Assembly: GCA_963854735.1 (NCBI GenBank)
Contig: OY978102.1
Location: 62,001-126,000, forward strand
Direction of reading: 5' to 3'
DNA: 64,000 nucleotides
DNA from: Marvania coccoides
Lineage: Eukaryota > Chlorophyta > Trebouxiophyceae > Chlorellales > Chlorellaceae
Both the position numbers and the translations under genes were made by a program. The notes under the pieces were generated by a model. The model searched no databases and had not been told where the DNA came from. It saw only the letters and a list, made by a program, of their open reading frames with translations. Of this stretch, positions 1 through 64,000 are shown piece after piece (the stretch's first letter is position 1; each line of letters opens with the position of its first letter).

Positions 1-1763
1 CCAAACTGGAATTGGGGACCGGCGAAACGGCCAGGCCTGTTTGGGATTAATTTCTTTTTCTGAAGCTCTCTGAATTGTGTTTGGTAGTGCTGCTACTGTC
101 AGCCACAGAACAACCGTCTAATATTTTAAAATGCCGATTTTATGGGGAGGGTGGGTATTGAATACATTTTGTTATTTTGGGTTTGACCATTTTTTTTATG
201 TCCACCCTGCCTTTTGTTTCCTCCTTCCACAGTCCAAGTTTTTTAATTTACTCGTTAAATTTTTAATCTGATGCTAGAGTTTCAAGGTTTTACATATGGT
301 TTAACGTTCTCCTACAGAAGGCGCTCCTATAGAGACCTGCAAGGCAACGTGCCACTCCCCGCCACAGTAAGGCAGGGTACCCCCTTCCATCCGTGGGATC
401 AACCTCAGGTACTGGGGGCGTACGGATACAACATTGCGCCGACACCGCACCGTCGCCCACGATGTAAGACTCTGGCCCCTGCCTTCCTGAGTCCCTCAAT
501 GGAAAAAAAATTATCAAAAGTTTGTACCATTTACTGCACAGCCACGTGGCAGATGCTGCATGAGAGCTGTAATGGAGGGGAGTGGCTTTAACGAATGCCT
601 GATGTTTTATAGTCAAGAGCATGATTAAGGGCTGAATGTGTGCAGTGCGGCTGTACAGTGCTTCAATGAGTGGCACCGGGGAACGGGATGTCTGCTCTGT
701 GTTGCAGCCCGCATGTGCCCATCGTAAATAATTGTTGGGGGAGTGGGGGGGGGAGTGGGGGGGGGGGGGGGGGGGGGGCATTAGAAATAGCTATACGAGG
801 GCAGTCCGGATACAATGCATGGTTTTTCTTTGCCAGGCTGCCGCCCATTTTGTCAAAATGTATGTTTAGAGACCTGGTAGCCAGACGCGCGCCACGCATT
901 TGAAGCAGCATGTTCTACATTTTAATCGGTCTGGTCCATGCTGATCAGTGGGCTCTGCAGCAGGCCAGACTCACCGCTCTAGAGGTCAACGTTGTCTGTC
1001 TCGGTCAGACTCCAATGTGGAGCACACCACCGCGAGAATGAATAGTTCGCTAGCTGCCATTTCTAAGTGGAATTCACAATTCGGAATGCTAATACGTTCG
1101 AATTCTAAATAAATGCATAACTCGATTATTTGCATCCAGCCTCTGGTCTGCCAATTGTTTTGCTGTGTTGATGTTTGGCATTCAAAATTACAAATTCGCC
1201 ATTATAAACCGTTGTATTTTGCCTCGTCGAGCCTCTCGTAGTCCTGCCATCTTTCTTCATTTCAAGAGGTTCTGCTTTTTTGTCAGTACACATATATTTA
1301 ACCTCCAAGCTCCTCGTTTGCATTTTTTTATATGGCTCGCATTGGCTATTGGTGCTTCTTCTCATCTATCTCTCTACCAGGTTGGTTGAGATTAACAAGA
1401 TCACATACTTTAGAATTTCATAGGCAGGCTTACAATCGAAGGCTCACTACTCTCCGAGTATCATTTAAATATGCATTGTTTAAAATTGAGGAGTGCGCGC
1501 ATCGCAGGAACTCGATTATCTCATTTTAACTTACCACGACCCCCCCCCCCACCCCCACCCCCCACCACCACACACACAAGGATAGGTACGGTTTTCTATG
1601 ACAAATGGATGAAACAATGCGTGACACAGCTCCCACCCCGCCAGTTAAGACAAACACAAGAACCAAACCAACCGTCTTCTTTAAAGACTACGTGCCTTCC
1701 GTTTCTTCTTAAACCGGCGTTTCAGTCAGACTCCGGTCTTTTTTGCTTCCAAAGACGAGAAGA
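1..1763. other. Intergenic, no gene recognised
   Basis: No open frame in this stretch has coding character or recognisable family motifs. It holds a 9-G run at 745-753, a 22-G run at 757-778 and a C-rich run at 1541-1563. The last few hundred bases should contain the promoter and 5' UTR of the following secreted-protein gene; I could not identify a TATA box or other defined element. Confidence 0.6.
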
Positions 1764-3446
1764 ATGCAGTCTGTTTTCGTCGTTGTTGTTTTCATCGCTG
1801 TGCTCAGCTTGCACACCGCCTGGGGGCAGTTGACGCCTTTGAGTGGGATTTGTCAAAAGTTCAACTATACACGGTAAGACATTTGAATGAAAAACTGAGG
1901 TTAATTGCCACTCGAAAGCAAAAATAATTGCTGAGTCTCTGCCGGTGTTGTTGATGTTCAGGTACTTCCGAATCTCTTCATATGCCGAGTTGCAGTATTA
2001 TGGACAGACCGCCGTGGCCGGTGACATGATTGAACTCATCGGCGGTGTGTACTACTTGGGGGACGGCATTGCGAATCCTTCAAACCCGGGCCAGGGCTAT
2101 GATGGTGATCCTAACGGTCCACCGGGTGTGAAACCGCCAGCGCTGGCCAATAACGGCACAATCGCCGGCCGCATCGGGACTAAGGCAAAGCCTATCATTT
2201 TCTGTGGCAGTCAAGGAAGGAATAAAACGGTGATCGATGGTGCCGACTCCAAAAAGTACAAGGCCGTTGCCATTCGTGTGCTTCTCAGCAAGCGAGTGAT
2301 CGTGGCTGGATTTTCGTTCCGCAACTTGCAGAAAGGTATGCACGGCATGTAGAAAACAACATTAAAAGATCTTGTGCAACACGCTCTTCACCTTTCCAAA
2401 AAAAATCCGCCAGGGATTGACATCCAGGGCACCAACTACTCCACGTTTTCGTATTTGACCACCACCAACACGCTGCAAGAAGGAATCAGACTGCGGTTTG
2501 CCTCCCAATACAATTTGGTATGTTCAATTTACTCTGGGGGGCCCATTGTAGGTAATTTTCACTTGAACTTTTTCACGTTTGCAGGTTGAATATTGCACCA
2601 TAAAATCCACCGGACTGTTATGGGCTGGTGTCGGTGAGGGCTTGTATTGCGGGACCAGCAAGAAAAACAGCATCGACTATGCGGATGGACGGAAAGATCT
2701 GAGCAGCTATAATACTATTCAGTACAATAAGTTTGGGCCTGGTGTTCTGGTGAGTGCGTTTTTGCACACAAAAACAATGAATTCGCAACGACAATAAAAT
2801 TGCTGTTGCTTATAGTATAGCTTACTCTTTCTTTTCATTATGTATCCAGGCTGAAGCAATCGATGTCAAAGAGTTCACCCGAGGTGGAAAGATATTATTT
2901 AATAAATTCGTGGATGGGCGCAGTGAGTTTTTCACATTTCCAAGTCCTCTCCGCTCTCCTCTCACATTCCCCAGAGCTCTTGCCATTCATCTCACATCTG
3001 CCAAAAACTGCTTTGCAGGTATCTGGGGTCTCAATGGCGCAGTCTCATGGGTGGTAATCAAGGGAAATAAATGGATTGTCGCCAACAACACCGGCTCGTA
3101 CCTCAACACCACCTTTACCGGATCGGGATTCAGAACCACCGACCCCATGCCTGGCGAAGGCTCAAACAATTGGTTTGACAGCAATATCTGCATCGGGCTG
3201 AGAAAGCCCAGCGTGTGCATCTACCTGGACTCGTCAACCAAATTGAACACAGTCACTTGCTTAAATAAAAGCACGTTGTCTAAAAATCAGCTGAATACGA
3301 CGCTTGGTGCGCTTTGCAATAGATGCAGCTTGGGTTGTGCTGCTCGTTCAGCGCTTGTCAACCCCGTTGCCACTGGTACCCGAATCCTGGCGCTGGAAAA
3401 AGAAGACCAGGTTGAATCTGGTCGTACAGCGCGTTATGAATACTGA
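1764..3446 (+). CDS. Secreted right-handed beta-helix protein
   Basis: Six exons: 1764-1873, 1962-2335, 2414-2517, 2585-2749, 2850-2922, 3019-3446, giving 417 residues. Residues 1-21 form a signal peptide (MQSVFVVVVFIAVLSLHTAW, then GQL). The body has short repeated turns such as GDMIELIGGVYY, KPIIFCG, VIVAGFSF, IDIQGTNYS and EAIDVKEFT, the pattern of right-handed parallel beta-helix proteins (pectate lyase, PL6 and chondroitinase-B fold). Such proteins usually bind or cleave acidic polysaccharides outside the cell. I do not see a diagnostic catalytic set, so lyase activity is not claimed. Many Asn-x-Thr/Ser sites fit secretion. The start was chosen because it gives the signal peptide and an exon 1 ending in phase with exon 2. 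The C-terminal 60 residues are low in recognisable turns. The downstream neighbour is convergent. A non-enzymatic wall or adhesion role is equally possible. Confidence 0.75.
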
Positions 3447-4116
3447 TTACGTATTCAAAACCTCCATCCCAGCGTACACCTACCGTTATTTTTTTATTTC
3501 GTTCGGTTGATTAAACACAGCCATCCTTCTGTTCAATTGATTGGTAGTTGCTTTTTGTTACTTATTTAGACTCTTTTTTGTTTTTGTTTTAATAATATTT
3601 CTGTTTTATTTGTTGCATTATTGTTTATATTGCCAAATATGCATGCAGGTTGCTTCTTTCATTAAAGCCAGCCATGACGCTGGCGAGTACGAGAAGCTGC
3701 GTGGTTGGATATAAGCTTTTCTTTTCTTTTCCTTTGTTATTCTTTTCTCTTTTTCTTTTAGCGGTTGGTTTTTCTTTGGTCTTTCTTTATTCTCATTTTC
3801 ATTCATCAATTTATTATTATTATTTCTGCTTGCACTTCGGTGCCAGTCTGCTATGTTGCCTTAGCTGCTTCTTTGTGCGGACTTTAAACCTGTAATGTAT
3901 GTATGTATGTATGACTCCGCTGCGCCCATCGCATGAATTGGGTTGCATGGTGTTTATTATTTAACTATTATAAATATATATTCACTTGCTGCAGCTGGTC
4001 AGGCAGTTTTTTGCTCTGCAAGTGTCTATTCAGCAGGTTTCGTTATTTCCTTTCCATCGTCGTGAGCCCATTGTAAATGTTTTGCACAGGCGCTCAACCC
4101 TTACAAAATTAACCGC
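3447..4116. other. Intergenic between convergent genes
   Basis: T-rich, with no coding frame I can support. It contains the 3' regions of the beta-helix and fucosyltransferase-like genes. A short dispersed repeat sits at 3844-3917 and ends in a (GTAT)n microsatellite around 3894-3912. Confidence 0.5.
3844..3917. repeat. Short dispersed repeat, copy 1
   Basis: About 74 bp that align, with gaps and substitutions, to 54483-54554 inside intron 3 of the PhoD-like gene. Shared blocks include CAGTCTGCTA, GGACTTTAAA and a run of GTATG units followed by CTCC. Both copies are in the same orientation. Family and mechanism are unknown. Confidence 0.5.
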
Positions 4117-5669
4117 TCATGCTTTGAGCTCAAAATCGCTTCCAGCCGTAAGAACAAGCTTCCTATCCATAAGATGAGCTGCGCACTGGCTAAATGTGCT
4201 TCCCACTGTGCCGATCAGAATTTTCGTTTTACTGCAGCAAAGAGAGAAATATAAGATGGTTTCAACCGCACTGCTGCCTCCAGCCAAACATTTAATGCGC
4301 CAACTGCGCTTACCTCAACAAAAACAAGTCAGCCACAGCTTCTTGAAGCCCGCTCACTGTGCTACGAACAGCGAGCCACCCAGCCCCTCCATCCCTAGTC
4401 GCTTTGGGCATGGAAACGACAGTCGGCAGCACTGCATTTGCGGCCAAAAAAGAATCATGCTGGGCAACCCCATACCCTGGCAGTAGAGGCGATTGTATAC
4501 CACGCGTTTGCTGCTTCTCGTTCAGCCATCGATCCATTTCAGCCCTCAGCGCTGCCTCCGCCTCAGCATCGTCAGTCGCGATGTAAAAACGCATGTTGGA
4601 GTGCTTCTGCGACATGAGCCCGTGCACGTCTTTCATGAGGCTGGTATAGTGCGAGAGAGGCAGCGCTTCGGCCACAGGCACGCCCTCGCGGCACTCCAAC
4701 GAAGAACAGCGCAGGCGCAGGTCGGTGCGGCGCACGTGCAGCCCAACCCAAACTGTATTTGGGTCACTCCAGTTTGTGGCAGCCATGAAGGCGTCGGCCT
4801 GCGCTTTGGCACTCTGCGACGGAACCAACTTTTGGTAGAAAGGTCTGAGCTCCCGCTGTTTAGCTGTCAGATACATGGTGGATTCCACGCACAACACCTC
4901 CCGCAGCTGTCCGTTCACCACTGTAGTCTCCCATTTGTTTTGAAGGTCGAGCCACTCCTCCCGGCGGATGACTTTGTGTACTGCAACATGACAGCAATAA
5001 TAATAATTATTATTAGTTTATTATTTATTATTTATAATTATTCTACGATTGCCTGGTGCCTTACTTTTCAAATTGCAGTAAATAAACTTTCTTACCCTTG
5101 CACTTTGCAGCGGTTGGACGCAGCACCTGCCCCGGAAAGCACCCTAGACTCAGTTTCGGCTCTGCGAAGAGATCCTGCCAAGCGCCTGCAATCAATCGAC
5201 TACGTCATGAAGTGCATTTCGATGAAGACCAGAAATAAAAACAAAACAACTCGCCAGCAAAGCCGTACTCCAAGTCTTTCCACGCAATGACCACCTCAGC
5301 GCCGACCTCTTTCCCGATGGCCAGCCCGGAAGCAACAGCACGCAACCGGCTGCCAAGGCCGCCGTAAGGCTGGATGTACAGGATGCGGGGGATGGTGGCA
5401 TTGTCGTTGTCAAGGTTGGTGGCCACAGACGCTAGGGTGTTGCTCTCCCCCCTGCACCAGGCCTCCTCTTGAAGCTCAATATGCGTGAGGGCGGAGGGCG
5501 TGCTCAAATCAGGTAGCGCAGACTTCATTGCCCCTCCAATGAACACAAAGAAGAGCGTCATTCCGATGAGCGCGCCAGAGGACATGGGCGGCAACCACGA
5601 GGCTTCATAGCGGCGGAGCGCAAGCTGTGCTCTTGAAGGGACGCGAGGGAGCGCCATTGTGCCGCTCAT
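4117..5669 (-). CDS. Fucosyltransferase-like type II membrane protein
   Basis: Four exons in transcript order: 5669-5243, 5185-5096, 4980-4314, 4231-4117, giving 432 residues. The N-terminus is short and basic, then one hydrophobic segment (about residues 33-50), as in type II Golgi glycosyltransferases. The catalytic region has GGLGSRLRAVASGLAIGKE (about 105-123) and HVRRTDL, matching the G-G-x-G-x-R and H-x-R-R-T-D motifs that bind GDP-fucose in alpha-1,2/alpha-1,6 fucosyltransferases (GT11/GT23 superfamily). The last exon adds ILIGTVGSTFSQCAAHL, the conserved C-terminal G-S-T-F-S block, which supports reading through the TAA that overlaps the exon 3 donor. The first intron (57 nt) is the least certain junction. 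It shares a 355 bp divergent upstream region with the SOUL gene. Acceptor sugar unknown. Confidence 0.75.
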
Positions 5670-6024
5670 GTGGATAATTATTTGTTATTTCAGTCTGAAA
5701 AAAGGAGGTTGATGGACATAAATTTTACTAAATTTTACGAACTTAACAGCTACCTGAAAAAATTCCTGAACACAAATACCACGATCCGTCTTCAAGCGTT
5801 TTCCAGGGTGTCTGAGTGGTCCGGGTGCTCGTGGTACGTCTTGAGGGCCTCTTCCTTGCCAATAAACTTCGGTCAACGGCCGGAGGCGCCGGAGGCCCAA
5901 AATTATACCTTTGAACGAGGGCCTTGCCAGTGTACCACATTTTATTGAATAAATAATTCTGATTTGTACAGCGCCGCAGGATACACGCCTCCGCTGGAGC
6001 ATCGGCATTTTTTTCAATAAATCA
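5670..6024. other. Divergent upstream region with possible gene fragment
   Basis: Lies between two divergently transcribed genes and must hold both promoters. On the minus strand around 5816-5890 there is a short frame reading FIGKEEALKTYHEHPDH followed by a stop, which resembles the C-terminal end of a Dabb (stress-responsive alpha/beta barrel) domain. No start, upstream exon or complete domain can be built, so it may be a gene relic or chance. Confidence 0.3.
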
Positions 6025-6866
6025 GTGGACCAAATGATCGCATCGAGCTCCCTAGTCCCAAGTTTTACCCAGCGCACGGCAGCGCTCCCGCAAAATAGGA
6101 TGGCTTTAAAGCAGCGCACATCGTTGGTGGTATCAGCAGCGGCAGCGGTGGAATTCATTCCCTATGTTCCCGTCGACAAGCGAGACGCCTACGCACTGCG
6201 CCTCCTGCAGCCCCACCCCGTGGCCAAGACATTCTACCAGCGACGAGACGAGGGCTTCATTGCGCTAGGCAGCTACATGTCTGGTGCAAACTCAGCTGGC
6301 TCCAGATTTGTGGAAACGCAGCCCATTGTGATGACCTTCCACCCCGATGGACTCAAAACCATGTCAGTCTACCTGGTGCCCAGGGAAACTGCTGCAGACG
6401 ATGGTGCGGCGTTGTCAGCGCCCACTGATGCCACAGTGGCTCTGGATGCTGCTGGAGGGGAGCTGGTGGCCGTGCTTCGGTTCGAGGGCAATGCCACTCA
6501 GGAGGCTTGCAAGGGGGCCGAAGCGAAGCTTCGCAAAAGCCTAGTTGCAGGTTAGGGCAATAGCTACTTGTGCTGGTTGTTTCTTTGAGCTGCGTGCTGT
6601 CCATAGGCGTGACACACATCACCCAAGGGTTGCTGAGCGGTTTTTATTTGGGTTGGGTTGCTTCTCTCTATTCAAAAAGTTATTGTTGTTTTGACATCAT
6701 ACTAAAAGCCATCTCACACTCTGAATTTTGCTGTTTGGCTGTTGCAGATGGCCTTCAACTGGCAGAAGCGGAGGCAGCCGGCTTGTTTCGGCTAGCGCAG
6801 TACGGCCCATTGCACTCTTTGTCCACCAGGGTCAATGAAATCTGGCTGACAGTAAAGCTTGGCTAG
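6025..6866 (+). CDS. SOUL heme-binding family protein, plastid-type N-terminus
   Basis: Two exons, 6025-6550 and 6748-6866, giving 214 residues. The first 45 or so residues are rich in Ser, Ala, Arg and Thr with few acids, as in plastid transit peptides. From residue 46 the protein follows the SOUL/HBP fold: GFIALGSYMSGAN, then a T-F-H-P-D-G stretch where SOUL proteins have the M-T-x-P-V block, then KTMSVYLVP. The second exon supplies the conserved end of the fold (LAQYGPLHSLSTRVNEIW). SOUL proteins bind heme or tetrapyrroles and in plants act in plastids or cytosol in tetrapyrrole trafficking and lipid-droplet function; the ligand here is not known. Family membership is clear from both exons; plastid location is inferred. 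The neighbour on the left is divergent. Confidence 0.8.
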
Positions 6867-7170
6867 ATCATTTTCCCTCTCCACTTCGAATTGGTGCGCA
6901 TGAGATGAGGCAAAGGGCTGGTGGCGTTGAATTCAAACTGCTGCCCAGACTTTTTTGTACGCTTTGAGCCATGCAGGCTGAGTTACCGAGTAAATGCACT
7001 GGTCTGACACCATAGTTTTACCAAGGGCCTGTATTTGCGCCGTTTACCGACTGTTATCCTTCCTCATCTCCTCGAAATTGATTTTTGATTACGTTTTTCT
7101 GTTGAATTGATCTTTTTTTATAGATAATTAACATCACAATTCTATTAAAATTTTGAAAAACAACAACACA
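6867..7170. other. Short intergenic, nothing seen
   Basis: About 300 bp between two genes on the same strand. No coding frame or structured RNA was recognised; it must contain the 3' end of the SOUL transcript and the promoter of the methyltransferase gene. Confidence 0.5.
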
Positions 7171-7928
7171 ATGCAGCAGCAGCCAATTTTAGCCCTGCCA
7201 GGCCCACTATTAAAGGTCGAAATTTTGTCTGAAGAGGGGCTGCAAATTGCAGGGGAGACCATCAGAATAGTCGAAGAAGGCGGACAGGTCAGAAAATAAA
7301 TATAAAAAACTCCTCCCGTTGCCCCACGCCATCGTATTGAGCCACCACCGCAATACTCTTCTCGCAGGGCCGTGGCACTGCTTGGAACGTTTGGGACGGC
7401 GCTGTGGCGGCAGCAAAATTCATGGAGTGCCTGGCGCAGACAGACCCACAATTCGTGCACTCTTTATCGGCGCCTCGCATCCTTGAGCTGCGGTCAGGAA
7501 CAGGGCTGGCGGGGTTGGCAGCGGCAGCGGCATTCCACCTGCCTGTGACGTTGACAGACCTTGCAGATGCGATGCCAGCCCTGCAGCGCAACATTGAACT
7601 CAACCCCACGTTGTCAAATTTAGCGACTGCGGCTGTTTGCGACTGGCACGCGCCGTGTGAGCCCTCCACGCTCGGAGGCCCGTTTGGGCTCGTTCTTGCT
7701 ACAGACGTTGTGTGGTTGGAAGAACTGGTGCCTCCTTTTGTTTCAACGCTTCATAATATGCTGGATGCCGGTGCCAGGGGGTTATTTGCGTACCAGAGCA
7801 GGTCAGCAAGAATTGACGCCCTAATGTTCGGCCTGCTAAAGGATGCAGGTGTTGAAGTGCAGCCAGCTGAGCGGCTGTCTGGGGGGACTGACTGTGGCCC
7901 CATTGATATTTATTGGCTGAAGGCCTAA
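7171..7928 (+). CDS. METTL21-like (Methyltransf_16) protein methyltransferase
   Basis: Two exons, 7171-7287 and 7368-7928, giving 225 residues, the usual size for METTL21/METTL23-type enzymes. Exon 2 opens with GRGTAWNVWDGAVAAAKF, the typical W-x-x-A lead-in, followed by the SAM-binding strand RILELRSGTGLAGLAAA and LTDLADAMPALQRNIELN (motif Post I). VLATDVVWLEELVPPF corresponds to the D-x-x-Y/W segment seen before the substrate site. These enzymes methylate lysines on chaperones or translation factors, using S-adenosylmethionine. Odd point: motif I normally reads E-L-G-x-G-x-G; here the first glycine is Arg, so SAM binding may be altered. The gene runs convergently into the reductoisomerase gene. 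Confidence 0.8.
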
Positions 7929-8054
7929 TGTAACAATGAAAAGGGGGAAAATGGCAAGAAGAAAAACAATCAAAGGTAAAATGCTGCTGTGTAATTTAGC
8001 CTTTCCTCTGTACTTCTTTCCACAGAATCAAGCCCAAGCAAATTGGAGAATGGA

Positions 8055-8071
8055 GGGGGGGGGGGGGGGGG
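8055..8071 (+). repeat. 17-G homopolymer tract
   Basis: Uninterrupted run of 17 G between the convergent methyltransferase and reductoisomerase genes. It is one of several long G runs in this window, all with G on the plus strand. Confidence 0.9.
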
Positions 8072-8141
8072 AGTATTTATTAGTTTTGCTCCGTTTTACA
8101 CAAAATAGTTTGATTTTTTCTTAAACATAAATCACAACTGC

Positions 8142-10651
<2,510 letters not shown>

Positions 10652-10976
10652 CTTCAAACACAACGAGAACGGCAGCCTCCTGAGGCGATGCCGAATTTGC
10701 GAAATAAAGTTTTTTGAAAGAGAGCTATTTTGCGGCCGAATTACCTTTTTCACCAATCCTCGGCAGCAGGCGCGCCGCCGAGAAATTTGCAGACCAAAAA
10801 GGCTCTCGCTTGAATGATAACAATTGTAACCTAATTTTGTTCTCCAAGTGATGTGCACATCCAGGACAGCACATAATCGATGCAGAAAGGCATTTCTCTC
10901 AAGCGCATAGATTGGTTTTGCATCTCCAGCTGACGCCCCTCAATAACCGCAATTCCCACTCTCCACACGCGTTCTA
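10652..10976. promoter_or_regulatory. Divergent promoter region, KARI and SET gene
   Basis: 325 bp between two start codons pointing away from each other. It must contain both 5' UTRs and promoters. No TATA box or known motif was recognised. Inference from gene order only. Confidence 0.4.
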
Positions 10977-12975
10977 ATGTCGCCACACACTGGCAACACT
11001 GCCCCCGGGCAGCCCCCGTCAGCCGGGCTGCGTAGCTTTGTGTCCTGGATGCGCAGCGTTGGGATCTCTTGGTCGGAGGACGCGATAACGCTGGTGGAAG
11101 GCCCTGCCGCGGGGCCTGACGCGCGGCATCCCGTCAGCGTGCGAGCGGCGCGCGACATTAACGAGGGAGAGACGCTGTGCACGATCCCAAAGTCGGCGTG
11201 CTTGACTTGCTTGACGTCGCCCATTGCCGACATCCTGGAAGATGAGCAGCTGGGAGGGGGGCTGGGGCTGGGGGTGGCGGTGATGTATGAGATGTCGCTG
11301 GGCCCAGAGAAGAGCAGCTGGGGCGCTTACTTTGAGTCCATGCCACAGCGAGAAAATATCCCGGTGTTTTGGGACGAGGAGAAGGCGGAGAAATGGCTGC
11401 AGGGCACGGAGCTGGCGGGGCTATCGGCCCAGGACAGGTAAGAGCATGTTTATTTAAAGTGCGATATTCGTCTGCAGCGCTCTTTGTCCATTCTTCAAAA
11501 ACTAGTTTTTTTTGTTTGCTTCCTATTCGCCCAGGGAAGCAATGGCTGATGATTTCGAGAGCTGCGTCGCCCCTCTCCCCTCAAAATATCCCGACCGCCT
11601 CAGCGCCGCCCACTTCACCCTGCCCCACTTCCATGCTGCCATGTCGCTGGTGGCCTCTCGGGCGTTTGGCGTGGATGCTGAGCACGGAGACGGCATGGTC
11701 CCCCTGGCGGACTCCTTCAACCACAAAGTGAGCGTGGTGGACTTGGCGCCTGGCTACGTGGTGCATGGGGCAGAGGACGACAGCAGCGACCCTGATAGCG
11801 ATGGCGATGAAGAAAGTGGGAGTGACGGGGGTGGAGGAGAAGAGGAAGATGCAGGCGAAGAAGGCGTTGGTTCCGAGGAGGATGCTAGCAATGCTGAGGA
11901 AGAAAGAAGCGGAGAAGGGAAGCAGCAGACGAAGCCATGCTGCAAAGAAAGGCGGTGCCACGACCACAGCAGCAATGGAAGGGAGCAGCGCGGCAGCAGC
12001 GGCAGCGGAGGGGAAGAAGAGGCTGACGAGGGCGATGGGGTGATGAGGAGAAGCGACGCTGAGCACGGTGTGCGCGGCATAACTCGAGCAAACGGGCTGG
12101 CGTTGCCATTAGAAATAGCCATAGTTGATAAAGACGACGACGAAGGTGACGCCCTGGAGATAGTGGCTGCGTCAGCGTTGGTGGCAGGCAGCGAGGTCTA
12201 CAACACGTATGGTGAGCTGGGCAACGCCGATTTGCTGAAAAAATATGGGTTTGTGCTGCGGCAAAATCCATTCACGGTGGTGCAACTGCGGAAAGACGAC
12301 GTGGTGGCAGCCTGCAGGGCGCTGCACAGCGGCGAAGACGGTGGGGGCGCAGAGCGGGCGAAGAAGCGGCAGAAGAAAGGCGCGAATGGAAAGGAAAAGA
12401 GCGCTGCTGCGTTTGACCGGTTGCTAGAAATTTTGGACAAAGAGAGCGACCTGCTGGACCCAGAAGAGGAGCCCTTCGTGGTAGGCCCCAACGGGCACGT
12501 CGACCCTGCACTGTTTGCCACGCTGCGCGTGCTGTGCTCGGGGGCCGACGCTCCTTGCGCTGCGCCCGCTGTGACTTCGTTGGCAGACGCCTTCACCACG
12601 CCTGAGGGCGCTGCGATCGACTTGGGGAGCGTTGGAGAGACGCAGCTGTGGGTGGTGGCGGACGCAGATGGCGAGCGTCTGGCTGGTACTCCTGAAGCCA
12701 ATGAAGAAATTGAGAGCGCTACCCAGCGATTGATCACTGCACCCATGTGCGTGGCGCTGTTGGCTGCGGTGGAAAAGAGGTTGGAGGACTACCCCCAGCC
12801 GCTGGAGCAGACGTTGGCCTTGTCAAAAAAGGGAGGGGGCGGCAATGGGGAGGAAGGAGCGGCGCGGCAGGCAGCGCTGATTCTGGCTGCAACTGAGCAG
12901 GAGGTGCTGCACGGCGTGCGCATCGCAGCCGAGAGGCGGCTCAAGAATTTGCCTACACGCAGTAAAACGCTTTAA
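10977..12975 (+). CDS. SET-domain protein lysine methyltransferase, LSMT/SETD6-like
   Basis: Two exons, 10977-11437 and 11535-12975, giving 633 residues. The split SET domain reads VSVRAARDINEGETLCTIP near the N-terminus, then MVPLADSFNHK (about 218-228), then after a long insert EVYNTYGELGNADLLKKYGF, the N-H-S/YG-x-x-x-N signature of the Rubisco large subunit methyltransferase and SETD6 class. A Rubis-subs-bind-like helical region follows to the end (about residues 390-625). Residues about 231-338, inside the domain, are an acidic, Gly/Ser/Glu-rich low-complexity insert unlike the compact fold of relatives. These enzymes monomethylate or trimethylate lysines on non-histone proteins. No transit peptide is obvious, so a cytosolic or nuclear target is more likely than Rubisco. 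It is divergent with KARI. Confidence 0.85.
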
Positions 12976-13369
12976 CTAATCTTTGAAACGAATCTTTCTC
13001 AAAATGTAATGTAATAAAAATGTCGATTTCTGTGCTAAAGAAAGCACAGAGGGCAGGCTCCATGCATTCAGAGAAAAACCCTCTCCGTGCATTCAAAAGA
13101 TGTGCAATGCATATTACAAAATTAGCAGCCTCGCTCTCTTGTCGAAGCACATGCGGCTTCGATCAATATCCTTACGCACGTGGAAATCTTCATTTCCTAG
13201 AGACATTCACAAAAATCACGTGCAGTGGCTCAATATAAAAATCAATAAGCGCTACAACTATTTTGCAACTATAAATCTATCGTATGCACATCGCAGTTGC
13301 ATTATCAACAGAAACACTGCCACAATGGCATGCATTGCTGTATTCCCTTTTGCCCCATTTCCTCAGCGG
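12976..13369. other. Short intergenic between convergent genes
   Basis: Holds the 3' ends of the SET and glucose-6-phosphate dehydrogenase transcripts. TGTAATGTAATAAAA follows the SET stop closely, compatible with a polyadenylation signal (TGTAA is the green-algal type). No coding frame supported. Confidence 0.45.
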
Positions 13370-15801
13370 TTATATCTTTGCCATCCCCCCCTCGCCCCAG
13401 TTGTAGTTGATAGGCCGAACGTACCCCGCCTCCCGCAGCAGCCGTTCCGCCTCCACTGGCCCCCTGCTGCCGTGCGGGTAGGGGTACACCGGCACCTTTC
13501 CGGCGTCAATCTGCTGCAGCAGCGGCGTGAAAATCTGCCAGGCGGCGCGCAGCTCGTCCCGCCGCAGGAAGTGCTGCTGGTCGCCCCTCAGACACTCCAG
13601 GATGAGGCGGGAGTAGGCGTCTGGGATGACTACGCCTGGATAGCGCCTGCGATAATCCAGCGACAGCTCGCTGATGTGGGGAGACATCTCTAGGCCTGGC
13701 TCCTTCACCATCATCTTGATGTAGATGGACTCCTGTGCAGAGTTAAACGGACAAGAAAATTTGACAAGGTGAAACGCGTGAACTGAATTAGGGGAGGACA
13801 CCTAGACGGTTTTCATCATAATATCTATCGGTACCTGGGGCTGCAGCTGGATGACGATCTCGTTGCGCGCGGTTACCGGGTCCACGCCCGGGAATATGAA
13901 GTGCGGGGTGGCGTGCAGCTGCAGCCTGATCTCCGTCTTCTTCTCGTTCAGAGCCTTGCCGGCCCGGATCACGATCGGCACGCCAGACCACCGGTCGTTG
14001 TCCACAAACACGGTGCAGGCAGCGTAGGTAGGGGTCTTTGACCCCGCGGGCACTGTGGGGTCGTCCAGGTAGCCAGGCTCGCCGTTTGCCGCTGTGTACT
14101 GCCCAAGGACGCAGTGATCAGGGGTGACCTGGCGACAGCACCGCAGCAGACGCAGCTTCTCGTCGCGGATGTCGTCGGGGTGCGCTGAAGCAGGCTTGTC
14201 CATCGCCTGCGCAAATAGATTAGCGACACGTGTTTTAGGTGTTTTCTTCTTCTTGCATTGAGCATTGGCCATATATACTTGTACTACTCACCACAAACGC
14301 CAGAATTTGACTGAGGTGCGTCGCGATCATGTCCCGAATGATGCCTGCAACCCCAATTTTTTTTATTTCAGTTGACATTCAAACTTTCCACAGAGTCTAC
14401 AAACACGTCCTAGCATAAACAAATGCGCCACCCACCGTAGCCGTCAAAGTAGCCGCCCCGTCCCTTGGTCCCAAAGTCCTCTTTGAAGGTGATTTGCACG
14501 CTGGCCACGCTCTCCCTGGACCACACCGGCGCCAGCAGGGCGTTGGCAAAGCGCAGCACAAACAGCGACTGCAGCATCTCTTTGCCCAGGTAGTGGTCGA
14601 TGCGGTACATCTGCTCCTCGGGGTACAGCGTGCCCAGCTGCTCTGCAGGTTATTATAAAAGAAATAGAAAAAGGAAAATATAAGCAAGTGAGAAATGTTG
14701 GCGCAGCCGGCATTTCACTGAGTCATGAAACCCACATTAGCGTGGCATAACCACGGTATTATTTAAATACAAACGTACAGCAAAAAAAAAAAAAAAAAAA
14801 CTATTATAAAACTCACCAGCCAGCTCCTCGAACGATTCCACGTCCCGCCCAAACGGCTTTTCCACAATGACGCGCAGCCACGAGCCAGGGTTGTCCCCCA
14901 CGTCATGGCAGTGCGTGCGCAGCCCCTTGCACACTGTGGGGTACACGGAGGGAGGCAGCGCCAAGTAGAACAAGCGGCCGCGGGGGCAGCTCCACGGCCG
15001 GAGCCCCTCGTGCTCTTTGATTGCGCTGGCCAAGTTGAGGAAGCCGTCTGGGGCATCGTACGCGACCTGCACGTAGGAGCAGATGCCCATGAATGCTTCT
15101 TTGTCGCAGTCTGCGCCGCTGACGAGCGTGGGGCGGAGGCGCTCCCTCAGCTCGTCGTCAGTCATCGAGGAGCGAGCTGAGCCGATAATACGGGTGTGGC
15201 GAGGCTGCAGACATATCGATGTGGGGAATGCGCATGTTTTGGTTGAGTTTGGAGGTGTATTTTAGAATTTTCAGAGAAAACTAGAAACATGGAAGATGAC
15301 GTCAGCGCGGCGTAATGGTTCTGCAACAAAGCAACTTACCAGGAACTTGTTGCAGTACAGGAACTGAAGGGAGGGGTACGTCTTCTTGCGGGCAAGGTCT
15401 CCAGACGCGCCTGAGAGAGAGAGAGAGAGGGAGGGAAAAAAACCCCAGAGTCGGTGAGTTCAGCATAATTCATTTATATGGCTAGCTGGCGAATATTTGG
15501 AGTCGACCCTATGGGTGTAAATCCTTAAATGCGCACCCAAGACGACTATTGTGAGCGTGATGTCCCCGTCGCCTGCAAAGCATGGGAAAAGAGAAGTGAG
15601 AAATTGGGTGTTTCAACGGGGGCACCCAGGAAGCAGCAGTGGTCTAAGAATACATCGCAGGTGGCGCTCACAGTGCGGTATCCAACTGTCTCTGTCTACC
15701 CAGCTTGTGGTGGCAGTCCCAAGCCCCGCCGAGGTGGACATCCTCTGCTCTAAATCCGCAACAGACGTGTTGCTGGGCTCAGCAGCGACGGGCGGGTCCA
15801 T
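13370..15801 (-). CDS. G6PD: Glucose-6-phosphate 1-dehydrogenase, cytosolic type
   Basis: First step of the oxidative pentose phosphate pathway, making NADPH. Eight exons in transcript order: 15801-15672, 15572-15537, 15410-15340, 15204-14817, 14642-14436, 14344-14292, 14206-13835, 13732-13370, giving 539 residues. Key blocks: [16 protein letters not shown] (NADP-binding loop), [11 protein letters not shown], then RIDHYLGKE, the substrate-binding and catalytic signature, then [14 protein letters not shown] and [14 protein letters not shown]. Length and the lack of a transit peptide fit the cytosolic isoform. The first junction was placed at a GTGAGC donor because it alone gives the right phase. 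Intron 4 contains a 19-T run (transcript sense). Exon 2 is only 36 nt. Confidence 0.93.
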
Positions 15802-16185
15802 TTCAGTGATGAACAGCGTGTTTCTGATATTACGAACTAGTGTATAGGGGGAAATAATTTCAGGAATAAAGGGTTTAAACACAGTTTTTATTTTTTATTT
15901 TCCACCACGTCACACGATGAATGATCAGAGGCCGAGGCATGCGTTTAGTGTTATATTTATTATTTATAAACGCCGAATAAACTCGTCTTTGCATCACAGC
16001 CATTAACGACACAAAAGAAGAGGGATTTTATAAAATTGAAAAACCAAGACTTGTTGCAGATTTTCAAGAGAAGTTATGATTTTGCGCACTGTTTCGGCAT
16101 CGCCATTTGCATTCAAGCCCACTGGCATTGCGCCAAGCGGCTTCCGGGCACCCCTGCTCACTTCCCCAGCTCTCCGCCGGCAGCG
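15802..16185. other. Divergent upstream region
   Basis: Between the start codons of G6PD and the small membrane protein. Open frame continues upstream of the chosen start at 16186, so part of it could be translated, but the sequence there looks non-coding. Confidence 0.4.
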
Positions 16186-16848
16186 ATGGACGCAAAGAGT
16201 GCAGGTGGGCATCCATCTGCGCCTAATTCTCCCTCATTTTCACACCTAATTCAAATTTCATCAAATCTGCAGGCTTCCTCTATCGGAAACAGCGATGAAA
16301 GCACCGCGCCAGACCCCTCCCCCTCAAGCAGCGGCAACGGAGGGGGACTCAGAGCCGTCGCCGTTCCGGTGGGCTTCCGCTCCGCCGGGGCTGTCTTCAT
16401 ACTGGCAGGATTCCTCAAGATCCTCATCTTGTGCTTCCCCTACTCCCCCATGGCCGTCAGCATGTACCTGCAGGGGCGGGCAGATCTCGGCGTTGTGGCC
16501 GCCCTCAAGGCGATCCCCTTCGCGCTGGGCATCGCGGCGCTGGCCAAGACGCTGGTGGACCGCCAGCTGCACAAACGAAAGTGGTTTCACAGGGCGGTGT
16601 TGGTGTTGGGGCTCGGCGCTTTATTTTTCAGCAGATGGGCTCTTTACCGCCCTAGGCGCAGCCCTCTGGATCCCATGATGGCTGAACACAGACGGGTGAT
16701 GGTAGCCAGGATGCAGGAGGCGCGGGGGCGGGAGGGGAGAGAGGCTGCGTCGCGGGAGCAGCGGCACCGGGCGCTGCAGCAGCCGAGCGAGGAAGTGAGG
16801 AAGCAGCTGCAGGGCGAAGACCAGTCCAGGTTTTCTTCTAAGAAATGA
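16186..16848 (+). CDS. Small multi-span membrane protein, unknown
   Basis: Single exon, 220 residues. I do not recognise the family. After a Ser/Pro-rich N-terminus of about 60 residues come three hydrophobic stretches: around AGAVFILAGFLKILILCF, LGVVAALKAIPFALGIAAL and AVLVLGLGALFF. The C-terminal 75 residues are strongly charged (Arg, Glu, Gln rich), likely a coiled or disordered cytosolic tail. A possible GTGGGC donor and CTGCAG acceptor near 16205-16270 would shift the frame into a stop, so the unspliced reading is preferred. The open frame extends upstream to 16036, but the ATG at 16186 is the first followed by compositionally sensible sequence. The 3' half is duplicated at 21815-22459. 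Confidence 0.55.
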   Translation: MDAKSAGGHPSAPNSPSFSHLIQISSNLQASSIGNSDESTAPDPSPSSSGNGGGLRAVAVPVGFRSAGAVFILAGFLKILILCFPYSPMAVSMYLQGRADLGVVAALKAIPFALGIAALAKTLVDRQLHKRKWFHRAVLVLGLGALFFSRWALYRPRRSPLDPMMAEHRRVMVARMQEARGREGREAASREQRHRALQQPSEEVRKQLQGEDQSRFSSKK

Positions 16849-17255
16849 AACGGCGCTGCTGGCGTGATTTTTTTTACTTGCGTTAAATACTTTTAAGAAA
16901 GAAGAAGATGAAGAAATATCCACACTGGTGCTGGTGGCAGAAGGACAAAAAAAAAAGAGAACAAAGGGAGGAAGGCGTGGACGGAGCAGCTGAAGAGCAC
17001 CGCCAGAGACCTTTTTTTCTGTGGGAATGAAACATGTACACACCGTGGAGAGTGAGGTGGTAAATTCAAAATCAGGAGAATGAAAGGGCAAGGGGGGGGG
17101 GGGGGGGGAAAGAAAAGGAGGGGGAAACAAACAGTGTGGCGAGGAGGAAATGCGTGTCCTGTATTGTATATTATATGCATTTCCAGTGTATGTTAACAGT
17201 ATATGTTAACTACTAGTACACACGTCTTCCGAAAGAGAAACAAATAAAATGACGT
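16594..17255. repeat. Segmental duplication, copy 1 (source copy)
   Basis: Covers the last 85 codons of the small membrane protein and about 400 bp of downstream sequence. It matches 21815-22459 in the same orientation with only a handful of substitutions in the coding part. Differences are the length of a G run (17 at 17092-17108 here, 22 in the other copy) and a roughly 20-bp local tandem duplication near 17192-17215 that only this copy has. Confidence 0.9.
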
Positions 17256-17292
17256 TAGAGGCGCCGTTTTAGGGGTATAAACTGTGTGAATA

Positions 17293-20200
17293 TTAAAAGA
17301 GCTTACGCCAGCCACGGGCCCCCCGAGGAATGATCTCCGGGACGCTCTGCACCAGCCGCTCCCAGGTCGGGGCGTCCACCCCCAGGGCAATCATGCGCCC
17401 AATCAGCTGGGCGCGCTCGGGCACAGCCCAGGTGGCCCAGCACCTCACGAATTTGACGCGCTGCGTGTTCATGGGAAGGTTGGAGACGACAAACGGCATG
17501 AACTCAGCCCACACGGCCACGGGTGTGGTTTCCCAGATCTTGCGGATCATCTGCTTGGAGAGGTCGAGGTTCATGTGCTTGCGGCCGGCGCGCTGGAGGT
17601 GCTCCTCCTCCCCGCTGAGATGAGCCTCAAACTCGTCAATAAAAACAGGCACCTGCAAAATTGGGATGGTATAACTAGTTAATATCGTGACAGCGAATAT
17701 TGAATAAGAAGAGAATAAAGTGGGTGACGCCATAACTCAAGGAAAACTCGTTGGTTCCCCAGAATTTTTCAGCGGGCACTTTTCGGGAATAGTTAAAAGG
17801 AAAATTAAGAAGAACGGCAAAAGTTTTGAAAAACAAAAATTCCATACCTCGCTGGTGAGGATGTTCAGGGAGTCGGACACGTCCTTTGCGTCGGAGGCCT
17901 CGCCGGCCAGCGAGTCTTCCAGCGCCTCAATGGCGTCGCCCCATCGGGCCATCACCACATCGTGGTCGCTGTGCTCGGTATGCTGGCGAGAGCAAAGCCC
18001 GGGAACGTACGCCTCAAACTCACGGAATATGACGGCCTCCTCCTGCTCCGCGTGCCAGGCGTGCGCCAGGCGGTACCGTCGGAACTGCAGAGCAAAGTCA
18101 GAGAGGGCAGGTGGGTTGACGCAGGCAGGCCCAGAGGGGGCCAGCGCAGCGACAGCGACCTTGAGGCGGGCTCCCGCTGCGCGGAAGGCCTCGTGAGTGA
18201 GGATTTGCTGGGAGAGTGGGCCGTACTTGGCGTCAGCCACGAAAAACTGGCCCATGAAGAGGTTTTGAAGGGAGTGCAGGACACAGAGGAGCACAGTAAC
18301 CGAGGAAATGAACAGCCCAGCGTAGCCCATGCCCCTGGGGAGGTCTCCCTGCACAGCAGCAGCGTAGATGAGGGTGGCCAGCGTGAGGGCTTCCAGAGGG
18401 AAGGCGATGCCCCAAGAGGAGATGGGGTCGAATTTGATCTTTGAGGCGTGGGGGGTAAGGAAGAGCAGCGCTGCAGAAAAGAGTGGAAAACGCAATAATT
18501 GGAGATGAGTTGTAAATTCCCAGGCCCATCCTGATGCCGCTCGATCTCTCAGGGGCTCTCCGAGGTAAATTCTCGCCATCTGAGCACCGTTATTATTTTA
18601 ATATACTTACCCAATATCAGGCTCAGGGACAATGCGACGAAATAGAGGGTGCGGGAGATGAAGTCAAATGCCAACGCTGGCATGGCAGCCTCCAAGGCAG
18701 GCCTGTCGATGCCCAGCTCTTTGACTGGGGTGAAGGCGTTCAACACGACCTGAGCGACGCAGGCGACCGCAGGGGCGGCCACCCAGGTCCACTTCATGGG
18801 TCGGTTGCGGTCGTCGGGGTCATTGAAGACGATGGCCTTGTGGAACGTGATGATGAAGAGCGGGAGCGACAGCGCCGCTGCAAAAGAAAACCATAGGTAG
18901 GCCGCCTCAGTATAGCTGGGTTGCAGGAAGGGTGCCACGAGGGCGCACACGAAGCACGCCACGGGGGGCAGCATCCAGGCGGCGTTGATATGTTCCTGTG
19001 AGTGAGCATCGGTAATCCAAAGAGCAGCGATGTAAATGGCCAGGACCAAGGTGATGGGGGCACCAATCCAAAACAGCACTTTGGCCAGGGTGTCTGCGCC
19101 GTCAAAGCGGTCCACGGTGACAAAGGCGAGGAGGACGAAGCAGGCGGGGGGGACAATGAACGCGTTGGAGCGCAGAGGGCACATCCACTCCATGGCAACC
19201 TTATGGGGATGCATTTTGACCTTGGTGGCGTAGCTACATGAAAAAAAGCAACAGTTTTTGAGTCACAAATGGCTAAACGTTTCCTAATTAAGATGAGCCC
19301 CAGAATTTTTTTTACTTACAGCACAGCGAAGATGCCGTACACGATGACGGAGAAGATGGCCAGCACGTCTCCAGGGGCGTTGCTGATGCTCATGCCAGCG
19401 GCACCGCCCACCATGGGGTGGGCGGCCAGGCGCCAGACGGCAGCCAGGCCGCAAAACGCCAGCACGATGTTGAAGTGCAGAATCTTGGTGTGCTGCACAT
19501 GAAAAGAAATTTAAGAAATACTGGAGAAACGGCACGAGAATCAAGAAGAGATAATAATCAATTAATAATTAAATGCAATCTATGGAAAAAAATATGCTTG
19601 CCTTGATTACGTTGAAGCTCTGGCGGTCGTGGTCATTGCTCTTGACCTTGTAGCGGGGGTCAATAGAAGTTGGGGGCTTGTTGGGGTAGCTCAGGCGCAC
19701 GCGCTCCGTGTCAGGCAGTTCCATGCGCTTGGTGGCTTCCTCGTAGGCGTAGTGGAACTCGGGCTTGCTGGAGATGCCAATGGCGTAGATCTCTGGGGGG
19801 AGAAGCCTGAGTTGTACTAGGATGCCAAACATCCAGCAGCCCATGCAGAAGTCAAACGCCGCCTCCAAAAAGGCCAGCGCTCCGTAAACTGCAAGGAAGC
19901 AGGCGGGAATGATTTCCCTCGAGTCAAACCCGGAGGCGAAGAAGAAGGCGGTGGCGACTACAGACATGAAGAGGCCGCAGAAAGCTGCAAACTGTGCAGA
20001 GAAAAAAAAGGGGGAGGGGGGGCGGGGGTAAATAGTTTGTATAACTTTCCAAACCCGCAGGATGGGTCTGGGAATTTGCAATGCGCAGCGGTTGAGCGTT
20101 GCAATCTGAAAACCAGCGGAAATTAATAAACCGCATCGCGAGCTCAACGGATGAACTCAGTGACATACCTGTTTGGGCACTCCAGGGCGGAAAACAGGCT

Positions 20201-21062
20201 TTGTGAATGCAGTGATGCAGCGGGCCAACTGCGAGAGTGGGGAAGGGCCTGGACCATACAGCAGCCGCAGGAGGTTGTCCAGAGCCAGAGCCAGGATCAT
20301 ATAGTGCGCCCACGTCTCCTGGCGGAAGACGATGCCCAGTATGCAGATGGTAACGACCTGAACGGCAGTGCCTCGGACTACATTGGAATCCACGACTTCG
20401 GGAAACCAAAACACGGTGTAGGCGCGGGAGGTGGCGTCTCCCAGCGAAGGCTTGAAGTGCGCATCCACGAAAGTTTCATCGGGCTCGATGGGGGCATCGT
20501 GGGCTTCACCATTGTGAGCGTCAGCAGCTTTTGGGGGAGAGGTTTTTATTCTGGCAGAGGTGGCCAGGCCGTGGGTGGCTGCGGCGGCGTACAGCTTGGG
20601 GGCCAGCATGCCATCGGCCAGCAGCTTCTTGGTGGCGTCGCAGCCGCCGATGAACTCTCCGTTGATGAAAACGTAGGGGACGGTAGCCTGTTTGAGCTCT
20701 TCCTTGAGCGCGGTGTGAACGGCGACGCCGTCGGGCATGGCGTTGGTCCAGTAGATGGTGAGAGCGTCAGCCCCGCCTATAACGGCGGCAGCGTCGACAA
20801 GCGTCGCGATGGCCTCGATGGAGTAGGCGCAGGTTTGCCTGCCGACAACAGCGATGGGCAGGCTCATCAAAGCGTCGACCACGCCCTTTGCGCCGCTCTC
20901 TGCGGCAGTATAACAAGGGGCTTAACTTAGTTGTCATTCCGAAATTAAAAATCAAGTCGGGTTTGCGTTGAATGAAAATGGCAACGATTCGGAGCAGGTA
21001 CCTCGTAATATGGAACCCAGATCGGGCGGGGCCTTGCCGCCAGCCTCGACATCTTTTCCCAT
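17293..21062 (-). CDS. Glutaredoxin-DUF4395-TDT channel-hemerythrin fusion protein
   Basis: Seven exons in transcript order: 21062-21002, 20899-20169, 19991-19602, 19492-19320, 19233-18611, 18470-17848, 17652-17293, giving 986 residues. Domains in order: glutaredoxin fold (about 20-120) with a monothiol CAYS site, TVPYVFINGEFIGGCDAT glutathione-binding loop; DUF4395 membrane domain (about 190-320) with PGPSPLSQLARC and GVPKQFAAFCGLF; a TDT/TehA/SLAC1-type ten-helix anion or dicarboxylate channel (about 395-720) with YATKVKMHPHKVAMEW and SSWGIAFPLEALTLA; and a hemerythrin-like HHE domain (about 780-925) with LAHAWHAEQEE, HTEHSDHD and FEAHLSGEEEHL supplying di-iron ligands. Every junction keeps frame and joins family-conserved sequence across exons. 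The exon 3 donor is either GCAAGC or a GT six bases upstream. Function inferred: a membrane transporter gated or sensed by redox state, oxygen or iron. Confidence 0.85.
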
Positions 21063-21814
21063 GTTACGTACTAGTACTACGTACGATATGCCTCTCTGCA
21101 ACTTTGAGGCGAATGCTATATTTGGTGGCAAATCTTTGCAAACTAATGAAATTTTTTAATAGTTCGGATGTCAAGGCCTGGCGTGCAAACATCGGACCAG
21201 CATTACTCTACTTTCGCTTTCCAATTCCAATGAAGTGGGATGACCCTACTCGTTCTTGCACCAAATTCACTCACGATTTTAAAATTCAATTCCACGGCGC
21301 CTGGTTTAGGATTCGGGTTGTTTAGTAACCATCATATAAGCCAGCGGAGTCTTGGAAACACAACTTCAGGGGTTTTCCACCATTGAGGGTGATAAGAGGT
21401 GCGATTGAGAGAAAGCCCCTCCGGTATCCGACTAAAAGTCGCGCTGTAGTCCACCAGTAGGCAACGCAGTCTTCTAGAAAAGACGTACATCTTCCACGTG
21501 TGGTGCTGATTTTTCGATCACTCTTGCCTAACGACGAGAACAGCCCTGAAAGTAGCTAAACATGTGCGATCGGACGGGGAAGGGGGGCTCAGATGGAAAA
21601 TAAACAGAACACGTTGTATGTATAACACGTAGAGTTTCGATCGAAAATTCCCAACAACAACGCCTTCGGGCGAAGTTGCCCGCCGGCCGGTCTACAAAAC
21701 CCCGGTTCCAGGGTTCACCCACAACACGTATATTGACTTCGTTAAGGGGTCATCGTGCTTGCTTTTTCTTGGGGTCCCCTTTAACATTCAAGGATACATT
21801 TCTTATTTAAGACT
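21063..21814. other. Intergenic, no gene recognised
   Basis: Upstream of the channel-fusion start. No coding frame supported and no recognisable tRNA. It ends where the duplicated segment begins abruptly. Confidence 0.5.
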
Positions 21815-22459
21815 GCGGTGGTGGTGTTGGGGCTCGGCGCTTTATTTTTCCGCAGATGGGCTCTGTACCGCCCCAGGCGCAGCCCTCTGGACCCCATGAT
21901 GGCTGAACACAGACGGGTGATGGTAGCCAGGATGCAGGAGGCGCGGGGGCGGGAGGGGAGAGAGGCTGCGTCGCGGGAGCAGCGGCACCGGGCGCTGCAG
22001 CAGCCGAGCGAGGAAGTGAGGAAGCAGCTGCAGGGCGAAGACCAGTCCAGGTTTTCTTCTAAGAAATGAAACGGCGCTGCTGGCGTGATTTTTTTTACTT
22101 GCGTTAAATACTTTTAAGAAAGAAGAAGATGAAGAAATATCCACACTGGTGCTGGTGGCAGAAGGACAAAAAAAAAAGAGAACAAAGGGAGGAAGGCGTG
22201 GACGGAGCAGCTGAAGAGCACCGCCAGAGACCTTTTTTTCTGTGGGAATGAAACATGTACACACCGTGGAGAGTGAGGTGGTAAATTCAAAATCAGGAGA
22301 ATGAAAGGGCAAGGGGGGGGGGGGGGGGGGGGGGAGAAAAGGAGGGGGAAACAAACAGTGTGGCGAGGAGGAAATGCGTGTCCTGTATTGTATATTATAT
22401 GCATTTCCAGTGTATGTTGGTACACGCGCCTTCCGAAAGAGAAACAAATATAATGACGT
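21815..22459. repeat. Segmental duplication, copy 2
   Basis: Near-identical to 16594-17255, same orientation. It begins inside the coding sequence of the membrane protein and ends about 390 bp past its stop, so it is a DNA segment, not a spliced transcript copy with a poly-A tail. Contains a 22-G run at 22313-22334. Confidence 0.9.
21816..22069 (+). pseudogene. 5'-truncated copy of the small membrane protein
   Basis: The last 84 codons plus stop of the gene at 16186-16848, with a few substitutions (for example Ser to Arg after ALFF). There is no ATG at the 5' edge and no upstream exon that would supply one, so it is unlikely to be expressed as a protein unless fused to something upstream. 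Source gene lies 5.2 kb away. Confidence 0.8.
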
Positions 22460-22624
22460 GAAACAAATTGAGCATTCTTGTTTGTATAGACTGATTTCCT
22501 GGTATATTTCTCGTTCACAGGGCGACCGAAGATCTATCTATTGCCCTATTAAACACTGCCATATAATTATAATAGCTGTCAAACTAACATCTCGTCAGCC
22601 AAAGAGGCCCTGCACCTACCAGAC

Positions 22625-24415
22625 CTACTCCCGCCTGGCACGCACCCTCCGCAGCTGCCCGTCTGTCGAGCTCTCATCCGCAGCCCGGGGGTGCGGCTGC
22701 CCTGCATGAGTGCCCCTCTGGCGGTGGTGGGCGGGCGGTGCGGCGGCAATCACCGCCAGCAGCTCGCTCTGCAGCTGCGGACACGTCCCGGTCATGTACT
22801 GGTAGCCGTCGGTTCCCATTACCGCCTGCAAGTGCTTGGACACGAACTCCAGGCACACCCGCTTCAGCTCCCCCGCGTTGTTCTGCTCCGCCAGCGCCAG
22901 CGTGGTGGCCACCGTCTCCACCTCCACCGTCTCGCATAGCCGCTGCTCGCAGATGCAGCGCAGGCGGATGAGCTGGAAGCGGTCGGCCGCCGCCAGCAGG
23001 TGCTGCGCCATGGGAACGTCCAGCCGCGAGCCCTGCAGCTCCACTGGCAGGGAATCCGAGTACGCAAAGTGCAGCAACGCGCGGAACACGGGGGCGCGCA
23101 CGTCCTGGATGGCGACCCTCCCCTCGTGACCCTCCCGCATAGGCCCCGTCAACAGGGCTTTGAACACCGGAGACCGCGCCTGCAGGATGATTTTATGTGC
23201 GGGCATTCGCTCGTCGTCCACGTCGAACGTCACGTCAGACGCCAGCCCAGATTCCAACATGCCTGCCAGGTCTGCCCCCAAACTGGGCGGCGGCACTGAA
23301 ATCTGGGGGGGCTGCTTGGCTACATTGGAGTGCCGCGACAGCGCCCCGCCCGTGGACACCACCAGCTCGATTTGGTAGCGTATCACGATGGTGTCGTTCA
23401 CCAGCAGCCCCCTCGCAGGGTCCTCCAGGATGCTCTTTTTCACAAATTTGCGGTAGCCGTGGCAGTTGCGGGCGTTGGGGTCTTGGCGGGCGCAAGAGAT
23501 CTTGACGGCGCCCTGGTCGCGGCGGCGGCCCTTAGCCACGTCCTGTCCGCGCCCGCTTTGGTCCACGAGCGTGAAGCGGTGGAAAGCACGGACAACGCGG
23601 CCCTCCGAGGTGTTGACGACGCCCTGAGGGGAGTCGGTCTCGCCAATGAGGGCCACGAACAGCGCGCAGTAGTCGTTGCCAGGGTGAAGGGGCGCCACGG
23701 GAATGATGGCAGCAGCAGCGTGCTGGGGGGCAGCGCCAGGAGCAGCGGCAGCGGGCGCAGGAGCGGCTGGCTGCGCGCCTGCGCCGCCGCCTCCGGCGCC
23801 GCGGGGAGCTGCACCGCCCGCGCCGGCTGCACCCCCGCCACCGCCTCCAGCAGCTTGCGGTGGTGGTGGCGGCATGTGGCCGTGCTCTGCGGGCGCTGGC
23901 AGCGCTGGCAGGGGTGCGGCGCCGCCTGCTCCGCCCTGTCCCCCAGGGGCTTGACGTTGGAGGTGGGCGTGCGGGGGTGGCACCTGCTGCGGGTTGATGT
24001 TGTGCAGCTCTGAGGAGGAGCGCTTGCCGTCTGGGTAGAAGAGCAGCACCCACTCGTGTCCGCCGACGGTGAAACGCTCAGAAGCGATGGGCTCGCCGTC
24101 GCCCAGCCCTTTAATGAGGCTATACCCCACGATAGTGTGCTCGTGTTCGCCTGTGAGGTGGGGGCGGGAAGCGAGGGAAACGGTGAGTGACGGATAAAAA
24201 AGAAGAATGAATCAATTTGGACGCGGGGTGAACATGGCTAGAACAAGCGGAGGGCTGGACAATGCTCGTCTCCAGAGCTCGCTTCGCTACCCCGAGAGGA
24301 ACGCACCGACGATGGTGTCCGTTATTGTGCGAGAGGAAGATTTTCCTTGCGGAGCTGGACCCTTCGGGTCGCCATTGCCTGCTGCACCACCGGGCACCGC
24401 AGGAGGAGCTTCCAT
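22625..24415 (-). CDS. MATH-BTB protein, BPM-like CUL3 adaptor
   Basis: Two exons in transcript order, 24415-24307 and 24150-22625, giving 544 residues. The N-terminal MATH (TRAF-like) domain starts SRTITDTIVGEHEHTIVGYS with LIKGLGDGEPIASERFTVGG and WVLLFYPDGK, very close to plant BPM proteins. MATH is then broken by about 95 Ala/Pro/Gly-rich residues (about 90-185) before resuming at DYCALFVALIGE. The BTB domain (about 340-450) has LASDVTFDV, PAHKIILQARSPVFKALL and FRALLHFAYSD; a short BACK-like helical tail follows. BPM proteins recruit substrates to CUL3 ubiquitin ligases; MATH binds the substrate and BTB binds CUL3. Exon 1 was needed to start the MATH domain and fits in phase. The insert composition makes low-complexity slippage likely. 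Confidence 0.88.
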
Positions 24416-24789
24416 TGGGGTCTACAGAAACGATGTATACTGTAGAACACGAACGCTGGGCCAATATATTTTGATTAAATAAATTTAAAAGATTGTAAGC
24501 TTCTCGTTCTCGCAGAGAGCGCAGCACCCACAAGATGAAAACGTAGAGTATTAAAGCTTGGTTTTGCTTCATTTAATATAGCCGAGAGGCGGGAAGGAGA
24601 TGAGAGAGGAAAGGCATGACAAAGCAGGGCTCGACTTCATCAGCACGTAAAAGGTAAGGAGAATTCACAAGGTAGGAACGCACACGAGTGCTGCACCATG
24701 CTGCATCACACAACCAATCTCACCCACCGCACGCAAAAGAAAAAAATGCCGTCATGCCAATCCTCTGCCCCGTGCGTGCCTCTGGACAC

Positions 24790-25202
24790 CTATCGCTGAT
24801 GCCAGCGCTCTTCCAGCACCTTGGTATAGCCCTGGGGGTCGACAGCCTTGTAATCTCTCAGAAAAACGATGCCTGCGTCAAAGTTCACTTAGTTCTGGCC
24901 TTGCAGCCCTTGTTCGGAGTAGCTCACGTCCTCGGCGGCCCTGCGTGAGAAGCCCAGCAACTCCAGCGCGCTGTGCAGCTCCCGCTCGAATGTGAGGTCA
25001 GTGTAAATGAGCCCCGTGGTCCGGACATTCCACTGGGAGGCGTCAACGTAGAGGTTCAACCTTTACTCTCAAGTTGAGAGACCCCAAATCCTGCTCTTTG
25101 GAGACGTATTTCAGCTCGAGGGAGGGGGGAAAATACCTCGACCTTGTGGTGTGACCACAATCCGTCGCCACCAGTGCGCACTGCAGTCTTGAGTGTGGTC
25201 AT
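24790..25202 (-). pseudogene. Decayed gene of unknown family
   Basis: Conceptual translation from 25202 downwards begins MTTLKTAVRTGGDGLWSHHK, then shows disruption near 25126-25147 and a frame slip near 25065, then a well-formed stretch starting NLYVDASQWNVRTTGLIYTD and continuing through SEQGLQGQN. There an in-frame TAA replaces what looks like a Tyr codon before VNFDAGIVFLRDYKAV, and the frame runs on to a stop at 24790. The coding-like composition on both sides of each lesion suggests a recently dead gene or retrocopy. I do not recognise the family. Alternatives: a live gene with very short introns, or sequence errors. Confidence 0.5.
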
Positions 25203-25665
25203 TTTTGAAGTGCGGTGGTAGTTGGAAATTGGAATGGTGGGGCGAAAGCTAAGAGTGCAAGCTGCTTCTGTAGTGTTTTTCTTATTTTTCTATATTTTGT
25301 TAAGGTGCTTTTCTGCAAGCTTATGAAGAATGAGGATGGCAGAAATGAAAGGATTTCAAAACCGTTGAATTATTTGAAAATCACGTGTGCGATTGTTAGT
25401 CGATCCTTCACCTTGGCGGAGCATGCAAACTGCTTTTCATTAATGTTTTAATTTTTTAAAGGAAACCAATGCACTGGCGGCACCGAACTGCCCACGCATT
25501 CAATTATATTGGGCACATGAAAAAATTCAAGCGAAAAAGTTGCACTTTTTCTAGCTCGAGCTCTCCTTCTGCTGCGATTATAAAACTTTACAATTGGCCA
25601 TGAATTAAAAAACATGTACATCAGCCACCGGTTAAAGTGTTGCAGCAATCGCCTCTCGAGTGTGC

Positions 25666-26085
25666 TCACCATCGCCCGCCGCTGGCAAGGTGCCTCGCCG
25701 CCTCTCTCAACGCTTGCTGTCGCCGAAAATCGGGCATGTGTGCCGCTGCAAGGGCTGCCTTCACTTCGGGCTGCTCCCTTTGGGTTGGACGGAGCAAGCC
25801 CATTTCTGATGAATCCAGCCACCTGCCGCCCTGCTCTTCGGCTCGAGTCATAGCTGCAGTGTCTCTTTCCATATTTTTTGCTGGCGCTATAGCCTCCTGC
25901 TGAGTAGTGGGGTGCGAAGAGGCTGCCGCATTGCTGCTGCCCTCTCTTTCACCTTCACCCATTGGCAGGATATATTTTTTTGCCCTTTTGGGGCCTGCAA
26001 GAACCAGCAAACAAAGGTTTTTCAACGAGCTGCGCTTCTGCAGGGTGGTAAACGAAATTGGCCCACATTCACTGCCCACATTCAC
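25666..26085 (-). CDS. Hypothetical protein, doubtful
   Basis: 139-residue open frame with an ATG and moderately coding-like sequence, polar and Ala/Glu/Arg-rich (for example KALREA-like helical stretches near the end). A possible GTGAGC donor lies just before the stop and possible acceptors lie near its 5' part, so it may be an internal exon of a larger gene. No family recognised. The surrounding 1.1 kb (25203-26311) otherwise shows nothing that I can support. Confidence 0.25.
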   Translation of the reverse strand: MNVGSECGPISFTTLQKRSSLKNLCLLVLAGPKRAKKYILPMGEGEREGSSNAAASSHPTTQQEAIAPAKNMERDTAAMTRAEEQGGRWLDSSEMGLLRPTQREQPEVKAALAAAHMPDFRRQQALREAARHLASGGRW

Positions 26086-26311
26086 CTTACGAAAAAAAAC
26101 AGATATATTCGCGAAATGCAGGCGTGCTTTCGCCGCCTAGAGATTTTTTCCAGCTGATTATTTTTAAAATCTACGGGATTCCAAAATCACAGAATTAGCT
26201 TTATATTTTTATTTTTTTGAACTGACGAAAGTCGAAAGTGGCCCACGTCAGCATCGCAAAACCAAGGGCTAAAACGTTTCGGAACGACGGTTTAGCCAAA
26301 TTAAAATCATA

Positions 26312-27383
26312 ATGAGCATGCGGAGGCTCGCAACCACTCGAGCTTGGTTGGGTTTGAGGGCATTCGAAGTCCCCCAGACCACCACCACCACAATTTTGTC
26401 TCTAGGGGCCCGTCAGGTGCGCTTCCCCTGCCCTATTACTATTCGTGCATCATATGAGGTTTGCGACCATGAAACCACTTGAACGGGGCCGGTCGACAGC
26501 TTCAGCTTCTTGCCGCCACCAACAGCACCCAATATCACTTCCCCACAAAGTTGGCTGGTTTTTTCAGCAGGGCTTCAGCTCAGATAACATATTCAGGCAG
26601 CCGCTAGAAAATCCTGCACGGCCACTGGACCCCCTCGAGGAGAACGCCAAGTTCCACCGCTTTGCTGGAAAGTTTTTTTTCCTTTTTGGAATTTAGAATT
26701 GTCTGGCGTGCTTTATTACTCATCGGTTTGCTTGACTTCTGCCTCGTGTGCAGATATCTACTTGGGCGGGGTGTGGAACCGCCTGGAGAGCGAGCTGAGG
26801 AAGACTGAAGGCGACACCTTCGAGCAAGTTCTTTATTTATTTAACTGAATACTCCTGCGTTTTGTCACACAATTAATCATTCAAATTGTATGTTCGTGAT
26901 TTGCAGCTACGATGTCAATTTAACCAGTGGCTGCCTGCGCCTGAAGCTGCCCGAGGACGGCGAGGTTGTGATCTGCAAAGACGTCAGCGACAAATCGCTG
27001 CTGGTAGAATCAAACCTGCACAGTGTGACCTCGGAAGGAGGGGACCCCAGGGATGAGGCAGCTTTCCAGTGAGTAATTCATAGAAAAATAATGTTTTTAT
27101 TTGAAACGCCGATTAAAGAAAATCACCGCCAATCACATTTCCGCTTTCAAATTTGCAGCCTAAACGACGAAGGGGAGTTTGCTGACAGTGGGAAGGCGCT
27201 GCACGAGTACTTGGAGGAGCACCTGGCGAGTGACTCTTATGCTTGATTTCACAAGTGATTATTTCCAGCAATCGCTGACTTATTCAAACATCTGGAGTAC
27301 AGGCCAAGCACCTGAAGGTGCAGCTGGATCTGGAGCCCACACCGGGCCCGCACGAAAATACGAATGTGCAGGACCCCACTTGA
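26312..27383 (+). CDS. Divergent frataxin-like protein, mitochondrial-type leader
   Basis: Six exons: 26312-26416, 26568-26667, 26754-26823, 26907-27068, 27159-27225, 27303-27383, giving 194 residues. The N-terminus MSMRRLATTRAWLGLRAF is Arg-rich without acids, as in mitochondrial leaders. Then KFHRFAD and an acidic helix (LGGVWNRLESEL), FDYDVNLTSGCLRLKL, and a C-terminal helix KALHEYLEEHLAKHLKVQLDL, in the order and spacing of frataxin (CyaY), which donates or regulates iron in Fe-S cluster assembly. The usual central block N-K-Q-x-P-N-x-Q-I-W-L-S-S-P is missing: after EVVICKD the sequence is unrelated. Junctions need two GC-AG introns (after exons 3 and 5) and one GA-AG intron after exon 2 (G|GAAAGT). 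It may be a diverged paralogue or a gene losing function. Confidence 0.55.
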
Positions 27384-27744
27384 AAGTGCAGGCTCGATTG
27401 AAATGGTGGCGAGCATGCTGCCTCGTTTGAAGCGCAGGTCTGCCCGTCTGCAACTCCTAATGTGCTTGCACAAACCAATAAGAAGTCGGCATGACACCAT
27501 GCGATAACAAATGAATGATAAACGGTTTCATACCCGGTACGTCTACTCATTCACAGCCATGGCCACCGCTTTTCCATTTTTTGATGCTCATGCTGAAGCA
27601 TGCTTAGCTCCTGGTGGCCTTTTGCATTTTCAAATGCGTTACATACTTGTGTCTGCGTTTCTTTATTCGTATTACATGTGCACTGCTTGTTAGTAAAAAA
27701 TAAAAAGCCAGTTTATAAAATTAGATAAAAAATACCTCATCTCG
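27384..27744. other. Intergenic between convergent genes
   Basis: Contains 3' regions of the frataxin-like and BIN4 genes. T/A-rich towards the BIN4 stop. No coding frame supported. Confidence 0.5.
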
Positions 27745-28884
27745 TCACTTTTTGCTCTTCGCTTTCCCCTTGCCCTGCCCTCGCGCCGCGGGCTTCTTCT
27801 TCACCCCTCCCCTCGCCCCAGGCGCCGCCTTACTCTTCACGGCCTTTGCTGCCTTCTTTTTCTTTCCACCCACCCCGGCAATTCCGTCTGCGTCCAAACC
27901 CCCCCCGCCGTACCCCTCATCGTCGTCCTCGTCCTCCAGCATCTCAGACACCGCGTCGGTGGCCATCATCTCCGCAAAGTGGGCGTCGGGCCGCAGCTGC
28001 ACATACTCCGAAAACATCGCCTCAACTTTTGCCTCTGCCTGGTTGATGTTCACCACAGCCATGGACATGGGGCAAGGCACAATGGTGGCGTTGTATAGCA
28101 CACCTACAAAAAAAACCGAAGTGAAACCCAAATTTAAGAACCAAAAGCAAAAAAATGCAAAAAATATTTAAAACTTACCCTTCAAGTCAACTTGGAGCCG
28201 CCTCTCGCCCGCTTTTCCCGACACCATGAGGCGACCGATGGCACCCGAGTCTCCCGACAGGTCAGTGGCCCCGTGCACGTCCTCGGTCGACTCCAGCTCC
28301 AGCAGTACTTTTGTCTGTGCCAACCGCTCTGGCAGCATAAAAGGGATGGATGAGGAAGGCACGGCCAGCGCAGCACGCCCTCGCCCTGCGGCTGCCTTCC
28401 CGTTGGCACCTGTTTGGCTGGGTTGCGTCTGCGTTTGAGTCTGCGTTTGAGTGCCGCCGCCAATTTCGTCTTCCGGTTGAGTCGGCTGCGTTTGAGGCTG
28501 CGAGGAAGGTCCTGCTGCTGGCTTCGCCGCTCCTGTTCCCTTGGATTTTTTCTTTGCTGGCGTTTCCGCCTTTTCCGCTTTCCCTTTTGCAGCATCCGAA
28601 GGGCCTGCTTCGTCTGTTGCAGCGGTTGCAGCTGAGGGGGCAGTGGTGGGCTTGGAGGGTTTTGAAGGCGATGGATGCAACGGCGACAGGATCTCTTTCA
28701 GGTCGGAGTCGCTGTCGCTGTCCAGCACGATGGGTCCCCCTTGCTTTACTGGGCTTTTGTGGTCTTCAAGCCAGCTGGGAAGAGGAGAGTCATCGTCGGA
28801 AGATTTTACAACCGCCTTGCTCTTGTTGAGGAAGAAGGAGCGATTGCGCTGGCCCAGCGGGATGTCATCACCGCTACTGGACAT
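27745..28884 (-). CDS. BIN4: BIN4-like DNA-binding partner of topoisomerase VI
   Basis: Two exons in transcript order, 28884-28179 and 28103-27745, giving 354 residues. The N-terminal half is disordered: acidic Ser/Asp clusters, Lys/Ala-rich stretches and a Gln-Thr repeat (TQTQTQTQTQ). The conserved core is DLSGDSGAIGRLMVS, RLQVDLKGVLYNATIVPCP and NQAEAKVEAMFSEYVQLRP, spanning the intron, as in plant BIN4 (MIDGET), a subunit of the plant topoisomerase VI complex needed for endoreduplication. The C-terminus is a basic Lys/Gly tail (KSKAAPGARGG and similar) that probably binds DNA, as the family's ends do. The core match is distinctive. It supports a plant-lineage host. Convergent with the frataxin-like gene. 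Confidence 0.8.
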
Positions 28885-29385
28885 ATTTGATCAAGGCCTT
28901 GGCTTTAGCTTTGTCCGTGGTAAAAAGGGTGAGATCAATAAAAAACATAATTCGAAGTTGGTGGCGATAGATTGCAGGTATTCTAGATAGATCGAAGGTA
29001 CTGTGAACTAACTATTATTACAAAACCAAAACCAAAAATTAGCTGGTAAACGATGGAGGAGGTCGTTCGGATCTCTGAAGTTTCTCTCAGAGCGGCCGTT
29101 CAAAATTTAAGTAGCCATTTAAATAACAAATTCCAGAAATAATGCATTTGGACATGATGTATACTGAACATGCAGCGCCCACCTCTCATTTCCAAGAGCA
29201 CGGTTAAAAAAATAATAATACTGAATTTCAATACATTTTTTCGAAAATTTTACGCGTGAATCGCCTTACGCATCCGGATCTAGCTTCCAGCACATCATTA
29301 GAACGGCTCAAATTCCATCCTTGCCGCTCCTGATACCGCCATCGACCCAGTCGCTCCTTGCCATCACCCACCACCTGCAAGCCAA
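28885..29385. other. Divergent upstream region
   Basis: 501 bp between the BIN4 and MFS transporter starts, which point away from each other. A/T-rich in the middle. No gene or defined element recognised. Confidence 0.45.
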
Positions 29386-31014
29386 ATGCAGCTGGTCTTC
29401 AAGCTGTGGTACTTCTTCTTCTTCGCCGCCGCCTCATGCCTCCACCCTTTTCTCAACCTCCTCTTCCGCCGGCAGTCCGGACTCACTGAAGCCCAGATCG
29501 GCAGCATCGCCGCTCTGCGGCCGTGGGTGGGCCTCCCTTCCGGCGCCGCATTTTCTGGCATTGCCGACAAATGGAGGGTGCACCGAGCAGTGGTTCTGGT
29601 TACTTTCACGGTTTCTGCAGCATGCCGCCTGTCTGTGTCCGCCGTTTCTTCTTACGGCGCCATTTTGGCGATCATGCTGATGGCTGATGGACTTTCTTCT
29701 CCAGTGACCATCGTGGTGGACTCCGCCGCCATGGCGTGCTTTCCTAAAGAGGGGGAGTACGCCCGGCAACGGCTGTACGGCGCCGTGGGGTGGGGGACTT
29801 TCAGCTTCGTCGCTGGGTGGATGATTCAGCACGCTGGGTCACGTTCAGTGTTTGCCGTTAACGCTGTGCTGTCGCTGTGCACGCTGTGTCCCACCGTGCT
29901 GTTGCCCTGGGGTCCCCTGCATTCCAAGCTGTACCAACACAGTAGCGGTCACCGAGATGGCGCTGGAGGTGACGACGAAAGCGGCGGAAAATTGGAGGAG
30001 GCGCAGGGGGTGAGGAGCAGCAGTGCAGCAGCAGCAGCAGAAGCAGCAGAAGCAGCTGGAGAGGAAGAAGATTTAATGGTGGAAGAGCATGGAGGTGGTG
30101 GTCCTTCTTCTCTTCCGCAGCAGCGAAAACAGCAGCAGCAGCGGGTGCACTTTCTTCGTGGGGTGGCCACGCTGCTGACGCTCCCTGAGGCTTGGGTGTT
30201 CTTCACTCAAGTGACGGTGATGGGCTACGCAGTGGGCACCATCGAAGGCTTCTTGTTTTTATTCCTCGAGGACTTGGGCAAGTTCATCGCCAATTCTCAG
30301 AGAGATGAATGCTATGTGAAATTGGCAGAACTGCTCATGGTTGTTTCTCCTTCCCAAACGCAGGTGGATCTGAAACCCTGATGGGTCTCACCCTCTCGGT
30401 GACGTGTATGGCCGAGACTTGCGTATTTTGGTGGACTGGCGCCATCACTCGCGCCCTGGGCCTCGACGGCTGCCTCCACTTGTGCTTTCTGGCGTTTCTG
30501 CTCCGCCTGGGTAGCTATGCCACCCTGTCTCGCTGGTCAGGCACCCCTTGGACAGTGCTGCCAGTGGAGCTGCTGCATGGATTCACATTTGGCCTCACGT
30601 GGGCTGCTGGAACGGTAGGCTGCTCTGAATGTTTTTTCTTCGTTTTTTTCTCGGAATCAAGGAAAAAAAGCCTGCCTATTTTTTTATCGTCATCCTCTTT
30701 ATTTTTTCAATTCGCAGGCGAAATGTGCTGCCATTGCGCCCCCTGGGCTTGAAGCTACCACTCAGTCAGCCTTTCAGGGTCTCATGTTCGGCCTTGGCCA
30801 CGGCAGCGGAGGGTTTGTCGCTGGCAGAATTTATCACAGCCGCGGCCCTCAGACGTTGTTTGCCTCTGCGTTTGTGGTGGTGGCAGTTGGGTGGATGATC
30901 TCTGGCGCAGCGCAGGCGGCGGTGAAGGCGTGGTGGCGGCCGAGAATAGAAAGGAAGCTGAGCTTGGTTGACGGAGGGGGGTCCTACCGAGCAGTGGAAA
31001 TGGCGGAGCACTAG
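29386..31014 (+). CDS. MFS transporter, MFSD6-like
   Basis: Three exons, 29386-30277, 30364-30614, 30718-31014, giving 479 residues. The opening LWYFFFFAAASCLHPFLNLL, followed by GLTEAQIGSIAALRPWVGLPSGAAFSGIADKW, is the MFS_1-like/MFSD6 pattern (first two helices and loop). About twelve hydrophobic segments can be counted. Between the two six-helix halves, residues about 185-250 form a low-complexity loop (Ser, Ala, Glu, Gly and Gln runs), presumably cytosolic. Exon 1 to 2 uses a GC-AG intron (G|GCAAGT) that joins EDLG to GSETLMGLTL in frame. Substrate unknown; relatives include permease-like proteins of unclear cargo. Convergent with the HEI10-like gene, separated by a G-rich tract. Confidence 0.8.
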
Positions 31015-31390
31015 AAATAAATGTAGACTGATTCTTGAGCGTTGCAGAGTTGCAATGAATCGGTGGGCCGTTATGCAAAAACAGACGAAATTCATGCGCC
31101 AGGAAAAAATCATAAAAGGCCACGGAATGATGCTTGTTCTAATCCCGAATGGGTTGGCATCGTGGTAGGTGATAAAACGTAATAAAATAAAATGACGATC
31201 AAATCAAAATGTGCTGCTTTCTTTCCGTTACAAAGGAGGAGGGGCACTCTCGAATAATTAAATTACGTGCTCGTGTCTCGAAAGGGGGGGAGGGGGGGGG
31301 GGGGGCCTACTCTTATTCACCACCCGCCAGTTCTCAAACCGTACACATCGCCGTACGTGTGTCTACAGCTCCGAATACACTAAAGGGTCC
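31015..31390. other. Intergenic between convergent genes, G tract
   Basis: Contains G runs at 31284-31290 (7) and 31292-31305 (14). No coding frame supported; 3' ends of both neighbours fall here. Confidence 0.5.
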
Positions 31391-33116
31391 CTAGTAAGGC
31401 AGACCGCCACCGCCACCGCCACCGCCACCTCCGTACGGCGCACGCTTCCCTCCCCCCTGGTGCGGCACCAGCGACTGGCGCTTCATGCGGTTGCCAGGAG
31501 GCGGCATCGAGCCTCCGCCGCCGCCGCCGCCGCCGCCTCCCAGCCCCAGCCCCAGCCCTCCCAGAGGCAAGCCAGCGCCGCCACCACCAGAGTGCAGCAG
31601 AGCGCCCCTCTGCACGCCAGCGTTGGCAGGGGTGTGGTTGAGAAAATCCATGCCGTTGCCCCGTCCTTGGTGGGCAAAGTGAGGGTGGATGCCAGGAGAC
31701 ACCATCGGAGACGGGTTGGGGTAGTGGCTGGGCAGCGGAAGACCGCCGCCTCCGCCGCCGCTGCGGAGGGTAGGGGCACCCAGATTGCCGCGAGGCTGGG
31801 CTGCCTGCATCGGCGTGGATTCAAAAATCGGGATTTATTAGCACTAGAGTGTGGTTCGAAATAATAAAAAATAAAGGCATGTATTCAGCACGGTACCATG
31901 CTACGCTTACGTTGAAGTTGTTGGCGTTGCCCAGAGGCGCCCCCGTGCTGGGGCTGATTCCTAGGTGGCCAAAGGAGCCAGAGCTGAGGCCTCCGCCCCC
32001 CCCACCGCCTCCGCCCACTCCCCCACCGCCTCTCAGAGCAGAGATATGGTTGATGTCGACACCTGCGTGGCGGGCCAGCTGCTCGCAGGTCTTGCGCAGG
32101 TGGTCGTTCTCTTGTTGCAGCAGTGGCAGCTTGTCGCGCAGCTGCTGGGTCTCCCTGCATTTCCAAAAATGCAGTGTAGTTGCTTAGATAATGCAGTGCA
32201 CCTTAATTAGAGTTACAATCATTAGCGTTTCTAGTTAGAAAAGTTCTTACATCGATTTTTGGCTGTACTTGTCACGCAGCTCACCATTGTCAGCTTCCAC
32301 CGCCTCTTTGGCCGTCATGGCCTCCTGGAACTTGCGCTTGGCCTGGAAATAAAATAGGAAGTTGATGGATAAGCCCATTTGATCCCCAAAGTGCCCTTCA
32401 TGCTGCCTAGAAACAAGCTGCGATGGCCTTATTTTTTCCGGAGTGTGGATTTCTTACCGTCTTGTAGCCCTGGTGCACCTGCGTGAGCTTGGCCTTGCAC
32501 GTATCTTGCATCTTTTTTAGCTCCGCGGCAGCCGCTTGGCGCTCGCGGATGGTGGCGTACAGCTCGGCCTGGCGCACGGCTGCGGTGGAAAATATTTCCC
32601 AACGAATAAATTTGGTTAATCAATCTTTCAAAAGAAAAAAGATATTTCAATTGAACAGATAATAAAAAACTCGCCAAACTGGAAGGAGGTGACTGTGGCA
32701 GCGATGGCTGACTGTGGCGTTTTGCCCACCAGTGCCCACTGCAAAAGCATGACATTTCAAATGTTTCAAGGGTGCCTAAAATTATTGCACGCGTGTATTA
32801 CTGGCATACGTACCTTTGAGATGGGCTCCTCGGGGTCTGTGAGGACCTTTACAGCGTGGACGTCAGCCGGAGAGTACACCTGCAATCGAAGTACGTGAAG
32901 GCATAGATAAGCGGCGTTCAGCGTTTCTAAAATTCATTGAGCGTGACATGAATTTTTGGGCCGTACCGTTGAGCAGACGGGGCACCCCTCGCGGGCACTC
33001 TGCAGCTCTTGGTCGTTGCAGCACTTTTGGCAAAACAGATGCCCGCATGGCAGCGCGGCGCCATGCTCCTCCGGCTTGAACTGCTCCAGGCAGAAATTAC
33101 AGAACAGCTCGTCCAT
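31391..33116 (-). CDS. HEI10: HEI10/CCNB1IP1-like meiotic RING E3 ligase
   Basis: Seven exons in transcript order: 33116-32967, 32879-32814, 32738-32675, 32579-32458, 32342-32251, 32154-31911, 31804-31391, giving 383 residues. RING at about 6-46: CNFC, CGHLFCQKCC, CPVC. Then a spacer ending ISK-WALVGKTPQSAIAATVTSFQF and a long coiled coil (about 93-200) with ELYATIRERQ, CKAKLTQVHQGYKTAKRKF and QQLRDKL. This order (RING, short conserved link with a W, coiled coil, disordered tail) and local residues match HEI10, which marks class I crossover sites on the synaptonemal complex. The tail is Gly-rich with a basic NRMKRQSLVPHQ patch. Intron 3 is GC-AG. The other ZMM-type gene, SPO16-like, starts 255 bp away in the opposite direction. 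Confidence 0.75.
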
Positions 33117-33371
33117 AAAACACGATCTCGTTCAGATGAGAAATTATAATTTTAGGTGTTGCAGGTGGAGTGAGACATCGAAACAAGGCGCATGCCGCCG
33201 GGAGCTGCTGTAAGAGGCGTTCCACAGTATGCTGAAATTATTTTAGTGAATAATTAAGTAAGTAAAAGGCGGTTGGCGACCAAAAAATGCATAGCAACAC
33301 GAAAACTATTCTTCTCTCATATGTTTCAGCTCTCGCGCATACATTCTCTTGCTTTTTCTGAAAATAATAAA
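33117..33371. promoter_or_regulatory. Shared divergent promoter, HEI10-like and SPO16-like
   Basis: Only 255 bp separate the two start codons, so both promoters and 5' UTRs overlap or adjoin. Contains several A/T-rich stretches; no specific meiotic element was identified. Co-regulation is inferred from position. Confidence 0.45.
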
Positions 33372-34295
33372 ATGAAAGAAACACTCGTGTGCATCGTGGA
33401 GCCGGGCAGCGTCCCTTCTGAGGATGTGAATGCGCTGGCTGCAGCTGAAACTGTCGACCTACGGCAGGCCAGCACTGGAGGCCCGGTGAGGTGGCATGTG
33501 TTAATAACATTAACAATTTATAGTATAAAGTGAACCGGCATTACTCCGCAGCCCTCTTCCTTCTACAGAACGTGGTGTTCAGCCGGGGCGGCACGACCGT
33601 CGCTTTTATTTTCTGTCACTCACTGGACACCGAAGCAGCAGACAGGCACGATGAAGAGTTTATAAATCAATAAAAAATATTTCAATACGCTCGAATGACA
33701 GCTTCCTTGCATCATTTCCGTATTTCTAGGATTGAGTGCTCCGTCCGAACCTTCAAGCACGTCACCATCATGCTGCCGCACTCTTCCCTAGAAAACCAGC
33801 TCAATATAAAGTTCCACCAACGGTAGGCTGTTTCAGAACCCGTACCTCCAGCCCTCATGCAACTTTCTCAATTTTTTCTTTCTTTCTTACTCTCTATTCT
33901 AAAACGCGCCATGCAGGTTCAGCCACCTGCTGAATCTCTCCATCACGGTGCTCCCCGTGGGAGTCAACTGCACGGCACAAGCTCTCGACATGGCGCGCGC
34001 TTTCTATCAGGGCGCAGCAGCGCACCCAGAGTGGCGGGCCCAGCAGGAAGAGCTCTTGGGCAGCTCAGAAGCGGCAGCCAGAGTGCTCTCAGCGCTGGGC
34101 CAGGGCGTGGGGATGCCAGCAGAGGACTCCATGCATTGGGCGCGCATGATGCGGCTGGAACTGGGCTCACTGGCGGCGCTCAGTAAAGCGCCGGCGGCGC
34201 ACATTCAAGCAGCGGCGGAGAGCACAGGCCCAGAGGCTGCTGCTGCTCTAGCAGCGCTGTTCACTGCCAAAGCCAGCCATGACGTGCGACCATAA
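33372..34295 (+). CDS. SPO16/PTD-like meiotic crossover factor
   Basis: Four exons, 33372-33485, 33569-33657, 33730-33822, 33917-34295, giving 224 residues. The core NVVFSRGGTTVAFIF, then HVTIMLPHSSLENQL, IKFHQRFSHLL and LSITVLPVGVNCTAQAL follows the order of the SPO16 (C1orf146)/PTD family: a hydrophobic strand ending in a shallow acidic site, an L-L-P/H strand, an F-x-Q/H-Q-R-F helix and an I-x-L-P-V strand. This is an inactive XPF/ERCC1-like fold that pairs with SHOC1/ZIP2 to bind branched DNA. The C-terminal 90 residues are helical and Ala-rich and may be the HhH-like end of the fold, diverged. I see no second copy. Similarity is moderate, judged from memory of the human protein. Confidence 0.6.
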
Positions 34296-34666
34296 ATCAT
34301 ATATATTATCTTGAAACCATAATATTTTTATTCAACACTACAAAACAATTATTTGTAATTTCAAGATCTCGTAAGACGAAGCTGCCCCGCCACGCAAACA
34401 GAGGCGTAAGCAAGTGCTGACTGCTGACACGAATATAAAAGTATACGCTGAATATTAAATCCAAAGTGGGGTTTGTAAGCCTGCCGCCATGTCTTCTGCT
34501 GGGTTTGTTTCAGCTTCATTCATCTCCGACGATCTCTCCTCTGCATCTCGGGAGGCCGCAGATGGCGTTCTCCTGATCGAGGTAAATTTCACCACTTTGG
34601 GTGACGGGACAGGCGCTCGCTTGCTGGGAATTTCCTGTGCCATTTATCTTTCAGTGCACTTACAAA
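34296..34666. other. Intergenic between convergent genes
   Basis: Contains a short open frame starting at 34489 on the plus strand (MSSAGFVSASFISDD...) ending in a possible donor, with no downstream exon that fits, and an overlapping minus-strand frame. Neither can be supported. 3' ends of both neighbours fall here. Confidence 0.4.
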
Positions 34667-35805
34667 TTAGAAATCCGAGCGCAGGTGGCCCATCATGGCC
34701 CCCTGCGCTGCCTTGAACCCTGCTGCGTACGCTGCGTTCCTCAGTGCATTCAGCTCCATCACAACGTCAGCACGCAGTTTCCGCAGCACGTCGCCGTCCA
34801 CCCCACTCAGCTCAACCCCCGTCGCGACAGCAGCTTTACCCACCACGATGTCAGTCACAGCATACACGTCACTCGCAGCACGCGCAGCAGCAGCAGCTGC
34901 AGCCGCCTTTGCCGCTTTCTCCGCCGCCTTCTTGTCCTCCCCACTCTTCTTCCCGCCCTTGCCAGCTGTTGCTGCTGCTGCTGCCTTAGGGGCCGCCGCT
35001 ACTGCTGCAGCTCGCGCTTCTGCCGCCCCTTCCTCACCTTCTTTCGAGACAATCGGCTTTGCTGCGTCCGCAATGTGCTTCAGATCGGGCGGGTTGTCGC
35101 GGTCGATCTTGGGGTCTGCTTCCAGGTCCACCCAGTGCGCCTCCCTCTTCAAATCCGCCAAAAAAGTCTCAAGCCCCACCGGGGACATCGCCAGCGAGGC
35201 AGTATTCTGCAGAGGATGCACGTAAAACGTGGCCTGTGCCTTCAACTTTCCATCCAGCAGCAGCACGACGTCGGTGGCAGAGGGATGCGCCACTGCCAGA
35301 GGGGTAACGCTGCCCAGAGCAACTCCTAAAACAGAGGGAAGAAGCTCGTCTGGGGCCATTCGCACGCCGCCTTTGCCGGCCCCCAGCCGCGCAGACAGCA
35401 CCTTGAGGTCGATTGTCGTGTCCGGGAGCGCTGAGACGATGTACAGCCGCCCCCTTTTATCCTGAAGACCGCAGAGCGGTGGCAGGGGAGAGATGGTCAG
35501 GAGAGGGACATTTTTAGCCGAGGAGAAGGAATGGAAGGGCATACCTTGAGAAACAGGTTCTTGGTGACGGATCCAGGTCTGTCTTTGAGTGCTGCTGCCT
35601 GCAGAGGAGAAAAACAAAATAGATGTGAAGAGAAAACAAAATGCAAAAAGGTTATCATTATTTTTTCCACGATGCGATTAAAATAACAAGTGCAGCGCAT
35701 TTATACGAGTGGCCTGACCTGCTCTTCGACAGTCATCGCTGCACTGTGGGTAGCGATCTCACAAGGCAGACCGAGCCGCTGAAATTGTGAGAGCAGCGCA
35801 TCCAT
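34667..35805 (-). CDS. YbaK/ProX-type prolyl-tRNA editing domain protein
   Basis: Three exons in transcript order, 35805-35719, 35598-35545, 35461-34667, giving 311 residues. Exons 1-2 and the start of 3 give the YbaK fold: THSAAMTVEEQ, then KNLFLKDKRGRLYIVSALPD, KVLSARLGAGKGGVRMAP, SVTPLAVAHPSATDVVLLLD and FYVHPLQNTASLAMSP. The K of KNLFLK and the conserved H-P-L-x-N-T are typical of free-standing prolyl-tRNA deacylases (PRORSD1), which remove alanine from mischarged tRNA-Pro. Odd feature: an Ala/Lys-rich linker (about 190-250) and about 60 further residues, starting DVYAVTDIVVGKAAVATG and ending in an Arg/Lys helix. These are not part of the normal domain, whose usual length is about 170. 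The extra end may bind tRNA. Start chosen at the first ATG that gives the fold. Confidence 0.85.
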
Positions 35806-37727
35806 TTTGGGCTTGCGAGGGGGCTATCGCCTTCCACCCAATTATTGATGTTTATTTAAGCTCGATGTCGAGACAAACAGCCCATAAAAGCTCGCCGTCA
35901 TTGCCTTCTCACGCCCAGCATTATTTTTCAAAATTTTAATGGGAACAGCTGTTCTTCATGTTTGTTACTATTGTGGAATTGCTCTTGCTGCTACCCCTCA
36001 GACAAAGAGGGCAACGGCTGTGGAGACATGTGCATCTCCTGGGCATTGAGTCAGTTTCATCCAGCCATTTGCGCGCGTTGCAGACACAATTGCCGCGACT
36101 GATTCATCCGCCTTCTGAGATGATTGGGTTTGTGCCAAAATGCGAGTGTATATTTTACAAGAACAAAGAAAAGAAGATATACGTCACTTCTGATCCATAA
36201 TGAAAAAAGGGAAGTCGCTATCTCAACATGGCTTTTTAAAGACAAAAACACCGTCTTCGATATTTGACAGTGGCGCCAAATGGAATTCGTTGATTACCAT
36301 GTTTATGAATATGCATAAACAGCCAAAAAGTACACTAGAGACTAAAAAAAGGGCAATGAGAGGAAATATACCTGTCGCTGGAAATGGGAAATAAGGGGCG
36401 GTAGAACAATAAACTGAAAAGAAGGAACAGAACGCGGAAATATTGGGAATGCTAACTAGATACGTATTGACAGTGTTAATATCGTCACTGCAAATTTGAA
36501 AAGTCGATCAACAGGTCACAAAAAAAAGTGTGAGTTTTGTATAGAGAGTGCCAGCTGGGAGGCGCCCATCGTCATCAGCCAATGAATGGGGATGAGCGCC
36601 TGCAAGCTGATCACTGGGATGTCTATATCATCTGCAAAAGAAGCATACCCGACCTTCAACATACTTGAAAACCGCCCTCCTCAAAAGCCATTTAAAGCCA
36701 ACCCGTGAGGAGGGGAAAAGGGGAGAAGGGGGGCTACAGAGCCGCCAAAAACGTGGCTTTCACACTGAGAAGTTGATTTGTAGCTGACCTGAAAAGCAGG
36801 GTGCCAAAAATAGCAAAAAAATTGGAAAATGCTGGCAATAGTTGCTGCATGTCAAAGTTTTGCCATCGACGAAAGAAAAATCCCAAGAAGAATAGCGGGG
36901 GACATTGTGCGACGGAAGATATTATAGTCTGGTAATATTATTGAATGAAAATGAACGCAAGCGAAACAAAGAGGGAAAAGGCAGAGAAGAAGTAGAATCT
37001 ATGAAGTAGAATCTATGGTCGCCAATAGCGCTGTCCTGGTGTATGATTGACCAGCGAGAGGGAAAATTGGAAAAGGGATGTCGAAATAAAGAAATGCCAC
37101 GGCATCATTGAAATTTCGATTCGTGGTGTGGGGTCGGCAGGAGTTTAATAGGGGTGGCCAGAGCCAAAAAGACCCGAGTAATATTATTGAGAAGGTGGCC
37201 AAAGTTTTGTCATAGACAGGAAGAAAACCAACGCGGGCGGTATTTCGTCCCCAAAAAAGAAAGAGGTAGATGAACAAATAATGGTTGTGGGATATAGCAC
37301 AAAAACAAAGGTGCGCAAAATGAGAGAGAAAAATTGGGGCCTTATTATGGTGTCAAGAGGTCGGTCAATGCAATGGCCCGGTCCCGAGAAGATGAATCAT
37401 TTCTAAAGCTGAAAAGAAGGCGAAGGTAAAAAAAAATCCGTCGCTGCCACTTCCCAAGGCGGCGACCCAACAAGGAAAAAAGAGAAGAGAAGAGCTAAAA
37501 AAGAGGGGGAAAGTAAAGAGAGGAGAGACGATAAAAAAGACAGATGCCAAGATATATGTGGGGGAAAACTCAGCAACGCAGGAGGATTTAAAAATACAAA
37601 CATGCCAACCCATTGGCTTTATAGTTTTAGTGTATAGGAAAACCAACATAACCATATAGTAAAACATCATGCTTGTGGCGAAAAAACACCCTTTTATCAA
37701 ACGTCCGGATGACGCCTCGTTCCTTGC
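35806..37727. other. Intergenic 1.9 kb, A/G-rich, no gene recognised
   Basis: The largest gene-poor gap. No frame is coding-like. It is purine-rich on the plus strand from about 36650 to 37550. Diverged repeated words occur, for example around 36850-36895 and 37195-37235 (both contain CAAAGTTTTG followed by GAC and A/G runs) and GTAATATTATTGA at 36930 and 37176, plus a direct repeat of AGTAGAATCTATG near 36990-37017. It may be a decayed mobile element. Confidence 0.45.
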
Positions 37728-38929
37728 TCACTTTCGCCGAGCGAAAGGGGCGGCCCTCTTGATGGGGCTGGCCTGGCCAGGCTGGTCTTCGTCCATAGCA
37801 ACAGCAGCGCTGTAGTTTGCGCTGCCCCGCTCTCCCAGGCTAGACACCGGGCGGCCCAGCAGACCCTCCAAGTTCATTGAGCTGCTGCCCACCTCGTATG
37901 ACCCCAGCCCTGCTCGCTGAGGAGCAGTGCTCTTGCGGGGGCGCTTCCTGGGGGTGAGCTGGTCATGTTCATCGGCGGAAGAAGACTTTTTCTCCGGGAT
38001 GGGAGCAGGAGGAGCAGCGACCACTGGCAAGCTGGCAGCAGGGGGCTTGGGCAGCCTCGCGGGAGGCGCCTGTAGCTTGGCTTGCGCCTTCTCCTTCTCC
38101 GCCAGTTTGGCGCTCTCTTGGGGGTCAAGAAAATCGCGGAAAGACAGCTCACGAGCGCGGGGCATGTGGAACCTACCGAGGCCCCCCGCTGCAGCAGGTG
38201 ACACAGGGGACGCGCCGCTGGACAGAGGCGAGATGGGGGCCTGAGGGATCTTTACGGGGGTGGAGAAGGGCAGCAGCCGCTGCACCGGGGGCATCAGCAC
38301 GCGCGGTGACCCCCCTGCCGGGGGAGAAGAGCCCGCCAGCTTGGAGGGGGAGCCGTTGGGCGAGGATCCTCGGGGCGTGGACAGCACGCTGCCGTTTCCG
38401 GTGAGCCTGACGCTGCGTGGGGAGCGCATCCCCACCATTCTGATGGGACTCATCATGGACGGAGACTTAGGGGAGTGGGGAGACACTCGAGGGGTGCCAG
38501 TGGGGGTCCGCATCGCCGCGTTATTGGCGGTGTTGCCGGCAGACATCGGACTCGACAGGCTGAGCGCGTCAAACCTGAAGATCCGCTGCGGGGAAGTCGC
38601 CGAGGCATTGTTGTTGTTAGCGTCTTGCGAGTCCGAGTGAGGGGTGTTGGGCTCGGGCTCAGTGGCGGCGCTGGTGTCGGAGGTGGCCAAGGTGGGGAGG
38701 CGCAGGCGCTTGAAGGCCTGAGAGGCCTGTTGGGTGGCGCAGGAGCGGTCAGAATCGCCGTCTTGGTTGTCGCCGGCGGGGCACACGCCAGGGGAGGCCT
38801 CCTTGGACGCCAAGACCTACAGTACGGAACGGATGATGAGGGTTTAGCTAAAAAAAGGCGTTGACAATGTAGAAATTCAATTATATCTACCTGTGCCAGC
38901 GACAGAGGAGGTATTACCGATGGGTGCAT
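37728..38929 (-). CDS. Ser/Pro-rich nuclear protein, many SP/TP sites
   Basis: Two exons in transcript order, 38929-38891 and 38816-37728, giving 375 residues. I do not recognise the family. About two-thirds of the protein is disordered and packed with S-P and T-P dipeptides (for example RTPTGTPRVSPHSPKSP and NGSPSKLAGSSPPAGGSP), typical of proline-directed kinase substrates such as cyclin-dependent kinase targets. LTPRKRPRKS is a likely nuclear localisation signal; ARELSFRDFLDPQ and EKEKAQAKLQ look like a short helical binding element. The start codon comes from a 13-codon exon joined in frame across a good GTAGAT/TAG intron. Function could be in cell-cycle or transcription control, but this is a guess from composition only. 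Confidence 0.6.
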
Positions 38930-40177
38930 CGCGTTCAGAAGCGGGAAGCTTTAGTTGGGGAATGGGGGCTCCGCACCGTGGCTGGAAGGGTTCAAAGATG
39001 AAATCTTGGGTGGTTCTGCGGGGAGGGAGGGAAGGAGAGGGAGCAAATGAGAAGGTGTGGTGTCGGGATTAAGTGAATAATCGTAAGGCTGCGACGGCCC
39101 CAAAAGGATGAAACTGGCGAACAGAAGAAGGCCAAAATATTTATTTGGCACAATTGTGGAGGTGCTTCCGGCCGGGGACCCCAACAAGAGCGAAAAAAAC
39201 CTTCCCGCCCCCGAAGTATAGAATGAGCCCACCACAGATACAGCTACACCCCGTTCCGGCTCACTTTAATTTAAATTCTTGGAAGACTTCCAGGTGAAAG
39301 CAGCGTTACACTGCACACAGGGTGACGATTGAGAAATATATACGGGTTGTCTCGGATGAAGCTCTAACGACACAAAAACATGCTGAGCGGCGGGTTATGC
39401 GGGGTATCAGCACACCACTGATATAAAATATATAGCATTCGGGATCTATTTGGGCCTGTAGCTTCTAGTCCTTCCCGCGGGCGGTTCTGCTTTTCTTTCT
39501 TCTACTCGGTCATGTCTCTTGTTGTGATGCGTTTCACGATTCTGCTTCCCGGAATCGCCTTAGTTGATTTGGTTTAAGCCGCTATGGTGTTGCTACAGTA
39601 AGAAAAGGGGCCAGCGCCCAGTTTTCGACGTCATTCTTGTATGTGATCTTCGAACAATTATTTCCTTTTCTGAGCGAACCAGCGTCGCCTGTCAGGTTTC
39701 GTATTATTTGTTCGTGAATATTAATCAACCCAGGAGACTGTATCCAACGCATTGCCATAAAATATGGGGCAAGAACAATAGGTGGTCATAATAATTTCAA
39801 ATAACGGAATTGAATTGTTATAAAGAAGTCAGGTCTTAAAATCTTAGATGAGGTGCTCTTGTTTGAAGGGGCCAATTTAGCTGCGCTTAGAGGGAATCCG
39901 TGTGCAAGCACACTCATGAGTTGTGTTCGCATCGCGTTGCATCACTCGCTGAAAAGGCGCGATTTCTCGCCCTGCTGGGGCCGGAAATCCGATCTTGAAG
40001 GCCTCAGGAAGCAGAATATGCGCGCTGTATATGCTGGACCTGGTACCCACTAACACTCCAACTTGTTTATTGCATATTTTTTTAATTTAGGGGGCTAAAT
40101 TATTCTCGATATTAATGCTATTTAAAAACTATTTTCACCAGCATCGCCCTTCCCATCAACATCACCCATCACCCAAG
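38930..40177. other. Intergenic 1.2 kb, no gene recognised
   Basis: Divergent upstream region of the Ser/Pro-rich gene and of the peroxiredoxin gene. No coding frame or structured RNA recognised. Confidence 0.5.
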
Positions 40178-41327
40178 ATGCCTTGCCAGATCGGAAAGCA
40201 GGGTATGCTCACTGCGGAATTTTCGCAAAATTGCTTCGATTGTTTGATCTGCCGCCCTCTCTTGAAATTAATGCGGCCTTTCCCTGCCTCTAATGCACAT
40301 GAAACCAATGCGCTAATGACCCTCCAACGATGTTCATTCTGTGCAGCCCCTGCGTTTACCGCCCAGGCTGTGATCGATGGCGACTTCAAAACCGTCTCCC
40401 TGAGCGACTACAAGGGGAAGTGAGTGCCACACACGCTACCCAAAAACCGTTGGGCTGAGATCAACGCGCATTGCGCCCATCTATGCTTTCGCAAAATTCG
40501 TTCAATCTTCTGGCTGCAATCGACGCACTACTAACTTCCGATTTCTTGCCCCCTAGGTACGTGGTGCTGTTCTTCTACCCCCTGGACTGGACCTTCGTCT
40601 GCCCCACCGAGATCATCGCCTTCAGCGACCGCATTGAGGACTTTAAGAAGATCGGCGTGGAGGTGCTGGGCTGCTCCGTTGACTCGGCCTTCTCCCACCT
40701 CCACTGGATCAACACCCCCCGCAACAAGGGTGGGCTGGGCGGCCTCAAGTACCCACTGCTGGCTGACCTCACCAAGTCCATCTCCAAGGACTACGAGGTA
40801 AAAATCCTTAATGACCATTTTGAGACCGTTGAACATGTGAATTATTTTATTTTTTAAATTAAATTGCAAATTTAAATAATAACTATATGCATATACTATA
40901 TTGTTCATTGCAGGTATTGATCGAGGAGGGAGACAACGCCGGTGAGAGCAGATTTTATTTAATTTTTAATTGCAAGAGTTTTCGACTAGAATCAGAATGG
41001 TCTTATCACTGATATAACAGAGTAATGGACGTCTATTGCCTGTTAAATTAAATATATGTTCACCCTTTTTCTTGTATATTTTATGTTTATTTCTTTTTAG
41101 GCGTTGCGCTGCGCGGTCTGTTCATCATCTCCCCCGACGGCACCCTCCGCCAGAAGACCGTGAACGACCTCCCAGTGGGCCGCTCCGTCGACGAGACCCT
41201 GCGCCTGCTCACCGCCTTCCAGTTCACGGACGAGCATGGCGAAGTCTGCCCCGCCAACTGGACGCCTGGAGCCGACACCATCAAGCCCAGCGTCAAGGAG
41301 TCCGAGGAGTACTTCTCCAAGCAGTGA
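40178..41327 (+). CDS. Typical 2-Cys peroxiredoxin, cytosolic form
   Basis: Five exons, 40178-40202, 40347-40419, 40557-40797, 40914-40941, 41101-41327, giving 197 residues, the normal length. Blocks: [48 protein letters not shown] (peroxidatic Cys), [22 protein letters not shown] and [10 protein letters not shown] (resolving Cys), and a C-terminal SEEYFSKQ with a GGLG and a YF motif, the marks of an eukaryotic-type enzyme sensitive to over-oxidation. It reduces hydrogen peroxide with thioredoxin as donor. Without a leader it is probably cytosolic; the plastid form should be a separate gene. Exons 1 (25 nt) and 4 (28 nt) are very small, and all junctions keep phase. Confidence 0.95.
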
Positions 41328-41573
41328 AAAATGATGCAATTAAAATCTATCATATTTTTTACTGCATGCATTGATACATCGCCCCCTTTAATTCTTTTTT
41401 ATAGAGCTCCCAATATAACAGTTCTTTCTCAGTGGCATTCTTTCATATTGTAACCCTTTATTTTGTTTGTACAGAGAGTCATTCATTCATTTATTTCTTG
41501 AGGAAGGCAGCGTATGCAATGAAAATAAGAAAAAAATAAGCGGTATCGCTTATGTTGCTGCAGTAATAATAAT

Positions 41574-43911
41574 TCATATCGCAAGATCCGCAAGCTCGCC
41601 CCAGCTACGCCCAGTCTGCATCCGCACTCTCAGCGGCACAGTCAGCTCGACCACCCCCTCCATGGCCTCTCGCACAGCAGCAGCCACCCTGGGCAGCTCA
41701 CTGGCCGCCACCTCGAACACAAGCTCGTCATGGATTTCCTGCAGGAAGAGATTAAAAAAAAAAAAAAAATGAGAATGAGAATTACTACATGCAGGTATCA
41801 ACGCCCAATCAATTTTGAGTTTAATAGCACTAAACATATATACTTGCCATCACCAGCCTTCCCACTGCTCTGCCCTCGCTGTCAGTCACTCCCGCAACCG
41901 CCTTTGCAGCAGCCACCATGGCAGACTTCGCCACGTCGGCAGCGCTACCCTGGCACACGGTGTTGACCGCCTGGCGCTCCATGCGAGCTCGAACTTCCCG
42001 GCCCAGCGGCGCCGTCCCTGCCCTCTCCCCAGGCGAAGGACCCAGCTTGCGCACGCGCCCCTTGAGCGTGCGCACCTCTCCGGTCTGTCTCACCGACTCA
42101 TGCACGTCTTTTATCCACCGTTTCACCCCTGGGATGGTTTTAAGAAAGGCGGAGGCCATGGCGGCCGCCTCGTTCTCAACGCCTGCGCCAGTCAGCCCCA
42201 GATCGCGCGCCAAGCTGGCGCAGCCCTGCACATAAAAAGTGAGGCAGATATACGGTGAGAATACTTAACTGATTCATAAATAAGGCATCAAGTATGAAGC
42301 AGAAAAGAAAATAAAACAATAAAATGCTGCTAATTAGCAGTCCGTTATAACGGATATCTCTCCTGCTTCAAAAAATAGAAATATAACTTGCAAACCTTGC
42401 CATAGATGATGCCGTACACCATCTTCTTTACGCGATCGCGCTGCTGGCGGCTCACCACCTGCGGCGGCGTCTTCAGCCACACCCCCGCCAGGCCAACAAA
42501 TGGGTCGGCAGCACCATCGCCCAGCATGCCCATCAGCGTAGGGTCCCCACTCATGTGCGCCAACAAGCGCAGCTCCAGCTGACGGTAGTCGGCAGATAGC
42601 AGCACCCGGCCGGGGGGGGCGATGAACGCTCGTCTAAGGTTGTGCGCGACCGGCTGCCGACTCTTCTCATCTGCCATGTACTGCGCGGGCTTGGGCACAG
42701 TATGAAGATTGGAAAAATCCATGGTGAGCCGCCCCGTCCCCGCGGTGGTGTGGTGGTAGTTGCCAGCGATGACGCACTGCTGGCGCTGGTGCCGTGTACC
42801 GGGCGGCGTCCTTTCTTGCACCGCTGCGCCCAGTTCCTCGCAGTACTGTAGAACCTTGGACAGGGTGCGGAACTCGGAGATCCAGCGTGGCATGGGCACG
42901 TGCGGGTAGGCGGCAGCCAGCTCCTCCAGGACCTCAGCCCGCGTTGAGAAGCTGCCCCCTCGCACAGGCACGGCCGAGGGCGGCGGAGCTAGGCCCAGGC
43001 GCTTGAACAGAACCTCCGAACAGTCGAAAGGGTTGGTGAGGTCGAACGTACCGTCGGCTGCGGCCGCGGTGAGCCGCGTCAGCTCCTCGATGCGGCGTCG
43101 GAGCCCTGGTGCTTCATCAGCAAAGACCGAGGGGTCTACCTCCACACCAGAGGTCTCTAACGCCACCAACAGCGGAATCAGAGGCATCTCTGTGTGGGTC
43201 AGCGCCTCCAGCGCCCCGCGTGCCTGCAGGTCCGGCCGCAGCCGCTGCTCAAAGGCGGCCAGCGAGGCGGCGGCATGGCGGCACGTGGTCACCTGCTTTT
43301 GAGTGGCCTGATGTGGGCCCGACTGCAGCTTGGACAGCTTGGCGGCGGCCACGGGGCCCAAACAGTGCGCTGCGAGGGTCTCCGCGGTGAAGGGCTGCGC
43401 GGAAGAGGAGGATTTTCCTCGACTGGCGTTGCTGGCCCCGCCGGCCGCCGCCACAGCCACCAGGTGCGACTGCTGCGCCAGCGGGGTGGCGTCAGACAGC
43501 CGGGAGTCTTCGGGGGTGAGCACGAACGCGGCCACGCGGACGTCCACCAGTGGTGGCGCCAGGACCAGCGGCACTGCCGGCGAGGCAAAAGCTCCTCTTG
43601 CTGTCGAAAAAGAGGCGTTGGACTCCCGCCAGGAGGCGGCCACCCAGGGAGCGCCCAGGGCAGCAGGGCCGTGCGCGTTTGCCAGCGCACTCATCTGCCC
43701 CCTCAGGTCAAACGTGACTTTCTCCAGCAAAGTGCTAGAAAACAGCCTCGCCAGCTCCACTTCCAGCTCGGCCCTGCCACCATAGCCGCCATTTAATACA
43801 GCAGCAGTGGGGGCAGGGAGGCACACGTAGGCCGCCTGCCCAGGCCGCCAGGCGAGCGCCACACCGTGCAGCGTCGGCAAAGCCGCAGTTGCGCTGCTCT
43901 GCTGCTGCTGT

Positions 43912-43942
<31 letters not shown>

Positions 43943-46900
43943 GGAGAGGAGAGAGGACCAGCTGCTTCGCCGTTCTGGGAGCGGCTGGGACCACCAGCCC
44001 TGGGGGTAGAGCGGGCTTGGAGGTCGCCAAGATTGGCGCGTCAATGTCGAGCTGGAAAGCGTAGCGGGCGTAGCTCCCTTCCAGCAGCGTCCTCAGCGCA
44101 GCCACCTGGCGAGCCCGAGTGACCAGAACGACGCCCTCCTGACCTCCAAACTCCCACTCGTCGGGCGCCAGGCAGGGCTCGGCCGCGGCTACTGGCTTGG
44201 GGGCAGCAGCAGCTGGGTTGTTGGCGGGTAGCGAAGATTTTGGCATTGCTAAAGTCGAAGGCGCCACGTGGTGCTTCTGAGGTGGTAATACGCCGGTGGA
44301 GATGGAGCGGGGCGGCGCTGGCGCTGATTTTGACGTGGCAACCAGGGGCTTGGAAGAGGCCCCAGATACTTCAGTCGTTGCAGCAGGGCAGGGCAGCAAA
44401 GAGGAAGCGGGAACAGCAGCAGAAGGAGGAGCGGTGCCATTGCCATTCGCAGCGGCAGCGGCAGCCGCAGCAACCACGCCATAATCCAGCGTTGGCTGAT
44501 ACTCCAGCTGCCGCTGCTGTTGCTGGTCCCAGGGGAGGCGGCTGGTAGCTGCCGCGGCGGTGGGCAGAGGAGCATTCGTGCACAGCCCGTATGGATCATC
44601 CACTGCCCTCCCGCCCCCTTCCTCCCCAATTCCCGCAGCCTCTTTCCCCGCGCCAGCCAGGTTGAGCGCCGCATCTGCCGCCTCCCGCAGCGTCCCGGCC
44701 CGCCGCGACAGCAGCTCCTTAGCGCCCCGCACGATGCGCCCCGCCTGCATCTTCAGGCTGGCGCGCTGCTCCGCGGAGAGCTGCTGGCTGGTGCGCCCCG
44801 CCCGCAGCGCCTCCAGCACCCGCTCCGAGTCTTCCAAAGCTGCGATGATCTCAGGCGCCCTTAGCCCCGCTTTGTACAGCAGCCGGGCGGTGTAGGCCTG
44901 AACGAAGGGGATCTCCAGCAGGCACAGCACCTCTGGGCGCACTCCGTGAAGCACCCGCGCCTGGAACTTGGTGATCAGCACCTCAAGGTCGTGGTAGCCC
45001 ATGCGCTCGCAGAAGGCCGCCACCATGCCTGCATGGCGACAGGCGCGCTCCTGCAGGTCCTGCATCACCGAGCGCTCCATGCCGTACTTCTGCTTGACCT
45101 CCTCCGGCGATTTTTCGTCCAGCAGGTCGGACAGAATGAGGGCGGCCCAAAACCGACGAGAGATGCGCTCCTGTATTTTATTTTAGGGTAAGAACAAGCA
45201 GAGGGAGTTAGAAAACTAAATATTCAACCACAACATCAAGGTGTAAATATGCAGTACAGATTGGTCTTAAGAAGCGACATGAACTATTTTAACAACTACT
45301 CGCAGGTTCGCTCTGTTGGCCTCCACCCATGGATGCCCCCCTCAGGGCCGTCCCCATGGCCTGCGCCTGCACGTACGCCCTATCCAGCCCCACCAGCGAC
45401 GCCACGTTCGCCTCGGGCCGCTCTAGCGTGGGGATGTAGTGATAAAGCCGCCGCCAGTCCGGCAGAATGTCCAACGTGGCTGGCACGCACAAGTAAGCCA
45501 GGTGCAGCTCGGTGGTGAGCACAAACGACTCTCGCGCGCGCTTCAGGTCGGTGCGGATGCTCAAGCAAATCTCGGGGGGCAGCCCTGAGGCCATGGCGGC
45601 TCTGCCGAAGGGCGTGGGTAGGTATGTCTGGGACGGTTTGTCCCAGTACACGAAGCCGTGGTCCTCCTGGCCCAGCCACTTGAGGGCAGCAATGGTGGCG
45701 GAGGAGACGATCTTGTAGTCGTTGGTGACCGACAGCAGCGTGCACCTGGGAGAAAAAAAGGGCAATACAAGGGGGAGATGGAGGTGAGAACAAATAAATA
45801 CAATTTTACACTGGGCATATGAAAAAAGTTAAGCCATTTTATTGGAAAGTACTGTAGAACACCATGTACATGGAAAAAAATATATATATATATATATATA
45901 TGTATTGAGGACAGTAAAATATTTAAATTGACTCACTTGATGTAGCGATCTATGTCCTCAGGCGAGGCCACCGCCCCCGAGGCCACCACCTCCAGCATCG
46001 CGCGCTTCATCCCGCGCTTGTCCTCAGTCAGGCAGCTCCTGATGGGCTCCGGCGCCGCCCGCATCAGCTCCTCCAGCCGGTTTACCGAGACATCCCTCAC
46101 CGTCACTAGGTAGGCTTCCCCGCTGTCGTCAATCCCAGCACGCCCAGCACGCCCCACCATCTGCCGGTACTTGGTCGCGTCCAGCAGGTTCTGAGGCCTG
46201 CCCACGTATGGGTGCCGAAAAATGACCCGCCGCGCCGGCAGGTTCACGCCAGCTGCCAGCGTGGATGTTGCGCACAGCACAGACACCGCCCCGCACCGGA
46301 ACGCAGCCTCCACCAGCTCCCGCTCCTCAGAGGCCAGACCCGCGTGGTGAAACGCCACGCCGCGGGCCACAAAGTCCGGCAGCTCGGAAGAGCTGTTGTG
46401 AGTGGTGTTATGGGCGGCCAGAGCGCTCACAAGGGCTGCCCTGGTGACCGGACGGGGCAGAATGGCGGCCAGCGCGCTGTCGGGCGGGGGGGTCCACTGC
46501 CGCGGCCGCTCATGGACGTCGATGAGGTCCGCCAGGAGCCTGGCGGTGGCGGCGCAGGCGGCCCGGGTTGCGCAGAACACCAGCACTGAGTGGCCACTTG
46601 CCACCGTCTCTGAAGCTAGCCAGGCCACCCCGTTGGGGTCGCGCCTGGCCCAGTCGTCGGAGGGCGCGATGGTGCGCACCGTGGCGCCGTGTTCGTCCCG
46701 AATGTCGGTGCCCACTTTGAGGAAGTGGTGCAGCGGGACGGGGCGATAGTCAGTGACAAATAACTGGAAGAAAGAAATGAAGAAAGAAAGAATTAAATAG
46801 CGTGTGAAACATTCTGTACGAAATGTGGGTGAGGGTGAAAGAGTTTAATACGCATTCGAGACAGGAAGTGAAGATGAAATAACCCTATTTAAAATTTGAA

Positions 46901-48703
46901 GTGCTGTCCACCGTTGCGAGTAGGATAACACAACTGCGTGAATATCAAAACAATAAAAGGGTAAAATATGCTCACCTCCGCGCCCAGCCACTTTGCGGTG
47001 GCGTCCACGTTGGGCAGCGTCGCGCTCATGCCCACCACTTGCACCCCCTCCTCCAGCGCCATGGCTCTGCCATCGTCGTCCAAGGTGGGGTCGGTCTCGG
47101 GGTCAAAAGCAGCGGTGCCGGCGTACTTGAGCTTGGTGAGGAGCAGCTCCAGCTGGTACCCGCGGTCCTCTTCGCCGACCTGTGGTAAAAATGAGAAGAT
47201 AAGAATAAGAACTTGAGTTGGTATGTATAATATATATTTTTCCAAGTGCAGGAGGGAAAAAAACGGAAGATTACTGCAGCTAATGGTATTAAAAGTTCAT
47301 CAAATCAATTGGTTTGAAAATAGAGCTGCCGGAAGGTGATTGAGAGAGCAAACACTCCACCGCCGCCTGGCTAAATTAAAAATGACCTCACCATGTGCAG
47401 CTCGTCAATCACCACGCACGACAGCACCCCCATGCACCCATCCTCCAGCAGCCTATCCACCAGCATGTTTGCCTTCTCAATGGTGCACACCACAACGCCG
47501 GTGGTGGGGCTGAGAGGGGCAGTGGTGGCGGTGGGGCCATACAGGTCTGCCACACGCTTTGACAGGGGATTCAGCAGGCGGCGCAGGTGGGCGGCCTTCT
47601 CGGCGCACAGCGAGATGTAGGGGAGGACCAGCATGGCAGGGCGGCCGGTGAGCAGCATGCGCCGCAGCATGAGCACCTCTGCCACCAGAGACTTTCCTCC
47701 GGAGGTGGGGGCGCAGTACACCAGGCTGCGACCCTGTAGTAAACGTAGTAATAAAAAGAGAGGTTAAGAAAGAAATAAGATAAAGAAAAGGAAGATCGTA
47801 TAAAATTGGAAAACCTAAGTAAAACGGCTCTACTACCTGCAAAACACCTGGACTACAGAGACACGCTGCCTGCCAGTCATACAGCCTAGGGGGTCCCCCT
47901 GCAGCCTGCATCGCCTCGCAAACATCCCTTGGCAGGTAGGCGTCTAGATTCGTTGGGGGAGGGGCAGCAGCGCTGCCGCCGCCGGCACCTGGGCTTTTAG
48001 CCTCTTGGCCGCAGCCAGCCGCCTGCTGCGCGGGGTCGTGCTGCTCTACAAGCAGCTCGGCGTCGCTGTCGTCGTCCGAGATGTCGTCCTCAGCAAAATT
48101 CACTGCGGCAGCTGCGTTTGTTGCCTGTTGGTCTGATGCCGTTCGCTGCCGTTTATTCGCAGCTACCTCAGCCTCAAGATGTGGGTTCCCAGCAACGGTA
48201 CGCGCTCCAGCCATTTGCTGCTGTTGCTGCTGCTGTGGCGGGTGGTAAGAGGGAGGAGCTGCTGCACCAGCCGGTGGTGGATCGCCCCTCCCAGAGGCTC
48301 GGCTGAGGGGGTGAGGCCGCTTACCGTGCTCTGCGGAGCGATGGCCGCTTCCAGGGCGCCACGGCAGCTGCCCAGGGGGCACTGCCGCCGCCAGCGGTGC
48401 CTCTGCTGCCGGCGAAAAGGCCAGCTGGTTCGGTCCCGCCCCGCTGCGGTTGCGCATCGCTGCGCGCTCCAGCTCCTCAATCTCCGCCATTTCGGCAGTG
48501 TCAGGGGTGTCTCCCCAGCCGTTGGAGCCAGGAGAGGTGCGGGCGGCAAAGTCGGGGGTTGCCGCCTGCTGCAAAACGGCCTTCATGCGGTTGACGAAGG
48601 AGGGGCCGCCCGCTGGCGTCTGCCCCGTGCGCACAGGGTTCTTCATCGCCGAGTACGGCCCGTCCTCGGCTGCCGCGCGCCCGCCTGTCGGTTTAGATTG
48701 CAT
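41574..48703 (-). CDS. POLQ: DNA polymerase theta, helicase plus polymerase
   Basis: Eight exons in transcript order: 48703-47837, 47733-47392, 47179-46976, 46763-45937, 45745-45304, 45170-42396, 42225-41848, 41738-41574, giving 1,999 residues. After a disordered leader of about 250 residues comes a superfamily 2 helicase: [12 protein letters not shown] (Walker A), VVIDELHMV (Walker B/DEAH-type), [22 protein letters not shown] and [10 protein letters not shown], then the winged-helix/Sec63-like region. A linker of roughly 900 residues with poly-Gln (43897-43938) and Ala/Pro-rich parts leads to an A-family polymerase with [26 protein letters not shown] and [10 protein letters not shown] (motifs A, B, C; catalytic Asp in A and C). 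It makes alternative end joining at breaks. Two introns (after exons 5 and 7) are GC-AG. The start lies 510 bp from the next divergent gene. Confidence 0.95.
45879..45902 (+). repeat. (TA)n microsatellite in POLQ intron 4
   Basis: About 12 TA units directly after an A run, inside the intron between exons 4 and 5. No other significance seen. Confidence 0.8.
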
Positions 48704-49213
48704 ATTTGGGGATAGATGATGAGTGATCAGGGGTCTAAAAGGCGGAGAGGCGGGTTGATGTCACCCATAACTATTTGTAGAAATTTTTAATGGTGCATTT
48801 AATGGTCGAAATTGCAGGCGCTCCGTCAGTTACAGATCATGAACACGTTGTTATCCCTATTTTGCTGCCTAGGGCAGTGGCCACACAGTCCTATGTTGCT
48901 ACAGTTCTAAGTTAAAACTAATATTGGAAAATGAAGAAGTGTGCAGCTCAATTAATTGAAAATTTTGAAATATTGAGCTAGGCATGCTTCGCCCATTGCC
49001 CACCTCGTTTCCTCGCCCGGGGCTTGCGAATCGCAATCGAATATTAGTAAAACACGAATTTTCACTCCCGGCGCCTTATACTTTTGAGTTCTAGAAATTT
49101 TTACATGTTGCGAAGTTGATCCTCGAGAGAAACACGCCAATTGGGCTACACACGCGCCCACAGGGCATTCTCACTCTTAAAAAATCTCTAAAAGTGCCGC
49201 ACTCGGCCCAATT
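48704..49213. other. Divergent upstream region
   Basis: 510 bp between the POLQ and membrane-protein start codons. No gene or defined element recognised. Confidence 0.45.
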
Positions 49214-50209
49214 ATGGACGGCGTGGCCCCTGTTCACATCCACCGTGCCGCTCACCGCTCCTCGGCCCGGCAGTTCCTTGGCATCATATATGGCTCCTGG
49301 TTTCTAGCACTGGCTTTTGGCAGCGTGCTCTACGTCGGCGAGTCTCATTGCATTTTGGTTCTGCAAATTTAAAGAGTAATTATTATTTATTGCATACTCA
49401 CCTTTTAAGTCGTTTTTTTTCTTTTTTCTTCCCTTCACCCAGGCGAGCACCTCGACCGCAGCGAGCTGTTCCTCCCGCTGCGTCACGTGGACGCCCTTTT
49501 TCGCCGCGCGGGCGGGCTCGTCGTCTTCGGCGCCTGGGCCCTGCGCGCCAGCATTAAAAACGCACTCTACCTTCGCGGTGACGGACGGCGGGAGCACATC
49601 TGGGTGCCTGCTGCGCTGTACGCCGCGCAGGCAGCGGTGCGCACCGCAGTGCACCAGCTGCACGGGCTGGGGGTGCTTCTGAGCCCTAGCTGGTGGCTGC
49701 ACTGGCAGTCCCCAGATGAAGAGCCGCCTCATGTTATGTCTGACCATGTGCTACTGGCTGCCACGGTGGTGGGGGGCCTGGGGTGTGAGGCGGTGCTGCT
49801 GTTTCTGAGCCTTGCGCACCGCAGGCACCGCGCCTCGCCGCTGCTGCTCAAGGGGTTGGCGGTGCTGGCGACAGCGCTGGCGGTGCTCATCAGCGCAGAG
49901 ATATTCTTCACGGCGCGGTGAGTAGGGGTAGCAGTAGTAACAGTAGTTTTGACACTGTGTATTGTATTATTCTTATTGTTTTAGTAATGACGAAATGTGG
50001 TTTTGGAATACTTAAGTAATGAAAATGCTAAAAGTTTAAGTCGTCCCCTTTCCATTTTCAGGTACTTCCACCCTCCTGTGGAGGTTGTGGCCGGGGCGGT
50101 GCTGGGGCTGGCGCTGTTTCAAGCGCCGCTGCTGCTGTTCACACAGCGCCTGCTGAGGGCGCACGAGGAAGGAGACGGAGATCACAAGGACGAGCGGTCT
50201 GTAAACTAG
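49214..50209 (+). CDS. PAP2-like multi-span membrane protein
   Basis: Three exons, 49214-49337, 49443-49917, 50062-50209, giving 248 residues. Five or six hydrophobic helices. The sequence has HVDALFRR near the N-terminus, then MSDHVLLAATVVGG and, after two helices, FTARYFHPPVEVVAGAVLG. The S-D-H and Y-F-H-P-P-x-E positions resemble the C2 and C3 histidine motifs of PAP2/sphingomyelin-synthase-type enzymes, in a family also seen in algae; I am not sure the catalytic set is complete. Intron 1 is GC-AG (G|GCGAGT) and joins YVG to EHLDRSELF in phase. A lipid-phosphate role is only a guess. Charged tail at the end (HKDERSVN) faces the cytosol or lumen. Confidence 0.6.
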
Positions 50210-51035
50210 ATACAAGCGGGGCTGTTTTCAATAAATAAGCTAATCAATATTGTTAAATCTTAATTTTGATGAGTTGCTCAGGAGCCATTTGCTGCTCCTG
50301 AGGATTGGTTTTCAGCGGCATGTGCCAAATATTTCGAGATGAGAGTGAGCAGCCTTGCATTTTTATTTTTATTTTAATTCTGAAGTATAGAAATGGAAGG
50401 CAGATTTTGCTACCTCTGTTATTTGAAGGTGCTTCGCGCTCTACCGCTCGCAGAAATTTAAAAGAGGGGCAGGCTATTATGCAAACTTGAGTGGGCGACC
50501 CCCTGACACCCAGCATAGCTTTGTGTGCAGCACTCTCCAGCCCCTCATTAAAGAAAATATATTAAAAATGGTCAAACTTGTACGTACTTCGGTCAACGGC
50601 CTAGGTACAACAGACACAAGGGGATTTGGGTGGGGGGGGGGGGGGGGGGGGACGGAGTTTAATAGTTATTTCAGTTTACACATTCAATTACTCTGCAACC
50701 TTGCCCCGATGCGCAATTGACGAGCAACACAAAAGTACAATCGCTTAGTCCCAAAGGGGGGACGATTCTTACAACCCATTTCTAGCCCTCGTGCAGTGAA
50801 GAACCTCAATTTGTATAAGTGAGTTCAGCACTGCATCTTGCACGCTGGAACATTTCACCTGCTGCTTTGCAAAACTACCAACAGAATTACCTCAAAATTT
50901 ACTTTCGGGCCACTAAAACTTCAACACTGGCATCAAAATCCCGCAAATATTGCTTACATCGAGCCTCTAGGTTGATCCATCGCTGTCTCGCCTCGCCAAC
51001 CCGCGCCCAACTATCATTCAACAAAATCAGCCCAC
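50210..51035. other. Intergenic 0.8 kb with 20-G tract
   Basis: Contains a 20-G run at 50632-50651. No coding frame supported; the promoter of the transporter gene must lie in the last few hundred bases. Confidence 0.5.
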
Positions 51036-52402
51036 ATGGCGTCCACCGAGCGAGCAAATACGGAGGAGACGCAGCCGCTGGTGGCCCCTTCCCCGCCCTT
51101 CCCAGAGCCGCAGACCCCCTCTTCCTCCTCCTCCCACAAGTTCACAATATTTGGGCTGGACCCGGCGGTTATCGCGATTGCCACTTCGCTGCTATGGATG
51201 GCCGTCAGCAGTGGCCTCATCATGCTCAACAAGGACCTCCTCTCCACAGGGTTCCCCTACCCTATGGCGCTCTCCGGCCTGGGCATGGCCTTCAGCGGCC
51301 TGGCCTCTTACGTCACGTGCCACCACCTGAAACTGGTGGAGGCAAAGCGCAGCATGACCCCAAAATTCTACGCCACAAAGATCCTCCCTGTGGGCCTGTG
51401 CATGGCTCTCACCCTCTACTTCGGCAACCTGGTGTACCTCTACCTCACAGTGTCCTTCATTCAAATTCTGAAGTCCTTCACCCCCGTCATCACCATGATG
51501 GCCCTCTTTGTGGCTCGGCTAGAGACCCCCACGCGGCGGTTGATAGGGTCTGTGCTGGTTATCGCCTTGGGCACCGCGCTGGCGTCCTTGGGGGAGCTCA
51601 ATTTCAGCATGGTGGGCGTGGCGATCATGCTGTGCTCCGAGACGTTTGAGGCGGTGCGACTGGTGATGACGCAGGTGCTGCTGACGGGGCTGAAGTTCCA
51701 CCCCATCGAGGGGCTCATGTACCTGGCCCCTGCCTGCACGTTTTGGCTGTTTTTGGGGTCGATGGCCACAGAGCTGGGCCCCATGCGGGAGCAGGGCGCT
51801 TTCTTGTTTGTGGCGCAGCACCCAACAAAGTTCGCTGCAGCGGCGTGCATGGGGTTCATGGTGAACTCGATGGCATACATTGTCATCCAGACCGCATCCT
51901 CGTTGACTCTCAAAGTGCTGGGCACGGTGAAGAACGCGTTTGTGGTGTGAGTGTTTTTAGATTTAATTCTAGGTATTTGCGTTTTGTGGTAATGGACGTG
52001 GGGTGGTATTGGCATGTGCACTATGCTGTTCAACCAATATTAAATGTCACTACTACTTGGCTGCTTCTTGAATTAGAGCTGCACCTCCTTTTTCATTATA
52101 ATTTTTATAATTTATCACGCTCCTCTCTCCTTTTAAAAATCATGCGCAGGTGGCTCGGCATCTTCTTCCTGGGGGAGCAGATGACCGGGATTCAGGGCTT
52201 TGGGTACGGCATCTCGATCTTGGCCTTCTACTGGTACCAGAGGATCAAAATGGAGCAGATCAGGCAGGGGGCTGGGGGGGCGCCGCCAACGCCCCGAGGG
52301 CGGCCAGCTGGAACCCCAAAAGGCTTCGATCTGGAGAGCGGGGGAAGCACGCCCAGGATTGCCTCGCCGCGAGTGCGGGTCATGAAGGAAGAGGCGTATT
52401 AA
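51036..52402 (+). CDS. TPT/NST-type transporter (drug/metabolite superfamily)
   Basis: Two exons, 51036-51946 and 52150-52402, giving 387 residues. Ten hydrophobic helices. VSSGLIMLNKDLLSTGFPYP and TVSFIQILKSFTPVITMM are the two halves' conserved starts of the triose-phosphate translocator/nucleotide-sugar family; TLKVLGTVKNAFVVWLGIFFLGEQMT joins the exons and carries the conserved K-V-x-G-x-x-K-N and GE motifs. There is no transit peptide; the leader (about 40 residues) is Ser/Pro/Glu-rich and disordered, so endomembrane (Golgi) location is more likely than plastid. The C-terminal tail (about 60 residues) is Gly/Pro/Arg-rich. Possible cargo: nucleotide sugars; this cannot be told from the sequence. 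Confidence 0.85.
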
Positions 52403-53334
52403 CAAGGAGGAAACCATGAACTAAAATCCAATCTGCTTTATTTCTTTCTCTCTCCATCAAGGAATTTTATTATTTGTTATTTTTTTGCATCTTACAAGCG
52501 CGTCAAGGCAGGGAAAAACCGGCAGTGAGTACATTATAGGGATAGCTGCATATCAAAAGAAGACGGTGTGCTTTGTGCTGGAGTCGACAGGCGTCCAAAC
52601 GCACGCATTAATGGAGTCAGGATCTCCTCCATAGCACTGTCCTACCAGTTTCAATCCAGAAGGCTCGCCTCTGCACAAGGGAAGAATGAGTTGGGATTGA
52701 GGTTGAGAGTGCCACCGCCTCACCGTCAAATTGCATCACTCACCCAAAAAATGACAATCGTTCGATGTTCTGGCCCTGTGGTGCTGTATCATGCTCCACA
52801 GGGGGTGCTACACTCTCGCCCTCCTTATTTTTCGAGCAACACGTCTTGGTTTCGGATCTGCAATATTTTTTAGATGAAGGAGTAAACAAGAAGCTTTGAA
52901 AAGCAAAAACGTGCGATTCGACATGGTTTCGCCGTACTGAAATCAATACTCACTTTGGTGGTTCCTCAGTCTTTTTCCAGAACATTTTCTGTGATTAATT
53001 TGAGTTTAATGCTTGGAAAATGAGGCGATCGCTGGCTATCGGCAGCTCGGATGTTTGATATCAATGTCGAAAATGTATACAGAGTTACAGCTAGCATGAT
53101 TTTGCAAGTAATTGCAGATACTGTTTTGCTTGCCAGATGGCAGAAAGACTGGTGGAAACCAACAATTTTCCAAAATTCACATGCATGGAAGCTCTTGGGG
53201 TTCGCCATGCCAAGCTCTTTCATTTAGTTCGAATAGTTGGCACATGCATTTTACATGCGTTTAAGTCCAAGGCTGCATTTTTTTTCCCTTCATTTTTCAC
53301 CACCAACTCCTGCCAACTCCTTTCCCATATAAGA
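52403..53334. other. Intergenic 0.9 kb, no gene recognised
   Basis: No coding frame supported on either strand. Separates two genes on the same strand. Confidence 0.5.
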
Positions 53335-55946
53335 ATGGCGACCACCGCGGGGCCTTTCCTGCGCTACGGCAACTGCCTGCCCGGTTCAAAGACCTGGACA
53401 GGCTCCGCTCTGTTTTTGACCAAAACCTCAACCGCTGCAGCACAGCAGCCAGCCAAAAAGGAAGAAGGAGATGGCCGCGGCGCAGCTGTGCCTGTGGCAG
53501 TCCACGCCTTCTCTCCACCCACACCCGTGCTCCTTCTCAGCGACCCGGGTTCGGCTGGCGGTGGATCTGCCGGCAAGGGCGGCTCCCTTCGCCCGCTCAC
53601 ACCTGAGCTTCTGGATTCATGCCAGGGATGGATTTTCTGGCGCTTCGACTTGGAGCTGCAACTGGGGGAGGAGCAGCGGGCCATTCGCTACGCCGTGGAC
53701 CCGTCTGGCGATGCTCGCAGCGAAGAGCAGCTCAACAGCCTCAGCTGTTCGACCTTCTGGCTGCCTGGAATGGGGCAGAACTTCCACTGGGGGTACTTCT
53801 CCTGCAACGGCCTTAGCCTAGGTATATATAATACATAAAGAGCATATAATTCCAAAAAATATGGTGCCTACTTATTTTTTTCTTGCGCAATACAGATGTG
53901 CCCGAAGACTCCTTCACCCGCAAGGACCCCTCCTACCTGTGGCGCGACCTCCTGCAGGTGCACTCAGCATTCCCCATGCACGTCTTGGTGGGCGGAGGCG
54001 ACCAAGTCTACAGCGATGGCGTTTGGCGCGAAAGCGAAGCGCTGGCGGCGTGGAGCAAAGAGTTGGACACGTGAGATTTATTAATACTAATAAAAATCTC
54101 CTTGTCTCATTAAAAATATATCTAATAAACTTCCCTTTTTCATAATCACTTTCAAGAAATATTTTGACGAAGAAAAAAAAATAGAACTTCCTAAACCTTG
54201 AAACCTTGAAAACTATTATATTTTTTTGCCTGGCAGGGACAAGAAATTCAACACGGAGTGGTCGCCCCAGCTCGAGCACGAAACTACTACTTTCTACCTG
54301 AACAACTACGTGTCTTCCTTCACCGGCCCTGACGTTGCAACCGCCTACGCCTCCATCCCCTCGGTGTTTGTGTGGGACGACCACGACATCTGGGACGGCT
54401 TTGGCAGCTATAGCCCCGAAACGCAGGGCTGCCCCGTATTCAAAGTAAGGACGGCGCAATCATCCTGGGATTTTTTAATTCCCAGTCTGCTACGAGGCCT
54501 TAATTTTTATGTGGACTTTAAAACCTGCAATGTATGCATGTATGTGTTATGCTCCCTCCTTTTGAATTTCTCCCATTCCGTAGGGTCTCTTCGAGGTGGC
54601 CCGTCGCTTCTACCTCCTCTTCCAGCAGCACACAACCCAGCAGCAGGAGACCACCCACGGCAAGTCCGAGTTCATGCAACACGCTGAGGGCTACCACAGC
54701 GTGCGTTTCATGGGCCCCAGCGTGGCCATTTTGGCCGTCGACATGAGGACCAAGCGCTCCAGGGAGCAGATTATGCCGCTGGCAACGTACCAGCTGCTGC
54801 GAAACGCTGCACTGGAGCTGCCCGACGGGGTGGAGCACCTGGTGGTGCTGTCCGGGGTGCCGCTGGTGTTCCCCAAGATTCCGATGAGCGAGCAAATCCT
54901 GGGCTGGATGAAGAAGATGTTCCGCTGCAGCGCGCTGTGCATGTCGCTGGGGAAGGCGGTGGGGGTGATGGACCGCTTTGGCCAGCCCGAAATTCTGGAC
55001 GATGCAAGTTTCTTTTTAGCTCTCTTTGCATCGTTACAAAATTCCAAATAGCTGCAATTCAAATTGAATTTCGCTTCTCGTGGTGTTATTTTTCTTCTAT
55101 TCCTGCAGCTGGTCGATGGCTGGGTGGCTGACAAGCACAAGGACGAGCGCCTGATGTTCATCCGCCTCCTGCAAGAGATCGCTACCGCCAAGCACCTGCG
55201 AGTCGCCATTCTTTCAGGGGATGCCCACGTGGGCGGCGTGGGCCGCCTTTACGGCCGCCCCAAGACCGAACATCACCGCGACCCGCTGTACATGCCCCAG
55301 ATCATCAGCTCTGCCATCATGAACGCCCCGCCGCCGCTGCAGGTCGTCAAAATGCTGATGCGCACAAACGTCGCGAGTAAGTCTGGTTCAGTGTCATTAT
55401 GGTATAATTCAATCACGGCGGCTATTGCTATATATTTTGAAAACTTTTCCAATTTAACTATTCCCACTTTCTAATACATTGACACATGCAGTCAACCTCG
55501 ACCACCGCACGCGCGTGAAGATGGTCCGCGCCTTCTGGCCCCGCCACCCGCGCACCGACAAGCTGCTGGCGCGCCGCAACTGGTGTGGTGAGTGTTACGG
55601 GTTTATTTATTATTTTTTGACTGGATTTTTTCAATTAGTTTCTCCCCCCCCCCCCCATTTAACGAAAAAGAATCGACCCTATATATTTTTATCGGGATTT
55701 TCACCGTTTCCCCCATTTGTGCGTTGAACAACAGACGTCAGCGTTGCTGCGCCGCCATTTTTGCCGCCCACCAACCCCGCATCGCCCGACTTCGGGGCGC
55801 TGCGGTTCTCGCTGCGGGTGGAGAACCCTGACAAGTGGCTGGGCTATGCGGAGGAGACCTACGACGTGCTGGTGCCCAGAGCGCCGCAAAAGCCGGAGCG
55901 CCGCAAAATCGAGGTGCGCCCTGCCTCTAACTGGTGGGTGTTTTAA
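53335..55946 (+). CDS. PhoD-like metallophosphatase
   Basis: Seven exons, 53335-53821, 53896-54070, 54237-54444, 54584-55003, 55109-55376, 55492-55587, 55735-55946, giving 621 residues. The central part is the PhoD-like calcineurin-fold phosphatase: HVLVGGGDQVYSDGVW (metal-bin Asp/Asp), SVFVWDDHDIWDGFGSY (D-D-H-D, metal ligands), VAILAVDMRTKRS, and late VAILSGDAHVGGVG (G-D-x-H). Ahead of it is a 150-residue N-terminal domain ending WGYFSCNGLSLGDVPEDSF, as in the fungal/algal group. Substrates in that group include phosphoesters and phospholipids; the exact one is not known. No signal peptide is evident. Intron 4 is GC-AG (GAT|GCAAGT) and carries the frame into LVDGWVADKHKDER. Intron 3 contains a dispersed repeat. 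Confidence 0.85.
54483..54554. repeat. Short dispersed repeat, copy 2
   Basis: In intron 3 of the PhoD-like gene; aligns to 3844-3917 in the same orientation. See copy 1. Confidence 0.5.
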
Positions 55947-56174
55947 AAGAGAGAGCACAAAAATTGCGTGTATGCGTTGCATATGACAAGTTGGCGTCAA
56001 TAAAAAATTGTTTTTTCCCTGTTTGTAAAAATCGACTCAGAAGGAAAGAAGAAAGAAAGGCAACACCGTTTAAGAAAATGGTGGGAATTTTGGGGGGAGG
56101 TTGAGTTTCAGAAAGGCATGTTTGAACAGCTAAAGAAACTAGCCAGAAACTTTCGCTTCTGTTTTCGTGCGTTT

Positions 56175-57198
56175 TCACACAGGAGAAACCGTGGCGGCGT
56201 GAGAGCTTGTCGTCACCCGGCGGGCCTCGCGGAATTCGGGTTCCGGCTCTAGGGGGTTGGTGCTGACGGGAGGGCCCAAAGGGGTGCGCTTGGCGGCCCT
56301 GACCTGCTCGGCCGCCGGCTTGGCTTTGGGCTCGTAAATGGTGGTGCTCTCGTCACGGGCGCCCTGCAGGCCTAGCAGGAGCAGCAAAGCCACCGATTTG
56401 ATGATGGCTCCAGCAGCACTGTGTGATGAAACAGAAAAATGAAAAAGCTTACAGGAAAAAAATGAAGAAAAAAATATTAAAGAGGTAGAAAATTCAATTT
56501 TCGGGCTCACGTGACTTTTGCGCGCGCTGTAAATGCCCCTGAGCTGGTGGGGATGGTGTCGTAGTAGAGGTAATTGTTGGCAATGATGATGCTCATCATC
56601 GTGGCGATTGACAGCAAAGCAATCACTCCGGGGCGGAAGATGTGGGTGGTGCCCGATGCCAGCACGCCAGCCACAAAGAGGAGCACAGCCAGGTTGAAGA
56701 AGGTCATCCACCAGGTGTACCTGGGAAAGAACCGAAAATAATCGAAAGGGTGCAAAAGTCAATTTCGACCCCCCAAAACCATTTTCCGGCCTGGAATACA
56801 CAGTTCTTTATATAAAAATTACATGAAGAAGACGTCGCAGCTGACTGCGGCGTTGTAGCCAGCAATGCCTCCACCGATGCCGGTGCCAACGTAAGGGTCG
56901 AGATTGGCAGCAATGAGGCCGCCCGAGGCTGACAGCTGGTCAGGGGAGGGGGGGATCGTGGCAGGGAAGAAGCCCACGAGCAGCTGGTTAGCCTCTGAGT
57001 CACCGCAGGCCTGTGAAAAAACGACGCCGGAAAGTATGTTTGGAACGAGGTGGAAGTGCATTGCGTTTAATTTTCTGGGCAATTGATTACCTTCTGCATT
57101 GCGGCCACTCCAGACAGCAGAAGGACCCAGCCGCAGAAGTCCAGCAGCAAGCAAACCCACGAAAATGCAGTGACGGCAACGTTTGTGCCCTTGGCCAT
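56175..57198 (-). CDS. Four-helix membrane protein A (cluster family)
   Basis: Four exons in transcript order, 57198-57091, 57010-56823, 56720-56511, 56418-56175, giving 249 residues. Family not recognised; it is MARVEL-like in layout. Helix 1 (about 10-30) is followed by GVAAMQKACGDSEANQLLVG; helix 2 starts YTWWMTFFNLAVLLFVAG; helix 3 IALLSIATMMSIIIANNYL, then the shared motif FTARAKVTAAGAIIKSVALL at helix 4. The C-terminal 65 residues are soluble and Pro/Ala/Glu-rich. The outer loop between helices 1 and 2 (about 37-97) is longest of the set and contains two Cys. The intron phases match those of the related genes to the right (an intron splits W or M in TG|G or AT|G before helix 2). Confidence 0.65.
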
Positions 57199-58171
57199 TT
57201 TCCAAATATGAAAGTCCTTTCTCGGGCAGCTTGTTATTTACTTTACTGTGTTTTATGATTTTTGGTAGCTCAGGTGGGTGGATAAGGCTCACTTGAGCTC
57301 CGAAATTAACTATGAAAATTACTATATGCTAAAGACTGTCTTGGACGGCCTGCCAACGTTGGCTTGCGCTACTAATGGGTAGTTTTTATCTTTTCGCAAT
57401 AGTAATAAGTAACGAGCGCTGCGAGTAATAAAAAAATAGAAATTGCCCGCAGCCCATCTTTCTTTTATAATGATTTTAAAAATCTTGGTGAAAATCTTCA
57501 GTGTCTCCGTTTTGCACCATAATGAAAGCTTTGGTGAATTTAAACCGTTTAGTGAGCGCTGACAGAGCTCAGATCAACATCAACAAGGCAGGCTTGCGGC
57601 TTTCAACCACCGCCAGCAGCAGCATTTCTCTTCTTTTGTTGCTCCTGGAGACGTGTTCAATGAAGATAAGAGAGCAATTATAACGGATTAAATAAGAATC
57701 AGCAAGAACGCAGTCTGCTCCATCTCGGTGAGCACGCTGCAGGAACCGGGAAAACTCCGCAGCGGAGGGCCACAAATGCAAGCAGGATCGCCTTTTCAAT
57801 TGCAATTGGGTTGATTAGCAGCTATTCAACTCTCGTAGCATCGGATATTTTTAATTCAAGTTAATTTTTTACAAAGCGAATTTTGTGCCTCGCGTCGTCG
57901 TTCATTAAAGCTTCAAAAATGTGCATGGAAAAGAAATGGCTAGGATGTTAACCTAATTTCCATTTCAAAAGAGTGATTTCGCTATTTAGTGTGATGTACA
58001 GCGCTTGGTTGTGATCAATCTAGCTTGCCGCAACAAATATTCTGTCTTCGGGTGAGTGCCCTTGGGAGACCGTGCGGCGGCAGGATGGGTCTGGAAATTA
58101 ACAACAGATAAAGAAGTTGAGTTTCGGGCGAAGTTTTTCAACAGAGAGCACACCAGACTATGTACCTGCTT
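57199..58171. other. Intergenic 1 kb within the four-helix cluster
   Basis: No coding frame supported. Contains the promoter of protein A and the 3' end of protein B. Confidence 0.5.
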
Positions 58172-59187
58172 TCAGGTTTGGAGCACTGGACCAGGGCGGT
58201 ACCCTACGGTCTCGGTATGTGCGGCGCCAGCCCCCTGTTCAGAGGGCTGCGGCATGGCGCCGGTAATGACGTAGCTGCTGGCGAAGCCCTCTTTCTCTGC
58301 GCAGAATAACAGAAATTTGTGGTTTATGATGTCGCATGTATATATGCATGGTTACGGCATTTTGTTTTTTGCTTGCCTGTGCTTTTGCGGGCGCATTTCT
58401 TTTCGTCCCACATCCCGATGAGAACTATTAGCAGCAAATCAGCAGCGGCGCCAACGACGGCGCCAGAAAATGTCAGCTTGGCGCGCTTTTCGTACGTGTT
58501 GCTGCGGAAGGCACCGCCCTGCCGGAAGGCGTGGTACCTGAGAGAAAGAAAAACACGCAAATGAGATATTTTTTTGGTGAAAGAGCCGAGTTCTTTTGCA
58601 CTGCAGCTTTAGTTTACCAAGTGTTGGCCTGGTGCGCCAGCAGAATGGAGGCCGTAACCTGCAATAGACATTTTCGATGACGCAAACTAAATTTAATTAA
58701 TTTGGGTTACGCTGAAGATGCAAGCGCGTTTCAGAGCCCTTCGGAACGTACGAGGAGCGCGGTCGCAGCGTAGCGGAACTTGAAGAGCTTTCCCATGGCC
58801 ATCAGCACGATGAGGTACACAGCGAGGAAGCCTTGCCAGAAAATGATCCACCAGTCGAGACTGTAGATGCGGTCGCAGCTGTAGAAGTAAAACATTGAAA
58901 CGTTGGAGAAGATGCATTTTAGTAGAAATCGGGGAGGAGACAAGAGAAAAAAGACGGCGGCGAAAATATGGTTTGCAGTAAAAAGTGCTCATTTTCGGGC
59001 ATGCATGTGCTGCTTACGTGGTGGGAGCCAAGTAGTTGTTAATGCCCAAGAGCGCAAGGTTGGCTTCGTCGCCGCAGACATTTTGCATTGCCGATACGCC
59101 AGCGAGGATGATGACGAAAGAGGCAAACACCAGGAAGAGCGGAAGGCCGATGAGCGCATAATGCGTCTTGGATCCCCAAAACGCCAT
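58172..59187 (-). CDS. Four-helix membrane protein B (cluster family)
   Basis: Five exons in transcript order, 59187-59018, 58878-58752, 58658-58618, 58537-58377, 58296-58172, giving 207 residues. Same layout as protein A: helix 1 GLPLFLVFASFVIILAG, then VSAMQNVCGDEANLALLG and a short outer loop; TTCDRIYSLDWWIIFWQGFL begins helix 2; HQANTWYHAF then EKRAKLTFSGAVVGAAADLL before helix 4; soluble tail with KEGFASSYVITGAMP. Shared with protein C: the CDR-x-x-S-x-DW and ANTWY segments. Intron 4 is GC-AG (G|GCAAGC). Family and function unknown. Confidence 0.65.
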
Positions 59188-59713
59188 GGTTCAAGTGAAT
59201 CTGGAGAGGAGGAGAGTGGAAATTTGCTTTTTTTTAAGGTACAACTAAGCACTCAGCAACAAGAGGAAAAATCAGGCGAATGTTTGCCTTGGACAACTCT
59301 TTTAAGCAGGGTGCAGGAGGAGGACCCCTACTCTTTTTATATATTTATATGTTTTTTTATTATAAAATAAAAGATTAAAATTGAATCTGGTAAATAGGAT
59401 GATTTTTGAAGAATGTGGCAGCTGCATGTGAGGCAAATTATTTTACAATTTTCAAAAATTCGCCAAGAAGCCCGTTTACGTTCACTGTAGTATTATAAAG
59501 TCCAACATGCATGCATACAATGTGGCCTATCATCACAATCAAATTTCAACCAGTCATCAACAGCTGCAAAAAAAGGAGAAAAAACGACAAATTGCAACTG
59601 TTTTTAGCATTATTGGTGCTTCGTCTACGTGTTTGAGTTTAAACATAGTCTTTGAGGTTTCATAGGTTTCTCGGTCTTGTATATTTCTTAGCCCCCGCAT
59701 TCACCGAAAATGA
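59188..59713. other. Intergenic within the four-helix cluster
   Basis: No coding frame supported. Protein B's promoter and protein C's 3' end fall here. Confidence 0.5.
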
Positions 59714-60831
59714 TCAAACCGCAGTGGCAGTGGTCTCCACAGGAGCAGCGGTAGTCTCAGGTGCAGCGGCAGTGGTGGTCGTGGCCGCACGGTATCCAGC
59801 AGTGGGTACAGTGACTGGCTCCTCTGCAAACAGCAATGCTAAATTTGAGCGCTCAATTGAATAGCGAGATAAAACTAGGTGGTTGTTCTTACCCTCGCGC
59901 TCCTCCTTTTCGTACTCAACGCCCAGAATCATGATGAGGAGGAGGTCTGCAACTGTAGCCACGATGGCGCCAGCCATTGCCACGCGAGCGCGAGCCTTGA
60001 AGGTTCCGCTGAGGCCTGGGATGCCAGGTGGGGGAGAGACGCCGTTCACGCGGTACCTGGCGAGTTATGTTAACAGAAAAAACGGGTTTAATGTTTAAAT
60101 TGAAGGCGGGCTCGATAAAATTATCCCCAATAAAGAAAGGAATAATAACGCAAAAGCATAATAGTTCAAGGGGAAAAACTTGCCAGGTGTTGGCCGTGAA
60201 CATTAGCAGCGTCGCTGCGACTGCCAGAAACGAGGTAATCATGGCACGGGAGAGGTGCACCTTGCGGGAGAACATGAAGATGGCCACCAGCAGCCACGTG
60301 AAGAAGTGCCAGAAGACGATGAACCTGAGAGGAGGAAAGAAGAAAGTAAAGGGGGAAGCAGGAGTTATTGCAGTATCATGGCAGCTGAAAATGCATTCTT
60401 TAAAAAAAACAGGGAGAGCCTCTCACCAGTCGAACGAGAAGAAGCGGTCGCAAGACACTGTAATAGAATGAAGGAAAAAATATTGAAGGGCGAGCTCAAT
60501 GCAAGCGCAAATAATAATAATCAACGGCATTTTTAAATATAAAACTTGCCGGGGGCGAGGTAGCTGACGCTGCCCATGGTCTGGATGGCGGTGGTTGAGC
60601 CGCACGATTTTTGCATGGCCGCAATGCCTCCAAGGAGGATGCCAAAGCCAGAGGTGCTCAACAGCCACGCAGGAAAGCCCAGCCCCAGCTCAGCCATCTT
60701 GTCTGAAAATGAAAATAGGAAAATAGACACGGCACGGCGGGATTTGAATTCAACAAGGGTTTAATATGTTTACCTTTGCGACCACCACCGGTGGTGGTGG
60801 TAGTCTCGGTTTTCCTCTTCCACAGCTTCAT
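59714..60831 (-). CDS. Four-helix membrane protein C (cluster family)
   Basis: Six exons in transcript order, 60831-60774, 60702-60550, 60457-60427, 60324-60184, 60056-59893, 59823-59714, giving 218 residues. The short first exon (MKLWKRKTETTTTTGGG) joins in frame to MAELGLGFPAWLLSTSG; an internal ATG at 60697 could start the protein without it (198 residues including stop). Landmarks shared with B: AMQKSCG, SVSYLAPVSCDRFFSFDWF, FTANTWYRVNG, FKARARVAMAGAIVATVADLL. The 31-nt exon 3 and two GC-AG introns (after exons 2 and 4) are notable. The C-terminus is Thr/Ala/Pro-rich. Function unknown. Confidence 0.65.
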
Positions 60832-61126
60832 TTTGCTGCACGTCTGCACGCCAAAATCTGCGAAATGAAGTCTGTCAATAGTTGTTTATTTTTCCTCGGA
60901 AAAGGCACATGCAAGGCACCATGGTGCACTGTTATACCTTGGAACGTTGCACAGTCTCCAGTATTTTAAATTTCAGAAAGTTTTTATCATTAACGGCAGG
61001 AATCCCCCCCTTTTTTATGCAGCGAAGGTGCATGTGCTGGCGAAGAAAATATCGAAGTTCTGTCATTTCAGTTATTTTCCCCGGGAAACAGCGCATTAGT
61101 ATACTTGAAGATATCGTAACCTAAGA

Positions 61127-62158
61127 ATGGACCACCATTCAGAGCTGCTGCAGCTGGCGCAGGACGCAGTTGCAATGTTGAATAGTTTGGAAGAGGGGGG
61201 CGAGAAGCTGGACCCCCTCACGCTGGACAGCTCAAAGGCAATCATCATGGTGTGGGGGTCAAAGATAGGTGAACACGATGAACCATATCGCTGAAAGATC
61301 AAGTATTGTGAAGGGTTAACCTTCTTCTGGGGTGGGGGGGGGGGGAGGGGGGTCGCTTTTCTTTTTTCTTCCCTCCATTCATGTCCCCTGCATTGAACAT
61401 ACTCCGACTCGCGCCATTTCAACAGGCTGCGGCATCGGCGCCCGCACATCTCGCGGCTTTCTTCTGAAGAAGCTGCCCTCAACCCACTGTGGCGCCAGCC
61501 CCTCGCCTTTCATCGCATCCTGCGGCTGGACAGCGCCGGTGTTTCTCAAGGTTCGGGCACTCGAAGGAGGGTTGTGCTTCGGCTGCGCCCGCACCCGCAG
61601 CTGCATTCTCGCAATGAGCGACAGGCACATCGAGGAGCTTTCGAATTCTGGGCACACTGTTTTAGCAGCTGCACACTCCTCTGTGGCCCTTCCCATGCGC
61701 CCTGCAGCGGTGACGCAGCCTTCAGGCATCGGCCCCCGCTCTGGAACTCCCGATCTGGCGGCCCACTCGGTGGTGACGGGCTGCTGCGTGGACTTCTCAG
61801 TCTCAGGTTAGGTTTGCTGCCGGAGCACGCTAGCGCTGATGTTTGTTCATTTTGTTTTGCAAACCTTGTTTTCTTCCATTCGCAGGCGGCAGGGCAGTGG
61901 TAGATGCGAGGCGGATGGGAGAGGTTTACCACGACGGCGGTATCAACGCTCACAGCATTCTGCACGGAGAAGTATCTCCCCTTGCAGAGATGGACATTCT
62001 CTACCGAAAACTCGACGCCATGGCTGCGGTAAGTTCCTTTAAATATTCGGTAGAAGATGCGGCTTTTAACACCAGCGCCTTTCCCATCACTAGCACTGTA
62101 TTTTTCTCCATGTTTTTAGGAGGGTTGCGGAACACCACGCCCTCGACATCAATCTTAA
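61127..62158 (+). CDS. SYLF (Ysc84-type) lipid-binding domain protein
   Basis: Four exons, 61127-61268, 61426-61806, 61886-62028, 62120-62158, giving 234 residues. After a 45-residue helical start the SYLF pattern runs: AIIMVWGSKIGCGIGARTSR, then PSPFIASCGWTAPVFLKV, LCFGCARTRSCILAMSDRHI, and late VTGCCVDFSVSGGRAVVDAR with VYHDGGINAHSILHGEV. The order (G-x-G-x-G loop, W-x-P, G-x-x-x-G, then S-x-S-x-G) is that of SYLF/Ysc84 (SH3YL1) domains, which bind phosphoinositides and actin at endocytic sites. No SH3 or FYVE partner domain is present. Intron 1 holds a 12-G run at 61334-61345. It interrupts the run of four-helix genes and lies on the opposite strand. Confidence 0.75.
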
Positions 62159-62674
62159 GAAAATTTTGATCTCGGAGCGCGGCGAATTAGTTTTCTCAAT
62201 CTGCCCGCTGGCAGCAGGGGCGAGGGGCAACGCATGCACAGCAGTGCTGTCGTTGGAGTACTAAAAGCAGATTTCCAAATTTGCATACTTCGATAAACAT
62301 TATTTCCTAGCTTCAAAAAGAAAAAAATTGTGGACAGATGATTTCATCTTACAATCTTGCATGCTGTTGAAGAAGGGCAACCCAGCACTGCACTCGTGAG
62401 AGAATGAAAGAGAGGAAACAGCTGTACGCAATTTGTAAACGAGCTGGTGGTTTCACAATGATGATTTAAACAAACAAAGAAAGTTTGTGAATGGGAGCTA
62501 TGCTGCAATCAAGTGTCCCCCCTCCGCCACAAGCAGAGTTTTATCAACAATTGTTTACTGAGCAATGAAGACGGACAACAGAAAATTAGTCTCGGAGCCA
62601 AAGTTTGCCATTTCATGTTTTTATCGGCGCCCTCATATGCCAAAAAGCGCCACTTTCTTCAAAATCTCTCACTT
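62159..62674. other. Intergenic between convergent genes
   Basis: Contains the 3' ends of the SYLF and protein D genes. No coding frame supported. Confidence 0.5.
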
Positions 62675-63348
62675 TCAGCGGTAGCCGGGGGTCTCAGGCG
62701 ACGTGTAGGGCGACGCGTAAGGACCAGTGGTGCCAGCCTTGGGCTCAAACCTCCCGCCGTAGGTCTCCCCCTTGGGTTCGCCGGTCTCCTCCACCTTTTC
62801 GGCCCTCTCATCGGCCATGCCAGCGAGGAGGATGATGACGTAAATGGCGATGCTGGAAATGATGGAACCAGCCACCATGGCGCGCGCGCGAGAGGACAGG
62901 GTATTGGAAAGATCAGGAATTGAGTTGTAGTAGAGGTAGGTGTTGGCGGTGTCTCCCAGCAGCATGGCACCCAGCGCCAGCAGGCCCAGAAGCCCAGGGC
63001 GGAAATTTGAAATGGCGCGCTTGGAGGCCAGGATGGGGATGAGAACGACCAGCAGGAAGGTGTACCACGTGATCCACCTGGGAAAAACAATTGGGCCACA
63101 AGCTGTTTGATGATGGGGTGGGAATACAGGCAAGAGCATTGAAGAGAAAAAACTTGCCAGGTGTAGCCGAAGAATTTGCCGCAGGATGTGGAGCCCAAGT
63201 AACCAGCTGCGGACGCCAACAGCTGCCCCACGCCCGTCGCGGGCGAGCCCTTGCAGTAGTCTTGAAGAGCGGCGTTGGCGGAAAGTTGGATGATCCAGCC
63301 ACAGAGAAGGAGAAGCCAGGTGGCCAAGATCAGCCCCTCGGTCTTCAT
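62675..63348 (-). CDS. Four-helix membrane protein D (cluster family)
   Basis: Two exons in transcript order, 63348-63158 and 63077-62675, giving 197 residues. Helix 1 GLILATWLLLLCGWIIQLSA; outer loop with YCKGSPATG and FFGYTWW at the intron; helix 2 TWYTFLLVVLIPIL; helix 3 LLGLLALGAMLLGDTA, then NTYLYYNSIPDL and SSRARAMVAGSIISSIAIYV at helix 4; soluble tail with Gly, Pro and Tyr (ASPYTSPETPGYR). The intron is GC-AG and splits W (TG|G), the same place as in A and C. Closest to A in the ANxYLYY motif. Function unknown. Confidence 0.65.
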
Positions 63349-63841
63349 TGTAGGTTAAATTTAGAGGGCGTGGCAGTCGATATCGCTCCTGCAGAGGCCC
63401 ATGCACGATTTATTTGTGCAGGTAAAGTAGCGAGAGCAGCAGCCCCACCCTTACCTTGGACGTCAATCAAGCGTTACTTAGAGCGTAATGGTAGTTTTTG
63501 AAACTAACCAAACAGCAAAAGGCTGGAATTTATACAGGGGCATTTCGAGTTTCCTTGCCCAAGTTGTCCAGCTGCCTTTTGAGAGGGCAAACCTGCCTTG
63601 GATTCGATAAACTAAATATAGTATGAAATCAACTTAAGCGACAATATCAATTTGCGGCCGCGCACAGCAAAACCCAACTCGTTGCTCTTGCCTCCATCCA
63701 ACGCTGGTCACCCAAAACTCGCCCCATTTTTTGAAGTAATTCAAAGCGACATGCGCTGCTTTACAACCGAGTAAATGCTATTCAGCGCCTTTTCTCACCC
63801 GCAATGCACCTCCACCCTTCCTTTTAACAGCTGCACCCAAA
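63349..63841. other. Divergent upstream region of proteins D and E
   Basis: 493 bp between two members of the four-helix cluster on opposite strands. No gene or defined element recognised. Confidence 0.45.
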
Positions 63842-64000
63842 ATGAGGACTCCACCGGTTCTCTTTGCCTGGCTGGCCTACATTCTCATGTTTTCGTCGGC
63901 CTTCATCCTACTGGGCGGCGTATCTGCCTCCCAGCGCTTCTGTGGGCGCTCCGTGGCCAACGCAGCAGGCGGCAGCGTGGGGTACTTTGCGCCGATGCCT
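63842..64000 (+). CDS. Four-helix membrane protein E, partial (runs off window)
   Basis: The first 53 codons are open to the window end. Sequence MRTPPVLFAWLAYILMFSSA begins helix 1, then GGVSASQRFCGRSVANAAGG and SVGYFAP, which align to GGIAAMQKSCG and SVSYLAP of protein C. Fifth member of the cluster and the only one on the plus strand. The rest lies outside the window. Confidence 0.6.
   Translation, partial: MRTPPVLFAWLAYILMFSSAFILLGGVSASQRFCGRSVANAAGGSVGYFAPMP

Follow-up and report, generated by a model that had tools for sequence, protein, structure and literature searches.

Do a glutaredoxin, a DUF4395 domain, a SLAC1/TDT channel and a hemerythrin domain truly lie on one chain in a green alga, and what might such a protein do? 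The question is raised by a gene on the minus strand (17293..21062) of the window, by which we mean the whole stretch of 64,000 nucleotides analysed here (Marvania coccoides, contig OY978102.1, positions 62,001 to 126,000). An earlier note made from the sequence alone had read these positions as seven exons joining the four families in frame, and had proposed a transporter gated by redox, oxygen or iron.

Structure of the gene and identity of its domains

The seven exons give an intact spliced frame of 986 residues, which confirms the four families in frame, and the model agrees with full-length relatives; we refer to this protein and its like as type A. Exon 1 (21002-21062) encodes residues 1-20 with an acidic start, MGKDVEAGG, and several relatives have a similar start of the form D-V/I-E-x-G. 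Exon 2 (20169-20899, residues 21-264) runs from the glutaredoxin into DUF4395 in one open frame, and because this single frame spans both domains their fusion needs no splicing. Exons 3 (19602-19991), 4 (19320-19492) and 5 (18611-19233) are followed by exon 6 (17848-18470, residues 660-867), again a single open frame across a domain boundary, here that between the closing part of the channel and the hemerythrin domain, and by exon 7 (17293-17652), all on the minus strand and all read from the spliced frame. Five introns are GT-AG and one, after 19602 at the end of exon 3 (19493..19601, minus strand), is GC-AG. An alternative GT donor nine bases upstream of the GC preserves the frame with three residues fewer; we retained the GC-AG model because relatives have residues where the GT option would drop three.

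The possibility that exon guessing or assembly fused neighbouring genes is extremely improbable. A direct repeat, 95% identical, lies on both sides of the gene and implies that the locus was rearranged at some time, but glutaredoxin and DUF4395, and likewise channel and hemerythrin domain, are each bridged by one exon of the window gene, and a paralogue on contig C4 has the end of DUF4395 (after the C-x-x-C) and the channel within one exon. Independent genomes and transcript-derived proteins repeat the same order, and three complete transcript ORFs of the MMETSP collection (P0056, P0059 and P0064) contain all four Pfam domains, so that in these relatives all parts are on one transcript. The earlier claim that the fusion does not come from merged neighbours is thus upheld, and the junction between PKQ and FAAFCG falls, as had been stated, within DUF4395. 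The two repeat copies, of about 650 bases, are at window positions 16594-17255 and 21815-22459; a plus-strand open frame at 15970-16848, to which Pfam assigns no family, has its 3' part inside copy 1, and the 5' part is absent from copy 2. This suggests a local duplication. Elsewhere in the window, a long minus-strand open frame (42348-45182) carries DNA polymerase A and POLQ helical domains and is polymerase-theta-like, a helicase piece is found at 45936-46844, and a minus-strand open frame at 34670-35677 has an aminoacyl-tRNA editing domain.

In a Pfam search three of the four domains scored above their cut-offs in the window protein: SLAC1 (PF03595) with 108.6 bits against 27.9 (residues 398-725), DUF4395 (PF14340) with 75.2 against 24.5 (residues 190-323) and Hemerythrin (PF01814) with 29.3 against 25.3 (residues 752-887). 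The expected channel and HHE domain are therefore found, but Glutaredoxin (PF00462) stays below its cut-off, with 16.1 bits against 22.9. The putative glutaredoxin domain can nevertheless be taken as real because the NCBIfam model GRX_euk matches at E 3.9e-10 (39.8 bits, below its curated cut-off of 87.25), a solved glutaredoxin matches at E 6.9e-8, and all seven scanned relatives pass the Pfam cut-off. We also made five segment profiles from relatives outside the green group only (group C). On the window protein they scored, in order, 58.7, 138.2, 179.2, 104.2 and 97.3 bits, while the highest scores among 400 shuffled proteins (200 per paralogue) were 3.3, 6.3, 10.0, 1.2 and 15.7 bits, and this five-segment match exceeds chance.

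Distribution and phylogeny of the fused family

The survey of algal genomes that the earlier note had recommended found the same order in other green algae and in diatoms. 'Nannochloris desiccata' has a protein 63% identical to the window protein over the whole length, and the order recurs in Micractinium (a trebouxiophyte), Chlamydomonas incerta, Gonium, Edaphochlamys and Tetrabaena (a chlorophycean), as well as in the diatoms Seminavis, Fistulifera and Helicotheca. Database names of these proteins are partial, for example C4-dicarboxylate ABC transporter or Glutaredoxin-C6. When the Marvania genome (22.46 Mb, 15 contigs) was searched in six frames, where counts are lower bounds, DUF4395 matched the window gene and contig C4 only. 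The C4 gene has nine exons and encodes 932 residues in the same four-part order, with a CPFC glutaredoxin and 30% identity to the window protein. Together with at least 26 database proteins it forms what we call type B; Pfam hemerythrin is absent from the domain listings of these 26 proteins. Types A and B co-occur in Micractinium conductrix (P0007 and P0037) and in 'Nannochloris desiccata' (P0001 and P0022).

In a tree of 34 rows the window protein groups with the Nannochloris sequences (92/84), one branch separates the green members from group C (100/97), and the trebouxiophyte type A, volvocine type A and type B clades are each fully supported. The branching order within the green clade is weakly resolved: trebouxiophyte and volvocine type A join with only 46/21, and grouping A with B has a p-AU of 0.413. 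A quick tree, from which 13 of the 80 rows were omitted as shorter than 780 residues, places the volvocine sequences with type B, with long branches flagged. The type-B clade holds 25 of 27 sequences in the quick tree and 9 of 9 in the 34-row tree. A further tree was built from 30 TDT domains. Of its rows 20 are fused channels and seven are bacterial, the latter selected with a profile that missed L093 and L095, which were left out for that reason. The fused channels form a clade of their own (99/98), as do the plant rows and the bacterial rows; this fits a single fusion. In this unrooted tree, which has no Mae1 or Ssu1 row, plants are candidates for the nearest kin of the fusions. On a Thioclava plasmid a TDT gene (L100:1034-1106, plus strand) is followed by a gene for a TauE/SafE sulfite exporter.

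Bacterial DUF4395 proteins share with the fused domain the conserved FCxGC and PK(R/Q)FA motifs. We examined the surroundings of 80 bacterial loci, taken from 399 as those closest to a single actinobacterial sequence; they do not represent DUF4395 as a whole. Neither the 759 ORFs called by length, a procedure that missed the DUF4395 gene itself in 29 of the 80 loci, nor 5574 open frames of at least 70 residues from the same loci matched the TDT, glutaredoxin, HHE or tail profiles; distant bacterial TDT genes score low with this TDT profile (11.1 and 3.8 bits for two of them, versus 262 and 217.5 with Pfam). Genes were also re-called by base composition in 79 of the 80 loci and the 147 immediate neighbours scanned with Pfam. 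The commonest families were Glycos_transf_2 (21) and Ala_racemase_N (20), and no TDT, glutaredoxin or hemerythrin was among the best 25 of the 123 neighbour families. TDT scored over cut-off in only one of 16 DUF4395-bearing bacterial genomes. The neighbourhoods at these 80 loci give a link to the channel no support. All 80 have a second CxxC, which occurs in none of the 68 fused rows whose first pair was detected by script; the fused glutaredoxin may be a stand-in for this second pair, the bacterial sample being narrow.

The earlier note knew of no description of this four-part order, and we likewise found no paper in the open-licence literature; the available text of PMC4138524, PMC9052748, PMC7539508, PMC7730656, PMC13389267, PMC10645844 and PMC3509319 does not describe the combination. 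In the sections available, a 2012 study (PMC3509319) divides TDT proteins of C. reinhardtii and Chlorella type into two groups, which it places nearer the malate permease Mae1 and which are possibly the channel part of the fused family; its main text mentions neither glutaredoxin nor hemerythrin. New here, as read from the alignments, are the intact predicted di-iron set, a type-B clade without iron ligands, and the conservation of a gate phenylalanine and a C-x-x-C pair.

Conserved residues and their loss in type B

The glutaredoxin (about residues 34-123, 20592..20861, minus strand) lies wholly in exon 2 and has the N-terminal active cysteine C44 in CAYS, the cis-proline P95 in TVP and the GG motif ending in C107 in GGCD. 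The monothiol motifs claimed earlier are thus present in the window protein, but monothiol character is not general, since 47 of 59 covered sequences have a second cysteine. The first cysteine is found in 16/16 covered type A, 26/26 covered group C and 14/17 covered type B sequences, and the other three sequences suggest that exons were mispredicted there. At the second position 10 of the 16 covered type A proteins, the window protein among them, have serine, and cysteine is present in 17/17 covered type B and 24/26 covered group C.

DUF4395 is encoded in two parts on the minus strand, residues 190-264 (20169..20393) and 265-323 (19815..19991), which together give the 75.2 bits. The second part holds C269 and the FCMGC pair C313/C316, a C-x-x-C kept in all 77 covered sequences. 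C269 lies close to where the third long helix begins; this position is cysteine in 18/18 covered type A and 30/31 covered group C sequences, and valine or isoleucine in 27/27 of type B. The loss of this cysteine shares a branch with that of the iron site and, as one event, is no more than a lead. The domain has four long helices, and its loops carry six K/R on one side and one on the other (helix ends set manually); this charge distribution suggests that the ends of DUF4395, the PKQFA loop and the FCxGC pair are on the cytosolic face. The DUF4395 model gave no significant match among solved structures, and it is the conserved C-x-x-C that suggests a possible thiol-switch role for the domain. 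In an 844-residue database protein, P0020, DUF4395 is at residues 681-811, near the C-terminal end, and the long part upstream has no other Pfam match at E 0.01.

The channel (residues 398-725, exons 4-6, 18274..19483, minus strand) was correctly recognised earlier as a ten-helix TDT/TehA/SLAC1 protein, given its Pfam score, its ten-helix fold and a fold match obtained on the relative P0001. The window protein remains below the curated cut-offs of TIGR00816 (tdt, 69.5 of 237.25 bits) and of the NCBIfam TehA equivalog (53.1 of 342 bits). F683 aligns with the gate residue F450 of AtSLAC1, the gate column of the TDT-tree alignment being used for fused and plant rows only, and the phenylalanine is kept in 77/77 covered sequences. 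Its conservation does not itself demonstrate conductance. The structure model is of middling confidence (pLDDT 73, pTM 0.55), for which reason we do not use its placement of the domains.

The C-terminal di-iron HHE domain (residues 752-887, 17593..18195, minus strand) is borne out by Pfam and by a family alignment in which all six predicted ligands, H752, H799, E803, H826, H878 and E882, are present. This is the ligand set of YtfE, four His and two Glu, in the accessible text of PMC9052748. All six are intact in 19/19 type A rows and in 29/29 group C rows that cover the region (29 of all 34; five stop short of it, one of these with a lone K aligned to the first ligand). The two HxxxE motifs and two further histidines described for the RIC protein YtfE recur in the window bundle, and by profile the bundle weakly matches the RIC protein ScdA (E 5e-4), FBXL5 (E 4.8e-4) and YtfE (E 0.1-0.2). 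Unlike these proteins, the window protein has no match to ScdA_N (DUF542), F-box or LRR. YtfE, ScdA and FBXL5 are soluble proteins. An identity as RIC was dropped for lack of ScdA_N in the Pfam search, and an identity as GSTH (hemerythrin glutathione transferase) for lack of a GST match before the hemerythrin. In the available parts of PMC4138524, GSTH resembles the fused protein in having a thioredoxin-fold part and a hemerythrin followed by about 100 unannotated residues, and differs in having GST in place of glutaredoxin, a length of about 500 residues with no clear targeting sequence, a nucleo-cytoplasmic location in moss, and no mention of a membrane part.

The tail that follows the iron bundle in the window protein (about residues 888-986, 17296..17592, minus strand) is conserved, with the invariant residues present, and scores the 97.3 bits of the fifth profile with no Pfam match. 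In the tail region of twelve relatives only Hemerythrin recurs among Pfam matches, four other families each matching a single relative, with E values of 0.0046 and up. When PF01814 was run against all six frames of the genome, matches were listed on contigs C10 and C3; the window gene, the HHE domain of which is interrupted by an intron, was not among them. On C10 (L012:1448-5185, minus strand) an open frame of 1246 residues has hemerythrin stretches, a CHY zinc finger, a RING and a zinc ribbon, the domain set of the plant BTS/HRZ iron-sensing ubiquitin ligases. On C3 (L011:1130-2011, plus strand) an open frame of 294 residues has a hemerythrin domain only.

The bundle of type B, degenerate but still recognisable in the C4 protein with the group-C profile (34.0 bits), has lost its ligands. 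In 26/26 covered sequences H752 is replaced by Q, H799 by Y and E803 by K; H826 is N in 22, D in two and retained in two; H878 is retained in one of 26 and E882 in none. A Glu one position beyond the E882 site is kept in 26/26, and one carboxylate may thus be left in the bundle. Glutaredoxin matches were found in 68 of the 79 fetched proteins, and three, all type B, have two: P0037 from Micractinium and the metagenome proteins P0031 and P0044, with the second at 864-951, 871-957 and 870-956. It is placed between the bundle part reaching through the third ligand region and the fourth-ligand motif, before the tail; the profile match to the fourth part alone falls short of significance (E 0.15 to 2.9) and the motif, YDY-EDH-RPV, was identified by eye in P0031 and P0037. 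In this branch a predicted thiol domain now sits within the former iron bundle, a placement that hints at the C-terminal module as the seat of a sensor.

A possible self-sensing anion channel

We give even chances to the reading that the protein is an anion channel whose gate responds, on the cytosolic side, to thiol exchange; in type A it would also respond to a di-iron site that senses O2, iron or NO. It would be a SLAC1/TDT-type channel with its regulators fused on the same chain. The termini of SLAC-like channels face the cytosol, in the portions of the literature available, and both protein ends would lie on that side together with the DUF4395 C-x-x-C pair. Glutaredoxin and glutathione would reduce or glutathionylate the pore-adjacent cysteines of DUF4395 and so shift the gate, and the C-terminal bundle would bind O2, NO or iron and act through the conserved tail. 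Such an action would resemble that of the plug formed by the two termini of plant SLAC1. As far as the available text of PMC10645844 goes, the ends of plant SLAC1/SLAH proteins are phosphorylated plugs, while in the fused protein the ends are the glutaredoxin with DUF4395 and the di-iron bundle. Type B would then be a version that senses thiol redox alone. Gating by redox, oxygen or iron, as proposed earlier, is now better founded, because conservation extends to the predicted di-iron ligands, the gate phenylalanine and the C-x-x-C, and because the channel persists in a paralogue clade whose iron ligands are gone.

The same parts allow other readings. The fused domains might chemically modify what the channel carries, a YtfE-like site, for example, turning nitrite into NO or binding NO with electrons from glutaredoxin and glutathione while the TDT part moves nitrite or nitrate. 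The ligand types do match those of YtfE, an NO-generating nitrite reductase in which, in the accessible text of PMC9052748, a conserved cysteine pair is directed at the di-iron site, and the bundle has its sequence matches to ScdA (E 5e-4) and YtfE (E 0.1-0.2). We nevertheless consider this unlikely, as the FBXL5 match is as good (E 4.8e-4), ScdA_N is missing, and type B has lost the iron ligands yet retains channel and glutaredoxin, which argues for a channel independent of nitrite/NO chemistry. Rather improbable is a membrane-anchored iron or iron-sulfur device, in which glutaredoxin and bundle would store, sense or pass on iron and the channel part would counterbalance charge or merely anchor. 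Structural matches of the glutaredoxin do include holo GrxC1 (2e7p), which we take to be the 2Fe-2S form, and FBXL5 and ScdA are the top sequence matches of the bundle, but an anchor has no need of the fully conserved gate phenylalanine, which type B retains without an iron site. A small chance falls to export of sulfite or a related sulfur oxyanion, with glutaredoxin and DUF4395 as its thiol system. Ssu1 is a TDT exporter of this kind and the channel belongs to TDT, yet it stays below the TIGR00816 'tdt' cut-off (69.5 of 237.25 bits), and although a gene for a TauE/SafE sulfite exporter lies beside a bacterial TDT gene used in the tree, this concerns one of seven fetched and is no fusion. What glutaredoxin, cysteine pair and iron bundle would have in common is the cytosolic face, the site of the SLAC1 plug, and for that reason we favour the gated channel.

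If the gated channel is correct, green algae and diatoms, perhaps along with other eukaryotes, would have a class of anion channels that couple their own thiol and di-iron sensors to anion flux, beside an iron-free green sister class with, in one branch, a second glutaredoxin in the former bundle; to this wider picture we assign somewhat less than an even chance. Such a class could be the algal counterpart of the guard-cell channels of land plants. DUF4395, a family without known function, acquires a physical partner, and with one natural type bearing the di-iron ligands and the other lacking them, the role of the iron site is open to a clean comparison. Plant SLAC1 is switched by phosphorylation; the switches of the fused channel, if the proposal is true, would be a built-in thiol enzyme and a metal site, and the four-part family offers a concrete set of proteins for testing.
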